From Sphingomonas mollis (GTDB lineage: Bacteria; Pseudomonadota; Alphaproteobacteria; Sphingomonadales; Sphingomonadaceae): a stretch of 64,000 bases of DNA. Position numbers and translations under genes: made by a program. Within the stretch, counting starts at the first letter, position 1. Every line of letters begins with the position of its first letter. Below the pieces are notes generated by a model. That model saw only the letters and a list, made by a program, of their open reading frames with translations. It was not told where the DNA came from and did not search any database. The stretch covers positions 124,001 to 188,000 of the forward strand of contig NZ_JAELXS010000008.1 of the NCBI RefSeq assembly GCF_016427505.1, in the 5' to 3' direction. This document shows, piece after piece, positions 1-64,000 of this stretch.

Positions 1-1913
1 ATATCGTTGGTTTCGCGCTTCAGGCGCTCCAGCGTCACGGTAGAGAAGGTCGGCGATGTCACCATGCCGTGGATCATGGTCAAGCCTTCATCCAGGCTGC
101 CATCCGGTGTGCTCATTCTGACGCTGCCGGCATCCCAGCCGATATCGGTGCCGAAAGACAAGCCCAGCAGTTCCTTGCGGCTGTCGATCCACTTCTCGTC
201 GTGTCCGGAATAGCCCATCCCGAGCAGCTGGTACATGAACCCCATCATATGGTCGTTCGGGGCATCCACCACCTCCCCTTTGAAATTCATCGAGAAGTCG
301 GTGAAGGGAACACCCGTCTTGCGGGCGTAAAGCACGGGGATGCCGTTGGCGAGGCGGGCGCGTTCGATCGCGGGGAACCGGGCATCGCCCGGCGGAGCTA
401 CGGCTGGAAGCGCTACGAGCTTGCGCCCGGCGACGGATTGCAGGCCGGGCACCGGCACGGCCGGCATAACCGCCGGTGCGGCCGGGGCCGATCCGTCGAT
501 ACCGTCATCCTCCTCGGGCGTCACCCGTGGTCCGGGTGTCACGGTGAGTTCGTACCGTGGCTGATTCAACCATTTGCGAGCGGTGGCCATGACGCTGTCC
601 GGCGTCTGGGCGGCATAGACGTTGAGGTTCTGTCTGTAGACTGCGGGATCGCCTTGCGCGATGGCGGTTTCGGCCAGCACCGAGCCGCGGGTTCCGACGT
701 TTTCAAGCGACCGGACGTACGGGTAGGTAAACCGGGCGACGAAACGGGCGATGGCTTCCGGATCACCCTTTCCCTTGAGAAACGTGGCGATCTCCCGGTC
801 GAGAGCGGCAGCGGCGACCGCCGGATCCACCCCGGGGCGCACCGTTCCCTTGATCGTGAATTCCCCGGCCTGGCCAAATGAGGAATTGTCGGCGCTCACA
901 CTGATGAACAGCTTCTGCTCGCGGACGAGGTGGTCGGTCAGCGGGTCATTTGCTCCCCCTCCCAGCACTTCCATGACGGCATCCATCACGAAGCCCTCGC
1001 GGTTGTCGATCCCCGGTACCGGCCACACGCGAAAGATACTTGTAGAGGTCACGGGTGCGGTGACCGTCTCGCTGATCGTGCGGGTCAGCGGCATCGGCAC
1101 GATATCGGGGCGGACGGTGCGCGGGCCCGCCGGAATGCTGCCGAAATACTTCGTCGCCAATCGGCGGGCGGTCGGCATGTCGATATCGCCGGCGAGGACC
1201 AGCACGGCGTTGTTCGGGGCGTAATGCGCCCTGAAGAAGCTTCTCACATCGTCGAGGTCGGCGGCATTGAGGTCCTTCATCGAGCCGATGAGTGAATGAC
1301 CGTAAGGGTGACCGGGCGGATAGAGCGCTGCGCGCACCTTGTGGGCCACGATGCTGAGTGGCGATGCGGCGCCGTTGCGCTTTTCGTTCTGAACGACGCC
1401 GCGCTGCTCATCGAGCGTCTTCTGGTCGAGGGCGCCCAGCAAATGCCCCATCCGATCGCTTTCCATGAACATAGCGCGCTCCAGCGCCTGCGTCGGGACA
1501 TTCTCGTAATAGTTGGTGCGATCCGGACTGGTGGTGCCGTTCACGTCCCCGCCGACGCTTAGAAGCTTGTTCAGGTAATCGCCCGGTACATTTTCCGAGC
1601 CGTTGAACATCAGGTGTTCGAAAAGATGGGCGAACCCGCTTCGCCCGGCTGCCTCGTGCTTCGAACCGACATCGTAGGTGACGCTGACGTGAACCATCGG
1701 CGCGCTGCTGTCCTGATGCACCAGCACCCGCAGGCCGTTGGGCAGCGTGAAGCTTTCGTAAGGGATCTTTACCTGATCGATGAAGCGGCGCAGATCCGCC
1801 ATGGTAGAGGCGGCATCGACCTTGGCGACCTTGGCCTTCGGCGCAGCGGCGATCGCCGATACGGTCATTAGCGGAATAGCAACGCAGGTCATCAGGACGT
1901 AGCGTAGGCGCAT
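1..1913 (-). CDS. M16 family zinc metallopeptidase (insulinase/pitrilysin-like), 3' end outside window
   Basis: The minus-strand frame is open from the ATG at 1913 to the window edge, giving about 637 residues of a protein that in this family is usually about 900-950 long. A signal peptide is visible (hydrophobic stretch ending near AIAAAP, residues 1-25), so the enzyme should act in the periplasm. The inverted zinc motif HLFEH lies at residues 96-100, and the distal zinc-binding Glu is in VVQNEKR (E177), a family-typical spacing. A GGDVNGTT stretch follows the motif, as in active M16 N-domains. A second M16-like half begins near residue 500 (LANGIPVLYARKTG). No partner gene is visible because the downstream side is cut. 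Likely degrades periplasmic peptides; the substrate cannot be read from sequence. Confidence 0.93.
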   Translation of the reverse strand, partial: MRLRYVLMTCVAIPLMTVSAIAAAPKAKVAKVDAASTMADLRRFIDQVKIPYESFTLPNGLRVLVHQDSSAPMVHVSVTYDVGSKHEAAGRSGFAHLFEHLMFNGSENVPGDYLNKLLSVGGDVNGTTSPDRTNYYENVPTQALERAMFMESDRMGHLLGALDQKTLDEQRGVVQNEKRNGAASPLSIVAHKVRAALYPPGHPYGHSLIGSMKDLNAADLDDVRSFFRAHYAPNNAVLVLAGDIDMPTARRLATKYFGSIPAGPRTVRPDIVPMPLTRTISETVTAPVTSTSIFRVWPVPGIDNREGFVMDAVMEVLGGGANDPLTDHLVREQKLFISVSADNSSFGQAGEFTIKGTVRPGVDPAVAAAALDREIATFLKGKGDPEAIARFVARFTYPYVRSLENVGTRGSVLAETAIAQGDPAVYRQNLNVYAAQTPDSVMATARKWLNQPRYELTVTPGPRVTPEEDDGIDGSAPAAPAVMPAVPVPGLQSVAGRKLVALPAVAPPGDARFPAIERARLANGIPVLYARKTGVPFTDFSMNFKGEVVDAPNDHMMGFMYQLLGMGYSGHDEKWIDSRKELLGLSFGTDIGWDAGSVRMSTPDGSLDEGLTMIHGMVTSPTFSTVTLERLKRETND

Positions 1914-2302
1914 GATGGAGTGTCTCCGGAACGCTGTGAGTTCAAGCGGCCGGATGCGTCGATGCCTGCCGGCTGACACACCGGCATCCGTCCGGAGCGG
2001 CACGATCGCGGATGGGCCATCCCACCCGTTACAGGTCACTCCAACGGCAAGACAATCGACCGACGCAAACCCGTAACACGGCGGTCGCAAATATCCATTT
2101 TACGCCAAATCCTGATACATCGCCTCGGAATAGCGGGCGATGAAGCGCAGGGCGTTCTTTGAGCCGAGCGAAGATCGAGGGGGGGGGGCAGAGCCGGTTC
2201 GCTCGGAATGCTGGATCGATAAAGAAAACCATTCCGGCTGAGGGAGATCGCATCTACAAAATAGAACTTGATAGTACCGGAACTGATTAGTATCGGCATG
2301 AA
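1914..2302. other. Divergent intergenic region between M16 peptidase and TetR gene
   Basis: No convincing gene is present in these 389 bases. They must hold the promoters of the peptidase (leftward) and of the TetR gene (rightward). A run of ten G residues lies at 2179-2188, and a candidate TetR operator lies at 2277-2296 (separate entry). The open frames crossing here on the minus strand are antisense shadows of the TetR and dehydrogenase genes. Confidence 0.6.
2277..2296. promoter_or_regulatory. Candidate TetR operator (20-bp imperfect palindrome)
   Basis: CCGGAACTGATTAGTATCGG is an imperfect inverted repeat (14 of 20 positions symmetric, with CCG/CGG ends and an ACTgattAGT core). It ends 6 bases before the TetR start codon at 2303. 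TetR repressors commonly bind such sites over their own promoter, so autoregulation of the tetR-SDR pair is a reasonable inference. Confidence 0.4.
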
Positions 2303-2989
2303 ATGCCTATGGTCCCTCATCCTCTGCCCATGAGCGAGTCCGACGAGATTGATCGACCGGTCCGTAGCGGCGGACGCAAACGAGACACTTCCCGCGATGC
2401 CACGATCCTGAGCGCCACGATCGACATCCTCGTAGAGGTCGGCTTCGAGAAGATGACGGTGGACATGGTCGCGGCGCGGGCGAAGGCGGGCAAAGGCGCG
2501 ATGTACCGCCGTTGGCCATCCAAGGCTGAGATGGTGCTGGAAGCGGTTGCGCGCCTGAAACGTAATATGATCGATCTCGATCACCTTCCTGACACCGGCA
2601 GTCTGCGCGGCGACATGCTCGCCTTGTTTCAGGCAGGATCGGCGGAGCGTGACGAGCGCTTCTATCGCGCAATGGCGGGACTGGCCGCGTTGCTTGCGCA
2701 GCAACCGGAGATCGCGGATGCCGGTCACGATGCGTTGATCGAGCCCTGGATAGAAGCCAATCGCATTCTGATCGGGCGGGCCGTCGCTCGTCACGAAGTG
2801 ACATCCGGGGCGGACGTAGCGGTGGCTGCACAGGTGATCCCGGCGATGGGCGGCTATCGCTCCCTCATTCAGCGCCGGCCGTTTGATCGGCGTTTCCTCG
2901 TCGACCTGCTCGACAACGTGCTTCTGCCGGCCCTCGGCATCGCCGCATCGCATCTGTCGGCTGATCCCGGCATCGGAGACAGGCAGTGA
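2303..2989 (+). CDS. TetR/AcrR family transcriptional regulator
   Basis: The 228-aa protein has a TetR-type N-terminal helix-turn-helix: ATILSATIDILVEVGF, then MTVDMVAARAKAGKGAMYRRW, then PSKAEMV, at about residues 33-80. The divergent C-terminal ligand domain has no recognisable ligand signature. It would act in the cytoplasm as a repressor. The start could also be the ATG at 2330, which leaves the HTH intact; neither start has a strong Shine-Dalgarno sequence. Its stop overlaps the GTG start of the following dehydrogenase (GTGA), so the two are translationally coupled and the dehydrogenase is the likely target. A palindrome just upstream of the gene is a candidate operator. Confidence 0.9.
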   Translation: MPMVPHPLPMSESDEIDRPVRSGGRKRDTSRDATILSATIDILVEVGFEKMTVDMVAARAKAGKGAMYRRWPSKAEMVLEAVARLKRNMIDLDHLPDTGSLRGDMLALFQAGSAERDERFYRAMAGLAALLAQQPEIADAGHDALIEPWIEANRILIGRAVARHEVTSGADVAVAAQVIPAMGGYRSLIQRRPFDRRFLVDLLDNVLLPALGIAASHLSADPGIGDRQ

Positions 2990-3738
2990 ACCTCGGGAAC
3001 AAGAAGGCTTTGGTGACAGGCGGCGGTGCCGGTATCGGCCTTGCCATAACACGCGCACTGGTTGCGGCGGGCACCCATGTCCTGATCGCGGGTCGCGATA
3101 TTGCCCGACTCGATCGGGTCAAGGCCGAACTGGGCGACGTCACCACCATTCAGGTCGACCTCTCTGTGCAATCAGAGCGTGAACGGCTCATTGCCGCGAC
3201 ACTGGCATCCGAACGTCCGCTCGACCTGCTCGTGAACAATGCCGGCACCATGCAATACTTCGCCTTGAACGACAGTCGCGCGCTGGCGCGGCTCGACGCG
3301 GAGCTTGCGCTCGACCTGCACGCGCCACTCCACCTTTCGACCGCGCTGTTGCCACACCTTCTTGCCCGACCCGAGGCCGCGATCGTCAACGTCACCACCG
3401 GGCTCATCTATGCCCCGTTCGGCAATACGCCGGGCTACAGCGCGGCCAAAGCCGGACTGCATGAATTCACCCGGTCGCTCCGCTGGCAGACCCGCGGCAC
3501 TGCACTGAAGGTCATCGAGCTGATGCCACCGACCGTCGAAACGGCGCTTACCCGTCAATACGATGGACCAAAGACCGACCCAGCCCGCATCGCGGCAGCG
3601 CTGATCGATGGTATTCGGAAGGGCAGGGACGAGATCAGGCCAGGGCAGACCAAGGCTCTGTACGCCATGTCGCGCCTCGCGCCGGATTACATCTATCGTA
3701 CATTGAACAAGGCTGGGGACAAGGTGCCGCTCGACTGA
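2986..3738 (+). CDS. SDR family oxidoreductase (DltE-like)
   Basis: Classical short-chain dehydrogenase of 250 aa. The nucleotide-binding motif TGGGAGIG is at 11-18, NNAG at 84-87, and the catalytic Tyr/Lys in YSAAK at 151-155. The usual catalytic Ser, 13 residues before Tyr, is Thr here (NVTTGL, T138), which many SDRs tolerate. Start GTG overlaps the TetR stop by 4 bases, so the pair forms an operon. It resembles the DltE-type SDRs annotated near regulators. Substrate unknown; NAD(P)(H)-dependent oxidation or reduction of a small alcohol or ketone is the family expectation. A second SDR at 4573 is clearly related, sharing the same NNAG and Tyr/Lys spacing. Confidence 0.9.
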   Translation: MNLGNKKALVTGGGAGIGLAITRALVAAGTHVLIAGRDIARLDRVKAELGDVTTIQVDLSVQSERERLIAATLASERPLDLLVNNAGTMQYFALNDSRALARLDAELALDLHAPLHLSTALLPHLLARPEAAIVNVTTGLIYAPFGNTPGYSAAKAGLHEFTRSLRWQTRGTALKVIELMPPTVETALTRQYDGPKTDPARIAAALIDGIRKGRDEIRPGQTKALYAMSRLAPDYIYRTLNKAGDKVPLD

Positions 3739-3806
3739 CAGCGGTCGGCAGCGCTGGCCAGAAGCGCCTTGGAACCCCCAATCCCCATACCCAAGAAAAA
3801 AAGGGA

Positions 3807-3959
3807 ATGACGATGACGATCGCCCGGGAGTTGAAGCTGATGTTCGCCGGCTTTGCCACGAGCTGCGCGATCATTCTCTGCGTCGAACAGATCGCACCGG
3901 ATGTCAGTCGGATGTTCGCTCTGGCTGGTCATTTCAAAGCGACGATAATCGGTGGTTGA
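3807..3959 (+). CDS. Small predicted membrane protein (50 aa)
   Basis: A short frame follows a good Shine-Dalgarno AAGGGA at 3801-3806. The spacing better fits the second ATG at 3813 (48 aa). The product has one hydrophobic segment (LMFAGFATSCAIILCV) and a short C-terminal tail. It sits between the SDR gene and a small secreted protein, with which it overlaps if the latter used its first GTG. I do not recognise a family. The strong ribosome binding site and hydrophobic segment argue for a real gene, but the length makes this uncertain. Confidence 0.4.
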   Translation: MTMTIARELKLMFAGFATSCAIILCVEQIAPDVSRMFALAGHFKATIIGG

Positions 3960-4005
3960 TCAATCGAAGTCGCTGTTGCGATGTTCAACAAATGGCCGGG
4001 GCCTT

Positions 4006-4320
4006 ATGCGCATACATATCGCAGCAATTTTACCATTTGGCCTGCTCTTCGTATCGAACCCGGCATCGGCAAGGCACGGCGTGGCAGTCCCCGCACTGCA
4101 TCCGGTCGCGATCAATCTGGTCACGGCGACGCCGGCCAAACGGTTTCTGAGCGATCGCGGGCGAACATCATCGGCCCGGATCGCCATCGTCGATCAGGGC
4201 CGCGTGAAGTGGATTGCGATCGACCATCTGCAGCGTTTGCCGGATGAGACGCTGGTGCTGGTGGATCAGGCTGGCGCACCAAAGGAGGGTACGCGGGTCA
4301 TCGTAGCTGAAATCATCTGA
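4006..4320 (+). CDS. Small exported protein of unknown function
   Basis: From the ATG at 4006 the product is 104 aa and starts with a signal peptide (MRIHIAAILPFGLLFVSNPASA, cleavage expected after ASA). The frame is open back to a GTG at 3952, but the signal peptide fits only the internal start. The mature part (about 80 aa) is mixed alpha/beta with no recognisable motif. It contains KWIAIDHLQRLPDETLVLVDQ, suggestive of a small beta-rich periplasmic domain. It lies between two related SDR genes on the same strand, so it may be co-transcribed with them. Function unknown. Confidence 0.6.
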   Translation: MRIHIAAILPFGLLFVSNPASARHGVAVPALHPVAINLVTATPAKRFLSDRGRTSSARIAIVDQGRVKWIAIDHLQRLPDETLVLVDQAGAPKEGTRVIVAEII

Positions 4321-4439
4321 TTTCCGGCATTCGAGTGGCGGTGCGTATTGTTCTACGCGTTGAATGTCGCTTGCTGCGACCTGTGCGAACCAGTAAACCG
4401 GTCGTGTCGAAAGAGTGCTGATCGGATGGTAGCCCGGTC

Positions 4440-4457
4440 GCCGGCCAGATGGCCGGC
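4440..4457. terminator. Short GC hairpin between small exported protein and second SDR
   Basis: GCCGGCC-AGAT-GGCCGGC forms a 7-bp stem with a 4-base loop, 120 bases after the preceding stop codon. No U-tract follows, so termination is only a possibility. Confidence 0.25.
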
Positions 4458-4572
4458 AACTCTTCCTCTCGAGGTATCCGCGACACCTGGCCGGCTTGCC
4501 GGCAAAACAGGTGTGTCTGCGGGTCATCTATCCTCGACGGCACGCCCTTGCGTAGTGAGGAAGGCGTTCGAC

Positions 4573-5313
4573 ATGAAGCTCGATGGCAAGACGATTTTGA
4601 TTACCGGCGGTGCGGCAGGCATCGGTTTGGCGCTGGCGATCCGATTTTCGGCGTTAGGCAAACAGGTAATCGTGTGCGGGCGCAATCAGGATCGCCTTGA
4701 TGAGGCACAAGCGGATATTCCGGGACTGATCACGCGGGTCTGCGACGTCGCGGACGCCGAGAGCCGCCATGCGTTGGTAGCATGGCTGGCGACCGATCAC
4801 CCCGATCTGAACGGGCTGATCAACAATGCCGGCGTCCAGCACGGCCGCGACTTTGCCGGCGATCCGGGGATCGACACACTGGACGACGAGGTGGCGATCA
4901 ACCTAACTGCGCCTATCCACCTGATCGCGGAGTTGATCCCCGCGCTGAAGCGGCAGGAGAAGGCCTGGATCGTCAACGTCAGTTCCGGCCTGGCCTTTTC
5001 GCCGATGGCGGATGTCCCGGTCTATTGCGCGACGAAGGCCGCGCTTCACTCCTTCACGCTTAGTCTTCGTCATCAATTGCGCGCGACGAACGTCCGGGTG
5101 GTCGAGCTTGCACCGCCGATCGTCGATACGGGTCTCGGCAGCAATGGCAGAAGTGCCGGAACGGCGAATCGGCACATGATGTCTGCGGAAGACTTTGCGT
5201 CCGAGGCTGTGGCGCAACTCGAAGCAGATCGTGATGAAATCCTGATCGGGATGGCGGCGGAGAGCCGTCGGCACGGTGAAGCATTGTTCGAACGAATGAA
5301 CAGCCGCGCTTAA
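4573..5313 (+). CDS. SDR family oxidoreductase, paralogue of the 2986 gene
   Basis: 246-aa short-chain dehydrogenase. TGGAAGIG is at 11-18, NNAG at 84-87, catalytic Ser138 in NVSSGL, and Tyr151/Lys155 in YCATK. The frame is open 225 bases further upstream, but the SDR Rossmann fold begins exactly at MKLDGKTILITGG, so the ATG at 4573 is preferred. Its alignment with the upstream SDR (same motif positions) suggests local duplication and divergence. It is also DltE-like. The reaction is unknown beyond NAD(P)-dependent redox of a carbonyl or alcohol. The gene is probably regulated with the TetR cluster, though a 250-bp gap with a hairpin separates it from the genes before it. Confidence 0.88.
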   Translation: MKLDGKTILITGGAAGIGLALAIRFSALGKQVIVCGRNQDRLDEAQADIPGLITRVCDVADAESRHALVAWLATDHPDLNGLINNAGVQHGRDFAGDPGIDTLDDEVAINLTAPIHLIAELIPALKRQEKAWIVNVSSGLAFSPMADVPVYCATKAALHSFTLSLRHQLRATNVRVVELAPPIVDTGLGSNGRSAGTANRHMMSAEDFASEAVAQLEADRDEILIGMAAESRRHGEALFERMNSRA

Positions 5314-5412
5314 CCGGCATTCCGCTCCATCTATCGGGCACCATCTGAAACGGACCGGAGCAGGCTGTACTCAAGTCATTTGCAGCCATCGCCTGAAACG
5401 GAAAGCCGTCAG

Positions 5413-5619
5413 ATGAAGATCATCGTCCTCGAAGAACATTTCCTGCTGCCCGAGATCGAGGCCACCTGGTGCGAACTGTCTCCTGTTCCCCGCGATGCGG
5501 TTCTCGATCTCGCCGATCTGGCCACGCCGCTCCTTGAACTGGGCCGGTCGCGGCTGGACGCGATGGACGAGCCCGGGATCGAGGTGCAGGTGATGTCGCT
5601 CACCTCGCCGGGCGTACAT
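5413..5619 (+). pseudogene. Amidohydrolase (ACMSD-like) N-terminal fragment, truncated by IS remnant
   Basis: The frame from ATG 5413 encodes MKIIVLEEHF, then a segment ending LGRSRLDAMDEPGIEVQVMSL. This is the start of amidohydrolases of the aminocarboxymuconate-semialdehyde decarboxylase type, which are usually about 300-340 aa. Similarity stops after SPGVH at 5619, where IS3-type transposase sequence begins in another frame. No downstream remainder of the enzyme is found before the next gene, so the gene is broken and probably partly deleted. Confidence 0.75.
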
Positions 5620-6050
5620 GGCGGGTGTCGATTACACTCGACGCCGAGTTCTGCATCGAGGGGCTGGAGGAGGAAGCGCTGGCCCGCCACGGCAAGCCAG
5701 CGACCTTCAACCCCGACAAGGGCTCGCAGGTTACCAGCACCGCGTTCACCGCCGTCCTCCTGCGCGAGAAGATGGCTATCAAATACGGGGAACTCTACCT
5801 CAACGCCTATGCCTCGGTCCCCGAGGCCCGCGCCAGCATCGGTCGATACTTCGCGTTCTACAATGCCGTCCGGCCGCATTCTGCGCATGGCGGTCGTACA
5901 CCCGACCAAATATACTTCCATCAGCCGCTGCTCGCAGCGGCGTGATCAACCAGCGGCGATCCACTTCTTAATCTGCGAGTCTGTGCAGACCAACCGAGCC
6001 ACCCCTCAGCGCTTCGATAAATGCGGGGTGGCATCCCTGGTCGGCGACGT
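5619..6050 (+). mobile_element. Decayed IS3-family insertion sequence remnant
   Basis: Similarity to an IS3-type OrfB (DDE integrase core) starts abruptly with WRVSITLDAEFC at 5619. It includes NPDKGSQVTSTAF (from the NTDQGSQFTS motif), then YGELYLNAYASVPEARASI, RYFAFYNAVRPHS and GRTPDQIYF, the C-terminal signature. The N-terminal half is missing. About 30 residues between AFTAVLL and IKYGELYL, normally holding SMDGKG and DNVFVERLW, are deleted. After the stop the sequence runs to GACCAACCGAGCCACCCCT-like text near 6005, which resembles the far end of such elements. The right boundary is approximate. It cannot transpose. Confidence 0.75.
5625..5945 (+). pseudogene. IS3-type transposase OrfB fragment
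   Basis: The 106-aa open frame (GTG at 5625) keeps only the C-terminal part of the integrase catalytic domain. It has an internal in-frame deletion that removes the second catalytic Asp region. It is a remnant inside the broken amidohydrolase locus, not a functional gene. Confidence 0.75.
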
Positions 6051-6093
6051 CCCTTTGCACTGAATGGGATTCACTGCGGCAGACGCACTTGGA

Positions 6094-6270
6094 TCATGCT
6101 GTTCTTCCAAGCCGTCCATAGGTTACGGCGATCTGATTGAACCGCTTCAACAAGAACGTATCACCACTTTCGGCGAAGTAAGTGAGCTGTTCGGTCAGCC
6201 AGAGAGCGCCATGCTCCCCAAGGACCTTGTGGATGGCCACAGCCTCATCGATCCACAAATTAGCAAGCAT
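6094..6270 (-). CDS. Small protein resembling DUF6961-type sphingomonad proteins (58 aa)
   Basis: A frame from ATG 6270 to TGA 6094 encodes a protein with LWIDEAVAIHKVLGEHGALW, then LTEQLTYFAESGD, then FNQIAVTYGRL. The pattern W-x2-EA-x-AI...G..A..W/I...L..A..GD....F..IA..Y..L matches small helical proteins seen in sphingomonads under DUF6961, as I remember that family; I could not check it. A GGAT sequence precedes the start. It lies beyond the terminator hairpin of the PEP-CTERM gene on the same strand. The frame makes far better protein sense than the plus-strand frame over the same bases. Function unknown. Confidence 0.5.
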   Translation of the reverse strand: MLANLWIDEAVAIHKVLGEHGALWLTEQLTYFAESGDTFLLKRFNQIAVTYGRLGRTA

Positions 6271-6293
6271 CTGTTATCCAGTATGGAAAGCGA

Positions 6294-6324
6294 AGGGCCG
6301 CCGGAAACGCTTCCCGACGGCCCT
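6294..6324 (-). terminator. Terminator hairpin of the PEP-CTERM gene
   Basis: AGGGCCG (6294-6300) pairs with CGGCCCT (6318-6324), with an inner GGAA/TTCC pair, giving a bulged hairpin. On the minus strand it is followed by TTCGCTTTCC. It lies 30 bases after the stop codon of the exported protein at 6354 and fits a rho-independent terminator for it. Confidence 0.65.
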
Positions 6325-6353
6325 CTGTCATCATCTGATGAACGAGAAGAATG

Positions 6354-7055
6354 TCAGGCGATGGCAGCAGTCGTGTGACGACGACGGTAACGCGATGCGG
6401 CACCGACCATGGCAAAGCCGATCAGCATCATCGCCCAGGTTGCCGGCTCGGGGACGGCTGCCGTGAAGGCGACGTTATCGAACTCGAATGAACCGAGGTT
6501 GTCGGTGTTGGAGAAGCGCACGCCATAGATCGCGGTGCCGCCATCGGCGGTAAAGGTCACGCGGCGATTGCTGCCCGGCTGGGTCGTGCCAGGGAATGTC
6601 GGCACGAAGCCGGCGATCTGCGTACCGTCGAAGCTGGTGATCACGCTGCCTGCCTGATCGAGCAGCGTCACGACGTTGTATGCATCGAGCGAACCGATGA
6701 AGACGCTGACACTGGACTGCGCAACCGAGCCGAGCAGCTTATACGTGCTGTTGCGACCGACGCCGTAGTAGGGGGTGCTGTCGTTCGGGTTGGGCTGGAA
6801 ATAGTCGTTGCCGCTGTTGTCGACGTTGAACAGCGTGGTGTTGAAGATGCCGACGTTGGTGCCCGACGTGGTGGCGGTGAAGCCAGCCGTCGTGTTGCTG
6901 CCGGTGTTATAGTCGACGACGGCGGTCGAACCGGCCGGTGCGGCATAGTTCGCGGCCGTGCCGGCATCGGACTGGGTGATGGTGACCGCGGCATATGCCG
7001 GAGCGGCGATAGCGGCGGTGCCGAGAGCGAGCGTGGTCAGTGCGGTACGGATCAT
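6354..7055 (-). CDS. PEPxxWA-CTERM sorting domain-containing exported protein
   Basis: 233-aa protein with an N-terminal signal peptide (MIRTALTTLALGTAAIAAPA). Its C-terminal sorting tail starts at about residue 201: VPEPATWAMMLIGFAMVGAA, followed by the basic RYRRRH. PEP motif, transmembrane helix and Arg-rich end are the hallmark of the PEPxxWA-CTERM variant common in sphingomonads, where the tail directs processing for export to the envelope or outside. The frame is open further upstream, but ATG 7055 is preceded by AAGGGA at good spacing and begins the signal peptide. The body is Thr/Ser/Asn/Gly-rich and beta-type with no catalytic motif. A terminator lies just downstream. Probably a surface or matrix protein; role unknown. 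Confidence 0.92.
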   Translation of the reverse strand: MIRTALTTLALGTAAIAAPAYAAVTITQSDAGTAANYAAPAGSTAVVDYNTGSNTTAGFTATTSGTNVGIFNTTLFNVDNSGNDYFQPNPNDSTPYYGVGRNSTYKLLGSVAQSSVSVFIGSLDAYNVVTLLDQAGSVITSFDGTQIAGFVPTFPGTTQPGSNRRVTFTADGGTAIYGVRFSNTDNLGSFEFDNVAFTAAVPEPATWAMMLIGFAMVGAASRYRRRHTTAAIA

Positions 7056-7292
7056 GGATATTCCCTTCAGTTGATTCTGTGTCATTACGAAGTACCCCGA
7101 GATGAAAGCCGAGCCGTACCGCGATGACCGCCTGTTAGATTGGCCTATTCGGTCAGTATAGCCCAATTTCAGTCTCAGATCGGGACGTATCATCAGGGTT
7201 ACATCTTTGTATGGTCGATTAACCTGCGGTTTATCTGCGAATAGAAGGATGAATGTTTTAATAGCTGCTCTATTTATACTGACAGTTTACAA

Positions 7293-7312
7293 AACTATAC
7301 TAAAGTATAGTT
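7293..7312. promoter_or_regulatory. Perfect 9-bp-arm palindrome in AT-rich island
   Basis: AACTATACT-AA-AGTATAGTT is a perfect inverted repeat with a 2-base centre. It lies in an AT-rich stretch upstream of the PEP-CTERM gene (240 bp away) and far upstream of bchG. It looks like a dimeric repressor site, but no regulator gene is adjacent. Confidence 0.35.
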
Positions 7313-8035
7313 ATAACTGCGAGCTGGTCCGCAATGGTATTAGCAGTGGCGTGGTGGTGGCTCGGGCGGGGGAGTACGGTTCGGCTACCCACCTAATCTC
7401 ACCCGCGAGCGGATCGCGCCGGGGAACAGTTCGTGAACCGAGGTATATCAGTGCGCGAAGCCGCCAGGTTGCCATGGTGCCACCATGCCTTGCTCTACCA
7501 AGCGCTGACCGGCTCGACATCAGGCCCCCCGGATGCGGCCCCTCCGCAGCCCGCCGCAGCCCGCCGCACCGGAGGGGGTGGCTTGATGCCGATCCGTCCC
7601 GAGCACATCTTTCCATACCTATCGACTGGCCGCGCCTCTCGCTCCCTCTGCGCTTCGTACGGCGAAAGGGCGCTTGCGAGCATTTTGGGCGGTCCATAGG
7701 CAAAGAATGTTCCATCTGCGGGATGGACGATGGTGGGACCGCACGCGGCGTTGTTGGCAACGGCCATGGACGCGTACGCCGACCAACGGAGAACATCCTG
7801 CAGCACGGCGCCTGGACGCCGGTTGTGCTTGCCTGCGCACACCCCGACCACGATTCCAGCGACAGTGCCCTGGCCGTTCGGGACGATTACGAAAGGAGCA
7901 GGCGACGAGCTGAGTTACGATCTCGGTGACCAGGGACAGGCAAGATCCGCCCGCTTCCGCGGGGGACGGGTCAACCCGGACCACCGCGGGATAAGCGCAT
8001 TACATCGGTGCCAATTCTGCCAGCAATATACGAGG

Positions 8036-8104
8036 ACAGGCTTCGACAGGCTTTGCTGAGTTCATCGAAGGGTTCAGTCCCTACTCGGGACGAACGGACG
8101 GCGG
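8036..8104. repeat. Dispersed intergenic repeat, copy 1 (TACTCGRGACGAACGG family)
   Basis: This stretch contains CTTCGACAGGC and TTCATCGAAG segments and ends with CCTACTCGGGACGAACGG. The same right end (CTTACTCGAGACGAACGG) recurs at 36265-36284 in another intergenic gap. Such short elements are typical of sphingomonad intergenic regions. No function is assigned. Confidence 0.45.
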
Positions 8105-8200
8105 ACGCGTCAACCGAAGTTGGCAGGCTCCTTCCACCCCTGCGACCCTCAACCTTCCGCGGTACCTCTCCCTCCCTCCCCGGTGGGCGAGGGATAAATC

Positions 8201-8232
8201 CGTCAATTTGGTTTGACGCCTTCATGCGTCAA
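8201..8232. promoter_or_regulatory. Triple TTGACG half-site array upstream of bchG
   Basis: Three half-sites alternate in orientation with 6-base spacers: CGTCAA (8201-8206), TTGACGC (8213-8219), GCGTCAA (8226-8232). The last two form a perfect TTGACGC-N6-GCGTCAA palindrome ending 17 bases before the bchG ATG. The core can be written TGA-N12-TCA, the same length as but not identical to the TGT-N12-ACA box of CrtJ/PpsR photosynthesis repressors. A regulatory site for the bch operon is likely; the regulator is unknown. Confidence 0.5.
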
Positions 8233-8249
8233 GCATAGCCTTCGCCTTG

Positions 8250-9158
8250 ATGGACCCCTTGAGCGCCCCCGGTATCGCGACACGGTTTCCCGCTCCCCGC
8301 GACGTGCTCGAACTGCTCAAACCGGTGACGTGGTTTCCGCCGATCTGGGCATTCATGTGCGGGGTGGTGTCGTCGGGCGTGGCGATCGCGGATCGCTGGC
8401 CGTTCCTGATCGCGGGCGTGGCGCTGACCGGGCCGCTGGTGTGCGGGACGAGCCAGGCGGTCAACGACTGGTTCGACCGGCATGTCGATGCGATCAACGA
8501 GCCTGGCCGGCCGATTCCGTCGGGGCGGATCGCCGGGCGCTGGGGCCTGTGGATCGCCCATATCGGCACGGCGCTGTCATTGCTGGTCGCTTGGGCGACG
8601 GGGCCGTGGGTGCTAGGCGCGACGTGCGTCGCCCTGCTCTGCGCATGGGGGTACAGCGCGCCGCCGTTCCGGTTCAAGGTCAGCGGCGTGTGGGGGCCGG
8701 CGGTGGTCGCGCTGACCTATGAGGGGCTGACATGGTTCACGGGCGCCAGCGTGATGGCGGGGGCGTTGCCGGCGCCGCCGATCCTGATCGTGCTGGCGCT
8801 GTACAGTCTGGGCGCGCACGGCATCATGACGCTGAATGATTTCAAGGCGGTGGAGGGTGACCGGGCGACCGGGCTGCGGTCGCTGCCGGTCGTATTGGGG
8901 GTCGGGCGTGCGGCGCGGGTGGCGTGCGTGGTGATGGCGGTGCCGCAGATGGTGGTCGTCGGATTGCTGGCGCATTGGGGACATCAGGCGGCGGCCGGGA
9001 TCGTCGCGGCGCTGCTGGTCGGGCAGATCGTGCTGATGCGGCGGCTGTTGCGCGATCCGCGTGGGCAGGCGCCGTGGTATAATGCGACGGGGACGACATT
9101 GTACGTGCTGGGCATGCTGGCCTCCGCCTTCGGGCTGGGCGGGGTGGCGGGATTGTGA
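8250..9158 (+). CDS. bchG: Bacteriochlorophyll synthase (geranylgeranyl transferase), BchG/ChlG
   Basis: 302-aa polytopic membrane prenyltransferase of the UbiA superfamily. It attaches the prenyl tail to (bacterio)chlorophyllide a, the last assembly step of bacteriochlorophyll. The first Asp-rich motif NDWFDRHVDAINEP (residues 72-85) is the diagnostic chlorophyll-synthase form. The second Asp motif LNDFKAVEGD lies near residue 190. A TTG at 8247 directly precedes the ATG used here. The stop overlaps the GTG start of the PucC-type gene, and the order bchG-pucC-like-bchP is the one known in Rhodobacter (bchG-orf428-bchP). An operator-like array lies just upstream. Its presence implies aerobic anoxygenic phototrophy or a relic of it. 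Confidence 0.95.
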   Translation: MDPLSAPGIATRFPAPRDVLELLKPVTWFPPIWAFMCGVVSSGVAIADRWPFLIAGVALTGPLVCGTSQAVNDWFDRHVDAINEPGRPIPSGRIAGRWGLWIAHIGTALSLLVAWATGPWVLGATCVALLCAWGYSAPPFRFKVSGVWGPAVVALTYEGLTWFTGASVMAGALPAPPILIVLALYSLGAHGIMTLNDFKAVEGDRATGLRSLPVVLGVGRAARVACVVMAVPQMVVVGLLAHWGHQAAAGIVAALLVGQIVLMRRLLRDPRGQAPWYNATGTTLYVLGMLASAFGLGGVAGL

Positions 9159-10495
9159 GCGGTCGCGATCCGACCGCGCCGCTCGGCTGGCCGGGGATCG
9201 CCCGGCTGGGGCTGGTGCAGAGCGCGATCGGGGCGATCGTGATGCTGGCGACGTCGTTGCTGAACCGGGTGATGGTGGTCGAATATGCCCTGCCGGCCGC
9301 GCTGCCCGCCGGGCTGGTGGCGTGGCATTATGCGGTGCAATTGTCGCGACCGGCCTGGGGGCATGGATCGGATCGCGGGCGGCGGCGGACGCCGTGGATC
9401 GTGCTGGGCATGACGACGCTGGCGCTGGGGGCGATGCTGGCGATCGGGTCGCTGGGGCTGATGGCGGTGCGGTCCGCCTGGGGGTTCGTGCTGGCCGTCA
9501 TGGCGTTTTCGATGATCGGGGCCGGGGTCGGCGGGGCGGGCACGTCGCTGCTGGCGCTGCTGGCGACGCGGGTGGCGCCCGAACGGCGGGCGGCGGCGGC
9601 GTCGATCACGTGGATCATGATGGTCGCAGGCATCGTCTTGACGGCGGGGGTCGCAGGGGCGCTGATCGATCCATTCTCGTTGTCGCGACTGGCGATGGTG
9701 GCGGGCGGTGTGGCGGGCGGTGCGTTGTTGGTGGCGATCGTCGCGGTGTGGGGTGTCGAGGGGGTGGTGGCCGCTCCCGTCGTCGCCGGGTCGCCGACGC
9801 CGGCGTTCGGCGTGGCGCTGCGCGAGATGTGGGGGGACGCGGCGGCGCGGCGCTTCACGTTGTTCGTGTTAATGTCGATGCTCGCCTATTCGATGCAGGA
9901 CCTGATCCTGGAGCCGTTCGCGGGATTGCTGTTCGGCTTCACGCCGGGGCAATCGACGCAATTGTCGGGGGTGCAGCATGGCGGCGTGCTGGCCGGGATG
10001 ATCGTCGCCGGGGTCGGCGGCAGCGCGTTCGGCGGGCGGAGTCAGGCCCAGAGTCAGGCGGGGTTGCGGCCGTGGATCGTCGGCGGGTGCATCGGATCGG
10101 CGATCGCGCTGGGTGGACTGGCGATGGCGGCGCGGGCCGGGCCGGGATGGCCGCTGGCGGGGAATATCGCGCTGCTGGGCTTTGCCAATGGCGTGTTCGC
10201 GGTGGCGGCGATCGGCGCGATGATGGGGCTGGCGGGCGGTACGGGCGGAGAGGGCGCGGGGCGTGAGGGCATCCGCATGGGCGTATGGGGCGCGGCGCAG
10301 GCGATCGCGTTCGGGCTGGGCGGCCTGATCGGCGCGCTGGGCGTCGATGCCGGGCGGGTGCTGACCGGATCGACGGCGCAGACCTTTACGGTTGTGTTCG
10401 GGGTGGAGGCGCTGCTGTTCCTCGCCGCCGCGTCGCTGGCGCTGCGGGGCGGCAGGCGGGATCGCGCGGTGGCGATCGTTGGGGAGCCGGCATGA
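9155..10495 (+). CDS. PucC/LhaA-family MFS protein (BCD family transporter)
   Basis: 446-aa membrane protein with about 12 hydrophobic segments of Gly/Ala/Leu-rich type. It sits between bchG and bchP exactly where purple bacteria carry the PucC-like ORF428. Family members (PucC, LhaA, ORF428) are thought to help assemble light-harvesting complexes or move bacteriochlorophyll. The segment AWGHGSDRGRRRTPWIVLG resembles the MFS loop 2-3 motif GxxSDRxGRR. Start GTG overlaps the bchG stop, and its stop overlaps the bchP start (ATGA), so the three are tightly coupled. The alternative of an unrelated MFS drug transporter is made unlikely by context. Confidence 0.88.
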   Translation: MSGRDPTAPLGWPGIARLGLVQSAIGAIVMLATSLLNRVMVVEYALPAALPAGLVAWHYAVQLSRPAWGHGSDRGRRRTPWIVLGMTTLALGAMLAIGSLGLMAVRSAWGFVLAVMAFSMIGAGVGGAGTSLLALLATRVAPERRAAAASITWIMMVAGIVLTAGVAGALIDPFSLSRLAMVAGGVAGGALLVAIVAVWGVEGVVAAPVVAGSPTPAFGVALREMWGDAAARRFTLFVLMSMLAYSMQDLILEPFAGLLFGFTPGQSTQLSGVQHGGVLAGMIVAGVGGSAFGGRSQAQSQAGLRPWIVGGCIGSAIALGGLAMAARAGPGWPLAGNIALLGFANGVFAVAAIGAMMGLAGGTGGEGAGREGIRMGVWGAAQAIAFGLGGLIGALGVDAGRVLTGSTAQTFTVVFGVEALLFLAAASLALRGGRRDRAVAIVGEPA

Positions 10496-11676
10496 CCGGT
10501 TACGACTGCGTCGTCGTGGGGGGCGGGCCATCGGGGGCGACGGCGGCCACCGATCTGGCGGCGGCGGGGCACCGGGTGTTGTTGCTAGACCGGGGCGGGC
10601 GGATCAAGCCGTGCGGCGGTGCGATTCCACCGCGGCTGATCCGCGATTTCGCCATCCCCGATCACCTGATCGTCGGGCGGGCGGTGGCGGCGCGGATGGT
10701 GGGTCCATCCGACATCTCAGTAGATATGCCGGTGGATCAGACGGGCGAGGGCGGCTTTGTCGGCATGGTCGATCGCGAGGTGTTCGACGAATGGTTGCGC
10801 GCGCGGGCCGTGGCAAGCGGGGCCGAGCGTCGGACCGGCCGGTTCGACCGGATCGAGCGCGACGGCGTTGAGGGTGCGATCGTCGTCTATGGCGAGAGGC
10901 CGGGCGAGCCGGAGCAGCGGGTACGGGCGCGCTGCGTGATCGGCGCGGATGGTGCTCGGTCGCGCGTGGCGCTGACGACGCTGGATGGGGCTGAGCGGAT
11001 GCCGTGCGTGTTCGCGTATCACGAGGTGATCCGGTCGCCCGCCGTTGACGCGCTGGATCGCGGGCGGTGCGACGTGTTCTATCAGGGGTCGTTGTCGCCC
11101 GATTTCTATGCGTGGATATTCCCGCATGGCGACACCGCGAGTGTCGGCGTCGGCAGCGCGAACAAGGGGTTCGCGTTGCGCGACGCGGTCGGCCGGTTGC
11201 GCGCGCGCGAAGGGCTGGACGGATGCGAGACGATCCGGCGGGAGGGCGCGCCGATCCCGCTCAAGCCCTTGCGGCGATGGGACAATGGCCGCGACGTGCT
11301 GGTGACGGGTGACGCCGCCGGGGTGGTGGCGCCGGCATCGGGCGAGGGCATCTATTACGCGATGGCGGCGGGGCGCGAGGCGGCGCAGGCGGCGGGCGCG
11401 TTCCTGATATCGGGGGATGCCCGTGCGCTGCGGCAGGCGCGCCGCGCGTTCATGCGGGCGCATGGCCGGGTGTTCTGGATTCTTGGGATCATGCAGCATT
11501 TCTGGTATCGCAACGACCGGCGCCGGGAGCGTTTCGTGACGATGTGCGAGGACCGCGACGTGCAGCAGCTGATCTGGCCGGCCTATATGAACAAGCAGCT
11601 CGTCTATGCCCGGCCGATCGCCTATCTGCGGATATTCCTGAAGGATATGCGTCACTTGCTGCAGACGGCGGGCTGA
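10492..11676 (+). CDS. bchP: Geranylgeranyl diphosphate/bacteriochlorophyll reductase BchP
   Basis: 394-aa flavoprotein of the ChlP/BchP family. It reduces the geranylgeranyl tail to phytyl using NADPH. The FAD-binding motif GGGPSG is at residues 10-15, followed by LLLDRGGRIKPCGGAIPPRL, the family's CGG signature. The second dinucleotide-fold region VLVTGDAAGVVAPASGEGIY is near residue 270. The C-terminal region with the MQHFWYRNDRRRERF stretch is typical of BchP. The ATG overlaps the preceding stop by 4 bases. The frame is open 207 bases further upstream inside the MFS gene, but the family start is at MTGYDCVVVGGGPSG. Third gene of the bch operon. Confidence 0.95.
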   Translation: MTGYDCVVVGGGPSGATAATDLAAAGHRVLLLDRGGRIKPCGGAIPPRLIRDFAIPDHLIVGRAVAARMVGPSDISVDMPVDQTGEGGFVGMVDREVFDEWLRARAVASGAERRTGRFDRIERDGVEGAIVVYGERPGEPEQRVRARCVIGADGARSRVALTTLDGAERMPCVFAYHEVIRSPAVDALDRGRCDVFYQGSLSPDFYAWIFPHGDTASVGVGSANKGFALRDAVGRLRAREGLDGCETIRREGAPIPLKPLRRWDNGRDVLVTGDAAGVVAPASGEGIYYAMAAGREAAQAAGAFLISGDARALRQARRAFMRAHGRVFWILGIMQHFWYRNDRRRERFVTMCEDRDVQQLIWPAYMNKQLVYARPIAYLRIFLKDMRHLLQTAG

Positions 11677-11682
11677 GGCGGC

Positions 11683-12165
11683 ATGAGCCGCGCCTGGATC
11701 TTCCCGATCGTCATCGCCGGTATGCTGGCCGTCATCGTCGCGGTGCTGGGGGCGACGATCACCGATATCGGGCCATGGTATCGCAGCCTGATCCAGCCGC
11801 GCTGGGCCCCGCCCGATATCGCGTACGGCGTGGCGTGGACTGCGATCTATGCGTTCACCGCACTGGGCGGCGTCACCGGATGGCTCGCGACGCCGAGCTG
11901 GCGGGAGCGGGAGTGGTTGCTGGGGCTGTTCGCATTGAACGGGTTCCTGAACATCCTGTGGAGCCTGTTGTTCTTTCGCCTGCATCGGCCCGACTGGGCG
12001 TTGGTCGAGGTGGTGGGATTGTGGCTGTCGGTCGCGGCGCTGGTCGTTGTGATCTGGCGCCGGTCTATGACCGGAGCGGTGCTGTTGCTGCCCTATCTGA
12101 TGTGGGTGACGTTCGCGGGGTATCTGAACATGACGATCGTGCGGCTGAACGGACCGTTCGGCTGA
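11683..12165 (+). CDS. tspO: TspO/MBR (CrtK) family tryptophan-rich sensory protein
   Basis: 160-aa, five-helix membrane protein. Family marks are WYRSLIQPRWAPPDIAYGVAW at about 29-49, NGFLNILWSLLFF near 86, and PYLMWVTFAGYLNMTIVRLN near the C-terminus. TspO (CrtK) binds porphyrins and in Rhodobacter tunes photosynthesis gene expression in response to oxygen, so its place 6 bases after bchP fits tetrapyrrole metabolism. Probably translated from the same mRNA as bchG-bchP. No oddities; length is normal. Confidence 0.93.
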   Translation: MSRAWIFPIVIAGMLAVIVAVLGATITDIGPWYRSLIQPRWAPPDIAYGVAWTAIYAFTALGGVTGWLATPSWREREWLLGLFALNGFLNILWSLLFFRLHRPDWALVEVVGLWLSVAALVVVIWRRSMTGAVLLLPYLMWVTFAGYLNMTIVRLNGPFG

Positions 12166-12171
12166 GCGGTG

Positions 12172-12417
12172 ATGGTGTGGCTGTTCGCCAGCGGTCATGC
12201 CGTCGATATCGTGCTGGCGGTGATCGCGGTCGAACTGATCTGGCTGGTCGCAGGGCGAGGATGGCGGATGACGGACGCGCTGTTGCGGCTTGGCCCCGGC
12301 GTGCTGATGCTGGTGGCGCTGCGGTTCGCACTGACCGGGCATGACTGGCGCTGGATCATGACGGCCTTGCTGTCGTCGTTTCCCGTGCATCTGGCCGACC
12401 TGATGCGGCGGCGCTGA
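12172..12417 (+). CDS. Small hydrophobic membrane protein downstream of tspO
   Basis: 81-aa protein (a GTG 3 bases earlier is an equal start choice) with two or three hydrophobic segments: GHAVDIVLAVIAVELIWLVA, a second around LLRLGPGVLMLVALRFAL, and a third near WIMTALLSSFPVHLADL. It follows tspO by 6 bases and ends directly at a strong terminator hairpin, so it is the last gene of the photopigment operon. I do not recognise a named family. A role in pigment or membrane organisation is only suggested by context. Confidence 0.7.
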   Translation: MVWLFASGHAVDIVLAVIAVELIWLVAGRGWRMTDALLRLGPGVLMLVALRFALTGHDWRWIMTALLSSFPVHLADLMRRR

Positions 12418-12451
12418 CACCGGCCCGGCGATGTGGATCGCCGGACCGGTG
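12418..12451. terminator. Bidirectional terminator between bch operon and cytochrome c gene
   Basis: Fifteen bases (12418-12432) pair with 12437-12451, with one mismatch and a GTGG loop; the arms are CACCGGCCCGGCGAT and ATCGCCGGACCGGTG. It begins immediately after the stop codon of the rightward operon and lies 10 bases beyond the stop of the leftward cytochrome gene, so it can serve both. No strong U-tract is present. Confidence 0.7.
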
Positions 12452-12460
12452 CGGGCAAGC

Positions 12461-13000
12461 TCAGGAATTGGTCTTCAGATAGGCGATCACGTCGGCGCGC
12501 TTCTGCGGATCGGAGAAGCCGGCGAAGGTCATCTTCGTACCGGGCACGACGCGCTGCGGATTTTCGAGATACTGGAACAGTTTCTCGGGCGTCCAGGTGA
12601 TGCCGCTGTTCCTGTTGGCCGGGGTGTAGTTGAAGCCCGCGATGGTGCCGGCCGCGCGACCGACGACCGCGTGCAGCGACGGGCCAATCTTGTTCACGCC
12701 GGCGTCGATCGAATGACAGGTCTGGCAGGTGACGAAGGCGACCTTGCCCTTGGCCGCATCGCCGGTGAAGCTGGCATATTTCACGCCGGTGATCGTGTCG
12801 GTGTTGTCGGCGGCGGGCGCGGCGGCCGGCGCGGGTGCGGCCGGTGCGGCGGCGGCTACCTCGGCCGTGCTGGCGGTGGTCGGCGCGGTAGCGGTACTCT
12901 TCTCCTCGGCTTTCTTGGAACAGGCGGCCAGGGCCAATGCGGACAGGCCCACGCCCAGTGCCAGTCGTCCAAAACGCGTTGTCGATCCAGAATGCATCAT
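12461..13000 (-). CDS. Lipoprotein c-type cytochrome (cytochrome c2-like)
   Basis: 179-aa monohaem cytochrome. The lipobox ALAAC places the lipidated Cys at residue 27, followed by an Ala/Pro-rich tether (about 31-65), then haem motif CQTCH (92-96) and a Met axial ligand in PGTKMTFAGF (Met157). Length and motif spacing match mitochondrial-type/c2 cytochromes. A membrane-tethered periplasmic electron carrier is expected, between the bc1 complex and an oxidase or, given the neighbouring bch operon, a photosynthetic reaction centre. Start: an ATGATG pair at 13000/12997 after GAGAGGAACGGG. The frame is open further upstream but without a signal peptide at its start. Converges on the bch operon across a shared terminator. 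Confidence 0.92.
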   Translation of the reverse strand: MMHSGSTTRFGRLALGVGLSALALAACSKKAEEKSTATAPTTASTAEVAAAAPAAPAPAAAPAADNTDTITGVKYASFTGDAAKGKVAFVTCQTCHSIDAGVNKIGPSLHAVVGRAAGTIAGFNYTPANRNSGITWTPEKLFQYLENPQRVVPGTKMTFAGFSDPQKRADVIAYLKTNS

Positions 13001-13104
13001 CCCGTTCCTCTCCACTGCGGACTCTACTCCCGTCGCGCCTATTGTCGGCGCGTACCGGATAATTGTCCAATAGTCTTTACAACGCAGATCATGGAAAAAA
13101 GTGA

Positions 13105-16419
<3,315 letters not shown>

Positions 16420-16484
16420 CGGGCAACGCTCGGCGCTTTGCATCGTTGGGCGGTGATTGCTGGTCCATCACAGGGAGCGCCTTC

Positions 16485-17978
16485 TTGCCCACGCCCGACA
16501 TCCATGTTCCGCCCGCGCCGCCGGTCACGCTCGTCATTTTCGGCGCGACGGGCGACCTGACCCGCCGGTTGCTGGTGCCGGCGATCATCAACATGACGCG
16601 GCTGGGGATGGCGGGCGACGACCTGACGGTGCTGGGCATCGGCATCGAGGATCGCGACGCCGAGGATCTGCGCGCCTCGCTCGATTCCTTCCATGCCGAG
16701 GCGGGGGGCGAGGGCGCGGTGGAGAAGGGCGCGGCGTGGGAGCGCCTGCGCGGGCGCATCGATTACCTGTCGGGCGACTTCACCAAGGATGCGATCTACG
16801 AAACGCTGTCGTCCCGGCTGTCTGGCAACGTCGCCTTTTACCTCGCGGTGCCGCCGCGCTTCTTCGGCGATATCGTCGACAGGCTGGCGGATCATGGCCT
16901 GATGCGCGAGGGCGACGACGCGTTCCGCCGGATCGCGGTGGAGAAGCCGTTCGGCCATGATCTGGCTTCCGCACAGGCGCTGAACGCGCGGATGCTGGGC
17001 AAGGTGGCGGAGCGGCAGCTGTTCCGCATCGACCATTTTCTGGGCAAGGAGACGGTCCAGAACATCATGACGGCGCGCTTCGCCAACACGATGATCGAGA
17101 CGCTGTGGACCAGCAACAGCATCGACCATATCCAGATCACCGCCGCCGAGACGGTCGATGTCGGTACGCGCGGCAGCTTCTACGACCCCACCGGCGCGCT
17201 GCGCGACATGGTGCCGAACCACCTGTTCCAGTTGCTGGCGATGGTGGCGATGGAGCCGCCCAACAGCTTCGACGCCGAGGCGATCCGCGACGAGAAGGGC
17301 AAGGCGCTGAAGGCGATCCGCGTCTATCCGCCGGACGAGGCACGCGCGAACGGCGTGCGCGGCGTGTATGGCGCGGGCGAGGTGCAGGGCAAGCCGGTGG
17401 CGGCTTATCACGCGGCCGACGGCGTCTCGCCGGACAGCACGACCGAAACCTATGTCGCGCTGAAGCTGATGGTCGATACGTGGCGCTGGGCGGGCGTGCC
17501 GTTCTACCTGCGGACGGGCAAGGCGATGACGGCGCGCGATACCGAGGTGGTGGTGACGTTCAAGCACGTGCCCTATGCGCAGTTCGGCGGCATGGGGGCG
17601 GAGCGGTTGCCGCCCAATCGCCTCATCATCCAGGTGCAGCCGGACGAGGGATTGAGCATGGAGATGCTCATCAAGCGGCCGGGTCTGGCGGTGGAGACCG
17701 CGCCGGTTAGCCTGGATTTCCATTATGCCGATCGCTTCGGCATCGCCGCGCTGACCGGGTACGAGACGTTGCTGTACGACCTGTTCACCGGCGACCAGAC
17801 GCTGTTCCAGCGCGCCGATGCGATCGAGGCGGGATGGGCGGCGGTGCAGCCGTTCCTCGACGCGTGGGCGGAGGGGAAGCCCGATGGCTATGCCGCGGGA
17901 AGCGCCGGGCCGCAGGCGGCAGCCGATCTGATCGAGCGGGACGGGCGGGCGTGGCACGATCTGGCTGCGCCGGATTGA
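16485..17978 (+). CDS. zwf: Glucose-6-phosphate dehydrogenase
   Basis: 497-aa NADP-dependent enzyme opening the Entner-Doudoroff and pentose phosphate routes. The nucleotide motif GATGDLTRRLL lies near residue 19, the phosphate/catalytic motif RIDHFLGKE near 181-189 (the usual Tyr is Phe), and EKPFGHDL just before it. The start is a TTG at 16485, 7 bases after AGGGAG. No ATG gives a full Rossmann fold, although the frame is open far upstream through antisense-like sequence. It may be co-expressed with the beta-galactosidase gene before it. A palindromic repeat pair lies just after the stop and probably terminates it. Confidence 0.95.
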   Translation: MPTPDIHVPPAPPVTLVIFGATGDLTRRLLVPAIINMTRLGMAGDDLTVLGIGIEDRDAEDLRASLDSFHAEAGGEGAVEKGAAWERLRGRIDYLSGDFTKDAIYETLSSRLSGNVAFYLAVPPRFFGDIVDRLADHGLMREGDDAFRRIAVEKPFGHDLASAQALNARMLGKVAERQLFRIDHFLGKETVQNIMTARFANTMIETLWTSNSIDHIQITAAETVDVGTRGSFYDPTGALRDMVPNHLFQLLAMVAMEPPNSFDAEAIRDEKGKALKAIRVYPPDEARANGVRGVYGAGEVQGKPVAAYHAADGVSPDSTTETYVALKLMVDTWRWAGVPFYLRTGKAMTARDTEVVVTFKHVPYAQFGGMGAERLPPNRLIIQVQPDEGLSMEMLIKRPGLAVETAPVSLDFHYADRFGIAALTGYETLLYDLFTGDQTLFQRADAIEAGWAAVQPFLDAWAEGKPDGYAAGSAGPQAAADLIERDGRAWHDLAAPD

Positions 17979-18002
17979 GATAGCTGGCGATCGGGCTTCG
18001 TG

Positions 18003-18073
18003 TTCCTGCGAACGCAGGAATCCAGATTGACAGAAGGTATCGCTTTTGGCTCTGGGCTCCTGCGTTCGCAGGA
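18003..18073. repeat. Pair of inverted CCTGCG palindromes, putative bidirectional terminator
   Basis: TTCCTGCG-AA-CGCAGGAA (18003-18020) and CTCCTGCG-TT-CGCAGGAG (18057-18073) are each palindromic and are reverse complements of one another apart from their outer bases. The flanks also match, ATCCAG against CTGGGC. The whole 71 bases can fold into one long hairpin or two short ones. It lies 25 bases after zwf and 17 bases before the end of the convergent gene at 18090. Confidence 0.7.
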
Positions 18074-18089
18074 GCACGGGGCGCCTGCT

Positions 18090-18506
18090 TTAGGCGGCGC
18101 TGGCGACTACCTCGACGAGCAGGACGGCGGTGATGCCGGGGTCGCGGTGGTGCAGCGTCGCGGTCAGGTCGTGGACCAGCATTTCCGCATCGACGGCGAC
18201 ATAGGGCGAGGCGTGGAGGCGGGCGAATTCGCTGGCGCCGGCCAGTGCCGCTTCGCGCAGGGCGGGCATGTCGGTGGTGATCTTCGCGGCGCCCGGGGCG
18301 TCGGCGGCGCGCAGGACCAGCTTCAGGCGCAGGCGCGCGTCTGACCGGTTGCCCTCGACGATCGGCACGTCGATCGGCTTCATCTCGACCAGGCTGATGC
18401 CCCCGCCTTCGCCGCCGCCGCCATGGCCCGACGCCAGCGCGGTCGCCGGCAGCACGGCCAGCGACAGCATCGTGGCGAGGATCGGCAATTGGCGCATAGC
18501 GATCAT
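18090..18506 (-). CDS. Exported protein with FliL-like topology, function unknown
   Basis: 138 aa from ATG 18506, which has GGGAGG six bases upstream; the frame continues upstream without a ribosome binding site. A signal peptide or anchor (ILATMLSLAVLPATALASG) is followed by a Gly/His-rich linker and a small alpha/beta domain. The domain has SDARLRLKLVL, then KITTDMPALREAAL, then GITAVLLVEVVASA. The beta-strand, acidic helix and terminal strand plan recalls FliL-family periplasmic domains, but no flagellar genes are nearby, so this is weak. Divergent from the two-gene operon at 18604. Confidence 0.65.
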   Translation of the reverse strand: MIAMRQLPILATMLSLAVLPATALASGHGGGGEGGGISLVEMKPIDVPIVEGNRSDARLRLKLVLRAADAPGAAKITTDMPALREAALAGASEFARLHASPYVAVDAEMLVHDLTATLHHRDPGITAVLLVEVVASAA

Positions 18507-18603
18507 GGGCAACCTCCCGAAGGGCGGCGCGAACCGTGCGCCACGACCGGCTATGCCCGCCACGACCTATAATTGTGTTTAGGTGGATGGTTAAGGACGG
18601 GCG

Positions 18604-18834
18604 ATGAGTCAGGATCAGAAACCCGGTCGCGTCCGGATGCTGGCGGGAGGGGGTGCCGGATCGACCGGTACGCCGGGCCCGCTCGCCGATAGCACGACGG
18701 TCGCCACCGCGGGCGCGCCGGGTGGTGACGTGGCGGCCAAGGGCGACAGGAGAGCCGGCCTGTTGCCGGTCCTGTTGTTCATGGCGGGGTGCATCGGTGG
18801 CGGGGTCGCGGTCGCGCGGTTGGGGCCGTTATGA
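18604..18834 (+). CDS. Small membrane protein with C-terminal helix (76 aa)
   Basis: The ATG at 18604 follows AAGGA. The N-terminal 50 residues are Gly/Ala/Thr-rich and likely disordered. One transmembrane segment (LLPVLLFMAGCIGGGVAVA) closes the protein. Its stop overlaps the next gene's start (ATGA), so the two form an operon. Probably a tail-anchored accessory to the large helical-repeat protein encoded next. No known family recognised. Confidence 0.65.
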   Translation: MSQDQKPGRVRMLAGGGAGSTGTPGPLADSTTVATAGAPGGDVAAKGDRRAGLLPVLLFMAGCIGGGVAVARLGPL

Positions 18835-20633
18835 TCCGGTTGCTGCTCGCCGCCTCGGTCGCGGCGGCGTCGGCGGGGCATTCGTCGGCGCCTGAACCCT
18901 CCGCACCGTCACATGGCGCGCGCGGTGGTCCTGTGCTGCCCGGTTTCGCGGCCGCGCTGGCGGAGCGACCTATGCCGGCGGGGACGGCGGCATGGCCAAA
19001 GATGTCGCGCGCGGAGGGGTGGTCGCGACTGGCCGCCGCGTCGTCCGACGAGCGGCAGGGCGTGCGCTGGGACTTCGCGAACGGCCTGATCGCGGACGGG
19101 CGGGGGGCCGATGCGCTGGGCGTGCTGGAGGTGATGCGCGCCGACGATCCCGATCTGGCGCTGGTGCCGGCATGGCTGCGCGCGAAGGGTGTCGCCGCCG
19201 TTCAGGCCGCGCATCTGGAGGACGGCATGGCCTCACTCGCCGATCCGATGCTGGTGAGCGATGCGGAATCCTGCCTGTGGCGATTGCGCGCGCTGACGAC
19301 GCAGGGGCAATCGCGGCGCGCGCTGGCGCAACTGCGTTGTGCGATGCCGGCGCTCAATGCGCGCGGCCGGCGCGGGCGATATCCGTTCATTCTGGCGGTG
19401 GCGACGGCGGGGGTGGCGCTGGGCCAGAACCGGCCGGTGATCGATTGGCTGGCGGTGCTGCCCGATCAGGACCCGGCCGCCAACCTGTTGCGCGGCGAGG
19501 CGATGCTGGCGCTGAACGATATTCAGGAGGGCAAGCTGCGGCTGGCGCGCGTGGCGCTGAGCGGCGATGGCGAACAGCGCGCCGCCGCCGAACTCGCCAC
19601 GCTGCGCGTCGATCTGGCGAGCCATGCCGTGCCGACGGCGGAGGCGGCGAAGCGCCTCGATCGGCTGACCTTTACGTGGCGCGGTGACGAGGTGGAGGAG
19701 CAGGCGCTGCACCTTCGGCTCGATCTGGCGGTGAAGATGCACGATACGTCGGCGGCGCTGGCGGCGGGGGCGGCGCTGTTCCGCTATGGCGCGCCGGGGC
19801 CGGATGCCGGTGCCCTGTCGGAACAGTTGCGCGGGTTGCTCGCGACCGCGCTGTCACCGCAATCGAAGCTGCCGCTGCCGCAGGCGGCGGGGCTGTTCTG
19901 GGATTACCGCGATCTGGCGCCGGCGGGGGCGGCGGGCGATCGGCTGGTCGATAGCCTGATCGACCGGTTGCAGGGCGCGGGGCTCTACATGCGCGCGGCC
20001 GATCTGTTGCAATATCGCCTGACCGCGACGGCGCAGGATATCGAGCAGGGGCCGCTGTCGGTGCGGGTCGCCACGTTACGCATATTGGCGGGCAGGCCGG
20101 AACTGGCGGTGCGGTCGCTGCGCGAGACGGATCAGGTGGCATACCCCGCATCGATGCTGGCCGATCGGCGGCGGGTGGAGGCGGCGGCGCTCGATATCCT
20201 CGGTCGCCGGGCGGAGGCGCTGGCGGCGTTGCAGGACGTGCCCGATGCGGTGGGCATCGCGGCGGAAATCCACTGGCAGGCGCGCGACTGGGCGCATCTG
20301 GTCGAAGTCGGCGAGCCGGCCCTGCCCGCGCCGGGCAAGCTCAGCGATGTCGGGCAAGCGGTCGTCCTGCGCCATGCGATCGCGCTGGCGATGCTGCGGC
20401 GCGAACCGGCGCTGGCGCGGTTGCATGCCCGCTACGTTGCGTCGTTCGCCACCCTGCCCACGGCGGCGGCGTTCGCGCTGCTGACTGCGAAGCCGGATAC
20501 GGTCGATCCCGCCGCACTGGCCAGGGCGATGGCCTCGCTGCCCTCGGCCAGCCCCGCCGGCGAGATCGGCGACCTGATCGAGGAAGGGCGCGAGGCGATG
20601 GCGACGGCGGCGGCGACACCACCCCCGGCCTGA
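18831..20633 (+). CDS. Exported helical-repeat (TPR-like) protein, function unknown
   Basis: 600-aa protein starting with a signal peptide (MIRLLLAASVAAASAGHSSA). The remainder is Ala/Leu-rich helices in repeating pairs, for example ADALGVLEVMRADDPDLALV, AANLLRGEAMLALNDIQEGK, RAADLLQYRLTATAQD and ALDILGRRAEALAALQDVPD, typical of TPR scaffolds. No catalytic motif is visible. Start ATG 18831 overlaps the previous stop; a frame start at 18789 would abolish the signal peptide. It ends three bases from the convergent uxaC. A protein-protein interaction platform in the periplasm is the natural guess. The neighbouring small membrane protein and divergent FliL-like protein may be partners. Confidence 0.75.
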   Translation: MIRLLLAASVAAASAGHSSAPEPSAPSHGARGGPVLPGFAAALAERPMPAGTAAWPKMSRAEGWSRLAAASSDERQGVRWDFANGLIADGRGADALGVLEVMRADDPDLALVPAWLRAKGVAAVQAAHLEDGMASLADPMLVSDAESCLWRLRALTTQGQSRRALAQLRCAMPALNARGRRGRYPFILAVATAGVALGQNRPVIDWLAVLPDQDPAANLLRGEAMLALNDIQEGKLRLARVALSGDGEQRAAAELATLRVDLASHAVPTAEAAKRLDRLTFTWRGDEVEEQALHLRLDLAVKMHDTSAALAAGAALFRYGAPGPDAGALSEQLRGLLATALSPQSKLPLPQAAGLFWDYRDLAPAGAAGDRLVDSLIDRLQGAGLYMRAADLLQYRLTATAQDIEQGPLSVRVATLRILAGRPELAVRSLRETDQVAYPASMLADRRRVEAAALDILGRRAEALAALQDVPDAVGIAAEIHWQARDWAHLVEVGEPALPAPGKLSDVGQAVVLRHAIALAMLRREPALARLHARYVASFATLPTAAAFALLTAKPDTVDPAALARAMASLPSASPAGEIGDLIEEGREAMATAAATPPPA

Positions 20634-20636
20634 CCG

Positions 20637-22076
20637 TCAGGCGGCGTCGGCCAGTCCGGTGCCGCCGTCCAGCTTGTAGGCGCGGCGGACGAGGTTGTAG
20701 GCGAGATCGACCGCCGTTTCCGCCGCATCGTCGTCGCTCATCCGCCCTTCGGCGACGAGGCGGGCGAGGAAGCCGCAATCGATCCGCCGGGCCATGTCGT
20801 GCCGCGCCGGGATCGACAGGAAGGCGCGGGTATCGTCGTTGAAGCCGACGGTGTTGTAGAAGCCGGCGGTCTCCGTCGTCATCTCGCGGAAACGGCGCAT
20901 CCCCTCCGGCGAATCGTGGAACCACCATGCCGGACCCAGCTTCAGGCAGGGATAATGGCCGGCGAGCGGTGCCAGTTCGCGGGCATAGGCCGTCTCGTCC
21001 AGCGTGAAGAGGATGATCGACAGCCCCGCCTCGTTACCGAAGCGGCCGAGCAGCGGCTTCAGCGCGGCGACGTAATCGGTGCGGGTGGGGATGTCGGCAC
21101 CCTTGTCGCGGCCATAGGCGCCGTGCAGCCAGCGATTATGGTTGCGCGACGAGCCGGGATGGATTTGCATGACCAGCCCGTCGTCGAGGCTCATGCGCGC
21201 CATCTCGGTCAGCATCTGCGCGCGGAACAGCTCCGCCTCCGCCGGGGTCGGCGTGGCGTGCATGACGGTGGCGAACAGCGCCTCGGTGTCGGCGGCGGAC
21301 AGGTCGGCGGTGGCGGCGGTCGGGTGGCCATGGTCGCTGGAGGTGGCGCCCATCGCGATGAATGCCTGACGCCGCGCGCGGTGCGCGGCCAGATAGCCGC
21401 GCCACTCGCCGACATCCTCGCCGGTCAGTTCGGCGAAGCGGGCCAGCGCGCTGCGGAAATCCTCGTGATCGGCATCGATCACCGCATCGGGGCGATAGGC
21501 GGTGACGACCTTGCCCTGCCAGCCGGACCGGCGGATCGCCTCGTGATGTTCCAGCGTGTCGTGCGCGCCTTCGGTCGTGGCGATCAGCTCGATCCCGAAC
21601 CGGTCGAACAGCGCGCGCGGGCGGAAGGCGGGGGTGGCGAGCAGCTCGCCGATCCGGTCGAAATACAGGTCGGCGGTGTCGGCGGACAGCGTCACGTCGA
21701 AGCCGAATACCTCGGCAAAGACATGGTCCAGCCACATCCGCGACGGCGTGCCGCGGAACAGGTGCTGGTGGCCGGCGAACACCCGCCATGCCGCGCGGCG
21801 ATCGGTGGTGGAGGGCTTGCCATGAGCGGGCACCGCCAGCGTATCGAGCGCGATGCCCTGGCTGTAGAGCATCCGGTAGAGATAGTGATCGGGGGCCAGC
21901 AGCAGGTCGGTGGCATTCTCCCACGGCGCATCGGTGGCGAACCAGGCGGGGTCGGTATGGCCGTGCGGGCTGACGATCGGCAGCGTCGCGACATCGGCAT
22001 ATAGCGCGCGGGCGACGTCGCGCGTGGCCGGATCGGCGGGGAAAAGGCGGTCGGGGTTCAGGGTCAGGCGCGTCAT
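20637..22076 (-). CDS. uxaC: Glucuronate/galacturonate isomerase
   Basis: 479-aa uronate isomerase. It converts D-glucuronate to D-fructuronate and D-galacturonate to D-tagaturonate, the first step of cytoplasmic hexuronate catabolism. Family signatures: LPIVSPHGHTDPAWFA with the metal-binding HGH, FGIELIATTEGAHD, MQIHPGSSRNHN, and the C-terminal AYNLVRRAYKL. Start ATG 22076, with AGGA 9 bases upstream; 13 extra in-frame residues upstream would cross the palindromic operator. Divergently paired with uxaA over only 56 bases. Confidence 0.95.
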   Translation of the reverse strand: MTRLTLNPDRLFPADPATRDVARALYADVATLPIVSPHGHTDPAWFATDAPWENATDLLLAPDHYLYRMLYSQGIALDTLAVPAHGKPSTTDRRAAWRVFAGHQHLFRGTPSRMWLDHVFAEVFGFDVTLSADTADLYFDRIGELLATPAFRPRALFDRFGIELIATTEGAHDTLEHHEAIRRSGWQGKVVTAYRPDAVIDADHEDFRSALARFAELTGEDVGEWRGYLAAHRARRQAFIAMGATSSDHGHPTAATADLSAADTEALFATVMHATPTPAEAELFRAQMLTEMARMSLDDGLVMQIHPGSSRNHNRWLHGAYGRDKGADIPTRTDYVAALKPLLGRFGNEAGLSIILFTLDETAYARELAPLAGHYPCLKLGPAWWFHDSPEGMRRFREMTTETAGFYNTVGFNDDTRAFLSIPARHDMARRIDCGFLARLVAEGRMSDDDAAETAVDLAYNLVRRAYKLDGGTGLADAA

Positions 22077-22095
22077 GGTCGATAATCCTGCTGGC

Positions 22096-22115
22096 TTGTG
22101 CCAGCGATGGCACAA
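22096..22115. promoter_or_regulatory. Operator palindrome in the uxaC/uxaA divergent promoter
   Basis: TTGTGCCAGCGATGGCACAA is a perfect inverted repeat (8-bp arms, 4-base centre). It is centred in the 56-bp gap, 17-19 bases from each start codon. Its form suits a LacI- or GntR-type sugar repressor controlling both directions. No regulator gene lies next to it in this window. Confidence 0.7.
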
Positions 22116-22132
22116 ATGCTATCGCTCTGGCA

Positions 22133-23641
22133 ATGTCATCCGCACCTGCCCCTTCCGTTGCCGACCTGCCGCCGCTGGTGCGGGTCGATCCTGCCGATCA
22201 GGTCGGCGTCGCGCTGCGCCCGCTGGTGCCGGGGGAGACGGTGAGCGTCGCCGGCATCGCGGTCACGGTCGCGAACCCGGTGGCGACGGGACACAAGATC
22301 GCGCTGACGGCGATCGCGGCGGGGGACGACGTGCGCCGCTATGGCTGGCCGATCGGTCGGGCGACCCGGTTGATCGCTGCGGGCGAGCATGTCCACAGCC
22401 ATAACGTCGCGACGAAGCTGGTGGGGGAGGAGCCCTATCGATACCAGCCCACCGCCGTCGCGCCGCGTCCGGCCGGTCGGGTGCGGGGCTTCGACGGTTA
22501 TGTTCGGGCGGATGGATCGGTCGGGACGCGCAACCAGATCTGGGTGATCCCGACCGTGGGCTGTGTCGGCCGCACCGCGCAGCGGGTAGCGATGAAGGCG
22601 GCGGCGACCGCCGGGGTCGAGGATGTGCTGGCCTTCGCGCATCCGTTCGGTTGTTCGCAACTGGGCGACGATCTGGATGGCACGGCGCGGGTGCTGGCGG
22701 CGCTGGCGTGTCATCCCAATGCGGGCGGCGTGCTGTTGCTGGGGCTGGGGTGCGAGGAGAACCAGTTGTCGGCGTTGCTCGAACGGTTGCCGCCCGAACG
22801 CCGCGACCGCATCCGAAGCGTCGGGGCGCAGATGAGCGCGGACGAGCATGGCGATGCGGCGCGGGCGATCGCCGAACTGGCCGAGATCGCAGCGGCGGAT
22901 CGACGGACACCGGTGGGGCTGGATGCGCTGCGGCTCGGGTTGAAATGCGGCGGGTCGGACGGGTTCAGCGGGCTGACCGCAAATCCGCTGATCGGGCGGG
23001 CGGCCGATGCGGTGACGGCGGCGGGGGGGACGGCGATCCTGACCGAAATCCCCGAGATGTTCGGGGCCGAGCGCCTGTTGATGGCGCGGGCGACGGATGA
23101 GGCGGTGTTCGACCGGCTCGTCGTGCTGGTGAACGATTTCAAGCGGTACTTCCTCGACCATGGCGAGCCGATTTCCGAGAATCCCAGCCCCGGCAATGTC
23201 GAGGGCGGGATCACCACGCTGGAGGAGAAATCGCTGGGCGCGGTGCAGAAGGGCGGCCGGGCAGCGGTGACGGATGTGCTGGGTTATGGCGAGCGGGTGC
23301 GGCGGCCGGGCCTGGTCGTGCTGGAGGCGCCGGGGAACGATGCGGTGTCGACGACGGCGCTGGCGGCGGCGGGGGCGACGCTGACGCTGTTCTCCACCGG
23401 CCGGGGGACGCCGCTGGGCAGTCCGGTGCCGACGATGAAGCTGGCGACCAACCATGATCTGGCGACGCGCAAGCCGGGCTGGATCGACTTCGACGCGGGC
23501 AGCGTGCTGGACGACGGGCTGGACGCGACGGCGGAGGCGCTGATGGACCGCATCTGCGCGGTGGCATCGGGGGAACCGGCGAAGAACGAGATCAACGAGG
23601 AGCGGGAAATCGCGCTCTGGAAGCGTGGAGTGACCCTTTGA
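22133..23641 (+). CDS. uxaA: Altronate/mannonate-type dehydratase, UxaA family
   Basis: 502-aa protein with both UxaA parts. The N-terminal SAF-like domain (about 1-95) contains AGEHVHSHNVAT with the conserved His. The large C-terminal domain contains GTRNQIWVIPTVGCVG, LAFAHPFGCSQLGDD, LGLKCGGSDGFSGLTANPL and PSPGNVEGGITTLEEKSLG, all diagnostic. It dehydrates D-altronate to 2-keto-3-deoxygluconate (KDG). Length matches E. coli UxaA. No clear Shine-Dalgarno precedes the ATG, so translation may be leaderless or nearly so. Its stop overlaps the next gene's TTG start. Confidence 0.94.
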   Translation: MSSAPAPSVADLPPLVRVDPADQVGVALRPLVPGETVSVAGIAVTVANPVATGHKIALTAIAAGDDVRRYGWPIGRATRLIAAGEHVHSHNVATKLVGEEPYRYQPTAVAPRPAGRVRGFDGYVRADGSVGTRNQIWVIPTVGCVGRTAQRVAMKAAATAGVEDVLAFAHPFGCSQLGDDLDGTARVLAALACHPNAGGVLLLGLGCEENQLSALLERLPPERRDRIRSVGAQMSADEHGDAARAIAELAEIAAADRRTPVGLDALRLGLKCGGSDGFSGLTANPLIGRAADAVTAAGGTAILTEIPEMFGAERLLMARATDEAVFDRLVVLVNDFKRYFLDHGEPISENPSPGNVEGGITTLEEKSLGAVQKGGRAAVTDVLGYGERVRRPGLVVLEAPGNDAVSTTALAAAGATLTLFSTGRGTPLGSPVPTMKLATNHDLATRKPGWIDFDAGSVLDDGLDATAEALMDRICAVASGEPAKNEINEEREIALWKRGVTL

Positions 23642-25059
23642 CCGTATTGTCGAATGCCACCTTGCCTGCCCTGCCGGCGGGGGTGGGCCGCCCCGGTTAC
23701 GATCGTGCCACGCTGGTGCCGGGGATCGTGCATGTCGGGCCGGGGGCGTTCCACCGGGCGCATCAGGCGGCGTATGTCGATGTGATCCTGCGCGACGATC
23801 CACGCTGGGCGATCAGCGCGATGGCGCTGAATTCCACCGACGTGGCGGATGCGCTGCGGCCGCAGGACGGACTCTACACGCTGGCGCTGCTGGGTGAGGA
23901 GATGCGGTTGCAGGTCGTCGGATCGATCGTCGAGCTGCTGACGCGCGGCGATGGCGAGGCGTTCGCACGGCGTCTGGCCGCGCCGACGACGCGGCTGGTG
24001 ACGGCGACGGTGACGGAGAAGGGATATTGCCTGACCGCCGATGGTGGTCTGGACCGGGACAACCCGGCGATCGCGCGCGATCTGGGCGATCCGGCGGCGG
24101 CGACGAGCTTCGTCGGGCGGCTGGTCGATGGATTGTCGCGGCGGCGGCGGGAGGGCGTCGGCGGACTGACGGTGCTGTCGTGCGACAATCTGGCGGGCAA
24201 TGGCCGGCGGCTGGCGCGGGCGGTGGGCGATTACGCGGCGGCGATCGATGGCGATCTGGCGCGGTGGATCGCCGATGAGGTGCGCTTTCCCTGCTCGATG
24301 GTCGATTCGATCACGCCGGCGACCGATGACGATCTGCGCGCGCGGGTCGCGGCGGCGGGGATCGGGGATGCGTGGCCGATCCAGCGGGAGCGGTTCACGC
24401 AATGGGTGATCGAGGATGATTTCGCCGGCGAGCGGCCGCCGTTCGATCTGGCGGGCGCGCAGTTCGTCGGCGACGTGACCGGGTTCGAGGAGGCGAAGCT
24501 GCGCCTGCTGAACGGGGCGCATTCCTCGCTGGCCTATATCGGCCTGCTGTTGGGGCATGAGACGGTGCGTGACGCCATGGGCGATGCGGCGCTGGCGCGG
24601 TTCGTGGAGGCGATGATGCGCGACGACATCGCACCGACGCTGGGGGAGACGGCGGGGCTCGACACGGCCGCCTATGTCGGCGCGATCCTCGACCGGTTCC
24701 GCAATCCGGCGATCCGGCACCTGCTGGCGCAGATCGCGTGGGACGGATCGCAGAAACTGCCGTTCCGGTTGCTGGCGACGATCGCCGAGGCACGGGCGGC
24801 GGGGCGGCCGGTCGACCGGCTGGTGGTGCCGATCGCCGCGTGGATACGCTTTCTGGCGCTGCCCCGCCCACCGGCGGCGGCGCTGGTCGATCCGGCGGCG
24901 GCGACGCTGGTGCCGCTGGCGGGTGATCCGGATGCGCTGGTGGAGCGGAGCGGGGTGTTTCCGGCGGCGCTGGTCGGGGATGCGGTGTTTCGGCGGGCGC
25001 TGGTGGCGGCGCATGCCGGAATGGCGACGCCGGACGGGGTGCGTGCGGCGATCGGTTGA
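23638..25059 (+). CDS. Fructuronate/tagaturonate reductase, mannitol dehydrogenase family
   Basis: 473-aa polyol/uronate dehydrogenase. The N-terminal motif IVHVGPGAFHRAHQAAYVD is the family nucleotide-binding region. SCDNLAGNGRRLARAV carries the SCDN motif, VDSITPATDD follows, and the catalytic Lys lies in FEEAKLRLLNGAHSSLAY (K-x4-N-x2-H). It reduces D-fructuronate to D-mannonate (UxuB) or D-tagaturonate to D-altronate. Pairing with a UxaA-type dehydratase favours the altronate branch (UxaB role), although the sequence type is UxuB/mannitol-2-dehydrogenase-like. The TTG start overlaps the uxaA stop, so the two are coupled. Confidence 0.9.
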   Translation: MTVLSNATLPALPAGVGRPGYDRATLVPGIVHVGPGAFHRAHQAAYVDVILRDDPRWAISAMALNSTDVADALRPQDGLYTLALLGEEMRLQVVGSIVELLTRGDGEAFARRLAAPTTRLVTATVTEKGYCLTADGGLDRDNPAIARDLGDPAAATSFVGRLVDGLSRRRREGVGGLTVLSCDNLAGNGRRLARAVGDYAAAIDGDLARWIADEVRFPCSMVDSITPATDDDLRARVAAAGIGDAWPIQRERFTQWVIEDDFAGERPPFDLAGAQFVGDVTGFEEAKLRLLNGAHSSLAYIGLLLGHETVRDAMGDAALARFVEAMMRDDIAPTLGETAGLDTAAYVGAILDRFRNPAIRHLLAQIAWDGSQKLPFRLLATIAEARAAGRPVDRLVVPIAAWIRFLALPRPPAAALVDPAAATLVPLAGDPDALVERSGVFPAALVGDAVFRRALVAAHAGMATPDGVRAAIG

Positions 25060-25094
25060 GCGGGCGGAAAGTCCCGAAAGTCACACTCACCCAC

Positions 25095-25114
25095 GTGCGC
25101 GCGCGGGCGCGCAC
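25095..25114. terminator. GC-only hairpin between convergent uronate and dgo genes
   Basis: GTGCGCGC-GCGG-GCGCGCAC has 8-bp arms and alternates purine and pyrimidine along the stem (a Z-DNA-prone sequence). It lies 35 bases after the rightward uronate operon stop. It may act as a terminator, but no U-run follows. Confidence 0.4.
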
Positions 25115-25207
25115 GCGAGGACGGGCGGCGGGGACGGTCGACGATGAGAAGGAGCGGTCGTCGGACGGGATACGTTAGTGCGGTGCTGTAGGACAGCCTG
25201 CTCGATG

Positions 25208-25846
25208 CTACCGGGCGACCGCTTCCACGAAGCGGGTCGCCTGTCGCGCGACGTCGGCGGCGTCCTGTCCGGGTTTATAGAGGGCGGAGCCGAGGCCGAA
25301 GCCGTCGCATGCCTCGCGCCAGTCGGGGATCGTGTCGGGCGTCATGCCGCCGACCGCGAGGATCGGGACGTCCTTGGGCAGCACGGCGCGGTGGGCCTTG
25401 ATGACGGACGGAGAGGCGGCCTCGGCGGGGAACAGCTTCAGGCCGGCGGCACCGGCGGCCAGCGCAACGAAGGCTTCGCTGGGGGTAAAATAGCCGGGTA
25501 GCGCGATCAGGCCGGCATCGGCGGCGGCGGTGATGACGGCGGGGTTCGTGTTGGGCGAGATCATCAGGCGCGCGCCGGTGTCGCGCAGCCGGGCGACGTC
25601 CTCGACCGTCAGGACGGTGCCGGCGCCGACCAGCGCGCGGTCGCCGAGGCGGGCGACCAGCCGGGCGATGCTGGTGAAGGGATCGGGGGAGTTGAGCGGA
25701 ACCTCGATCATCGAGAAGCCGGCGTCCACCAGGGCATCGCCGACCGCATCGACCTCTGGCGGGGTGATCCCGCGCAGGATTGCGACGAGGGGGCAGCGGG
25801 TCAGGGCGTCGCGGAGTTCGTCGCGCTGGATGTCCGGGGTGGTCAT
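25208..25846 (-). CDS. dgoA: 2-dehydro-3-deoxy-6-phosphogalactonate aldolase
   Basis: 212-aa class I aldolase of the KDPG/KDPGal family. CPLVAILRGITPPEVDAVGDAL carries the conserved RGI near residue 25, FSMIEVPLNSPDP the catalytic Glu, LVGAGTVLT the substrate loop, and GLKLFPAEAASP the Schiff-base Lys. The N(S)PDP form after EVPLN is characteristic of the phosphogalactonate branch. It splits the phosphorylated 2-keto-3-deoxy sugar acid into pyruvate and glyceraldehyde-3-phosphate. ATG overlaps the dgoK stop. Last gene of the leftward operon symporter-dgoK-dgoA. Confidence 0.93.
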   Translation of the reverse strand: MTTPDIQRDELRDALTRCPLVAILRGITPPEVDAVGDALVDAGFSMIEVPLNSPDPFTSIARLVARLGDRALVGAGTVLTVEDVARLRDTGARLMISPNTNPAVITAAADAGLIALPGYFTPSEAFVALAAGAAGLKLFPAEAASPSVIKAHRAVLPKDVPILAVGGMTPDTIPDWREACDGFGLGSALYKPGQDAADVARQATRFVEAVAR

Positions 25847-26724
25847 GCAGCCAGTCTCCAGATGGCGGTGATGCCGGCGAGGAAGGCGGCGTGGCTGTCC
25901 ACCGCCACCGGCGTGCCGCCGGCGTGGCGGACGGCGGCGGCATAGAGCGCGGCCAGACCGGGTTCGGCAAGGATGTGGACGGTGGCGCCGGGGGCCAGCG
26001 ATCGTTCGCGAACGTCGCTGCCGATCAGCAGGCCGCTGACGCGGGCGGCGACGTCGGCGGCGGCGTTGCGGCCGAGGACGGCGCCGGCACGCTCGCCGAA
26101 CAGGCTGGTGAGGGGCGTGCCGCGATCGGCGAGCGCGAGGCCGTCGTGGAAGGCGGGGCCGTCATCGACCGGGCCGGTCATGAAATCGGTCAGCAGGCTG
26201 CGGTCGCGGAGCAGGGCGAACAACTCGCCGGTCATCGCGGTGCGGAAACCGGTGATCGCACCGTTCGCGATCATCGCCCATTTGCTATGGGTGCCCGGCT
26301 GGCAGAGCAGCGCGTCGGACGGGGCGAGGCCGGCGGCGACGGCGCCGAGCAACTGGACTTCCTCGCCGCGCATCACGTCCGGCGCGTCGTCCTTCACGCC
26401 GGGGACGATCGCGGTGCGACCGGGTTCCGCCCAGATCAGGCTGGCGGCGAGATCGGCCAGCGTGGCGGGGCAGGCGACATAGGGTGCCTCCACCCAGCCG
26501 CGGGTCGATCCGACCATGCCGGCGCACAGGACCGGTACGTCGCCGAACCGGTCGCGCATCGCCGCGACCTCCGCCGGGAAGCCGCCCGCCGGCACCGACA
26601 GGATACCGCGCGCGTCGCGGTCGGTGGCGATCACGCCGCCATCGGCGTCGATCGCATAGCAGCGGCGGTTGGTGGTACCCCAGTCGACCGCCAGAAACGC
26701 CGGTGGCAAGGCGGTTTGGCTCAC
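25843..26724 (-). CDS. dgoK: 2-dehydro-3-deoxygalactonokinase
   Basis: 293-aa sugar-acid kinase of the DgoK family. The N-terminal phosphate loop is FLAVDWGTTNRRCYAID. LCAGMVGSTRGWVEAPYVACP, TAIVPGVKDDAPDVMRGEEVQ and LCQPGTHSKWAMIANGAI are family signatures. It phosphorylates 2-keto-3-deoxygalactonate. In this cluster uxaA makes the C4 epimer KDG and no kdgK is present, so this kinase may serve either sugar acid. GTG start overlaps the symporter stop (GTGA), and its own stop overlaps dgoA. The frame is open for 1.4 kb further upstream through the symporter gene, but that part is an antiphase shadow. Confidence 0.92.
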   Translation of the reverse strand: MSQTALPPAFLAVDWGTTNRRCYAIDADGGVIATDRDARGILSVPAGGFPAEVAAMRDRFGDVPVLCAGMVGSTRGWVEAPYVACPATLADLAASLIWAEPGRTAIVPGVKDDAPDVMRGEEVQLLGAVAAGLAPSDALLCQPGTHSKWAMIANGAITGFRTAMTGELFALLRDRSLLTDFMTGPVDDGPAFHDGLALADRGTPLTSLFGERAGAVLGRNAAADVAARVSGLLIGSDVRERSLAPGATVHILAEPGLAALYAAAVRHAGGTPVAVDSHAAFLAGITAIWRLAA

Positions 26725-28304
26725 CACCAGGTCGCGTACAGCGCCACGAGGATCAGGATGACCGCGATCGCGCCGACGTTGAAGCCGGTGGTGGTGCGAT
26801 AGCTGACGCTGGCGGTGTCGATCGTGTCGGTGCCGGCGCGGGCCTGTTTGGCGACGAGCGAGACGACGACCGCCAGCACGACGGTAAGCAGGAACACGAT
26901 ACCCATCCGGTCCATGAACGGCAGGCCCGGCGCCATGACCTTGAAGCCCCATGACAGGAGCACCGATCCGGCGGCGGCGGCGAGCGCACCGGCCTCGTTC
27001 GCGCGCTTCCAGAACAGGCCGAGCAGGAAGATCGTGGTGATGCCCGGCGTGAAGAAGCCGGTGAATTCCTGGATGAACTGGAACGCCTGATCCGACGCGC
27101 CGAGCAGCGGGCGAGCGGTGGCGATGGCGATCAGGATCGCAACCGTCGCGGTGATCCGGCCGACCATCACCAGATGCCGGTCCTCGCCGTCCCTGCCCGC
27201 GACATAGCCGCGCCGCTTCGAATAGAGATCGAGGGTGAAGATCGTGGCGATCGAATTGATCTTGGACGCGGTCGACGCGATGATCGCGGCGATCAGCGCG
27301 GCGAAGACGAGGCCGAGCAGGCCCGACGGCAACAGGCGCATCATCGTGGGATACGCCTCGTCCGGCTTGGCCAGATCGGGGGCCAGGACGACGGCGGCGA
27401 TGCCGGGCAACACGATGACGAGCGGCATCACCAGTTTCAGGAAGGCGGCGAACATCACGCCCTTCTGCGCTTCGGGCAGCGACTTGGCGGCCAGTGCGCG
27501 CTGGATGATGTACTGATTGAACCCCCAATAGCTGAGGTTGGCGATCCACATGCCGCCGATCAGCACCGACAGGCCGGGCAGGTCCATGTAGAACGGATCG
27601 CCCTTTTGCAGGATCATGTGGAAGTGATCGGGGACGGCGGTGGTCAGCTTGCTCCAGCCGGCGAGCACGCCCGCGCCCGCGCCGATCTCGTCCAGCGTCA
27701 GGTATGCGACGACGAGGCCGCCCAGCACCAGCAGCGCGACCTGCACGATGTCGGTCAGCGCCACCGCCTTCAGCCCGCCGCGCAACTGGTACACCAGCGC
27801 GAAGAGGCCGAGGATGACGAGGGCGATGTTCTGGTCGATGCCGGCGACCTTCGTGACCGCGATCGAGCCGAGCCAGATGATCGAGGTGAGGTTCACGAAG
27901 ACGTAGAGCGCCAGCCAGAAAAGCGCCATCAGCGTGCGGATCGACGGGCCGTACCGCCGTTCCAGAAACTGCGGCATCGTGTAGATTTCGTTCTTCAGGA
28001 AGATCGGCAGGAAGAATTTGCCGACGATCAGCAGCGTCAGCGCCGCCATCCATTCGTACGATGCGATGGCGAGGCCGATGGCATAACCCGATCCCGACAT
28101 GCCGACGATCTGTTCGGCCGAGATGTTGGCGGCGATCAGCGAGGTGCCGATCGCCCACCATGGCAGGCTCTTCGAGGCGAGGAAGTAATCCGTCGTGTTT
28201 TTCGGACCCGCCCCCGCCTTGTCGCGCGAGACATATTGCGCGAGGCCGAAGATGAACACGAAATAGATCGCGACGACCACGATATCGATGGTGGCGAGAT
28301 GCAT
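26721..28304 (-). CDS. Sodium:solute symporter (SSS family, SGLT-like sugar transporter)
   Basis: 527-aa inner-membrane protein with about 14 transmembrane segments. KNTTDYFLASKSLPWWAIGTSLIAANISAEQIVGMSGSGY is the SGLT-type helix-1 region including the sodium site; ASTASKINSIATIFTLDLY is the helix-8 sodium site (Ser/Ser). It resembles Vibrio vSGLT. Likely substrate is a galactose- or uronate-type sugar, because it is first in an operon with dgoK and dgoA and next to a TonB receptor. The CATATATATG palindrome at 28356-28365, about 50 bases upstream of the start, may be part of its promoter. Confidence 0.92.
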   Translation of the reverse strand: MHLATIDIVVVAIYFVFIFGLAQYVSRDKAGAGPKNTTDYFLASKSLPWWAIGTSLIAANISAEQIVGMSGSGYAIGLAIASYEWMAALTLLIVGKFFLPIFLKNEIYTMPQFLERRYGPSIRTLMALFWLALYVFVNLTSIIWLGSIAVTKVAGIDQNIALVILGLFALVYQLRGGLKAVALTDIVQVALLVLGGLVVAYLTLDEIGAGAGVLAGWSKLTTAVPDHFHMILQKGDPFYMDLPGLSVLIGGMWIANLSYWGFNQYIIQRALAAKSLPEAQKGVMFAAFLKLVMPLVIVLPGIAAVVLAPDLAKPDEAYPTMMRLLPSGLLGLVFAALIAAIIASTASKINSIATIFTLDLYSKRRGYVAGRDGEDRHLVMVGRITATVAILIAIATARPLLGASDQAFQFIQEFTGFFTPGITTIFLLGLFWKRANEAGALAAAAGSVLLSWGFKVMAPGLPFMDRMGIVFLLTVVLAVVVSLVAKQARAGTDTIDTASVSYRTTTGFNVGAIAVILILVALYATWW

Positions 28305-28450
28305 CGCTGGCGGCTTCCTTCCCCGAACGCCGCTACCCTGTGGGTGGCGGTCGCATATATATGATAAGCGAGCCTAGCAGCGGCGCGGGGCGGCGCGCAA
28401 CCCGCCGTCCGTGCTGACGATCGACCGGGATATTCGATTTCAACCCGCGC

Positions 28451-28524
28451 CGTCATTGCGAGCGTAGCGAAGCGACACAGGGCGTCGTGCGTGGCGCTGG
28501 ATTGCTTCGCTACGATTGAAACGA
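28451..28524. repeat. CGTCATTGCGAGCGTAGCGA palindromic element, degenerate copy
   Basis: The left arm is intact (CGTCATTGCGAGCGTAGCGA then AGC). The right arm (GGATTGCTTCGCTACG) has lost its outer CTCGCAATGACG. It lies between the end of the TonB receptor gene and the start of the symporter gene. Full copy at 32142; half copy at 39355. Confidence 0.75.
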
Positions 28525-28528
28525 CAGG

Positions 28529-30898
28529 TCAGATTCGCACGCGGAAGGTGGCGCCGATGACGCGGGGGTCGCTGGGCGTGGCGACGATCAGGCCGCTGTT
28601 GCCTGCCTGGATCGTCAGGTTCTGGATGTAATCCGCGTCCAGCAGATTGCGCGCGAACACCGCCAGTTCCCAGCCGGCGATCGAACGATAGCCGATCGAG
28701 GCGTTGGTCAGGTTGTACCCCTCCACCCAGGTAAAGCGGGACAGCGAGGACTCGCCGTTATAGCCGGAGCGCGAATTGCTATCGACATGGACGAAGCCCG
28801 ATCCGGCATCGCCGATCGGCTGCGCGTAATCGGCGCTGGCGCTGATCGACCAGCGCGGCAGCGAGGCGAGGCGGCGGCCCGACAGGTCGCACGCCGCCGT
28901 TGCGGCGGTCTGGCGTTCGAGCGGGCAGGGCCCCTGCGGATAGCGATCATAGGTGCCATCGGCATAGGCGAGACCGATACGGGTCGACAGGCCGCGGGCG
29001 ATACGGGCGGTGGCGTCCACCTCGAACCCCTTCACCACGACGCGGGGGATGTTCGAGAGGTAGCCGCGCAGCGCCACGGTCTGCGAACTGTCGACCAGCG
29101 TGGCCTGGAAATCGTCGACGCGGGTGTAATAGGCGTCGGCGTTCAGGATCAGGCGACGGTCGAACACTTGCGTCTTCAGTCCCGCCTCGTACGTCGTGTT
29201 GCGTTCCGGGCGGACGACGGCGGTGGCGAGGACGGGCTGGTTGGCGGCGTTGACCGGCAGGCCGGACATGTTGATGCCGCCCGATTTGAAGCCGCGCGCA
29301 TAGCTGATATAGCCCAGCACCCGGTCGGTTGCCTGCCACGACAGGTTGGCGCGGCCCGACAGGCTGCCGTCATGGTCGCTGGCGGCATAGGTCTGGGGCC
29401 GGATGATCGACAGCTTGGCATTGTCGAGCGCGGTGCCGGGGGTGGTGGGCAGGCCGCCGAAGCGATTGGAGGTGTAGTAGCCGTCCTTGTCCTCGTACGT
29501 GTAGCGCAGGCCGCCGGTCAGGGTGACGCGGTCGATCAGCTTCAGGTTCGCCTCGCCGAACGCGGCATAGCTGCGCGACGTGAAGTCGGTGTAGCCGTCG
29601 GTGCCGTAGCCATCGAGCAGGTTGGCGGGGACGCGGGTGCTGTTCGCGCCCGTGGTCGGGCCGATCAGCCAATAGGCGGCCTGTGACGAATAGACCGAAT
29701 TCGGCCGCCCCTCGATATTCTGGAAGAAATAATAGAGGCCGGCGACCCAGGTCAGCCGGTGGTCGCCGTTCGACGCGATGCGCAGTTCCTGGCTGACCTG
29801 ATCCTGGCGCGAGGGGATGTGCTGGACCGTCTGGATCGGCACACCGGTGTAATCGCGGTCGTTGGCGGCATCCCAGTTCCAGAAGCGCCATGCGGTGACG
29901 GAGGTGAGCGTGACCGGACCCATGTTCCAGTCGGTGATCGCCGAGACGCCGCCTTCGTTGGTGTCGACGCCGAGCGGCGCGTCGATGTCGGTGACGCGGT
30001 CGTAGGGATCGGTGCTGGCGGGGCGATAGCCGAGGCCGGCGGCGAGGGCCGGATATTGACGCGAGGCGGGGCGCAGCGACTGGCCGACGCGTAGATAGAC
30101 CTGCGTGCAGCAATTGCTCTGGAAATTGGTGAAGTCGGCGATCAGGCGCAGTTGCAGGTCGTCGGACGGCTTGATGAGCAACTGGCCGCGGACCGCCTGA
30201 TTGCCGATCTGGTTGTGGTCCTGACCGGTGCGGACGTTGCGGATCACGCCGTCGCGGCGGGTGACGACGCCCGACAGGCGGAAGGCGACGGTGTCGTCGA
30301 TCGGGCCGGAGCCGGCGAAGCGCGCCTGCACGAAATTATAGTCGCCATAGGACAACTCGCCCTGGAATTCGGGGGTGAATGTCGGTGCGCGGGTGGTGAT
30401 GTTGATCGCGCCGGCGGTGGTGTTCTTGCCGAACAGCGTCCCCTGCGGCCCGCGCAGTTCCTCGATCTGTTGGATGTCGGAGAAGTCGAACGCGGCGGTG
30501 GCGGGGCGGGCGTGATAGACCTGATCGACATAGAAGCCGACGCCCGGTTCCAGCCCGTCGTTCGACTGGCTGACCGCGACGACGCTGGAGCCGAGGCCGC
30601 GGATCGTGAAGGCGGTGTTGCGCGGGTTGGCGGACGAATAGTTCAGGCTGGGGATCAGCACCGCCAGATTTTGCGTGTTCACGGTGTAGCTCTGGTCGAG
30701 CAGGTCGCCGCCGACGACGCTGAGCGCGCCGGGTACGCGCTGCGCATCCTCGGCGCGGCGGCGGGCGGTGACGATGACGGCGGGGAGAGCGTCCTCGTCT
30801 GTGGTCGCGGCCGTATCGGGCGGGGTGTCCGTCTGTGCCCATGCCGGCACCGCCGTGCCGGCCAGCCACAGCGCCATGGCGGTCGAAATCCCCTTCAT
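28529..30898 (-). CDS. TonB-dependent outer-membrane receptor
   Basis: 789-aa outer-membrane protein. The signal peptide (MKGISTAMALWLAGTAVPAW, then AQ) starts at ATG 30898 with GGGGAA upstream; the open frame continues 75 bases further without a signal. The plug domain contains LPAVIVTARRRAEDAQRVPG (TonB-box-like), TAFTIRGLGSSVVAVSQ and IQQIEELRGPQGTLFGKNTT. The barrel ends in the aromatic/hydrophobic-terminated GATFRVRI. It resembles the uptake receptors sphingomonads pair with sugar operons, so it probably imports an oligosaccharide or uronide for the neighbouring catabolic genes. A 15-bp palindrome lies 20 bases upstream of the start. Confidence 0.93.
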   Translation of the reverse strand: MKGISTAMALWLAGTAVPAWAQTDTPPDTAATTDEDALPAVIVTARRRAEDAQRVPGALSVVGGDLLDQSYTVNTQNLAVLIPSLNYSSANPRNTAFTIRGLGSSVVAVSQSNDGLEPGVGFYVDQVYHARPATAAFDFSDIQQIEELRGPQGTLFGKNTTAGAINITTRAPTFTPEFQGELSYGDYNFVQARFAGSGPIDDTVAFRLSGVVTRRDGVIRNVRTGQDHNQIGNQAVRGQLLIKPSDDLQLRLIADFTNFQSNCCTQVYLRVGQSLRPASRQYPALAAGLGYRPASTDPYDRVTDIDAPLGVDTNEGGVSAITDWNMGPVTLTSVTAWRFWNWDAANDRDYTGVPIQTVQHIPSRQDQVSQELRIASNGDHRLTWVAGLYYFFQNIEGRPNSVYSSQAAYWLIGPTTGANSTRVPANLLDGYGTDGYTDFTSRSYAAFGEANLKLIDRVTLTGGLRYTYEDKDGYYTSNRFGGLPTTPGTALDNAKLSIIRPQTYAASDHDGSLSGRANLSWQATDRVLGYISYARGFKSGGINMSGLPVNAANQPVLATAVVRPERNTTYEAGLKTQVFDRRLILNADAYYTRVDDFQATLVDSSQTVALRGYLSNIPRVVVKGFEVDATARIARGLSTRIGLAYADGTYDRYPQGPCPLERQTAATAACDLSGRRLASLPRWSISASADYAQPIGDAGSGFVHVDSNSRSGYNGESSLSRFTWVEGYNLTNASIGYRSIAGWELAVFARNLLDADYIQNLTIQAGNSGLIVATPSDPRVIGATFRVRI

Positions 30899-30918
30899 CG
30901 CGTATTCCCCGTTTTTCC

Positions 30919-30933
30919 GGACCCTTAGGGTCC
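30919..30933. promoter_or_regulatory. Palindrome in the leader of the TonB receptor gene
   Basis: GGACCC-TTA-GGGTCC is a perfect inverted repeat 20 bases upstream of the receptor ATG, just beyond its ribosome binding site. It could be a repressor site or a leader hairpin controlling initiation. Confidence 0.4.
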
Positions 30934-31039
30934 TGTCCCCGGCACCACTGATATATACGAAGGAATATAGCAATAGGCGCGACCGGGGCGTTTATGCTGC
31001 ACTGCGGAACCGGCGTCGTCCGGCCCGGTTGAGGACGGC

Positions 31040-32134
31040 ATGAAGATATCCGACTGGCGCGTGCCGCACGAATGGGTCTGGGTGCAGAGCGTCGCGATCG
31101 TCTCGCTGGCGGTGCTGGTGGCGCTGGCCGCGCACTGGCTGGTGATGCGGATCGCGCTGCGGACCGGGCGGCGGCGGACGCGGGAAGCGCGGGCGATGGT
31201 GCTGGGTGAGATACGGCGGCCGTCGCAGTGGGTGTTCGTGTCGATCGCGGTCAGCTTCGCCGCACGCACGCTGCCGATGGATCGCGACGTGCGGGAGTTG
31301 TGGGAACAGTTGCTGGGCTTTGCGGTGCCGGCGCTCCTTGGCTGGTCGGCGATCGCGGGGATGCGGGCGGTGCAGCGGATCGTCGAGCTGCAATCCGATA
31401 TCAGCGTCGAGGACAATCTGGCCGCCCGGCGCAAGCGGACGCGGGCGACGATCCTGGGGCGGATATCGTCGTTCTTCATCATCTTCGTGACGGTGTGCCT
31501 GATGCTGCTGAGCGTGCCGGGCATCCGCACGATCGGCGTCACGCTGATGGCGTCGGCGGGTATCGCCGGACTCGTCGTCGGTGCAGCGGCGCAACCGGCG
31601 CTGAAGAACCTGATCGCCGGCGTGCAGATGGCGTTCACCGAGCCGATCCGGCTGGACGACGTGGTGATCGTGGCGGGCGAATGGGGGCGGATCGAGGAGA
31701 TCAGGCTGACCTTCGTTGTCATCAAGCTGTGGGACGAGCGGCGACTGGTGGTGCCGGTGTCGAAGTTTCTGGAGGAAAGTTTCCAGAACTGGACGCGCGA
31801 GACGAGCCGGCTGCTGGGATCGGTGTTCTGGTATGTCGATCCGGCCGCCGACGTGGCGCGCATCCGTGAGGCGGTGGGCCGGGCGGTGCAGGCGAGCGAG
31901 CGGTGGGACGGCCGTTTCTGGAACTGTCAGGTGACGGACGTGAAGGCGGACGCGGTGGAGATTCGGGGGCTGATGACGGCCAAGGATGCCTCGATCAGCT
32001 TCGACCTGCGCTGCGAAGTGCGCGAGGCGGTGCTGGCGTTCATGCGCGACGAGATGCCCGAAGCGATGCCGCGTGGGCGTATCCTGTTCCCGGAGGCTGT
32101 CGCTTCGCCGCAGCAGGATGGGCGGCGGTTGTAG
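31040..32134 (+). CDS. Small-conductance mechanosensitive channel, MscS family
   Basis: 364-aa inner-membrane protein with about four transmembrane helices. The pore helix is MASAGIAGLVVGAAAQPALKNLIAGVQMAFTEP, the Gly/Ala-rich TM3 of MscS. It is followed by the beta domain (IRLDDVVIVAGEWGRIEEIRLTFVVIKLWDERRLVVPVSKF). It opens under membrane tension to release solutes on hypo-osmotic shock. A trehalose (osmolyte) operon converges on it just downstream, a sensible physiological pairing though on the opposite strand. Ends 8 bases before a long perfect inverted repeat. Confidence 0.92.
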   Translation: MKISDWRVPHEWVWVQSVAIVSLAVLVALAAHWLVMRIALRTGRRRTREARAMVLGEIRRPSQWVFVSIAVSFAARTLPMDRDVRELWEQLLGFAVPALLGWSAIAGMRAVQRIVELQSDISVEDNLAARRKRTRATILGRISSFFIIFVTVCLMLLSVPGIRTIGVTLMASAGIAGLVVGAAAQPALKNLIAGVQMAFTEPIRLDDVVIVAGEWGRIEEIRLTFVVIKLWDERRLVVPVSKFLEESFQNWTRETSRLLGSVFWYVDPAADVARIREAVGRAVQASERWDGRFWNCQVTDVKADAVEIRGLMTAKDASISFDLRCEVREAVLAFMRDEMPEAMPRGRILFPEAVASPQQDGRRL

Positions 32135-32141
32135 GGGCGGG

Positions 32142-32207
32142 CGTCATTGCGAGCGTAGCGAAGCAACCCAGGACGCCCTGGGTTGCTTCGCTACGCTCGC
32201 AATGACG
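32142..32207. repeat. 66-bp palindromic element with perfect 31-bp arms
   Basis: The left arm begins CGTCATTGCGAGCGTAGCGA and ends GCAACCCAGG. The right arm (32177-32207) is its exact reverse complement, separated by ACGC. It lies exactly between the convergent stops of mscS (32134) and otsA (32218), so its RNA hairpin can end both transcripts. Same family as 28451 and 39355. The perfect arms suggest recent arrival or gene conversion. Confidence 0.9.
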
Positions 32208-32217
32208 GAAGGGGTGG

Positions 32218-33609
32218 TCAGGCGTGTTCGTGGGCGTGTTTGCCTTCCAGCGCATCGAGGAACAGGCGGCACCACCAGAACACGTCCTCACGGCGGAGAC
32301 CGTCGATCATCGATTCCCAGCGGCGCTTGCGTTCGGCGAGCGGCATTTCCAGCGCCTTGACGATGGCATCGGCCATGTCCTCGGCGCTGTAGGGGTTGAC
32401 CAGCACCGCCTCCTTCATCTGTGCGGCGGCGCCGGCGAAGGTGGAGAGGATCAGGACGCCGGGATCGTCGGGGTCCTGTGCCGCGACATATTCCTTGGCG
32501 ACGAGGTTCATACCGTCGCGAAGCGGCGTGACCAGCGCGATGCGCGCCGCGCGGTAGATGCCGGCCAGTTCCTGTCGCGGATACCCTTGGTTGACGTAGC
32601 GGATCGGCACCCAGTCGATATCGGCATATTCGCCGTTGATCCGGCCCGACAGCGCATCGAGGTCGCTGCGGATCTCCTGATAGGTATCGACCGTCGCCCG
32701 GCTGGGCGGCGCGATCTGGAGCAGATAGACGAGCGCACGGCGATCGGGGTTGTTGGCGAGGAAACGCTCGTATCCCAGCAACCGCTCGCGCAGGCCCTTG
32801 GAATAATCGAGCCGGTCGACGCCGACGATCAGGCTGCGGCCGGTGGACGACATGTGCATCCGGTCGCGGGCGAAGCGGGCTTCCTTCGAGCGGGCGGCGG
32901 CCTCGAATTCGGCGGTGTCGATGCCGATCGGCGCGACGATCGCGTGGACGCGGCGATCGCCGACGACGGCGCAGCCATCCTCGTCGATCGTGCCTTCGAG
33001 GATATCGACGACGTAGCGGCGGAAACTGTCGAGCCAGTCCTCGGTATGGAAACCGACGACGTCATAGGCGAACAACGATTCCACCAGCTTGCGATGGCTG
33101 GGCAGCGAGGTCAGCAGCCGCGCCGGCGGCCACGGCGTGTGCAGGAAGAAGCCGAGCCGGTTCTTCAGCCCGCGATCACGCAGTTCGCGACCGAGCGGGA
33201 TCAGGTGGTAATCGTGGACCCAGACGAGGTCGTCATGATCGATCAGCGGCATGACCGTATCGGCGAAACGCTTGTTCACGCGGCTGTAGCCGCCTGCGAA
33301 ATCGCGTTCGAATTCGGTCAGGTCGATGCGGTAATGAAACAGCGGCCACAGCGTGCGGTTGGCGTAGCCGTTATAATATTCGTCGAGGTCCTGTTCTTCC
33401 AGATCGATCGTCGCGGTGGTGACGCCGTTGCCCTCGGTCCGGTGGATTTCACCGGTGAACTGTTCGGTCGTCTCGCCCGACCAGCCGAACCAGATGCCAC
33501 CGTGTTCGCGCAGTGCCGACAGGAGCGCGACGGCGAGGCCACCCTGATTGCCGCTGGCGTCCGCCTTCGGCACGGCGACGCGGTTCGAGATGACGACGAG
33601 GCGGCTCAA
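32218..33609 (-). CDS. otsA: Alpha,alpha-trehalose-phosphate synthase (UDP/GDP-glucose forming)
   Basis: 463-aa glycosyltransferase family 20 enzyme making trehalose-6-phosphate. N-terminal LVVISNRVAVPK, then DDLVWVHDYHLIPLG, then LIVGVDRLDYSKGLRERLLGYERFL, then RDGMNLVAKEYVAAQ are the GT20 signatures, in order. The TTG start overlaps the GH15 gene stop (TTGA) and yields exactly the conserved N-terminus. Third gene of otsB-GH15-otsA. Cytoplasmic; role in osmo- and desiccation protection. Confidence 0.95.
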   Translation of the reverse strand: MSRLVVISNRVAVPKADASGNQGGLAVALLSALREHGGIWFGWSGETTEQFTGEIHRTEGNGVTTATIDLEEQDLDEYYNGYANRTLWPLFHYRIDLTEFERDFAGGYSRVNKRFADTVMPLIDHDDLVWVHDYHLIPLGRELRDRGLKNRLGFFLHTPWPPARLLTSLPSHRKLVESLFAYDVVGFHTEDWLDSFRRYVVDILEGTIDEDGCAVVGDRRVHAIVAPIGIDTAEFEAAARSKEARFARDRMHMSSTGRSLIVGVDRLDYSKGLRERLLGYERFLANNPDRRALVYLLQIAPPSRATVDTYQEIRSDLDALSGRINGEYADIDWVPIRYVNQGYPRQELAGIYRAARIALVTPLRDGMNLVAKEYVAAQDPDDPGVLILSTFAGAAAQMKEAVLVNPYSAEDMADAIVKALEMPLAERKRRWESMIDGLRREDVFWWCRLFLDALEGKHAHEHA

Positions 33610-35387
33610 CGTACTTTACTCCAGGGTTCGCTCAACAGTCCGGCGCAGTTGATGAGTCCCACAAGCGAATAGGTCTGCGGATAGTTTCCCCACAGCTCGC
33701 CGGAGGTGGGATCGATATCCTCCGACAACAGGCCGGCGGGGGTGCGACGGGCGACCATCTCCTCGAACAGGGCGCGGGCATCGTCGCGCCGGCCGGTGGC
33801 GTGCAATGCCTCGATCAGCCAGAAGGTGCAGACGTTGAACGCGGTCTTCGGCAGGCCGAAATCATCCTCGCTGTCGTAGCGGAGCATATAGGCGCCGCGG
33901 CGCAGGCCCTTTTCCACCGCTTCCAGCGTCGATTGAAACCGGGGGTCGTCGGGCGTGAAGAAACGCAGGTCGAGCAGTTCGATCAGGCTGGCGTCGAGGT
34001 CGTCGCCGTCGAACGTCGCCGACATGCGCTTGGTGTCCTCGCGCCATGCCTGCTGCTCGATCGTCGCGCGCATCGTCGTCGCGCGATCGTCCCAGAAACG
34101 GCAGCGTTCGGTCAGGCCGAGGACGCGGGCGGCGCTGGCGAGGCGGTCGCAGGCCGCCCAGCACATCGCCGCCGAATAGGTGTGGACGGCGACCTTGGTG
34201 CGCAGTTCCCACAGGCCGGCATCGGGTTTGTCATAGACCTGCCAAGCCAGTTCGCCGACGCGTTCCAGCGACCTGAAATCCTCCTTGCTGGCGAGGCGAT
34301 AGAGGCGGGTGTCGTGGAACGCCTGCACGTTGGACAGGACGATCTGGCCATAGGCGTCGTGCTGGACCTGTTCATACGCCTGATTGCCGACGCGGACCGG
34401 CCCCATGCCGCGATAGCCGACGAGATCGTCGGCGATCCGCTCGGGCAACTCCGCCTCGCCCGACACGCCGTAGAGCGGCTGGATATGGCCGCCATCGGCA
34501 TCGTCGACGATGTTGCGGAGATATTCGAGATACCCCTCCAGCACGTCGAGCGCGCCGAGCCGGTTCAGCGCCTGCACCGTGTAATAGGCATCGCGAATCC
34601 AGCAGTAGCGGTAATCCCAGTTGCGCCCGGAATCGGCATGTTCGGGCAGGCTGGTCGTCATCGCCGCGACGATCGCGCCGGTTTCCTCGTGCTGGCACAG
34701 TTTCAGCGTGATCGCGGCGCGGATCACCACGTCCTGCCATTCGAGCGGAATGGCGAGGCCGCGGACCCATTGCCGCCATTCGTCGCGGGTCTGGTCGAGC
34801 ATCATGTCGACGCCGTATTCCAGACTGCCGGCGAAGCTCTCGTCGGGGCCGAGGAAGAAGCGGAGCGGCTTTTCCAGCCGGAAATATTCCTCGCGGCGCA
34901 GGCGGTCGATGGGGGCGGTGGTCGTCAGTCGGACGGTCTGGTCGCGCATCAGGAAGCGGATGTGGTTGGAGCCGGCGGTGATGCTGGTCGGCTTGCCCCA
35001 GTCGGTGGCGACGCGCAGCGCCATGCGGATACGCGGCGATCCCGCCACCGGCCGGACGATGCGCGCAAAGGCGGTGGGACGGTAATCGCGGTCGTTGCGG
35101 CGGAAGCGCGGGCAGAAATCGGTGATCTCCACCGCGTTGCCGGCCGCATCCTCATGCCGGGTGACGAGGATCGGGGTGTTGCGCAGGTAACGCTGTTCGG
35201 TCTTCACCGTGTCGGCGAGATCGATCGACCAGTATCCGGTGTCGGGATCGCCATCGTCGAGCAGCGCGCTGAACGCCGGATCGCCATCGACGCGGGGGAT
35301 GCAGCCCCAGACGAACCGGCCGGTGGCATCGACCAGCGCCGACACCTGGCAATTGCCGATCGGCCACAGGTTCATGGTCGCTTCCAT
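33606..35387 (-). CDS. Glycoside hydrolase family 15 protein (glucoamylase/trehalase-like)
   Basis: 593-aa protein without a signal peptide. The N-terminal beta domain (LWPIGNCQVSALVDATGRFVW) is followed by an (alpha/alpha)6 barrel with DSGRNWDYRYCWIRDAYYTV, the GH15 active-site region. GLLSEDIDPTSGELWGNYPQTYSLVGLINCA, near the C-terminus, carries the usual second catalytic Glu region (SEDIDP). GH15 proteins in bacterial trehalose operons are glucoamylases or trehalases; adjusting trehalose or glycogen pools is the inference. ATG 35387 overlaps the otsB stop (TGATG); ATG 35375, four codons later, has GGAAG upstream and is an alternative. Confidence 0.92.
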   Translation of the reverse strand: MEATMNLWPIGNCQVSALVDATGRFVWGCIPRVDGDPAFSALLDDGDPDTGYWSIDLADTVKTEQRYLRNTPILVTRHEDAAGNAVEITDFCPRFRRNDRDYRPTAFARIVRPVAGSPRIRMALRVATDWGKPTSITAGSNHIRFLMRDQTVRLTTTAPIDRLRREEYFRLEKPLRFFLGPDESFAGSLEYGVDMMLDQTRDEWRQWVRGLAIPLEWQDVVIRAAITLKLCQHEETGAIVAAMTTSLPEHADSGRNWDYRYCWIRDAYYTVQALNRLGALDVLEGYLEYLRNIVDDADGGHIQPLYGVSGEAELPERIADDLVGYRGMGPVRVGNQAYEQVQHDAYGQIVLSNVQAFHDTRLYRLASKEDFRSLERVGELAWQVYDKPDAGLWELRTKVAVHTYSAAMCWAACDRLASAARVLGLTERCRFWDDRATTMRATIEQQAWREDTKRMSATFDGDDLDASLIELLDLRFFTPDDPRFQSTLEAVEKGLRRGAYMLRYDSEDDFGLPKTAFNVCTFWLIEALHATGRRDDARALFEEMVARRTPAGLLSEDIDPTSGELWGNYPQTYSLVGLINCAGLLSEPWSKVR

Positions 35388-36130
35388 CAGGCGGCGTCCG
35401 CCAGCTCGTTCAGCCAGATGCGCAGCGCGGCGACGTCGTCCAGCCGGTACGCGGCCTGCGTCTCGCGTTCCGGACCGATCAGCACGCCCGCTCCGCCAAG
35501 GGCAGCGGCGGCGGCGAAACCGTCCTCGTCGGTGACGTCGTCGCCGAAGAACCAGGGGAGCATGCCGGTCATCGCGTCGTCGGTCGCCAGCGAGCGGAGG
35601 CCGGCGCCCTTGTCGCCGGGCAGGCGCACCTCGGCCATCATCTTGCCCGGCTGCATGGTCAGGCCGTGCGTGTCGGCGACGCGGGCGGCCATGGTGGTCG
35701 CCTCCTGCTCCAGTTCGGGGCGCTGGCGGAAATGCAGGCCGGCGCCGAGGCTCTTGGCCTCGAAGATGATGCCGTTCAGGTCGGCAAACGCCTGTAGTTC
35801 GGCGGCGGCCGCTTCGAGGGCGGGGGAGCGTTCGGGCAGGACATGGCCGGCGGCGGGGGTGCGGCGTTCGGCGCCGTGACTGCCCGAGACGGCAAGGCCG
35901 GTCGCGCGGTCGCCGAGGAAACCGTCGAGTTGTGCGACCGAGCGACCGCTGACGATCGCGACGCGGCCCGGCATCGCGGTGGCGAGGCGATCGATTAAGT
36001 CGGCGAGGTCCGACTCCACGACCACGGCGTCGGGGCGGTCGGCGAGATCGACCAGCGTGCCGTCGAAATCGAGATACAGGGCGATGGTGGCGGGATCGGG
36101 GAGCGGCGGGGGGAGCAGGGCTTCGGTCAT
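35387..36130 (-). CDS. otsB: Trehalose-6-phosphate phosphatase
   Basis: 247-aa HAD-superfamily phosphatase. Motif I is LYLDFDGTLVDLADRPD with the nucleophile Asp; AIVSGRS is motif II; FFGDDVTDEDGFAAA is motif IV. The cap domain includes SGSHGAERR and LRSLATDDAM. It removes phosphate from trehalose-6-phosphate. First gene of the leftward trehalose operon. Start ATG 36130 gives the usual family N-terminus; the frame is open 660 bases further upstream through noncoding sequence and the antisense of the regulator gene. Confidence 0.93.
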   Translation of the reverse strand: MTEALLPPPLPDPATIALYLDFDGTLVDLADRPDAVVVESDLADLIDRLATAMPGRVAIVSGRSVAQLDGFLGDRATGLAVSGSHGAERRTPAAGHVLPERSPALEAAAAELQAFADLNGIIFEAKSLGAGLHFRQRPELEQEATTMAARVADTHGLTMQPGKMMAEVRLPGDKGAGLRSLATDDAMTGMLPWFFGDDVTDEDGFAAAAALGGAGVLIGPERETQAAYRLDDVAALRIWLNELADAA

Positions 36131-36225
36131 GCGCGTCCTAACGGTGCACGTCCGGTTCCGTTGCGCGGCCGGAACGGGAAAGGGTCTGCGCTGTCCGGTT
36201 GGGGGGACCGTTCCGATCGACCGGA

Positions 36226-36290
36226 CTGTCTCTCGATACGGGCTCTCGACGAGCTCGATCCTTACTCGAGACGAACGGGAAGGAGGCGAA
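36226..36290. repeat. Dispersed intergenic repeat, copy 2 (TACTCGRGACGAACGG family)
   Basis: TCTCGATACGGGCTCTCGAC, then GAGCTCGATCCTTACTCGAG and ACGAACGG, form a partly self-complementary block between otsB and the ScfR-like gene. The right end matches the copy at 8036-8104. Confidence 0.5.
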
Positions 36291-36297
36291 CGGGGGG

Positions 36298-37668
36298 TCA
36301 GACCACCCGGTAGGGCACGATGCGGCGCGTTTCCGGCTCCACCGCGATGGCGCGGTCGGCGGGGGGGAAGGCGCGCTGGTCGCAGTCGGGGCGGGGGCAC
36401 AGGCGGCAGGAGATACCGATAGGGGTGGCGGCGCCCGCCCGGTCGACGGCATCGGCATAGACGAAATCGGCGGCGTGGATCGCCTCGCACCCCAGCGCCA
36501 CCGCATAACGGCGCGGCAGGCGGGCGAAGCGGCCCGATGGCTTCACCAGCCCCTTGGCCATCGAGACGTAGCGGACGCCGTCCGGCGTCTCGGCATGTTG
36601 CACCAGGATGCGATCGGGGATCGCGGCGGCTTCGTGGACGACCCATAACGGACAGGTGCCGCCGAAGCGCGCGAATTGCAGGCGAGTGGCGGAATGACGC
36701 TTGGTAATGTTGCCGGCCATGTCGATCCGGCAGAAGAAGAACGGCACCCCCGCCGCGCCCGGCCGCTGCAAGGTCGACAGACGGTGGCACGCCTGTTCGA
36801 AACTGACGCCGAAGCGCCGTGACAGGCGGTCGATATCGTGGCGCACCGCCCGCGCCTCTCGCCGGAAACGCTCGTACGGCATCGCGATCGCGCCGCCGGC
36901 ATAGTTGGCGAGGCCTACGCCGAGCAGCCGGCGCGCCTCCTCGCTCGCCAGTCCCGATCCGTCGATCACCGCCGCGATCGGGGCGGCGAAGGCGCGGGCG
37001 GCGAGCCGGTGGGCGATCTGGAAACGGCGGCTCTCAGCCGGCAGCGCGCCGTTCAGCACCAGCACGACGCCGTCGATCCGGGCGAGCGGCGCGTCCGCGT
37101 TCGGATCGATGCGGATGCCCAGACCGTGGTCGCGGAGGGCGACGACCAGCGACGATTCGTCGGGCGCGGCCTCACCCAGGGCTTCGGCGGCGCGGTCGAG
37201 CGGGTCGACATAGTTGCCGGCTTCGTGGAACCAGTCTCGCACCGCCTCCCATGGCAGGCGGGTCGCGCCGCCGGCGGTCAGCGTTTCCTCGGCCAGCGCC
37301 AGCCGATCCTCCGCACCGCGCTTGGCGGCGTGCAGGGCGACCAGCCGGTCGGCGATGTCGGGGCGCTCCTCCGCCAGCCGCTGCGTCGCCTCCGCGCCGA
37401 GCGGCGGGAGGGCGGGGTCAGCGAGCGCCTCCGCCAGCGCGGCGAAGCGGCGGGCGGGGCCTTCGCCCTCGATCGCGGCCAGCGCCTGCGGGTAATGGCG
37501 GGCGAGGGCGGCGGTGACGGCGGCGGTCAGCGGACGCTCGCCCCCCTCCAGCTGCGACAGATAGCTGACCGACAGGCCGAGGCGGGCGGCCATGGCGCGC
37601 TGGTTGATCCCGGCGGCGCGGCGCAGCGCACGCAGCTGATCGCCGGCATAGAGGCGGGGATTGGGCAT
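36298..37668 (-). CDS. XRE-family regulator of short-chain acyl-CoA metabolism (ScfR/RamB/PrpR-like)
   Basis: 456-aa regulator. The N-terminal Cro/CI helix-turn-helix is LRALRRAAGINQRAMAARLG, then LSVSYLSQLEGGERPL, at about residues 10-48. A central ImmA/IrrE-like domain has lost its zinc HExxH (FQIAHRLAARAF instead). The C-terminal DUF2083-type domain has the conserved Cys set CRLCPRPDCDQRAFPP. Homologues (RamB, PrpR, ScfR) sense acyl-CoA state and control propionate or acetate genes. It is divergent from the propionyl-CoA operon, and its promoter carries repeated TTCGCAA sites matching the known RamB-type half-site. A GTG two codons upstream is an alternative start. Confidence 0.93.
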   Translation of the reverse strand: MPNPRLYAGDQLRALRRAAGINQRAMAARLGLSVSYLSQLEGGERPLTAAVTAALARHYPQALAAIEGEGPARRFAALAEALADPALPPLGAEATQRLAEERPDIADRLVALHAAKRGAEDRLALAEETLTAGGATRLPWEAVRDWFHEAGNYVDPLDRAAEALGEAAPDESSLVVALRDHGLGIRIDPNADAPLARIDGVVLVLNGALPAESRRFQIAHRLAARAFAAPIAAVIDGSGLASEEARRLLGVGLANYAGGAIAMPYERFRREARAVRHDIDRLSRRFGVSFEQACHRLSTLQRPGAAGVPFFFCRIDMAGNITKRHSATRLQFARFGGTCPLWVVHEAAAIPDRILVQHAETPDGVRYVSMAKGLVKPSGRFARLPRRYAVALGCEAIHAADFVYADAVDRAGAATPIGISCRLCPRPDCDQRAFPPADRAIAVEPETRRIVPYRVV

Positions 37669-37681
37669 CGCCACACGCTAG

Positions 37682-37726
37682 TTCGCAAGATGCTCATTCG
37701 CAACTTCGCAAATTCACATTTGCGTG
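37682..37726. promoter_or_regulatory. ScfR/RamB-type operator array (TTCGCAA repeats)
   Basis: Three direct TTCGCAA copies start at 37682, 37697 and 37705. One inverted TTTGCG lies at 37719-37724, inside the divergent promoter of the regulator gene and pccB. RamB/PrpR-type proteins bind AA/TTTGC-like half-sites, so this is very likely the binding site for the product of the adjacent gene, with autoregulation and control of the propionyl-CoA operon. Confidence 0.75.
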
Positions 37727-37778
37727 AGGGGGCGGGGGCGGGCAGACAGGGCGCAGCCGCGTACGCCAGGAGGATGCT

Positions 37779-39305
37779 GTGTCGTCTACGAACTTAATGC
37801 TCGGGACGAAACGCGCGGCGGCCAAGCTGGGCGGCGGTGAAAAACGCATCGCCGCCCAGCACGCCAAGGGCAAGCTGACCGCGCGCGAGCGGCTGGACGT
37901 GCTGCTCGACGAGAACAGTTTCGAGGAACTCGACATGTTCGTCGAGCATAACTGCGTCGATTTCGGCATGCAGGATCAGGTGATCCCCGGCGACGGCGTG
38001 GTCACGGGTTCGGGCACGATCAACGGCCGCCTCGTTTTCGTCTTCAGCCAGGATTTCACCGTGTTCGGCGGGTCGCTGTCCGAGCGCCACGCCGCCAAGA
38101 TCTGCAAGGTGATGGACATGGCGATGAAGGTCGGCGCGCCGATCATCGGCCTGAACGATTCGGGCGGCGCGCGCATCCAGGAAGGCGTCGCGTCGCTGGG
38201 GGGCTATGCCGAGGTGTTCCAGCGCAATGCGCTGGCCAGTGGGGTGGTGCCGCAGCTTAGCCTCATCATGGGACCGTGCGCGGGCGGCGCGGTGTATTCA
38301 CCGGCGATGACTGACTTTATCTTCATGGTGAAGGATTCGAGCTACATGTTCGTGACCGGTCCCGATGTGGTGAAGACGGTGACGAACGAGGTGGTCAGCC
38401 AAGAGGCGCTGGGTGGCGCGGTGACGCACACCACGAAGACCAGCGTGGCCGACAATGCGTTCGAGAATGATATCGAGGCACTGCTGGCGGCGCGCGACTT
38501 CATCGATTTCCTGCCGCTGTCGAACCGGCTGCCGGTGCCCGAGCGGCCGACGGCGGATGCGTGGGACCGGATCGAGGACAGTCTCGACACGCTGATCCCG
38601 GCCAGCGCCAACCAGCCGTACGATATGCACGAGCTGATCCGGAAAGTGGTCGACGAGGGCGATTTCTTCGAAACGCAGCCGGCGCATGCGGGCAACATCA
38701 TGACCGGCTTCGGGCGGATCGAGGGGCGCACGGTGGGCTTCGTCGCGAACCAGCCGATGGTACTGGCCGGGGTGCTCGACATCAATTCGTCGAAGAAGGC
38801 GGCGCGGTTCGTGCGCTTCTGCGACGCGTTCGAGATTCCGATCGTGACGTTCGTGGATGTGCCGGGCTTCCTGCCGGGAACGGCGCAGGAGCATAACGGG
38901 ATCATCAAGCACGGCGCGAAACTGCTGTTCGCCTATGCCGAGGCGACGGTGCCGAAGATCACGGTGATTACGCGCAAGGCCTATGGCGGGGCGTATGACG
39001 TGATGGCGTCGAAGCACCTGCGCGGCGACCTGAACTATGCGTGGCCGACTGCGGAGATTGCGGTGATGGGCGCGAAGGGCGCGGTGGAGATCATCTTTCG
39101 CGGGCGTACCCCGGAAGAGATCGCAGAGCGGACGGCGGAATACGAGGCGCGCTTCGCCAACCCGTTCGTGGCGGCGGCCAAGGGCTTTATCGACGAGGTG
39201 ATCCAGCCCCATTCGACCCGGCGGCGCATCGCGCTGGGGTTACGAAAGCTGCGGGGGAAGTCGTTGGAGAATCCGTGGAAGAAGCATGACAATATTCCGT
39301 TGTGA
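37779..39305 (+). CDS. pccB: Propionyl-CoA carboxylase beta (carboxyltransferase) subunit
   Basis: 508-aa acyl-CoA carboxyltransferase. The two crotonase-like halves include [41 protein letters not shown] and [28 protein letters not shown], then [19 protein letters not shown], all typical of PccB. It transfers CO2 from carboxybiotin to propionyl-CoA, giving (S)-methylmalonyl-CoA. The GTG start has AGGAGG six bases upstream. First gene of the operon also carrying epimerase, mutase, bioB and the alpha subunit; controlled by the divergent ScfR-like gene. Confidence 0.96.
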
Positions 39306-39354
39306 TTGCTTTGCTGCGGGTAGGGACATGCGATCGGGCGTTCCGCGTGGCGCC

Positions 39355-39384
39355 TTGGTTTGCTTCGCTGCGCTCGCAATGACG
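39355..39384. repeat. Half copy of the CGTCATTGCGAGCG palindromic element
   Basis: TTGGTTTGCTTCGCTGCGCT followed by CGCAATGACG is the right arm of the element found complete at 32142, with single-base changes. The left arm is missing or degenerate. It ends 17 bases before the epimerase start. Confidence 0.65.
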
Positions 39385-39401
39385 AGGGGTGTGGGGCGCG
39401 C

Positions 39402-39818
39402 ATGACTCTTGGTCGGCTCAACCATGTCGGTGTCGCGACGCCGTCGATCGAGCGGTCGGTGGAGACGTATCGCACGTTGCTGGGCGCGACCGTGATCGGG
39501 GTGCCGTTCGACTTGCCGGCGCAAGGCGTGCGGGTGTGTTTCGTCGATGCGCCCAATACGCAGATCGAACTTATCGAGCCGCTGGACGATGCATCGCCGA
39601 TCGCGGGGTTCCTTCGCAAAAACCCGGCGGGTGGGCAGCATCATCTGTGTTTCGAGGTGGCCGACATCCACGCCGCGATCGCCGACCTGACCGGCAACGG
39701 TGCGACGGTGCTGGGCGAGCCGCGGATCGGGGCGCATGGCACGCCGATCGTGTTCGTGCATCCGCGTGACATGGGCGGGTTGCTGGTCGAACTGATGGAA
39801 GAATCGAAGGACCATTGA
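39402..39818 (+). CDS. mce: Methylmalonyl-CoA epimerase
   Basis: 138-aa glyoxalase/VOC-fold enzyme. LGRLNHVGVATPSIERSVETY carries the first metal His; IELIEPL the first metal Glu region; GGQHHLCFEVADI the second His; and LLVELMEE the C-terminal Glu. It interconverts (S)- and (R)-methylmalonyl-CoA between PccAB and the mutase. Start ATG 39402 fits the family N-terminus; an in-frame start 42 bases upstream runs through the repeat. Its stop overlaps the next ATG (TGATG). Confidence 0.94.
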   Translation: MTLGRLNHVGVATPSIERSVETYRTLLGATVIGVPFDLPAQGVRVCFVDAPNTQIELIEPLDDASPIAGFLRKNPAGGQHHLCFEVADIHAAIADLTGNGATVLGEPRIGAHGTPIVFVHPRDMGGLLVELMEESKDH

Positions 39819-40600
39819 TGGCCCCTGTGCATATCCTCACCGAGCGGCGCGGCGACGTGCTGGTCGTCACGCTCAACCGGCCCGATCGGCTGAATGCCGC
39901 GCCGCCGGCGATGTTCGAGGAGATTGCCGGTGCGCTGCGCGATCTGGATGGCGCGCGGGCGGTGCTGGTGCAGGGGGCGGGGCGGGCGTTTTGCTCCGGG
40001 GCGGATGTCGCTGGCGGTGCGCTGGCGGCGGCCGATCCGCGGGAGGCGACGTTCGCGGCGCTGACCGACAGTTATAATCCGACGCTGGCGCTGATCGCCG
40101 ATCTGGCGGTGCCGGTGGTCAGTGCGGTGCGCGGGCCGGCGGCGGGGATCGGTTGTTCGCTGGCGCTGGCCGCCGATTTCTGCGTGGCGAGCGATACCGC
40201 GTATTTCCTGCAGGCGTTCGTCAATATCGGGCTGGTCCCCGATGGCGGCGCGTCGTGGATGCTGCCGCGGCTGATCGGCAAGGCGCGGGCGGCGGAGATG
40301 ATGATGCTGGGCGAGCGGGTGTTCGCGGCCAAGGCGCTGGAGTGGGGCATGATCCACAAGATCGCCGCCGATGCGGTGCTCGACCACGAAGCCTTCGCGC
40401 TGGCCGAGCGGCTGGCGGCGGGGCCGACCTTGGCTCTGGCGGCAATCCGGCGTCAGCTTCATGCCGGCTATGAGAGCGATTATGCCGCCGCGATGGCGCG
40501 CGAGGCGGACAACCAGCGCGCGATGCGTGGCACCGCCGACGCCGTCGAGGGCGGTCGTGCGTTTCTTGAGAAGCGCACACCGGCGTTCAAGGGCGAGTAG
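39818..40600 (+). CDS. Enoyl-CoA hydratase/isomerase family protein
   Basis: 260-aa crotonase-fold enzyme. [16 protein letters not shown] is the N-terminal signature. [12 protein letters not shown] and [22 protein letters not shown] form the oxyanion hole, and [21 protein letters not shown] the catalytic region; the PDGG form (no second Glu) resembles PaaG-type isomerases and hydratases. It lies between the epimerase and mutase genes and is translationally coupled to the epimerase. It may feed propionyl-CoA from branched or odd-chain acids; exact substrate unknown. Confidence 0.9.
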
Positions 40601-40601
40601 C

Positions 40602-42932
40602 ATGGCCGAAATCGAGACGAACACCGGCGAGGATGCCGGCGCGGCACCGCCTGCGCCGCCGCAGCCCGAACCCGTCAAGCAGCCGACGCTGGCCGACTGG
40701 CAGGCCGCCGCCGCGCGTGAGGTGAAGGGCCGCGACCTGACGTGGCCGACGCCCGAGGGCATCGACGTGAAGCCGCTCTATACCGCCGATGACGTGAAGA
40801 CCGATCCCGGCCTGCCCGGCTTCGCGCCGTTCACGCGCGGCGTGCGCGCATCGATGTATGCGGGGCGGCCGTGGACGATCCGGCAATATGCGGGCTTTTC
40901 GACCGCCGAGGAATCCAACGCTTTCTATCGCCGCAATCTGGCGGCGGGGCAGAAGGGGCTATCGGTCGCGTTCGATCTGGCCACGCATCGCGGGTACGAC
41001 AGCGATCATCCGCGCGTGACCGGCGATGTCGGCAAGGCGGGGGTCGCGATCGACAGCGTCGAGGACATGAAGATCCTGTTCGACGGTATTCCGCTCGACC
41101 AGATGTCGGTCAGCATGACGATGAACGGCGCGGTGATCCCGATCCTGGCGTTCTTCATCGTCGCGGGCGAGGAACAGGGGGTGGCGCGCCACCTGCTCGA
41201 CGGGACCATCCAGAACGACATCCTGAAGGAGTTCATGGTCCGCAACACGTATATCTATCCGCCCGATCCATCGATGCGGATCATCGCAGATATCATTGCC
41301 TATACTTCGGCCGAGATGCCGAAGTTCAACAGCATCTCGATCAGCGGTTACCACATGCAGGAAGCCGGCGCGACGCAGGTGCAGGAGCTGGCCTTCACCA
41401 TCGCCGACGGCCGTGAATATGCCCGCGCGGCGATGGCGGCGGGGCTGGACATCGACAGGTTCGCCGGGCGCCTGAGCTTCTTCTTTGCGATCGGCATGAA
41501 CTTCTTCATGGAGGTCGCCAAGCTGCGCGCGGCGCGGACGTTGTGGCACCGGGTGATGACCGATCTGGGCGCGAAGGACGAACGGTCGAAGATGCTGCGC
41601 ACGCATTGCCAGACGTCGGGCGTGTCGTTGCAGGAACAGGACCCGTACAACAACGTGATCCGCACCACGATCGAGGCGATGGCGGCGATGTGCGGCGGGA
41701 CGCAAAGCCTGCACACCAACGCGCTGGACGAGGCGATCGCGCTGCCGACCGACTTTTCCGCGCGGATCGCCCGCAACACGCAGATCGTGTTGCAGGAAGA
41801 GACGGGGATGACGAAGGTCGTCGATCCGCTGGGCGGCAGCTATTATGTCGAAAGCCTGACGCAGCAACTGGTCGATCAGGCATGGACGATCATCGAGCGC
41901 GTCGAGGCGGAGGGCGGCATGGCGGCGGCGGTCGCCAAGGGCTGGCCCAAGGCGATGATCGAGGAAGCGGCGGCGGCGCGGCAGGCGCGCGTCGACCGGG
42001 GCGAGGACGTGATCGTCGGCGTCAACAAGTACCGGCTGGCGGAGCAGGATCCGATCGACATTCTCGACGTGGACAATGTCGCGGTGCGGGAGGCGCAGGT
42101 GGCGCGGTTGCAGACGATGCGGGCAACGCGGGATGAGGCGGCGTGTCAGGCGGCTCTGACGGCGTTGCGGGAGGCGGCGCAGAATCCTCCCCTACAAGGG
42201 GAGGAGGACCATGCAACGCATGGTGGAGGGGGTTCTCCCCACACGATATCGCCTGGGGAAGCCCCCCTCCGTCAGCCTGCGGCTGCCACCTCCCCGTCCC
42301 GGGGAGGACTGGAGGACAATTTGCTGGCGCTTGCCGTCGAGGCGGCGCGGGCGCGGGCTTCGCTGGGGGAGATTTCCGCCGCGATGGAGGTCGCGTTCGG
42401 GCGCTATGGTACGCAGCCGACGCCGGTCAGCGGTATCTATGGCGGTGCCTATGCCGACGATCCACGCTGGGCGCGGCTGACCGATGGCGTCGATGCCACG
42501 GAGCGTCGGCTGGGGCGGAAACCGCGGATGTTGGTCGCCAAGATGGGGCAGGACGGGCATGATCGCGGCGCCAATCTGGTCAGCAGCATGTTCGCCGATC
42601 TGGGGTTCGAGATCGTGCCGGGCCCGCTGTTCCAGACCCCGCAGGAGGTCGCCGGGCTGGCGCTGGAGAAAGACGTCGACGTCGTCGGTGCATCGTCGCT
42701 GGCGGCTGGGCACAAGACGTTGATCCCCGAGCTGATCGGCTATCTGCGCGATGCCGGGCGGCCGGATATCAAGGTGATCGCCGGCGGCGTAATTCCGGCG
42801 CAGGATTACCAGATCCTGCGCGACGCCGGTGTGCAGGCGATCTTCGGCCCCGGCACCAATCTTGTGCAGGCGGCCGAAGAGGTGTTGAGGCTGCTCGGCC
42901 ATAACATGCCGCCACAGGAGGATGCCGCATGA
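40602..42932 (+). CDS. scpA: Methylmalonyl-CoA mutase with in-frame palindromic-element insertion
   Basis: 776-aa adenosylcobalamin enzyme converting (R)-methylmalonyl-CoA to succinyl-CoA. The TIM-barrel domain (about 20-525) contains [37 protein letters not shown] and [16 protein letters not shown]. The B12 domain has the lower-ligand motif QDGHDRG and the SSL/GG motifs [11 protein letters not shown] and [10 protein letters not shown]. About 41 residues (roughly 529-569; [15 protein letters not shown] through SPSRGG) come from a palindromic repeat inserted in the interdomain linker. Without them the length is the usual 715-735. The start at 40602 follows the upstream stop by one base; an earlier in-frame start lies inside the hydratase gene. 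Confidence 0.95.
42185..42308. repeat. Palindromic element inserted in frame in the mutase gene
   Basis: The element opens with hairpin TCCTCCCCT-ACA-AGGGGAGGA (42185-42205) and then has ACCATGC-AAC-GCATGGT (42208-42224). It contains a CAGCC-TGC-GGCTG hairpin near 42273-42285 and closes with CCTCCCCG-TCC-CGGGGAGG (42289-42307). The text between is low-complexity G/C. Translation through it stays open and in frame. Type differs from the CCCCTCCCGC copies at 44305, 45522 and 50320. Confidence 0.85.
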
Positions 42933-43309
42933 TCCGATATGCACTGCTCGCCGCGCTGATGCTGGCGGGACCGGCCGTCGCCCAGACGCAGACGGCGATG
43001 AACCAGCAGGCCGGCGCCGACTGGAAAGCGGCGGATGCGGCGATGACGGTGCAGTGGCAGCGCACCTATGCGGCGATGAAGCGGCGTGATGCGGCCGATA
43101 CGACACGCGGCGGCGGGGTCGGCTATGCGGCTGCGACGCTCGCGAGCCAGCGCGCGTGGTTGCCGTTCCGCGATCGCCAGTGCGTGATCGAGGGGGCGGA
43201 GTATGCGGGCGGATCGATGCAGCCGATGGTACAGCGACAATGTCTGGCGCGGGTGACGCGCGAACGGACCGTACAATTGAAGGATATGATGTGGCAGCGG
43301 GGACGATGA
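42929..43309 (+). CDS. LprI-like (DUF1311) exported protein
   Basis: 126-aa exported protein. The signal peptide is [20 protein letters not shown]. The mature domain has [20 protein letters not shown] and [17 protein letters not shown], the Cys-containing signature of the DUF1311/LprI group, some members of which inhibit lysozyme. The ATG overlaps the mutase stop (ATGA) and its stop overlaps the bioB start (ATGA), so it is embedded in the propionyl-CoA operon, although its periplasmic role is not obviously linked. Confidence 0.85.
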
Positions 43310-44301
43310 ACGACGTGCGCAACGACTGGACGCGGGGGCAGATCGCCGACCTGTTCGACCTGCCCTTCACCGACCTGCTGTTCCGCGCGCAGACCGTCCA
43401 CCGCGCGCATCATGCGCCGGACGAGGTGCAGTTGTGCACGCTGTTGTCGATCAAGACCGGCGGTTGCCCGGAGGATTGCGGATATTGCTCGCAATCCGCC
43501 ACCGCCGACAGCGGGCTGAAGGCGGAAAAGCTGATGGACGTCGATGCCGTGCTGGCCAGCGCCGCCGAGGCGAAGGCGGCGGGGTCGCAACGCTTCTGCA
43601 TGGGTGCGGCATGGCGCAACCCCAAGGCCCGCGACATGGACAACGTGGTCGCCATGGTCGAGGGCGTGAAGGCGATGGGGCTGGAAACCTGCATGACACT
43701 GGGCATGCTGGAGGCGTCGCAGGCGCGAGCGCTGGCCGAGGCGGGCCTCGATTACTACAACCACAATATCGATACCTCGCCGGAGAATTACGGCAACGTC
43801 ATCACCACGCGGACCTTCGCGGACCGGCTGGAGACGCTGGGGCATGTTCGCGATGCGGGGATTTCGGTGTGCTGCGGCGGGATCGTCGGGATGGGTGAGA
43901 CGCGGGGCGACCGGGTCGGCTTCGTCCATGCGCTCGCCACGTTGCCGCGCCATCCGGAAAGCGTGCCGGTGAATGCGCTGGTGCCGGTGAAGGGCACGCC
44001 GCTGGGCGATATGCTGGCGGGAACGCCGATGGCGAAGATCGACGATATCGAATTCGTCCGCACCGTTGCGGTGGCGCGGATCGCGATGCCGTTGTCGATG
44101 GTACGGCTGTCGGCGGGGCGCGAGAGCATGTCGGAGGCGACGCAGGCGTTGTGCTTCATCGCGGGCGCGAATTCCATCTTCACCGGCGACAAGCTGCTGA
44201 CGACGGGCAATGCGGGCGACAGCGCGGATGCGGCGTTGCTGGCCAAGCTGGGCGTGCGACCGATGACCGGTGCGGAGCCGATGCGGGTGGCGGCGGAATA
44301 G
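43306..44301 (+). CDS. bioB: Biotin synthase
   Basis: 331-aa radical-SAM enzyme inserting sulfur into dethiobiotin. The cluster-binding CPEDCGYC (CxxxCxxC) sits in [57 protein letters not shown] and LVPVKGTPL are conserved blocks, and the second-cluster Arg region is [10 protein letters not shown]. The ATG overlaps the LprI-like stop. Placing it just before pccA links cofactor supply to the biotin-dependent carboxylase; no other bio genes are in the window. Confidence 0.96.
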
Positions 44302-44304
44302 TCC

Positions 44305-44410
44305 CCCCTCCCGCTTGCGGGAGGGGTTAGGGGAGGGTCTGTCTCTCCCGCAATCATATCGCCCGGACGCGGACAGGCCCTCCCCCGGCCCCTCCCGCAA
44401 GCGGGAGGGG
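44305..44410. repeat. CCCCTCCCGC palindromic element between bioB and pccA
   Basis: The left end CCCCTCCCGC-TT-GCGGGAGGGG (44305-44326) and right end CCCCTCCCGC-AA-GCGGGAGGGG (44389-44410) are reverse complements. The arms extend inward (TTAGGGGAGGG against CCTCCCCCGG). The right end GGGAGGGGAGAG lies 5-15 bases before the pccA ATG at 44419 and is its only Shine-Dalgarno candidate. Same type as 45522 and 50320. Confidence 0.9.
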
Positions 44411-44418
44411 AGAGTAGG

Positions 44419-46521
44419 ATGTTCAAGAAAATCCTGATCGCCAATCGTGGTGAGATCGCGTGTCGCATCATCCGCACCGCTCGGGCGATGGGGATCGCGA
44501 CCGTCGCGGTCTATTCGGATGCCGATGCGCGCAGCCGGCATGTGTTGATGGCGGACGAATCCGTGCGGCTGGGGCCGGCGCCGGCGGCTGAAAGCTATCT
44601 GAAGGCGGAGCTGATCCTGTTGGCCGCGAAGGAAACCGGCGCGGATGCGATCCATCCCGGTTACGGTTTCCTGTCGGAACGCGAGAGCTTCGCGCGGGCC
44701 TGTGCCGATGCCGGCATCGCCTTTATTGGGCCGCCGCCGTCCGCGATCGCGGCGATGGGTGACAAGATCGAATCGAAGAAGCTGGCGCAGGCGGCGGGGG
44801 TCAACGTCGTCCCCGGTTTCCTGGGCGAGATCGACGATACCGATCATGCGGTGCGGATCGCGGGGGAGATCGGTTATCCGGTGATGATGAAGGCGTCGGC
44901 GGGCGGCGGCGGCAAGGGGATGCGGCTGGCGTGGCACGAACAGGACGTGCGGGACGGCTTCGAGGCGACGAAGCGCGAGGGGCTGGCGAGCTTCGGCGAC
45001 GACCGCGTGTTCATCGAGAAGTTCATCGAGAGCCCGCGGCATATCGAAATCCAGTTGCTCGGCGACCAGCACGGCAACATCGTCTATCTGGGCGAGCGCG
45101 AATGTTCGATCCAGCGGCGTCACCAGAAGGTGGTCGAGGAGGCGCCGTCGCCCTTCGTCACGCCGGCGATGCGCCGGGCGATGGGCGAGCAGGCGGTCGC
45201 GCTGGCGCGGGCGGTGGGGTATTTCAGCGCGGGGACGGTCGAGCTGATCGTGTCGGGCGCGGATACCAGCGGCACCGGGTTCTACTTCCTCGAAATGAAC
45301 ACGCGGTTGCAGGTGGAGCATCCGGTGACCGAGGCGATCACGGGCCTCGATCTGGTCGAGCAGATGATCCGGGTGGCGGCGGGCGAGCCGCTGGCGTTCG
45401 GGCAGGACGATGTGACGCTGGACGGCTGGGCGATCGAGACGCGGGTGTATGCGGAGGACCCGTATCGGGGGTTCCTGCCGAGTATCGGGCGGCTGGTGCG
45501 GTATAATCCTCCGGTGCAATCCCCCTCCCGCTTGCGGGAGGGGTTAGGGGAGGGCCTGTCCGCAAATGATGCGGCTGAACTGACAGGCCCACCCCCAGCC
45601 CCTCCCGCAAGCGGGAGGGGGGAAGAAGAGGCCTACACCCGCATCGACGATGGCGTCGCCGAGGGGGGCGAGGTATCGATGTTCTATGACCCGATGATCG
45701 CCAAGCTCATCACCTGGGCGCCGACGCGCGAGGGGGCGATCGACGAGCAGATCGCGTCGCTGGATGCGTTCGAGATCGAGGGGCCTGGGACCAATCTCGA
45801 TTTTCTGTCGGCATTGATGCAGCATCCGCGCTTCCGCGCAGGCGCGCTGACCACGGGGTTCATCGCGGAGGAGTATCCGGACGGATTCCACGGGGCGCCG
45901 GCGGATGCGACGCTGCGTCGGACGCTGGCGGCGGTCGCGGCCTTTGCGGCGACGGCGCAGGCGGACCGGGCGCGGCGGATCGATGGGCAGCTTGGTCGGC
46001 GTCTGCCACCGCCCGCCGACTGGACCGTGCGGCTGGATGGCGTGGAACATGAGGTTCGGGTGTCCACCGATGGCATCGTGGTGGATGGCGACGCGATCGA
46101 CCTCGCGCTGGAATACACGCCGGGCGACCGGATGGTGCAAGCGGAAGCCAGTGCAGATGGGGACGACACCGCGCTGACGATCCGGCTGGCGCCGACGCGC
46201 ACCGGCTTTCGCCTGTCGACACGGGGCGCCTCGCACGATGCGCGGGTGCTGCCGGCGCGGGCCGCGCCCTATGCGCGGCACATGATCGAGAAGGTGCCGC
46301 CCGACCTGTCACGGTTCCTGCTGGCGCCGATGCCGGGGCTGCTGGTGCGGCTGGATGTCGCGGCGGGCGACCGGGTGGAGGCGGGGCAGCCGCTGGCCGT
46401 AGTGGAGGCGATGAAGATGGAGAACATCCTGCGCGCCGGGAAGACGGGCGTGGTGAAGAGTATCGAGGCGGCGGCCGGCGAGAGCCTGGCGGTGGATCAG
46501 GTGATCCTGGAACTGGAGTGA
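44419..46521 (+). CDS. pccA: Propionyl/acyl-CoA carboxylase alpha (biotin carboxylase) subunit with in-frame repeat insertion
   Basis: 700-aa biotin enzyme. Biotin carboxylase N-domain (KILIANRGEIACRIIRTARAMG), ATP-grasp (KASAGGGGKGMRLAW; ERECSIQRRHQKVVEEAPSP; FLEMNTRLQVEHPVTE), a C-domain, then the BT linker and biotinyl domain with EAMKMENIL near residue 660 (biotin Lys). It carboxylates biotin with bicarbonate and ATP for the PccB partner encoded 6.6 kb upstream in the same operon. Residues about 369-401 ([20 protein letters not shown] then GPPPAPPASGRG) are a translated 99-bp palindromic element placed between VRYNPPV and YTRIDDGV. Otherwise length is normal (about 665). Confidence 0.95.
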   Translation: MFKKILIANRGEIACRIIRTARAMGIATVAVYSDADARSRHVLMADESVRLGPAPAAESYLKAELILLAAKETGADAIHPGYGFLSERESFARACADAGIAFIGPPPSAIAAMGDKIESKKLAQAAGVNVVPGFLGEIDDTDHAVRIAGEIGYPVMMKASAGGGGKGMRLAWHEQDVRDGFEATKREGLASFGDDRVFIEKFIESPRHIEIQLLGDQHGNIVYLGERECSIQRRHQKVVEEAPSPFVTPAMRRAMGEQAVALARAVGYFSAGTVELIVSGADTSGTGFYFLEMNTRLQVEHPVTEAITGLDLVEQMIRVAAGEPLAFGQDDVTLDGWAIETRVYAEDPYRGFLPSIGRLVRYNPPVQSPSRLREGLGEGLSANDAAELTGPPPAPPASGRGEEEAYTRIDDGVAEGGEVSMFYDPMIAKLITWAPTREGAIDEQIASLDAFEIEGPGTNLDFLSALMQHPRFRAGALTTGFIAEEYPDGFHGAPADATLRRTLAAVAAFAATAQADRARRIDGQLGRRLPPPADWTVRLDGVEHEVRVSTDGIVVDGDAIDLALEYTPGDRMVQAEASADGDDTALTIRLAPTRTGFRLSTRGASHDARVLPARAAPYARHMIEKVPPDLSRFLLAPMPGLLVRLDVAAGDRVEAGQPLAVVEAMKMENILRAGKTGVVKSIEAAAGESLAVDQVILELE
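45522..45620. repeat. 99-bp CCCCTCCCGC palindromic element inside pccA
   Basis: Left arm 45522-45560 and right arm 45582-45620 (39 bp each) are reverse complements at 36 of 39 positions around a 21-bp centre. Outer ends are CCCCTCCCGC-TT-GCGGGAGGGG and its complement. The length, 99 bp, is exactly 33 codons, so the pccA frame is kept and no stop is introduced. Confidence 0.92.
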
Positions 46522-46592
46522 AACCGCGTCCGCGACAAACTGCGACATAATAGCGCTGGACGGTTACACGCTGCCCGGCCATTTCTTGGGGC

Positions 46593-48110
46593 ATGGTCCG
46601 AGCCCGCGTTTCCCTGATTGCCGCCACGCTCGCGTTGGGGGCGTGTTCCGTCGGGCCGGATTATCGGCCGCAGACGCCGACCGAACTGGGCGTACCGGTC
46701 GCCTATTCGGTGCCGGCCGCGCCGACGCCGGAAGACCTGACGCGCTGGTGGAACCGGTTCGACGATCCGGTGCTCGGCCGGCTGGTCGAACAGGCGGCGA
46801 CCGCGAACACCGATATCGCACAGGCCGTCGCCCGCCTGCGTCAGTCGCGCGAGGCGCTGGTGCAGAGCAGGGCCAGCCTGTTGCCGACGCTGTCAGGATC
46901 GACCGGCTATCAGCGCAACGAGAATCTGCGGGGCGGCGGCCGGTCGTTCACGCTGCCCGACGGCACCGTCGTCGATACCGGCGCGGGCGGAACGAACAGC
47001 TATTCGATCGGACTGTCGGCCAGCTATCAGGTCGGCATCTTCGGTGAATTGCGCCGCACCGTGGAAGCGAGCCGCGCCCAGTATGAGGCGTCGGGATTCG
47101 ATTATGCCGCCGTCCTGTTGTCGGTGCAGAGCGAGGTTGCGCGCAATTACGTGATCGCGCGGGGATTGCAGGCGCAGATCGCCAATGCGCGCGCGTCGCT
47201 GGGCATCCAGGACGACAATCTGGAGATCGCGGGTTTCCGCGTGCAGGCGGGGCTCGTCTCCAGTCTGGACAGTGAACAGGCGCGGGCGCAGCGGGCGCAG
47301 ACCGCCGCGACGATCCCCTCGCTGGAACAGCAATACAACGCCGCCGTGTCGCGGCTGGGCGTGCTGACCGGGCAGGCGCCGGGCGCGTTGAAGCCCGAGT
47401 TGGCGACGACGAACCCGATTCCTGTCGGGCCCGCGACGGTCGGTATCGGCATTCCCGCCGATACGCTGCGCCAGCGCCCCGACGTCCGCTCCGCCGAACG
47501 CGCGCTGGCCGCGGCGACGGCGCAGATCGGCGTGGCGAAGGCGCGGCTGTACCCGGCGCTGGCGATCACGGGGAACATCAACACCAACGCGACGTCGCTG
47601 GCCGGGATCGGCGATGCAATCACCGGCGGCCTGTTCGCGGGATTGACGCAGGCGATCTTCAACGGCGGGCGACTGCGCAGCCAGGTGCGGACGCAGGAGG
47701 CGGTCGCGGATGGTGCGCTGGCCAATTACAAGGGCATCGTGCTGCTGGCGCTGGAGGATGTCGAGAACGCGATCGTCGCGTTGACGACGGCGCAGGCGCG
47801 CGAGCGGGAATTCGCGATCGCGCTGGATGCCGCGAACAATTCCGCGATCCTCAGCCGCAGTCAATATCGATCCGGCCTGACCGACTTCACCACGTTGAAC
47901 CAGCAGGAGACGGCGCTGCTGTCGGCGCGCAACGGTTTGACGCAGGCGCGCGCCGATGCGTCGTCGGCGCAGATCGCGCTGTACGTCGCGCTCGGCGGCG
48001 GATGGGATGCAACGACCGTGCCCGAAGCGCCGCCGCGGACGATCGCCGCCGGCACCAGCGCCGTGCCCGTTCCCGTGACGACGACCACTCCCGCAAGCGA
48101 GACCCGTTGA
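46593..48110 (+). CDS. Outer-membrane efflux lipoprotein, NodT/TolC family
   Basis: 505-aa outer-membrane factor. The signal peptide ends in lipobox LGAC (Cys18) followed by SVGPDYRPQTP, the NodT-family start. Two OEP repeats follow with long helices: NTDIAQAVARLRQSREALVQ, LRQRPDVRSAERALAAATAQ (the DIRxAE block) and LYPALAITG. The C-terminal tail is Thr/Pro-rich. It forms the exit duct of a tripartite pump with the MacA-like adaptor (TGATG overlap) and MacB-like ABC proteins encoded downstream. Substrate unknown. Confidence 0.93.
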   Translation: MVRARVSLIAATLALGACSVGPDYRPQTPTELGVPVAYSVPAAPTPEDLTRWWNRFDDPVLGRLVEQAATANTDIAQAVARLRQSREALVQSRASLLPTLSGSTGYQRNENLRGGGRSFTLPDGTVVDTGAGGTNSYSIGLSASYQVGIFGELRRTVEASRAQYEASGFDYAAVLLSVQSEVARNYVIARGLQAQIANARASLGIQDDNLEIAGFRVQAGLVSSLDSEQARAQRAQTAATIPSLEQQYNAAVSRLGVLTGQAPGALKPELATTNPIPVGPATVGIGIPADTLRQRPDVRSAERALAAATAQIGVAKARLYPALAITGNINTNATSLAGIGDAITGGLFAGLTQAIFNGGRLRSQVRTQEAVADGALANYKGIVLLALEDVENAIVALTTAQAREREFAIALDAANNSAILSRSQYRSGLTDFTTLNQQETALLSARNGLTQARADASSAQIALYVALGGGWDATTVPEAPPRTIAAGTSAVPVPVTTTTPASETR

Positions 48111-49477
48111 TGGCCGACCAGAGCACCGATGAATTTCTGGGCGTGAAGGCGGCGCCGGCGTGGCGTCGCTACGTCAAATGGGTGGTGATCGCGGTCGTCG
48201 TGGTGGCGCTGGCGCTGTTGCTCAACCGTTGTTTCGGTGGATCGGATGCGGTGCAATATTCGACTGCTCCGGCGCAGCGCGGCAATCTGACGGTCAGCGT
48301 GTCGGCGACGGGCAAGCTGGCGCCGACCAATCAGGTGACGGTTGGATCGCAGTTGTCGGGTCTCGTCACCAAGGTGGTGGTCGATGTGAACGACCGCGTC
48401 ACCGCCGGCCAGCCGCTGGCGCTGATCGATCCCGAACAGATCGACGACCAGATCCGCGCAGGCGAGGCGACGCTGGCCGCCAATCAGGCGCAGGTCGGGC
48501 AGGCGCAGGCGACGGTGGCCGAGGCGAATGCGCAGTTCGCGCGGTTGCAGGAGGTGTATCGCTTGTCGAATGGTCGTGTGCCGTCGGCCACCGAATTGCA
48601 GACCGGTCGCGCCAATGCGCAGCGCGCGGTGGCGGGGCTGAAGACCGCACAGGCCAATGTCGCCGCCGCGCGTGCGCAGCTGGCGCAATCGCAGACGCAG
48701 CGCAGCCGCGCGATCATCCGCAGTCCCGTATCGGGCGTGGTGCTGGCGCGGCAGGTCGATCCCGGCCAGACCGTCGCCGCCTCGTTCAACACGCCGACGC
48801 TGTTCGTGATCGCCGAGGACCTGACCAAGATGAAGCTGGAGGTCGCGATCGACGAGGCGGATGTCGGCGAGGTGAAGCTGGGCCAGAAAGCGAACTTCAC
48901 CGTCGATGCCTTTCCGGGACAGACCTTTCCGGCGGAGATCACGCGGGTCGATCTGGGATCGAACCTGACGGTCAGTTCGGCCACCGCCTCGACATCGACC
49001 ACCACGACGTCGACCACCGGGCAGGTGGTAAGTTATGCCGCCGATCTGACGGTCGCCAATCCGTCCGGGCAATTGCGGCCGGGGATGACGGCAACGGCGG
49101 ATATCGTGACGTCGGACAAGCGCAACGTGCTGCTGGTGCCCAACGCGGCCTTGCGGTTCAAGCCGACGGCGGGAGCCGGTGGCGCGCAGGGAGGCATCGC
49201 CAGTTCGCTGACCTTCCGTCCGCGTCGCGACCGGCCGGAGCGGACCGCGACGCTGGGCCGGGGTGCGACACAGACGGTGTATGTGAAGTCGGCGGACGGC
49301 ACGCCAAAGGCGGTGCAGATCACCACCGGCGACAGCAACGGCACGATGACCGAGGTGCTGGGCGGCGACCTGAAACCCGGTGCGCAGGTTATCACCGGGC
49401 AACTGGCGAGCGGCGACACCGCCGCCGCGCCGCGCGCGGGCGGGCAGCGTCGACAGGGTGGCGCCGGTGGGCAGTGA
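48110..49477 (+). CDS. MacA-like periplasmic adaptor (membrane fusion protein)
   Basis: 455 aa. N-terminal membrane anchor VKWVVIAVVVVALALLLNRC, then lipoyl half VSVSATGKLAPTNQVTVGSQ, and a coiled-coil hairpin of about 100 residues (AGEATLAANQAQVGQAQATV through TQRSRAIIRSP). The second lipoyl half is SPVSGVVLARQVDPGQTVAA, followed by a beta-barrel with an unusual Ser/Thr run (TASTSTTTTSTTGQ), a membrane-proximal domain and a Gly/Arg-rich tail. It links the MacB-type ABC permease to the outer-membrane factor. ATG overlaps the NodT gene stop. Confidence 0.93.
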   Translation: MADQSTDEFLGVKAAPAWRRYVKWVVIAVVVVALALLLNRCFGGSDAVQYSTAPAQRGNLTVSVSATGKLAPTNQVTVGSQLSGLVTKVVVDVNDRVTAGQPLALIDPEQIDDQIRAGEATLAANQAQVGQAQATVAEANAQFARLQEVYRLSNGRVPSATELQTGRANAQRAVAGLKTAQANVAAARAQLAQSQTQRSRAIIRSPVSGVVLARQVDPGQTVAASFNTPTLFVIAEDLTKMKLEVAIDEADVGEVKLGQKANFTVDAFPGQTFPAEITRVDLGSNLTVSSATASTSTTTTSTTGQVVSYAADLTVANPSGQLRPGMTATADIVTSDKRNVLLVPNAALRFKPTAGAGGAQGGIASSLTFRPRRDRPERTATLGRGATQTVYVKSADGTPKAVQITTGDSNGTMTEVLGGDLKPGAQVITGQLASGDTAAAPRAGGQRRQGGAGGQ

Positions 49478-49485
49478 GGTGTTCT

Positions 49486-49600
49486 CCCTCTCCCCTTCAG
49501 GGGAGAGGGTCGGGGAGAGGGGGATGTCATTGACGTTTCGCACTCCCCCTCTCCCGCCATCGCTTCGCTCGGCACTCTCTCCCCTGAAGGGGAGAGGGCA
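49486..49600. repeat. CCCTCTCCCC palindromic element between macA- and macB-like genes
   Basis: The left hairpin CCCTCTCCCC-TTCA-GGGGAGAGGG (49486-49509) and right hairpin CTCTCCCC-TGAA-GGGGAGAG (49577-49596) are complementary to each other, with degenerate GGGAGAGGGGG/CCCCCTCTCCC in between. The GGGGAGAG at 49589-49596 is seven bases before the ATPase ATG and serves as its Shine-Dalgarno. Confidence 0.88.
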
Positions 49601-49603
49601 GGG

Positions 49604-50488
49604 ATGACCGTTCCCCTCATCTCCCTTCGCGGCGTCACCAAGGTCTATGGATCGGGGGCGACGCAGTTTCAGGCGTTGAAGGGCGTCGATCTCGATATCA
49701 CCGGCGGCGATTTCGTGGCGGTGATGGGACCGTCGGGATCGGGCAAGTCGACGACGATGAACATTCTCGGCTGTCTCGACATGCCGTCGGCGGGCGAGTT
49801 CACGTTTCGCGGCCATCATATCGAGACGCTGGACCGCGATCAGCGGGCGTTGCTGCGGCGGAAGTATCTCGGTTTCGTGTTTCAGGGCTTCAACCTGTTG
49901 TCGCGCACCTCTGCACTGGAGAATGTCGAACTGCCGCTGCTGTATCGCGGCGAGGACAAGCGGTCGCGGCGAGAGCTGGGGATGGCGGCGCTCGACAAGG
50001 TGGGGCTGGCCGACTGGTGGGACCATACGCCCGCCGAACTGTCCGGCGGCCAGCAACAGCGCGTGGCGATCGCTCGGGCGATCGTGACCAGTCCCGACGT
50101 GCTGTTGGCGGACGAGCCGACCGGCAATCTGGATTCAGAACGCTCGGTGGAAATCATGCAACTGCTCACCACGCTGAACCGGGACAGCGGCATCACTGTG
50201 CTGATGGTGACGCACGAGCCCGACATGGCGGCGTTCGCGCGGACGGTGGTGCATTTCAAGGACGGGCTGGTGGAGCGGATCGAGGCGCAACATCGGCAGG
50301 GTGAGGCGGTGGAGGAATCCCCCTCCCGCTTGCGGGAGGGGTTAGGGGTGGGGCTGTCCCCAACAACTAGCTCCGATACTGGTGGACAGGCCCACCCCCA
50401 GCCCAGTTCGGGGTCGGCTGTGCCCCCGGCACAGCCTGAACAGCGTGGGACGCTGTTCACCCCGAACTCGCAAGCGGGAGGGGAGTAG
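49604..50488 (+). CDS. MacB-type ABC transporter ATP-binding protein with repeat-derived C-terminal tail
   Basis: 294 aa. Walker [10 protein letters not shown] near residue 43, signature LSGGQQQR near 146, Walker [15 protein letters not shown] and the H-loop VTHEP are intact. It is the LolD/MacB-type ATPase energising the permease encoded next. The natural protein should end near residue 238 (HRQGEAVEE). The last about 56 residues ([15 protein letters not shown] through [10 protein letters not shown]) are translated from a palindromic element, and the TAG stop lies just beyond its right end. The permease ATG follows the stop directly. Confidence 0.93.
50320..50483. repeat. CCCCTCCCGC palindromic element forming the 3' end of the ATPase gene, with nested insertion
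   Basis: Left end CCCCTCCCGC-TT-GCGGGAGGGG (50320-50341). The right arm is recognisable (GGACAGGCCCACCCCCAGCCC; CGCAAGCGGGAGGGG) but is interrupted by a 64-bp nested element at 50405-50468 that replaces about four bases. The right end GGGAGGGGAG lies five bases before the permease ATG (50489) and is its ribosome binding site. Confidence 0.9.
50405..50468. repeat. Nested 64-bp element folding as a perfect three-way junction
   Basis: Closing stem AGTTCGGGGT (50405-50414) with ACCCCGAACT (50459-50468). Arm 2 is GGCTGTGCC-CCC-GGCACAGCC (50416-50436). Arm 3 is GAACAGCGT-GGG-ACGCTGTTC (50438-50458). All three stems (10, 9 and 9 bp) are perfect, with a single unpaired base at two junction positions. 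It interrupts the right arm of the host palindromic element. Confidence 0.9.
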
Positions 50489-51694
50489 ATGTTCGGCACG
50501 ACACTCGTCCTCGCGCTGCGGTCGATCCGGCGGCATCTGTTGCGGTCGTTCCTGACCATTTTGGGCATCGTCATCGGTGTCGGCGCGGTCGTAACGATGG
50601 TGACGCTGGGCAAGGCGACCACGGCGGCCGTGCAGCAGCAGATTTCCGCGCTCGGCACGAACGTATTGCAGGTCCGGCCGGGTCAGGGCTTCGGCCGGGG
50701 CGGCGGCGGACCGCGACCGCCCGATTTCAAGCCGGAGGATGTCACCGCGATCGCCAATCAGGTCGCCGGCGTGACCGCCGTCGCCCCGCAGGCCAGTGCG
50801 ACCGCCACCGCGATCTATGAAGGGGCCAACTGGTCCACGACGATCAACGGTACGACGGCGGCGTTCCTGACGGTGCAGCCATGGCCGCTGACCGCCGGGC
50901 GATACTGGACGCCGGCGGAGGAAGAGGCGGGCAAGGCGGTGTGCCTGATCGGCAATACCGTGCGCCAGAACCTGTTCCGGGGTGGCGCGGCGGTCGGTAC
51001 GCGGATGCGATTGGGCAATATCAGTTGTGACGTGATCGGCACGCTGTCGACGCGCGGGCAGGGCGGGTTCGGCGATCAGGACGATGTCGTGGTCATGCCG
51101 ATCAAGGCGGTGCAGCGCCGCTTCACCGGATCGCGCGACATCCGGTTGATGATGGTCGGCGTCGATACCGCCTATTCCACCGCGACGGTGCAGGCGGGGA
51201 TCATGGACCTGCTGCGCGAGCGGCGGAATATCACCGGCGGCAAGGAGGATGATTTCAACATCTTCGACACCAAGCAGATTTCGGACACGCTGACCGGCAC
51301 GACGACGCTGTTGACGCGCATCGTCGCGGCGGTAGCGGGGATCAGTCTGGTGGTCGGCGGCATCGGCATCATGAACATCATGCTGGTATCGGTGACGGAG
51401 CGGACGCGCGAGATCGGCATCCGCCTGGCGATCGGTGCGGTCGCGCGCGAGGTACTGTTGCAGTTCCTGGTCGAGGCGGTCGCGCTGTCGTGCCTGGGCG
51501 GGCTGATCGGGCTGGCGCTGGCGCAGCTCGTCATCCTCGCGCTGGTGCCGGTGATGCAGGTGCCGTGGACGTTCGATCCGCAGATCAACGTGGTCGCCTT
51601 CGCGATCTCGGCGGTGATCGGTGTCGTCTTCGGCTATTTCCCCGCCCGGCGCGCGGCGGCGCTCAATCCGATCGACGCGCTCCGGCACGAGTGA
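50489..51694 (+). CDS. MacB-type ABC transporter permease
   Basis: 401 aa. The first transmembrane helix is in [20 protein letters not shown] (FtsX/MacB signature), followed by a large periplasmic domain of about 220 residues with a Gly-rich loop ([13 protein letters not shown]). Three C-terminal helices include [20 protein letters not shown], the conserved MacB motif, and [20 protein letters not shown] at the end. With the upstream ATPase, MacA-like adaptor and NodT protein it completes a MacAB-TolC-type exporter. Its 3' end overlaps the convergent mocA-like gene by 32 bases. Confidence 0.94.
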
Positions 51695-52286
51695 TCGCTT
51701 CCGGCGCGTGGACCAGCGCGCGGAGCTGCTCCAGTTCCTCGGGCGTATCGACGTCGATCAGTTCGGCCGGGGCGGTCACGACATGGCGGCCCGCCTTTAT
51801 CATCTGACTGGCGCCGTGTTCGCCGGTCAGCGCGAGCAATTCATCGAAGCGGTCGCGGCCGAACAACGCGGGGGGCCTGGGTTCGCGACCGTCGCTCGAC
51901 GCCACGACCGCACCCATGCCGTCCACCGCATCGTACAGGCGATAGATGTGCGTGGCGGTGACGCGTGGCATGTCGGCCAGCGCGATCAGCACCGCGTTCG
52001 CGCCCAGTTCCCTGGCACGCTGCACGCCGATCTTCACCGATTTCGACATGCCCTCGCCCGGATCATGATTGTGCAGCTGGGTGAAGCCATGGGGCGTGTA
52101 ATCGATCCGGCCGCCGTCGACGATCGCCAGACGTTCCATGAACGGCATGCTTTCCAGCGCGACGGCAACGTGCAGGCCCAGTTCGCGGCCCAGGAACGGT
52201 TCGGTCAGCTTGGACCCGACATCGCCGAAGCGGCGCGACTGGCCGGCGGCGAGGAGGATCAGGACGGTGTTCTCAACGCTTATCAT
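51663..52286 (-). CDS. Molybdenum cofactor cytidylyltransferase-like NTP transferase
   Basis: 207-aa MobA-like nucleotidyltransferase. The N-terminal LILLAAGQSRRFG loop (residues 9-21) binds the nucleotide, and VLIALADMPRVTATHI carries the metal-binding ADMP motif. MocA-type enzymes add CMP to molybdopterin for xanthine-oxidase-family enzymes, so its place after xdhC and the hydroxylase genes fits. Start ATG 52286 lies inside the end of xdhC; the frame is open further upstream through xdhC. Its 3' end overlaps the convergent permease gene. Confidence 0.88.
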   Translation of the reverse strand: MISVENTVLILLAAGQSRRFGDVGSKLTEPFLGRELGLHVAVALESMPFMERLAIVDGGRIDYTPHGFTQLHNHDPGEGMSKSVKIGVQRARELGANAVLIALADMPRVTATHIYRLYDAVDGMGAVVASSDGREPRPPALFGRDRFDELLALTGEHGASQMIKAGRHVVTAPAELIDVDTPEELEQLRALVHAPEAITRAGARRSD

Positions 52287-53196
52287 GGAACGCTCCCACC
52301 ATGGCGGCGGCGATCGACAGGGCGATTTCCGACGGGCCGATCGCGCCGATGTCGATGCCGACGGGGGCGTCGATGCGGTCGATCTGCTCCGTCGCAACGC
52401 CCGCGGTGGCCAGCCGCTCCCGCCGTGCGGCATGGCTCCGGCGGCTGCCGAGCGCGCCGACATAGGCGGCGTCGCTGGCGAGCGCCGCAATCAGGCCGGG
52501 ATCGTCAATCTTGATATCGTGGCTGAGCGTGACGACGGCGGTGGCGGGGCCGGGCCGATACGCCGCGATCGCCTCGTCAGGCCAGCGATCGTCCAGCGTC
52601 ACGCCGGGGAACCGTTCCTCGGTCAGGAAGCGCGCGCGGGGATCGATCACCACCGTCGCGATACCCAGTTCGCGGGCAAGGCCGGCGAGCGCCTGTGCGA
52701 TCTGGACCGCACCGACGATCAACAGGCGGCGCGGCGGATCGTAGCGGTTGAGGAACACCTCGCCGGTTTCGGCGGGGCGCAGATCGGAATGGCCGGTCGC
52801 CAGATCGGTGGTGACGGTCAGCGCGTCGCCCTGATCGCGGGCCTCGGCGATGCGGTCGAACAGTTCGGGGTCGAAACCCTCGGCCGATACCGGCTGCACC
52901 ATCACCGCGATCTCGCCGCCACAGGGCAGGCCGACTTCCCATGCCGCGGCGTCGGCGACGCCATAGTTCCTTACCTGGAACGGCGCGCCCGCGATCACCT
53001 CGGCGGCGGTCTGGAGGATGTCGCTTTCGACGCAGCCGCCCGACACCGACCCCTCGAACCGGCCATCGGCGTGGACGAGCATGTGGCTGCCGCGGGGACG
53101 CGGGGCGCTGCCCCAGGTCGACACGACGGTCGCCAGTGCCAGCTTCTCGCCCTTCCAGTCGCGTGCTGCCGCCAGCACGCTGTCATTTTCGGCCAT
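52273..53196 (-). CDS. XdhC/CoxI-family molybdenum enzyme maturation factor (PaoD-like)
   Basis: 307 aa. The N-terminal XdhC domain has TVVSTWGSAPRPRGSHMLVH and GSVSGGCVESDI with the conserved Cys. The C-terminal Rossmann domain has RRLLIVGAVQIAQALAGLA and YVGALGSRRSHAARRERL. XdhC/PaoD proteins bind the molybdenum cofactor, protect or sulfurate it, and insert it into the apo-hydroxylase. Encoded between the Moco subunits and the cytidylyltransferase, with a 14-base overlap with the latter. No unusual features. Confidence 0.93.
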   Translation of the reverse strand: MAENDSVLAAARDWKGEKLALATVVSTWGSAPRPRGSHMLVHADGRFEGSVSGGCVESDILQTAAEVIAGAPFQVRNYGVADAAAWEVGLPCGGEIAVMVQPVSAEGFDPELFDRIAEARDQGDALTVTTDLATGHSDLRPAETGEVFLNRYDPPRRLLIVGAVQIAQALAGLARELGIATVVIDPRARFLTEERFPGVTLDDRWPDEAIAAYRPGPATAVVTLSHDIKIDDPGLIAALASDAAYVGALGSRRSHAARRERLATAGVATEQIDRIDAPVGIDIGAIGPSEIALSIAAAMVGAFHDKR

Positions 53197-53234
53197 GGTC
53201 TCTTCTCTCGTTTTCCCCTCTCGCGGGGCGGATT

Positions 53235-55448
53235 TCAGATCGGCGGCAGGTCCGCCAGCAATTTGTCCAGCGTCACCGGCATGGCGCGTACGCGGACGCC
53301 GGTGGCGTTGTAGATCGCGTTCACCACCGCCGCGCCGGCGCCGGAGATGCCCAGTTCGCCCACGCCCTTGGCACCGACCGGATTGGCGGAATCATCGATT
53401 TCCTCGATGAAATGCGCCTCCAGTGCCGGAATGTCGGCGCTGACGGCGACGTGATATTCGCCGAAATCGGGGTTCACGAAGGTGCCGGTACGGGTGTCGA
53501 CCACCGCATCCTCGGACAGGGCATAGGCGATGCCCCAGGCCATGCCGCCGATCAACTGGCTGCGCGCGGTCTTGGCATTCAGGACGCGGCCGATATCGAA
53601 CACGCCGAGCATCCGCCGCACGCGGACCTCGCCGGTGACGGCGTTCACCGCGACCTCGCAGAAATGGACGCCGTGGCTGGCCTGGCTGGTGCGCTGGCTT
53701 TCCTTGCCGGGGCCGGTCTTGCCGTAGCCGGTCAAAGGCTCGCCGCGCAGCAGGTCGGCGAGCGGGACCTGCCGTCCGCCCGCCATGACGCAGCCGTCCT
53801 TCAGGCGCAGTTCCTCGGGCGAGGCGTTCATCCGGCGGGCGAGTTCGGCGAGGATGTCCTCGCACGCCAGTGCCACGGCGGAGCCGGCGCTGCCTGCGCC
53901 GAATGACCCGCCCGATCCCGCGCTGGGTGGCAGGTCGGTGTCGCCGAGCCGGACATCGACGCGTCCTATCGGCAGACCCAGCATCTCGCCGGCCACCTGC
54001 GCCAGCACGGTATAGGTGCCGGTGCCGATATCGGTCATGTCGCACTCTACCATCGCGCGACCGTCCGGCGTCACATGTACCCGTGCCTCCGCCTTCACGG
54101 TGAAATTACCACGCAGCGCCGCCGCCATGCCGATGCCGACCAGCCACTCGCCGTCGCGGACCGACGCCGGATCGGGCAGCACGTCCGGCCAGCCGAACCG
54201 CCGTGCGCCCTCGTCGTAGCAATCAAGCATCCGCCGCGTGGAGAAAGGCTTGCCACTGGTGGGATCGACCGTCGGTTCGTTCAGCCGGCGAAAGGCGAGG
54301 GGGTTCAGCCCCAGCCGTTCCGCCATCTCGTCCATCCCGCATTCGACCGCGAAGGTGCCGACCGCCTCGCCCGGTGCGCGCACCGCGCCGGTTTCGGGCA
54401 GGTCGACGCGGACCAGCCCGGTCGTGAACCTGCGGGCCTTGCCGGCGTAGAGCGGCAGCGTGCCGAAGGGGACGGGTTCCAGGAACTGCCCCTGATCGTT
54501 CTGGGCGACGACGCTCTCGTGCGCCATGGCGGCGATGTGGCCCGCCGCGTCGCAGCCGATGCGGATACGCTGCACTGTGTCGGAGCGATGGTGGACCATA
54601 TAGGCGGTCTGGCGACGGGGCAGGGCGATCTTGACCGGCCGGCCGACATGTTGGGCGGCGATCGCCGCGAGGATCGCCTCGGCCCCGACGCCCGTCTTGC
54701 CGCCGAAACCGCCGCCGACATAGGGGGCGAGCACGCGGACCTTGTCCTTGTCGACTTTCAGCGCCTGCGCGATCGTGTTGCGGGCGGCGCCGATCACCTG
54801 GTTGCTGATCCGCAGCGTCACCGCATCGCCGTCCCACCACGCAGTGGTCGCATGCGGTTCCAGCGCGGCGGGAAAATGCACGGGCGTGGTATAGGTCGCG
54901 TCCAGCGTGACGGCGGCATCCGCCATCGCGCTATCGACATCGCCGATCTCGATCGGCGGCAGGAAGCCGATGCCGGGCTTTGCCTCGACCGGCTGGGCGC
55001 GTGGATCGAAGCGGCCGGGGGCGGCTTCGACCTCGACATGGACCAGCCGTGCCGCTTCGTTGGCGATGGCCTGCGTTTCCGCCACGACGATCGCCACGGG
55101 CTGGCCGTAATGGAAGATCGTGTCGGTCTGAAAGGCGGGCATCGCGCGGGAATTGGCCTGTCCCGCCGGCATCCGGGGATCGTCGGTGATGACCGCCACG
55201 ACACCGTGGATCGCTTCGGCGGCCCTGGTGTCGATGCGGATGATCCGGCCGGCCCCGACGGGTGTGCCGACGATGGCCGCCACCGCGACGCGATCCGGGG
55301 CGTGTTCGAAGGCATAGATCGCAGCACCGGCGACCTTGGCCGGCCCGTCGATGCGATCGAGGGGCCGGCCCAATATCTGCTGCTGGCCCTGCGCGAGACC
55401 CGAGGGGCGCAGGGGATCGTCCATCATCACGTCACTCAACCGCGCCAT
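53235..55448 (-). CDS. Molybdopterin-binding subunit of aldehyde/xanthine-type hydroxylase (copy 2, PaoC-like)
   Basis: 737-aa large subunit. LGRPLDRIDGPAKVAGAAIY at the N-terminus, then RVLAPYVGGGFGGKTGVGAE, the TDIGTGTYTVLAQVAGEMLG and GSGGSFGAGSAGSA cofactor loops, and the active-site Glu in GAKGVGELGISGAG. PaoC-type enzymes oxidise aldehydes. It is the second of two related Moco subunits in tandem; the 39-base gap before it suggests the same mRNA. A start a few codons later (MMDD) is possible, because AAGAGG abuts the first ATG. Confidence 0.93.
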   Translation of the reverse strand: MARLSDVMMDDPLRPSGLAQGQQQILGRPLDRIDGPAKVAGAAIYAFEHAPDRVAVAAIVGTPVGAGRIIRIDTRAAEAIHGVVAVITDDPRMPAGQANSRAMPAFQTDTIFHYGQPVAIVVAETQAIANEAARLVHVEVEAAPGRFDPRAQPVEAKPGIGFLPPIEIGDVDSAMADAAVTLDATYTTPVHFPAALEPHATTAWWDGDAVTLRISNQVIGAARNTIAQALKVDKDKVRVLAPYVGGGFGGKTGVGAEAILAAIAAQHVGRPVKIALPRRQTAYMVHHRSDTVQRIRIGCDAAGHIAAMAHESVVAQNDQGQFLEPVPFGTLPLYAGKARRFTTGLVRVDLPETGAVRAPGEAVGTFAVECGMDEMAERLGLNPLAFRRLNEPTVDPTSGKPFSTRRMLDCYDEGARRFGWPDVLPDPASVRDGEWLVGIGMAAALRGNFTVKAEARVHVTPDGRAMVECDMTDIGTGTYTVLAQVAGEMLGLPIGRVDVRLGDTDLPPSAGSGGSFGAGSAGSAVALACEDILAELARRMNASPEELRLKDGCVMAGGRQVPLADLLRGEPLTGYGKTGPGKESQRTSQASHGVHFCEVAVNAVTGEVRVRRMLGVFDIGRVLNAKTARSQLIGGMAWGIAYALSEDAVVDTRTGTFVNPDFGEYHVAVSADIPALEAHFIEEIDDSANPVGAKGVGELGISGAGAAVVNAIYNATGVRVRAMPVTLDKLLADLPPI

Positions 55449-55487
55449 CCTCTTGTTCTTCGCGGATGTAAGAGCGCGGAAGGCGCT

Positions 55488-57725
55488 TTACAGGGGCGGC
55501 AACCCGTCCAGCAACTTGTCGCAGGTGATCGGCATGTCGCGCACGCGGACGCCGCACGCATTGTAGATCGCGTTCACTACTGCCGCCGCAGCGCCGGCGA
55601 TGCCCAGTTCGCCGATCCCCTTGGCATGGATCGGGTTGGCATGGATGTCGCGTTCGTCGATGAAATGCACTTCCAGTTGCGGCACGTCGGCGTTCACCGG
55701 CACATGATATTCGGCGAGATCGCGGTTCACCAGCTTGCCGTCGCGGGTATCGTGGATCAGGTCTTCGGTCAGGGCGGTGCCGATGCCGAAGGTCATGCCG
55801 CCCAGACATTGCGAGCGCGCGGTCTTTGCATTTAGCACCCGGCCCGCCGCGAAGATGCCGAGCATCCGCCGGACGCGAACCTCACCCGTCACCACGTTCA
55901 CGCCGACTTCGGCGAAATGCGCGCCGTACGACGCCTGCGTGGTTTCCTTTTCCTGCTTGCCCGGCTTGATCTCGCCGGTGGCCTCCATGCCCTTGCCGAC
56001 CAGATCGCCGATGGCGCGCGAGCGGTTGTCGCCGATCGCCATGCCGTCCTTCAGCGTCAGCGAATCTTCCGGTACGTCCATCGCCTTCGCGAGATTGCTG
56101 CGCAGCATTTCGCAGGCGAGGTAAACCGCCGATCCGGCCGACCCCGCGCCCCACGATCCGCCCGACCCGGCGGCGGGGGGATCATTGGTGTCGCCCAGGC
56201 TCATCGTGATCGTCTCGACCGGGATGCCGAGGATTTCCGACGCGATCTGCGCCAGGATCGTATAGCTGCCGGTGCCGATATCGGTCATCGCCGACGATAC
56301 CGTGGCCGACCCGTCCGGGTGGATTTCCACCTTCGCGGACGATTGTTGCAGCATGTTGGCGCGTGTGGCGGAGGCGACGCCCATACCGATCAGCCATTCG
56401 CCCTCACGCTGGATGGCGGGTTTTGCGTGGCGCTTGTCCCAGCCGAACAGTCGTGCACCATCGTCGAGCGCGCGACTCAACTGGCGCGACGAGTGCGGCA
56501 CCTGCTTTTCGGGATCGGTCTGCGTGTCGTTCACCTTGCGCAGCGCGATCGGGTCCATCCCCAGCTTTTCGGCCAGTTCGTCCATCGCGCATTCCAGCCC
56601 GACCATGCCGACCGCCTCGCCCGGTGCGCGCATCGATCCCGATAGCAACAGGTTCAGCCGCACCATGTCGTGCGTGATCGACCGGTTCTCGCCGGCATAG
56701 AGGAAGTGGGTGCCGATACCGACGGGCTCGAAATATTCCTCGCTGGCGAGGTTAGAGGTCAGCGAGTCGTGCCCGATCGCGGTCAGCTTGCCGTCGCGGC
56801 CGGCGGCCAGCCGCACGCGCTGTTCGGTATTGGATCGGCGCACGGTCGCGTCGAAAACCTGCGTACGTGCCATCACCGCCTTCACCGGCCGGCCAAGCTG
56901 CTTGGCGGCGATCGCCGCCGCAACGCTTTCCGGGGCGATGCCCAGCTTCGATCCGAAGCCGCCGCCGATATAGCGCGCGATGATCCGGACCTTCTTGGCG
57001 CTGATGCCGAGCGACTTGGCGAGCTGTTGCGCGCCCGATGTCGGCATCTGGTGCGAGCTGTACAGCGTCAGTGCGTCGTCTTCCCACACCGCGATCGACG
57101 CGTGCGGCTCCATCGCCGCCGAGTTCTGGCTGGGGGTGATGTAGGTCAGGTCGACGGTGACATCGGCATCGGTCATCGCCTGATCGACATCGCCCTGCGT
57201 GTAATGGGCGGGGATCATCGCGTCGGAGGGCTTGTCGGCTTCGTCGCGATGGGCGGCGAAGTCGTAGGTGCCTTCCGACTTTTCATAGGTAATCGGCAGC
57301 AACTGCGCCGCTTCCCGCGCCGCTTCGAAACTCTCGGCCAGCACGATCGCGACGATCTGGCCGAAATAATCGATCTCCTTGACGCCCTGCGTCGGCGCGC
57401 CCGTCTCGCCACCCTGTTGCGGCACCTTGATGAAGGTGTCGAAGTCGGTGACGACGTCGATCACGCCGGGCAGGGATTTCACCGCATCGGCATCGACCGA
57501 CACGATCTTGCCGTGGCCGATCTTCGCACCGACCAGCACGCCATGCGCCAGACCGTCGATCTGGTATTCCGCCGAATAGGTGGCGCTGCCCGATACCTTG
57601 AGCGGCCCGTCCACGCGGTCGAGCGGGTGCGAGATCACGCCCTGCACACCGGTATCGAGCAGGCTGACGGGATGCGGCTTATCCATCGTCAGGCTGTTGG
57701 TCTTGCCGTCACCGAAATCGAACAT
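55488..57725 (-). CDS. Molybdopterin-binding subunit of aldehyde/xanthine-type hydroxylase (copy 1, PaoC-like)
   Basis: 745-aa paralogue of the following gene. HPLDRVDGPLKVSGSATYSA, IARYIGGGFGSKLGIAPES, TDIGTGSYTILAQIASEILG, GSGGSWGAGSAGSA and HAKGIGELGIAGAA (active-site Glu) are all intact. It follows the FAD subunit by 3 bases, in the canonical 2Fe2S-FAD-Moco order, so it is probably the primary partner. The two large subunits align along the full length but differ at many positions, so the duplication is not recent. Confidence 0.94.
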   Translation of the reverse strand: MFDFGDGKTNSLTMDKPHPVSLLDTGVQGVISHPLDRVDGPLKVSGSATYSAEYQIDGLAHGVLVGAKIGHGKIVSVDADAVKSLPGVIDVVTDFDTFIKVPQQGGETGAPTQGVKEIDYFGQIVAIVLAESFEAAREAAQLLPITYEKSEGTYDFAAHRDEADKPSDAMIPAHYTQGDVDQAMTDADVTVDLTYITPSQNSAAMEPHASIAVWEDDALTLYSSHQMPTSGAQQLAKSLGISAKKVRIIARYIGGGFGSKLGIAPESVAAAIAAKQLGRPVKAVMARTQVFDATVRRSNTEQRVRLAAGRDGKLTAIGHDSLTSNLASEEYFEPVGIGTHFLYAGENRSITHDMVRLNLLLSGSMRAPGEAVGMVGLECAMDELAEKLGMDPIALRKVNDTQTDPEKQVPHSSRQLSRALDDGARLFGWDKRHAKPAIQREGEWLIGMGVASATRANMLQQSSAKVEIHPDGSATVSSAMTDIGTGSYTILAQIASEILGIPVETITMSLGDTNDPPAAGSGGSWGAGSAGSAVYLACEMLRSNLAKAMDVPEDSLTLKDGMAIGDNRSRAIGDLVGKGMEATGEIKPGKQEKETTQASYGAHFAEVGVNVVTGEVRVRRMLGIFAAGRVLNAKTARSQCLGGMTFGIGTALTEDLIHDTRDGKLVNRDLAEYHVPVNADVPQLEVHFIDERDIHANPIHAKGIGELGIAGAAAAVVNAIYNACGVRVRDMPITCDKLLDGLPPL

Positions 57726-57728
57726 CGC

Positions 57729-58712
57729 TTATGCTCCCGTCAGCTCACGCAGCGACGCGATCAGCGTGCGCCGCATGAGCGGAATCTTGAAATCGTTGGA
57801 CCCGAAGCCGCGCGCGTCGGCCAGCAGCGCATCCGCCGCCGCCGCGAACGTCGCATCGCTCGCTTCCTTGCCGACCAGCGCGGCCTCCACCGCCGGGTTG
57901 CGCCAGGGCATCGGGCCAAGCCCACCAAAGGCGAGTGCGGCGGACTTCACCGTCGTCCCGTCCATCACGACGACCCCGGCGACCGACACCAGCGCAAAGG
58001 CATAGGAGGCACGGTCGCGGACCTTGCGGTACAGATGCCGCGCGCCCTCGACGGGTTTGGGCAGCTCGACCGCGGTGATGAGTTCGCCCGGTTCCAGCAC
58101 CGTCTCGATCTCCGGCGTCTCGCCCGGCAGGCGATAGAAGTCGGCGATGGCGATGCGGCGGCGGTCGCCGTCCGCCTTCAGCGTCACGATCGTCGCATCC
58201 AGCGCGCGCATGGCGACGGCCATGTCGGACGGATGCGTCGCGATGCACTTGTCGCTGGTGCCAAGCACGGCGAGGATACGGTTGAAGCCGCCGATCGCCG
58301 AACAACCGCTGCCCGGCTCCCGCTTGTTGCAGGGGGTGGCAGTGTCGTAGAAATAATAGCAGCGCGTCCGCTGGAGCAGATTGCCGCCGGTCGTCGCCTT
58401 GTTGCGCAACTGACCGCTGGCCCCGGCGAGGAGCGCCCGGCTGAGCACTTCGTAACCCTCGATCACGCGCGGCTCGGCCGCCAGATCGCTGTTCGGCACC
58501 AGCGTGCCGATCGTCAGCCCGCCATCGTCGCGCGACTCGATATCGCCCAGCGGCAGACGGGTGATGTCGACCAGCTTGCCCGGCGTTTCGATCTGCAGTT
58601 TCATCAGGTCGAGCAGGTTGGTGCCACCGGCGATGAATTTCGCGCCCGGCGTGGCGGCATCGGTCGTGGCGGTTTCGGCGCTGGCGGCGCGTTCGTACTG
58701 GAACGTCTTCAT
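57729..58712 (-). CDS. FAD-binding subunit of molybdenum hydroxylase with 4Fe-4S motif (PaoB-like)
   Basis: 327 aa. The FAD domain is [20 protein letters not shown] with the GGTNL loop, followed by [20 protein letters not shown]. The insertion [21 protein letters not shown] supplies the Cys residues of the extra 4Fe-4S cluster that marks E. coli PaoB and 4-hydroxybenzoyl-CoA reductase beta subunits. It passes electrons between the Moco and 2Fe-2S subunits. The ATG overlaps the upstream stop by 4 bases. Confidence 0.94.
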
Positions 58713-59245
58713 GCGCCCACCTCCCCGGCGGCGACCAGCACCGGTTCACGATCGCCGAGGCCGGCAACCTCGCGGATCGCATCGACGATATTGGGATAGG
58801 CGGCGCAACGGCAGATGTTGCCGCTCATCCGCTCCGAAATCTCGGCATCGTTCAGTTCCGCATCGGTCAGCGAGGCGGAGGCGTGGCTGGCCCAGCCCTT
58901 CTTCGCCTCGTCCAGCATGCCCACCGCCGAGCAGATCTGGCCCGGCGTGCAATAGCCGCACTGATAGCCGTCATGCTTCACGAATGCGCTCTGCATCGCG
59001 TGCAGGTTGCCGACCTGACCCAGCCCCTCGATCGTCATGATCTCGTCGCCGTCGTGCATCACCGCCAGCGTCAGGCAACTGTTCACGCGGCGGCCGTTGA
59101 CCAGCATGGTGCAGGCCCCGCACTGGCCATGGTCGCAGCCCTTCTTGGAGCCGGTCAGGCCCAGATGTTCGCGCGCCAGATCGAGGAGCGACGTCCGCAC
59201 GTCGACCTCCGCTACATATCGCTGCCCGTTGATCGTCCACTGCAT
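58709..59245 (-). CDS. 2Fe-2S subunit of molybdenum hydroxylase (PaoA-like)
   Basis: 178 aa. Plant-type ferredoxin cluster [20 protein letters not shown] (then SC), and the second cluster formed by CGYCTPGQI and [12 protein letters not shown]. No twin-arginine signal is present, unlike E. coli PaoA, so the complex is expected in the cytoplasm unless an N-terminal extension is missed; none is visible upstream. First gene of the leftward operon paoA-paoB-Moco1-Moco2-xdhC-mocA. Confidence 0.94.
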
Positions 59246-59401
59246 GCCGCTAGCCCTTTGAGCTGATTACGGTTTGCTGAACGCAGGCTGGCGTGTCCGG
59301 CTCCCGTTGCGAGTGGTTATCAGCGCACTGACGTGCCATGGCAGCGACAGAATCTTCATCGATGCCGGTATAGGGCGTCGTGATCCGTCGGAGTTTCTAC
59401 C

Positions 59402-59671
59402 ATGCGTCAGTTTCTGCCTTTCCTGCTCGTCCTGCCGCTCGGTGGCTGCGTCAGCACCGCCGCGTCGATCGTGAAGGCGCCGTTTCAGGTCGCCGGCAAG
59501 GCGGTGGACTGGACCACGACCAGCCAGGAGGAATCCGACCGCAACTACGGCCGCAAGATGCGCAAGGAAGAGGCGCGCGAAGGCAAGGAGCGGCGCGAAT
59601 GGGAAAAGCAGTGCCGCAAGCGCCCGGACGATTGCCGGGCGTATGACGGGTTCGTGGCGGGGCGGCGTTAG
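59402..59671 (+). CDS. Small lipoprotein
   Basis: 89 aa. Signal peptide with lipobox PLGGC (lipid Cys16). The mature part starts STAASIVKAPFQVAGKAVDW and ends in a highly charged helix (YGRKMRKEEAREGKERREWE). Divergent from the molybdenum hydroxylase operon. Similar short envelope lipoproteins are common in sphingomonads; no function recognised. Confidence 0.75.
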   Translation: MRQFLPFLLVLPLGGCVSTAASIVKAPFQVAGKAVDWTTTSQEESDRNYGRKMRKEEAREGKERREWEKQCRKRPDDCRAYDGFVAGRR

Positions 59672-59680
59672 TCCCGCGCC

Positions 59681-59977
59681 CTAATCTTCGCCGACGATCG
59701 CGTCGATCGCCTGCGCCATCTCGATATCGCGTGACGACAGGCCGCCGGCATCGTGGGTGGTCAGCAGCACGTCGACCCGGTTGTACACGTTGGACCATTC
59801 GGGGTGATGGTTCATCCGCTCCGCGATCAGCGCGACCTGCGTCATGAAGCCGAACGCCTCGATGAAATCGGCGAACACGATGCGGCGGACGATGGCGTCG
59901 CGCGCCTCGTCATGATCCCATTCGGGCAGGCCATCCAGCGCGTCGGCCCGTTCGGTTTCACTCAGCGACTCGATCAT
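59681..59977 (-). CDS. 4a-hydroxytetrahydrobiopterin dehydratase (pterin-4a-carbinolamine dehydratase)
   Basis: 98-aa PCD/DCoH-family enzyme. The active-site motif [20 protein letters not shown] (then D) is complete, and [18 protein letters not shown] is the conserved helix. It recycles the pterin cofactor of phenylalanine hydroxylase, or acts in molybdopterin-related pterin chemistry. No phhA gene is in the window. Converges on the lipoprotein gene with a 9-base gap. Confidence 0.94.
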
Positions 59978-60015
59978 CCACCCCTCCGTCTTGCCGCCAC
60001 CCGGCCACCCCGCCT

Positions 60016-60459
60016 ATGGCGGTCGGCATGGATCGGCAAGGCTTCCCCGGCACGGCACCCGACGCCGCCCAGATCGAGGCGATCGCGCGGGCGACGATCG
60101 AGCGGCTGCCGCCCGAGTTCGCCCGGCATCTGGGCGATGTGGTGTTGCTGGTCGAGGAGGTCGCCGACGACGAGACGCTCGCCGCGCTGGGCATCGAACA
60201 TCCGCTGGACCTGACCGGCATCTATAGCGGCCGGCCGGTGGGCGAGAAGTCGTCGGGCGAGTCGGGGGCGCTGCCCGATCGCATCCATCTGTATCGCCGT
60301 GCGATCCTGGACGAATGGGTCGAGACCGGCGTGCGCCTCGACGATCTGGTCGCCCATGTCACCATCCATGAAATCGGCCATCATTTCGGCCTGTCCGACG
60401 CTGACATGCACGCGCTGGAGGAAGAGGTGGGGGAGGAAGAAGTGGGCGAGCGCGGTTGA
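60016..60459 (+). CDS. Zincin-like metallopeptidase family protein (DUF1025/PF06262 type)
   Basis: 147 aa. The zinc motif HEIGHHFGLSD lies at about 120-130. LPPEFARHLGDVVLLVEEVA and RIHLYRRAILDEW are the other conserved blocks. Family members are small single-domain zincins with unknown substrates. The C-terminus is acidic (ALEEEVGEEEVGE). ATG 60016 or the fifth codon (60028) may start it. Its stop overlaps the TTG start of ccmA. Confidence 0.9.
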   Translation: MAVGMDRQGFPGTAPDAAQIEAIARATIERLPPEFARHLGDVVLLVEEVADDETLAALGIEHPLDLTGIYSGRPVGEKSSGESGALPDRIHLYRRAILDEWVETGVRLDDLVAHVTIHEIGHHFGLSDADMHALEEEVGEEEVGERG

Positions 60460-61061
60460 GCGTCGGGCTGGTCGCCACCGGTCTCGGCGCCCGGCGCGGC
60501 GGCCGGACGGTGTTCGCCGATCTGTCGTTTTCGCTGCATCCCGGTGAGGCGCTGCTCGTCACTGGGCCCAATGGTGTCGGCAAATCGACGCTGATCCGCC
60601 TGTGCGCGGGGCTGTTGCAGCCGGCGGCCGGTACGCTGGACTACACCGCTACGCCCGATCGGCCGCCCGTCGCGTTGCTGGCCGAGGCGGCGGCGTTGGA
60701 TGGTGAACTGCCGCTGGGTGAGGCGCTTCGTTTCTGGGCGCGGCTGGACGGGCGGGCTGATGCCATCGACCGGGTCGCGACCGCGCTGGCCGAGGTCGAT
60801 CTGGCCGCGCTGTCGACGGTGCCGGTCCGGTTGCTCTCGACCGGGCAGCGCCGTCGTGCCGCGCTGGCGCGCGTGGTCGCCAGTGGCGCCCTGCTCTGGT
60901 TGCTGGATGAGCCGGCCAATGGTCTGGATGCAGCCGCCACCGCGCGGCTGGAAGTGTTGGTCGAACGGCATCTGGAACAAGGCGGCATGGCGATCGTCGC
61001 CACGCATCTGCCGCTGCGTCTGCCGGGGATGCGGACGCTGGCGCTGGGGGGCGTGGCATGA
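60456..61061 (+). CDS. ccmA: Haem exporter ATP-binding protein CcmA
   Basis: 201-aa ABC ATPase. Walker A GPNGVGKSTL, signature LSTGQRRRAALARV (the CcmA-type variant of LSGGQ), Walker B LLWLLDEPANGLD and H-loop VATHLPL. With CcmB it forms the ATPase core of the system I cytochrome c maturation complex that releases holo-CcmE. Start TTG overlaps the peptidase stop, and the end overlaps ccmB (ATGA). The window contains a c-type cytochrome that would need this system. Confidence 0.94.
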   Translation: MSVGLVATGLGARRGGRTVFADLSFSLHPGEALLVTGPNGVGKSTLIRLCAGLLQPAAGTLDYTATPDRPPVALLAEAAALDGELPLGEALRFWARLDGRADAIDRVATALAEVDLAALSTVPVRLLSTGQRRRAALARVVASGALLWLLDEPANGLDAAATARLEVLVERHLEQGGMAIVATHLPLRLPGMRTLALGGVA

Positions 61062-61705
61062 GCGGATCGCTATGGCCGCTGATCCGGCGCGACGTGCGGC
61101 GTGGCTATGCCGGCGGTGGTGCGACGCTGGTGGTGGTGTTCTTCCTGCTCGTCGCCACGCTGTTCCCGTTCGCGATCGGGCCGGATGCGGCGTTGCTGGC
61201 GCGGGTCGGCGGCGGCGTGATCTGGGCGGCGGCGTTGCTCGCCGCGCTGATGCCGGTCGAACGGCTGGTCGCGCCCGATCTGGAGGCGGGGGTGTTCGAT
61301 CAACTCGCGATCCGGGGCCAGTCGCTGGCGGCGGTCGCGGCGGCGCGGATGCTGGCGCACTGGCTGGCCTTTGCGCCGCCGCTGATGCTGGCGACGGTGA
61401 TCGCGGCGGGGTTGCTCGATCTGTCGGCCGAGACGCTGCTGCTGGTCGAGGCGGGGCTGGCGATCGGTACGCCCGGTCTTGCCGCGCTCGCGGTGGCGAC
61501 AGCGGCGCTGACCGCCTCGCTGCGCGGGGCGGGGGCGATCGCGGGGCTGGTGATGCTGCCGCTAGCGGTGCCGTTGCTGATCTTTGGCGCCGGTGCCCTG
61601 TCGGGCGGGGCGAGTGCGCTGAAGTTGCTGGCGGCGGTCAGCCTGTTGCTGGTCGCCGGGGCGCCGTTCGTGGCGGGGGCGGCGATCCGCGCGGCGATGG
61701 AGTAG
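61058..61705 (+). CDS. ccmB: Haem exporter membrane protein CcmB
   Basis: 215-aa integral membrane protein with six hydrophobic segments. LIRRDVRRGYAGGGATLVVV at the N-terminus and LEAGVFDQLAIRGQSLAAVA (the GVFDQLxLxG region) are family signatures. It partners CcmA. ccmC, ccmD and ccmE do not follow; instead the gene's 3' end overlaps a convergent pseudouridine synthase gene by 68 bases. Confidence 0.94.
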   Translation: MSGSLWPLIRRDVRRGYAGGGATLVVVFFLLVATLFPFAIGPDAALLARVGGGVIWAAALLAALMPVERLVAPDLEAGVFDQLAIRGQSLAAVAAARMLAHWLAFAPPLMLATVIAAGLLDLSAETLLLVEAGLAIGTPGLAALAVATAALTASLRGAGAIAGLVMLPLAVPLLIFGAGALSGGASALKLLAAVSLLLVAGAPFVAGAAIRAAME

Positions 61706-62243
61706 CCTCCCGCCAGATACCTGGAGCGAGATCGTCGAGCGTCCAGTCGCCGATGCGCCACCGCACCAGCCGCAGGGTCGGCAGCCCGACGGCGGCGGTC
61801 ATCCGACGAACCTGCCGGTTCCGCCCCTCCTCGATCGTCAGCCGCAGCCAGCCATCGGGTACCGTCTTGCGGAACCGGACGGGCGGATCGCGCGGCCAGA
61901 GATCGGGGGTGTCGATGCGTTCGACCCTGGCGGGGCGGGTCCGGCCGTCCTTCAGGTCGACACCGCCGCGCAGCATCGCGAGATGCGACTCGTCCGGATT
62001 GCCCTCGACCTGCACCAGATAGGTTTTGGGCATCTTGAACTTCGGATCGGCGATCCGCGCCTGCATCCGGCCGTCGTCGGTGAGCAGCAGCAGCCCCTCG
62101 CTGTCGAGATCGAGCCGCCCCGCCGGATAGACGCCGGGCAGATCGATAAAATCCGACAGGGTAGGACGCGGCGATACGGTGCCGCGATCGGTGAACTGGG
62201 TCAGGACGCCGTATGGCTTGTTGAAGAGGATCAGTCGCGACAT
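61638..62243 (-). CDS. rRNA pseudouridine synthase, RsuA/RluE family
   Basis: 201 aa. LILFNKPYGVLTQFTD at the start, catalytic Asp in AGRLDLDSEGLLLLTDDG, KTYLVQVEG, and VRLTIEEGRNRQVRRM-type block (WLRLTIEEGRNRQVRRMTAA). There is no S4 domain, as in RluE (23S U2457). The ATG at 62243 gives the family start; the open frame upstream is noncoding. The last about 23 residues (Pro/Arg-rich) are read antisense to ccmB and are probably not structural. Confidence 0.92.
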   Translation of the reverse strand: MSRLILFNKPYGVLTQFTDRGTVSPRPTLSDFIDLPGVYPAGRLDLDSEGLLLLTDDGRMQARIADPKFKMPKTYLVQVEGNPDESHLAMLRGGVDLKDGRTRPARVERIDTPDLWPRDPPVRFRKTVPDGWLRLTIEEGRNRQVRRMTAAVGLPTLRLVRWRIGDWTLDDLAPGIWREATPSPRGSPPPPRTAPRRPATG

Positions 62244-62269
62244 AGCCTCAATCCTTGTCGAAACAGGCG

Positions 62270-63148
62270 TCAGCGGCTCCAGCGCGCCCAGATCGCGGTC
62301 GGCAGTACCAGCCCGCGCGCTTCCTCGCGCACGCCCAGCTCGCCGCATTCCACCGTTCCCGGCATGTCGGCGAACGCCTGGCGCACCAGCTCGCCGATCG
62401 CCAGCGCCGACATGCGGACGGCATAGACGGTCAGGAACAGGAAGCGCGAATTCTCGTCGAGCAACTGCCGGCAATTCGCCACCAGCGCGGGCAGGTCTTC
62501 CTCGAGCCGCCAGATCTCGCCTTCCGGGCCACGGCCATATTTGGGCGGATCAAGCAGGATGCCATCATAGCGTCGTCCCCGCCGGACCTCACGCGCCACG
62601 AACTTGGCGGCGTCGTCGATCAGCCAGCGGATCGGCGCGTCCGCCATGCCGGACAGGGCGGCATTGCCCTTGGCCGCCTCGACCGATTTCTTCGATGCAT
62701 CGACATGCACCATGCGCGCGCGCCTGGCGGCCAACGCCAGCGTGCCGACGCCGGTATAGCCGAACAGGTTCATGCATTCCGGCGCGTCCATCCCGGCGAT
62801 ACGTTCGCGCATCCAGCCCCAGACCGGCGCCATGTCCGGGAAGAAGCCGAGATGGCGGAACGGCGTGCATTGGGCGTTGAACGTCACCGTGTCCCATTTC
62901 AGCCGCCAGCCGTCACGCGGGACCTGTTCGTTATAGCGCCACTGGCCGCCGCCATCCTCGTCCGATCCCGGTACGAATTCGGCCGCCGCCTGCCAATCGT
63001 CACTCGCGGGTGCCCACATCGCCTGCGGTTCGGGGCGGATGAAGCGGTAGCGGCCATAGCGTTCCAGCTTACGGCCATGGCCCGAATCGATCAGGCCGTA
63101 ATCGGCCCATGGCTCGCCGATCAGCGTTCCCGGCGTCATGTCGTTCAT
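62270..63148 (-). CDS. Class I SAM-dependent methyltransferase (RlmI/PUA-less rRNA-type)
   Basis: 292 aa. ECMNLFGYTGVGTLALAARR is the SAM-binding motif I, VHVDASKKSVEAAKGNAAL motif II, and YDGILLDPPKYGRGPEGEIW the DPPKYG catalytic block shared with RlmI/RlmK-like 23S rRNA methyltransferases. It lacks an obvious N-terminal PUA domain. The ATG overlaps the threonine synthase stop (ATGA), so it is translationally coupled to thrC. Confidence 0.88.
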   Translation of the reverse strand: MNDMTPGTLIGEPWADYGLIDSGHGRKLERYGRYRFIRPEPQAMWAPASDDWQAAAEFVPGSDEDGGGQWRYNEQVPRDGWRLKWDTVTFNAQCTPFRHLGFFPDMAPVWGWMRERIAGMDAPECMNLFGYTGVGTLALAARRARMVHVDASKKSVEAAKGNAALSGMADAPIRWLIDDAAKFVAREVRRGRRYDGILLDPPKYGRGPEGEIWRLEEDLPALVANCRQLLDENSRFLFLTVYAVRMSALAIGELVRQAFADMPGTVECGELGVREEARGLVLPTAIWARWSR

Positions 63149-64000
63149 CGCGACGGGTGGGCGTGGGCGGCGACGTAATCGCCCACCGCCGCCAGCGTGG
63201 CGGGCAAGGTCACATAGCGTTCCTCCCGCTCGAACAGGTCGCCGACCCGCGCGGGCAGCACCGGCCGCGCGCCCGTCGCCCGTTCCACGGCGTCGCGGAA
63301 CTTGGCGGGGTGAGCGGTGGCGAGCGTGACGATCGGCACGCCTGGCGCCAGCGCTTGCCGGCGCGCGGCGGCGAGGCCGATGGCGGTGTGCGGATCTATG
63401 ACCTGTCCCGCCTTTTCGCAGGCCCAGCGCATCGCCATCGCCATATTGTCGGGATCGACCCGCTCGCTGCCGAACAGACCGGCTGCGCCCTGACTCTGCG
63501 CGTTGGTCAGACGCATCGCGCCGGTGGCCTCGAAGCCCTTCATCTGCGCGGCCAGCGCATGGCCGTCGCGACCGCCGAGATCGAACAGCAGCCGTTCGAA
63601 ATTGGACGAGACCTGGATATCCATCGACGGCGTCGCGGTCTGTTCGACGGTTCCCTTGGAATAGTCGCCCGCGGTCAGCGCGCGGTGGAGGATGTCGTTG
63701 ACGTTGGTGGCGACGATCAGCTTCGCGATCGGCAGGCCCATCCGGGCGGCGACATATCCGGCGAAGACGTCGCCGAAATTGCCCGTCGGCACCGCGAACG
63801 CCACGGGCCGCTCCGGCCCGCCGAGGCGGACGGCGGCGTAGAAATAATAGACCACCTGCGCCATCAACCGCGCCCAGTTGATCGAATTGACCGCCGACAG
63901 CGCATAGGTGTCGGCGAGCGCCGGTGTCGCGAACATCGTCTTCACCAGCGCCTGCGCGGTGTCGAAATCGCCCTCGATCGCGATGTTGTGGACGTTGGGC
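63145..64000 (-). CDS. thrC: Threonine synthase, N-terminal part outside window
   Basis: The visible 285 residues are the C-terminal part of a protein usually about 460 long. NVHNIAIEGDFDTAQALVKT, YALSAVNSINWARLMAQVVY, then FAVPTGNFGDVFAGYVAARM (PLP-phosphate loop GNFGD) and IVATNVNDIL are characteristic of the long (E. coli-like) ThrC. The PLP lysine lies in the missing part. It converts O-phosphohomoserine to threonine. No truncation is visible other than the window edge. Confidence 0.95.
   Translation of the reverse strand, partial: PNVHNIAIEGDFDTAQALVKTMFATPALADTYALSAVNSINWARLMAQVVYYFYAAVRLGGPERPVAFAVPTGNFGDVFAGYVAARMGLPIAKLIVATNVNDILHRALTAGDYSKGTVEQTATPSMDIQVSSNFERLLFDLGGRDGHALAAQMKGFEATGAMRLTNAQSQGAAGLFGSERVDPDNMAMAMRWACEKAGQVIDPHTAIGLAAARRQALAPGVPIVTLATAHPAKFRDAVERATGARPVLPARVGDLFEREERYVTLPATLAAVGDYVAAHAHPSR

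Follow-up and report, generated by a model that had tools for sequence, protein, structure and literature searches.

A loop of propionyl-CoA carboxylase in Sphingomonas holds in-frame palindromic repeats of many families

In Sphingomonas, the same site in PccA, the alpha subunit of propionyl-CoA carboxylase, has been hit by many families of small palindromic repeats. A repeat-derived insert was found in one loop of the protein in 71 of 149 pccA rows from the genus (47 labelled by motif and 24 by eye). One of these inserts lies in the pccA of Sphingomonas mollis, on the 64,000-nucleotide stretch of DNA that was analysed (hereafter the window). The first-pass annotation of the window had described this single element, and the use of the same site by many families goes beyond it. 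The explanation that we favour, and consider probable, is that small palindromic repeats insert widely, that copies survive where the protein tolerates the peptide and that the PccA loop is so refilled by one family or another.

The palindromic element of the window's pccA belongs to family F1 (Table 1) and is 101 bp long. Its arms (45521-45560 and 45582-45621) are 40 nt each and 93% complementary, with a spacer of 21 nt. It had been annotated as a 99-bp palindrome with 39-bp arms; the near-perfect inverted repeat was recovered, with each end one base longer. Terminal inverted repeats, as expected of a MITE, were present. The terminal palindrome CCCTCCCGCNNGCGGGAGGG occurred five times in the window with up to three mismatches, whereas 100 shuffled sequences gave 0.26 on average and never as many as five. 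Folding of 45512-45630 gave a z score of -10.6 as DNA, and -94.7 kcal/mol with a z score of -9.9 as RNA. A chance origin was considered and rejected. A search of the element against Rfam gave matches solely below the gathering score, mostly to microRNA-hairpin models.

The product of the ORF at 44419-46521 carries all five expected domains, Biotin_carb_N, CPSase_L_D2, Biotin_carb_C, PCC_BT and Biotin_lipoyl, and thus has the biotin carboxylase, PCC_BT and biotinyl domains of PccA. This narrows the earlier assignment of the host gene to an acyl-CoA carboxylase alpha subunit. The ORF is open across the element, which would be translated in frame without a stop as had been proposed, and the enzyme gene bears a repeat-derived stretch. 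One strand of the window carries the carboxyltransferase gene that is probably pccB, a methylmalonyl-CoA mutase gene, bioB and pccA.

Table 1. Positions of the repeat elements and their host or neighbouring genes in the window.
Feature	Position	Strand	Basis
pccA, propionyl-CoA carboxylase alpha subunit, 700 aa	44419..46521	+	ORF, domains; best solved relative 3n6r
Palindromic repeat element, family F1, in frame as codons ~368-401 of pccA	45521..45621		Inverted repeat, fold, model pLDDT <50 at 374-401
Left terminal hairpin CCCTCCCGCTTGCGGGAGGG of the pccA F1 element	45523..45542
Right terminal hairpin CCCTCCCGCAAGCGGGAGGG of the pccA F1 element	45600..45619
Carboxyltransferase ORF, probably pccB	37728..39302	+	Context
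Biotin synthase bioB	43156..44301	+	Context
Full intergenic F1 copy, between bioB and pccA	44304..44411
F1 copy (one end typical), in frame within the C-terminal extension of the ABC ATPase ORF 49604-50488	50319..50404
F8-type palindromic element, in frame in the mutase linker (ORF 40353-42929), ~41 extra residues	42183..42308

Family F1 is multicopy in the window's genome (G000). After 60 rows from both strands had been merged and two weak rows (E of 0.35) dropped, 27 F1 sites were obtained, of which 12 matched over 95 or more of the 101 bases and the rest were partial or single ends. Two intergenic copies had been annotated in the window, at 44305 and 50320. The first is a full intergenic element, and the second proved to lie inside the ABC ATPase ORF, which is followed by a gene with MacB_PCD and FtsX domains. 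In the tail of this ATPase (50319-50458), the F1 end is followed by a different terminal module, CCCAGTTCGGGG.... Modules similar to CCCAGTTCGGGG follow F1 ends at other sites too (e.g., L018 and L029), and the elements therefore look like mosaics. An intergenic inverted repeat of another type, with CCCTCTCCCCTTCAGGGGAGAGGG ends and 25-nt arms (96%), is found at 49486-49598, between the ORF at 48002-49477 and that of the ABC ATPase.

The search of the genome for copies within coding sequences, suggested with the first-pass annotation, found F1 in frame at four genic loci (L035, L022, L030, and L024), as judged by Pfam domain spans. In glyS, the element spans residues 378-411, and the PF02092 match extends from residue 6 to 634. 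The element of leuS (residues 244-274) lies between the catalytic- and editing-domain matches, that of an ileS/valS-type synthetase gene is at residues 587-614, and that of bchB (residues 446-473) is between two domains. The copy most similar to that of pccA is the one in glyS, with 88% identity and the same reading frame, and the reading frames of the leuS and bchB copies differ from that of the pccA copy. In addition, F1 copies were seen by eye just upstream of the starts of ilvH, hslU, an FAA hydrolase gene and uppS. In carA (L025:1947-3249, contig C24 of the same genome), a 22-bp F1-type hairpin containing a G run coincides exactly with a break of the frame: the ORF with the CPSase_sm_chain domain stops at the hairpin, and the GATase domain goes on in another frame. 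This break may stem from an error in sequencing, from decay or slippage, or from a second copy.

A total of 228 distinct PccA loops were compared, comprising 79 named rows and the 149 genus rows, the window included. The genus rows were taken from the matches listed, ranked by similarity to the window protein, and are thus a non-random sample; 280 of 295 genus genomes matched, 100 of the further genus rows were added to the set by fetching and a few genomes contribute two rows. Five loci identical around the loop to named loci were dropped from the 149, two with inserts (L268 and L165) and three without (L242, L271, and L136). The loop finder demands an open frame and therefore cannot count broken genes. 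It missed L112 and L175, and L175, which is outside the 149, holds an open F8-type element by eye.

The loop, which extends from the Tyr after GRLVR to the Arg of RVDDGV, ranged from 9 to 79 residues across the 228 sequences. Among the 83 loops of at least 28 residues, the fold z score was below -3 in 56 and the inverted-repeat score was at least 12 in 60; the corresponding numbers for the 46 loops of 20-27 residues were 2 and 0. Thirteen of the 23 long loops scoring below 12 were named rows of other lineages, largely Rhodobacterales, showing that the loop length varies without elements too. Recognised repeats were found in four named rows (L036, L045, L052, and L053), all from Sphingomonas, of which L045 and L053 score below 12.

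Within the genus rows, an inverted-repeat score of at least 12 was reached by 58 of the 71 labelled inserts vs. none of the 78 unlabelled rows, which may nevertheless hide decayed elements. Most unlabelled loops were of 9-22 residues, and the PccA of the window's relative G224 (L148), 95% identical over residues 1-367, had a 13-residue loop without a repeat. Inverted repeats scoring at least 14 were present in 55 of the 149 genus loops (13.3 kb), compared with 5 in the remaining 285 kb of the same genes, one of which is a real second element: the PccA of L263 (G115) carries, besides an F3-like insert in the usual loop, an F4 copy in its BT domain that is read in another frame. Of the 143 entries of at least 8 residues on an insertion map built from 147 complete proteins, the loop accounted for 130 and the BT domain for 13; because the reference loop has 9 residues, ordinary variation in length explains many of the 130.

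Whether the 33 residues described in the first-pass annotation are missing from orthologues has no single answer, as some loops are shorter and others hold a different repeat at the same place. The same peptide was not found in distant orthologues without the palindrome among the 228 distinct loops. The nearest approaches came from within the genus. L045, from a Sphingomonas MAG, is 75% identical and has a weak palindrome (inverted-repeat score of 8). The closest relative of the window among the matches listed, L117, whose PccA is 94% identical, has a loop with a fold z score of +0.6 and no palindrome left; by eye this loop resembles an F1 element that has decayed and stands in a different frame.

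The labels of the 71 genus inserts were F4 (19), F1 (17), F3 (10), F6 (8), F2 (6), F8 (6), F5 (3), and F10 (2). BLAST between the inserts, with queries that included flanking host codons, linked 337 pairs within labels and 28 between labels at E≤1e-5, the latter being 27 F1-F2 pairs and one F1-F6 pair. The resulting groups were F1+F2+F6, F3, F4, F5, F8, and F10, with one unlinked F4 row (L196) set aside; the eight labels form at least six groups unlinked at this threshold. At E≤1e-3, there were 69 between-label pairs, including F2-F8, F4-F6, and F3-F6.

All seven families tested for copy number (F1, F2, F3, F4, F5, F6, and F8) were multicopy in a host genome that carries the family in its pccA. 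With both strands counted, the host-genome matches were at least 84 for F3 (G009), 42 for F4 (G205), 80 for F5 (G020), 82 for F6 (G010), 82 for F2 (G284), and 47 for F8 (G017). The window's genome contributed 9, 50, 79, 9, 13, and 50 matches for F3, F4, F5, F6, F2, and F8, respectively, among the matches listed. Given that many F5 copies in G020 were 94-97% identical to its pccA insert, the insertion there looks recent. In the pccA loop of L220 (G291), the halves of F4 are in swapped order, an inside-out arrangement hinting at rearrangement or at two single repeats.

The occupant of the loop changed repeatedly among relatives. On a FastTree phylogeny of pccA codons from which the loop had been removed, the labels required at least 47 changes, gain and loss not being told apart by parsimony, compared with a mean of 67.7 and a minimum of 62 for shuffled labels. 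The labels thus partly follow the tree, as expected with inheritance for a while and then change. After branches below a support of 70-95 were collapsed, about 42-44 changes were needed, which is an estimate because the collapsing method was greedy. Different families were found despite identities outside the loop of 95.9% (F4 in L207 and F1 in L198), 95.3% (F6 in L166 and F4 in L156), and 95.0% (F2 in L152 and F5 in L126). Moreover, F1 was read in two codon phases in the pccA loop, in 9 and 8 rows, so it is the DNA that recurs and not a peptide. Stops were scarce: the six F8 inserts were open in nearly all six frames, and the F1 inserts, with two F10 rows counted in, in several. The paucity of stops in the element copies explains how in-frame reading is possible. 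Finally, the short loops of L135, L193, L209, L161, and L124 contained a single hairpin, which suggests in-frame deletion of elements.

The position of the insert was further examined in AlphaFold models. For the PccA of the window (41 sequences), the mean pLDDT was 83.8 and the sole long stretch below 50 comprised residues 374-401; for that of L036 (33 sequences), the mean was 83.4 and the corresponding stretch was 369-413. In both models this stretch is the insert and lies between two strands. Its low predicted confidence fits a disordered loop and is no proof of one. The modelled fold matches the structures of PCC, MCC, and biotin carboxylase. In the numbering of Escherichia coli AccC, the alignment placed the insert between the equivalents of Phe363 and Arg366; a location beside Arg338 was rejected, as Arg338 aligns with residue 342 of PccA. 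We take Phe363, Arg366 and Glu23 of AccC to be dimer-interface residues, and the AccC mutants F363A and E23R exist according to PDB titles. In PCC the BC domains lie at the periphery, where the loop would be unconstrained.

A second site is the linker between the catalytic and B12 domains of methylmalonyl-CoA mutase, where the window's protein has its extra residues compared with 2 in human MUT. The linker was readable in 40 of 41 genus rows, i.e., the window and 40 regions upstream of pccA. A full element was present in 6 of these 40 (the window, L280, L283, L300, L311, and L314); 32 of the other 34 linkers were of the short form and 2 were slightly longer (L277 and L315). The window's relatives G031 (L277) and G224 (L278) had 9 and 4 linker residues, respectively. 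Long linkers were also found in the named rows L079 (S. yabuuchiae) and L052 (S. segetis). The full elements appear by eye to be of one family, and inheritance with losses is therefore possible at this site.

These results are consistent with the following scheme, which we regard as probable. Small non-autonomous REP/MITE-like palindromes, with tens of copies per family and genome, would insert at many sites of Sphingomonas genomes, and a genic copy would persist only at positions where the protein can accommodate added residues. Two such tolerant places would be the mutase linker and, in the biotin-carboxylase domain of PccA, the hairpin loop immediately ahead of the equivalent of AccC Arg366, and many copies, being stop-free in several frames, could be read through. 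Inserted copies would then decay by substitution and in-frame deletion, while other families land in the same loop; the outcome would be turnover while the enzyme stays functional. The scheme presumes that tolerance of the inserts is neutral, that PccA is made with the insert and works, and that elements are lost by deletion, each of which we infer.

Tolerance alone may not suffice. In a rough estimate that assumes 150-400 elements and 0.4 Mb of intergenic sequence in each genome, a 45-nt tolerant target would be occupied in about 2-4% of genomes, whereas about 48% of rows were occupied, an excess of about tenfold or more over an expectation built on assumed numbers. Targeting at the DNA level, or some influence of the palindrome in residence, may therefore contribute: the site, or a palindrome already there, may attract or template further palindromes through a cruciform or a lagging-strand hairpin. 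Such a hotspot is a real possibility, if clearly a less likely one than tolerance, with which it may combine. It would agree with the different families in close relatives and with the single family seen by eye in the full mutase-linker elements, and the single-hairpin short forms and the inside-out F4 of L220 suggest rearrangement at the palindrome. However, the distance from the Tyr codon to the outermost detected repeat is 0-40 nt in 52 of the 55 rows and greater in 3, so there is no single target position, and little sequence that could guide homologous exchange is common to most families. By eye, the insert junctions viewed showed no recognisable target-site duplication. The window's genome had no match to the Y1 (RAYT-type) transposase family PF01797, which matched 5 of 14 control genomes and 33 of the 295 genus genomes; RAYTs are thus no general answer.

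It is unlikely that the insert itself is selected, i.e., that a long disordered peptide, or an mRNA hairpin acting in translation pausing or PCC assembly, is useful and can be supplied by any palindrome. The 71 rows with labelled inserts and the very stable mRNA hairpin of the window's element point in this direction, but the 78 rows without a labelled insert mostly have short loops, one family uses two frames, and a long loop can remain after its palindrome is lost, as in L117. Descent of all present inserts from one ancient insertion is scarcely credible: some close relatives do share a family, probably by descent (F4 in L121, L176, and L217), and the 47 label changes are fewer than the shuffled minimum, but the BLAST groups are unlinked, seven families match multicopy sets in host genomes and close relatives differ in family. 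That pccA is a pseudogene or its insert an assembly artefact, for which no support was found, deserves as little credit, as from its sequence the gene does not look inactive, having an intact ORF with all domains, many invariant columns across 41 aligned proteins and carboxyltransferase and mutase genes nearby, and the pattern recurs in many independent assemblies.

The parallel with the palindromic elements of Rickettsia that was drawn in the first-pass annotation is apt. In the available descriptions, these elements are about 150 bp long, with several families per genome, and many are in frame in genes of unrelated function (PMC10969869, PMC3733652). Similar to them, F1 is a multicopy palindrome, at 101 bp within the range of about 100-150 bp, and is in frame in genes that stay open, namely pccA and, by domain spans, glyS, leuS, the ileS/valS-type gene, and bchB. 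Different from the Rickettsia elements, which according to the same descriptions are spread over many genes and each encode a conserved peptide (PMC10969869, PMC3733652), many families share one loop in PccA and F1 is without one conserved peptide.

As described in the main text of Di Nocera et al. (2013; PMC3733652), REPs are found inside ORFs of several bacteria, including the tRNA synthetase genes of E. lithoralis and S. alaskensis, and S. wittichii and S. chlorophenolicum have several CGTC families side by side. The same paper describes two Xanthomonas species whose recB genes contain different REPs in roughly the same position, compared with 71 of 149 rows for the PccA loop. The word "carboxylase" does not occur in that main text. 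F1 ends (CCCCTCCCGC...) differ from those of GTAG/CGTC-tagged REPs in having no tag by eye, whereas F3, F5, and F6 do begin with GTCA or CGTCA. REPINs and BIMEs have hairpins in inverted pairs as ends and are associated with RAYT transposases. The ends of the Sphingomonas elements are also hairpins in inverted pairs, but different from RAYT-mobilised REPINs, the window's genome is without a PF01797 match. In their available text, a 2025 survey defines REPs as seldom overlapping coding regions (PMC12306157), and a 2024 review considers it merely conceivable that proteins of other prokaryotes evolve in a similar way (PMC10969869). In-frame palindromes in Rickettsia and intragenic REPs were thus already known; an enzyme loop hit by many repeat families, as in PccA, was not found in the literature searched, which left most subscription papers and the supplement of PMC3733652 out of reach.

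The best-known in-frame palindromes are those of the obligate parasite Rickettsia; in Sphingomonas it is a metabolic enzyme that shows their frequent insertion and turnover. As judged from its gene, an apparently still functional protein is being given new segments by mobile repeats again and again. Relatives with different occupants of the loop, together with the empty sites at the second locus, form a natural series for studying the effects of foreign peptides and the site choice of the elements. More tentatively, certain enzyme loops may be standing docking sites, where the site or a resident palindrome attracts more elements and the elements are shaped for reading in several frames. If so, ordinary free-living bacteria would have in mobile repeats a continuing supply of new protein segments, and one that can be tested.
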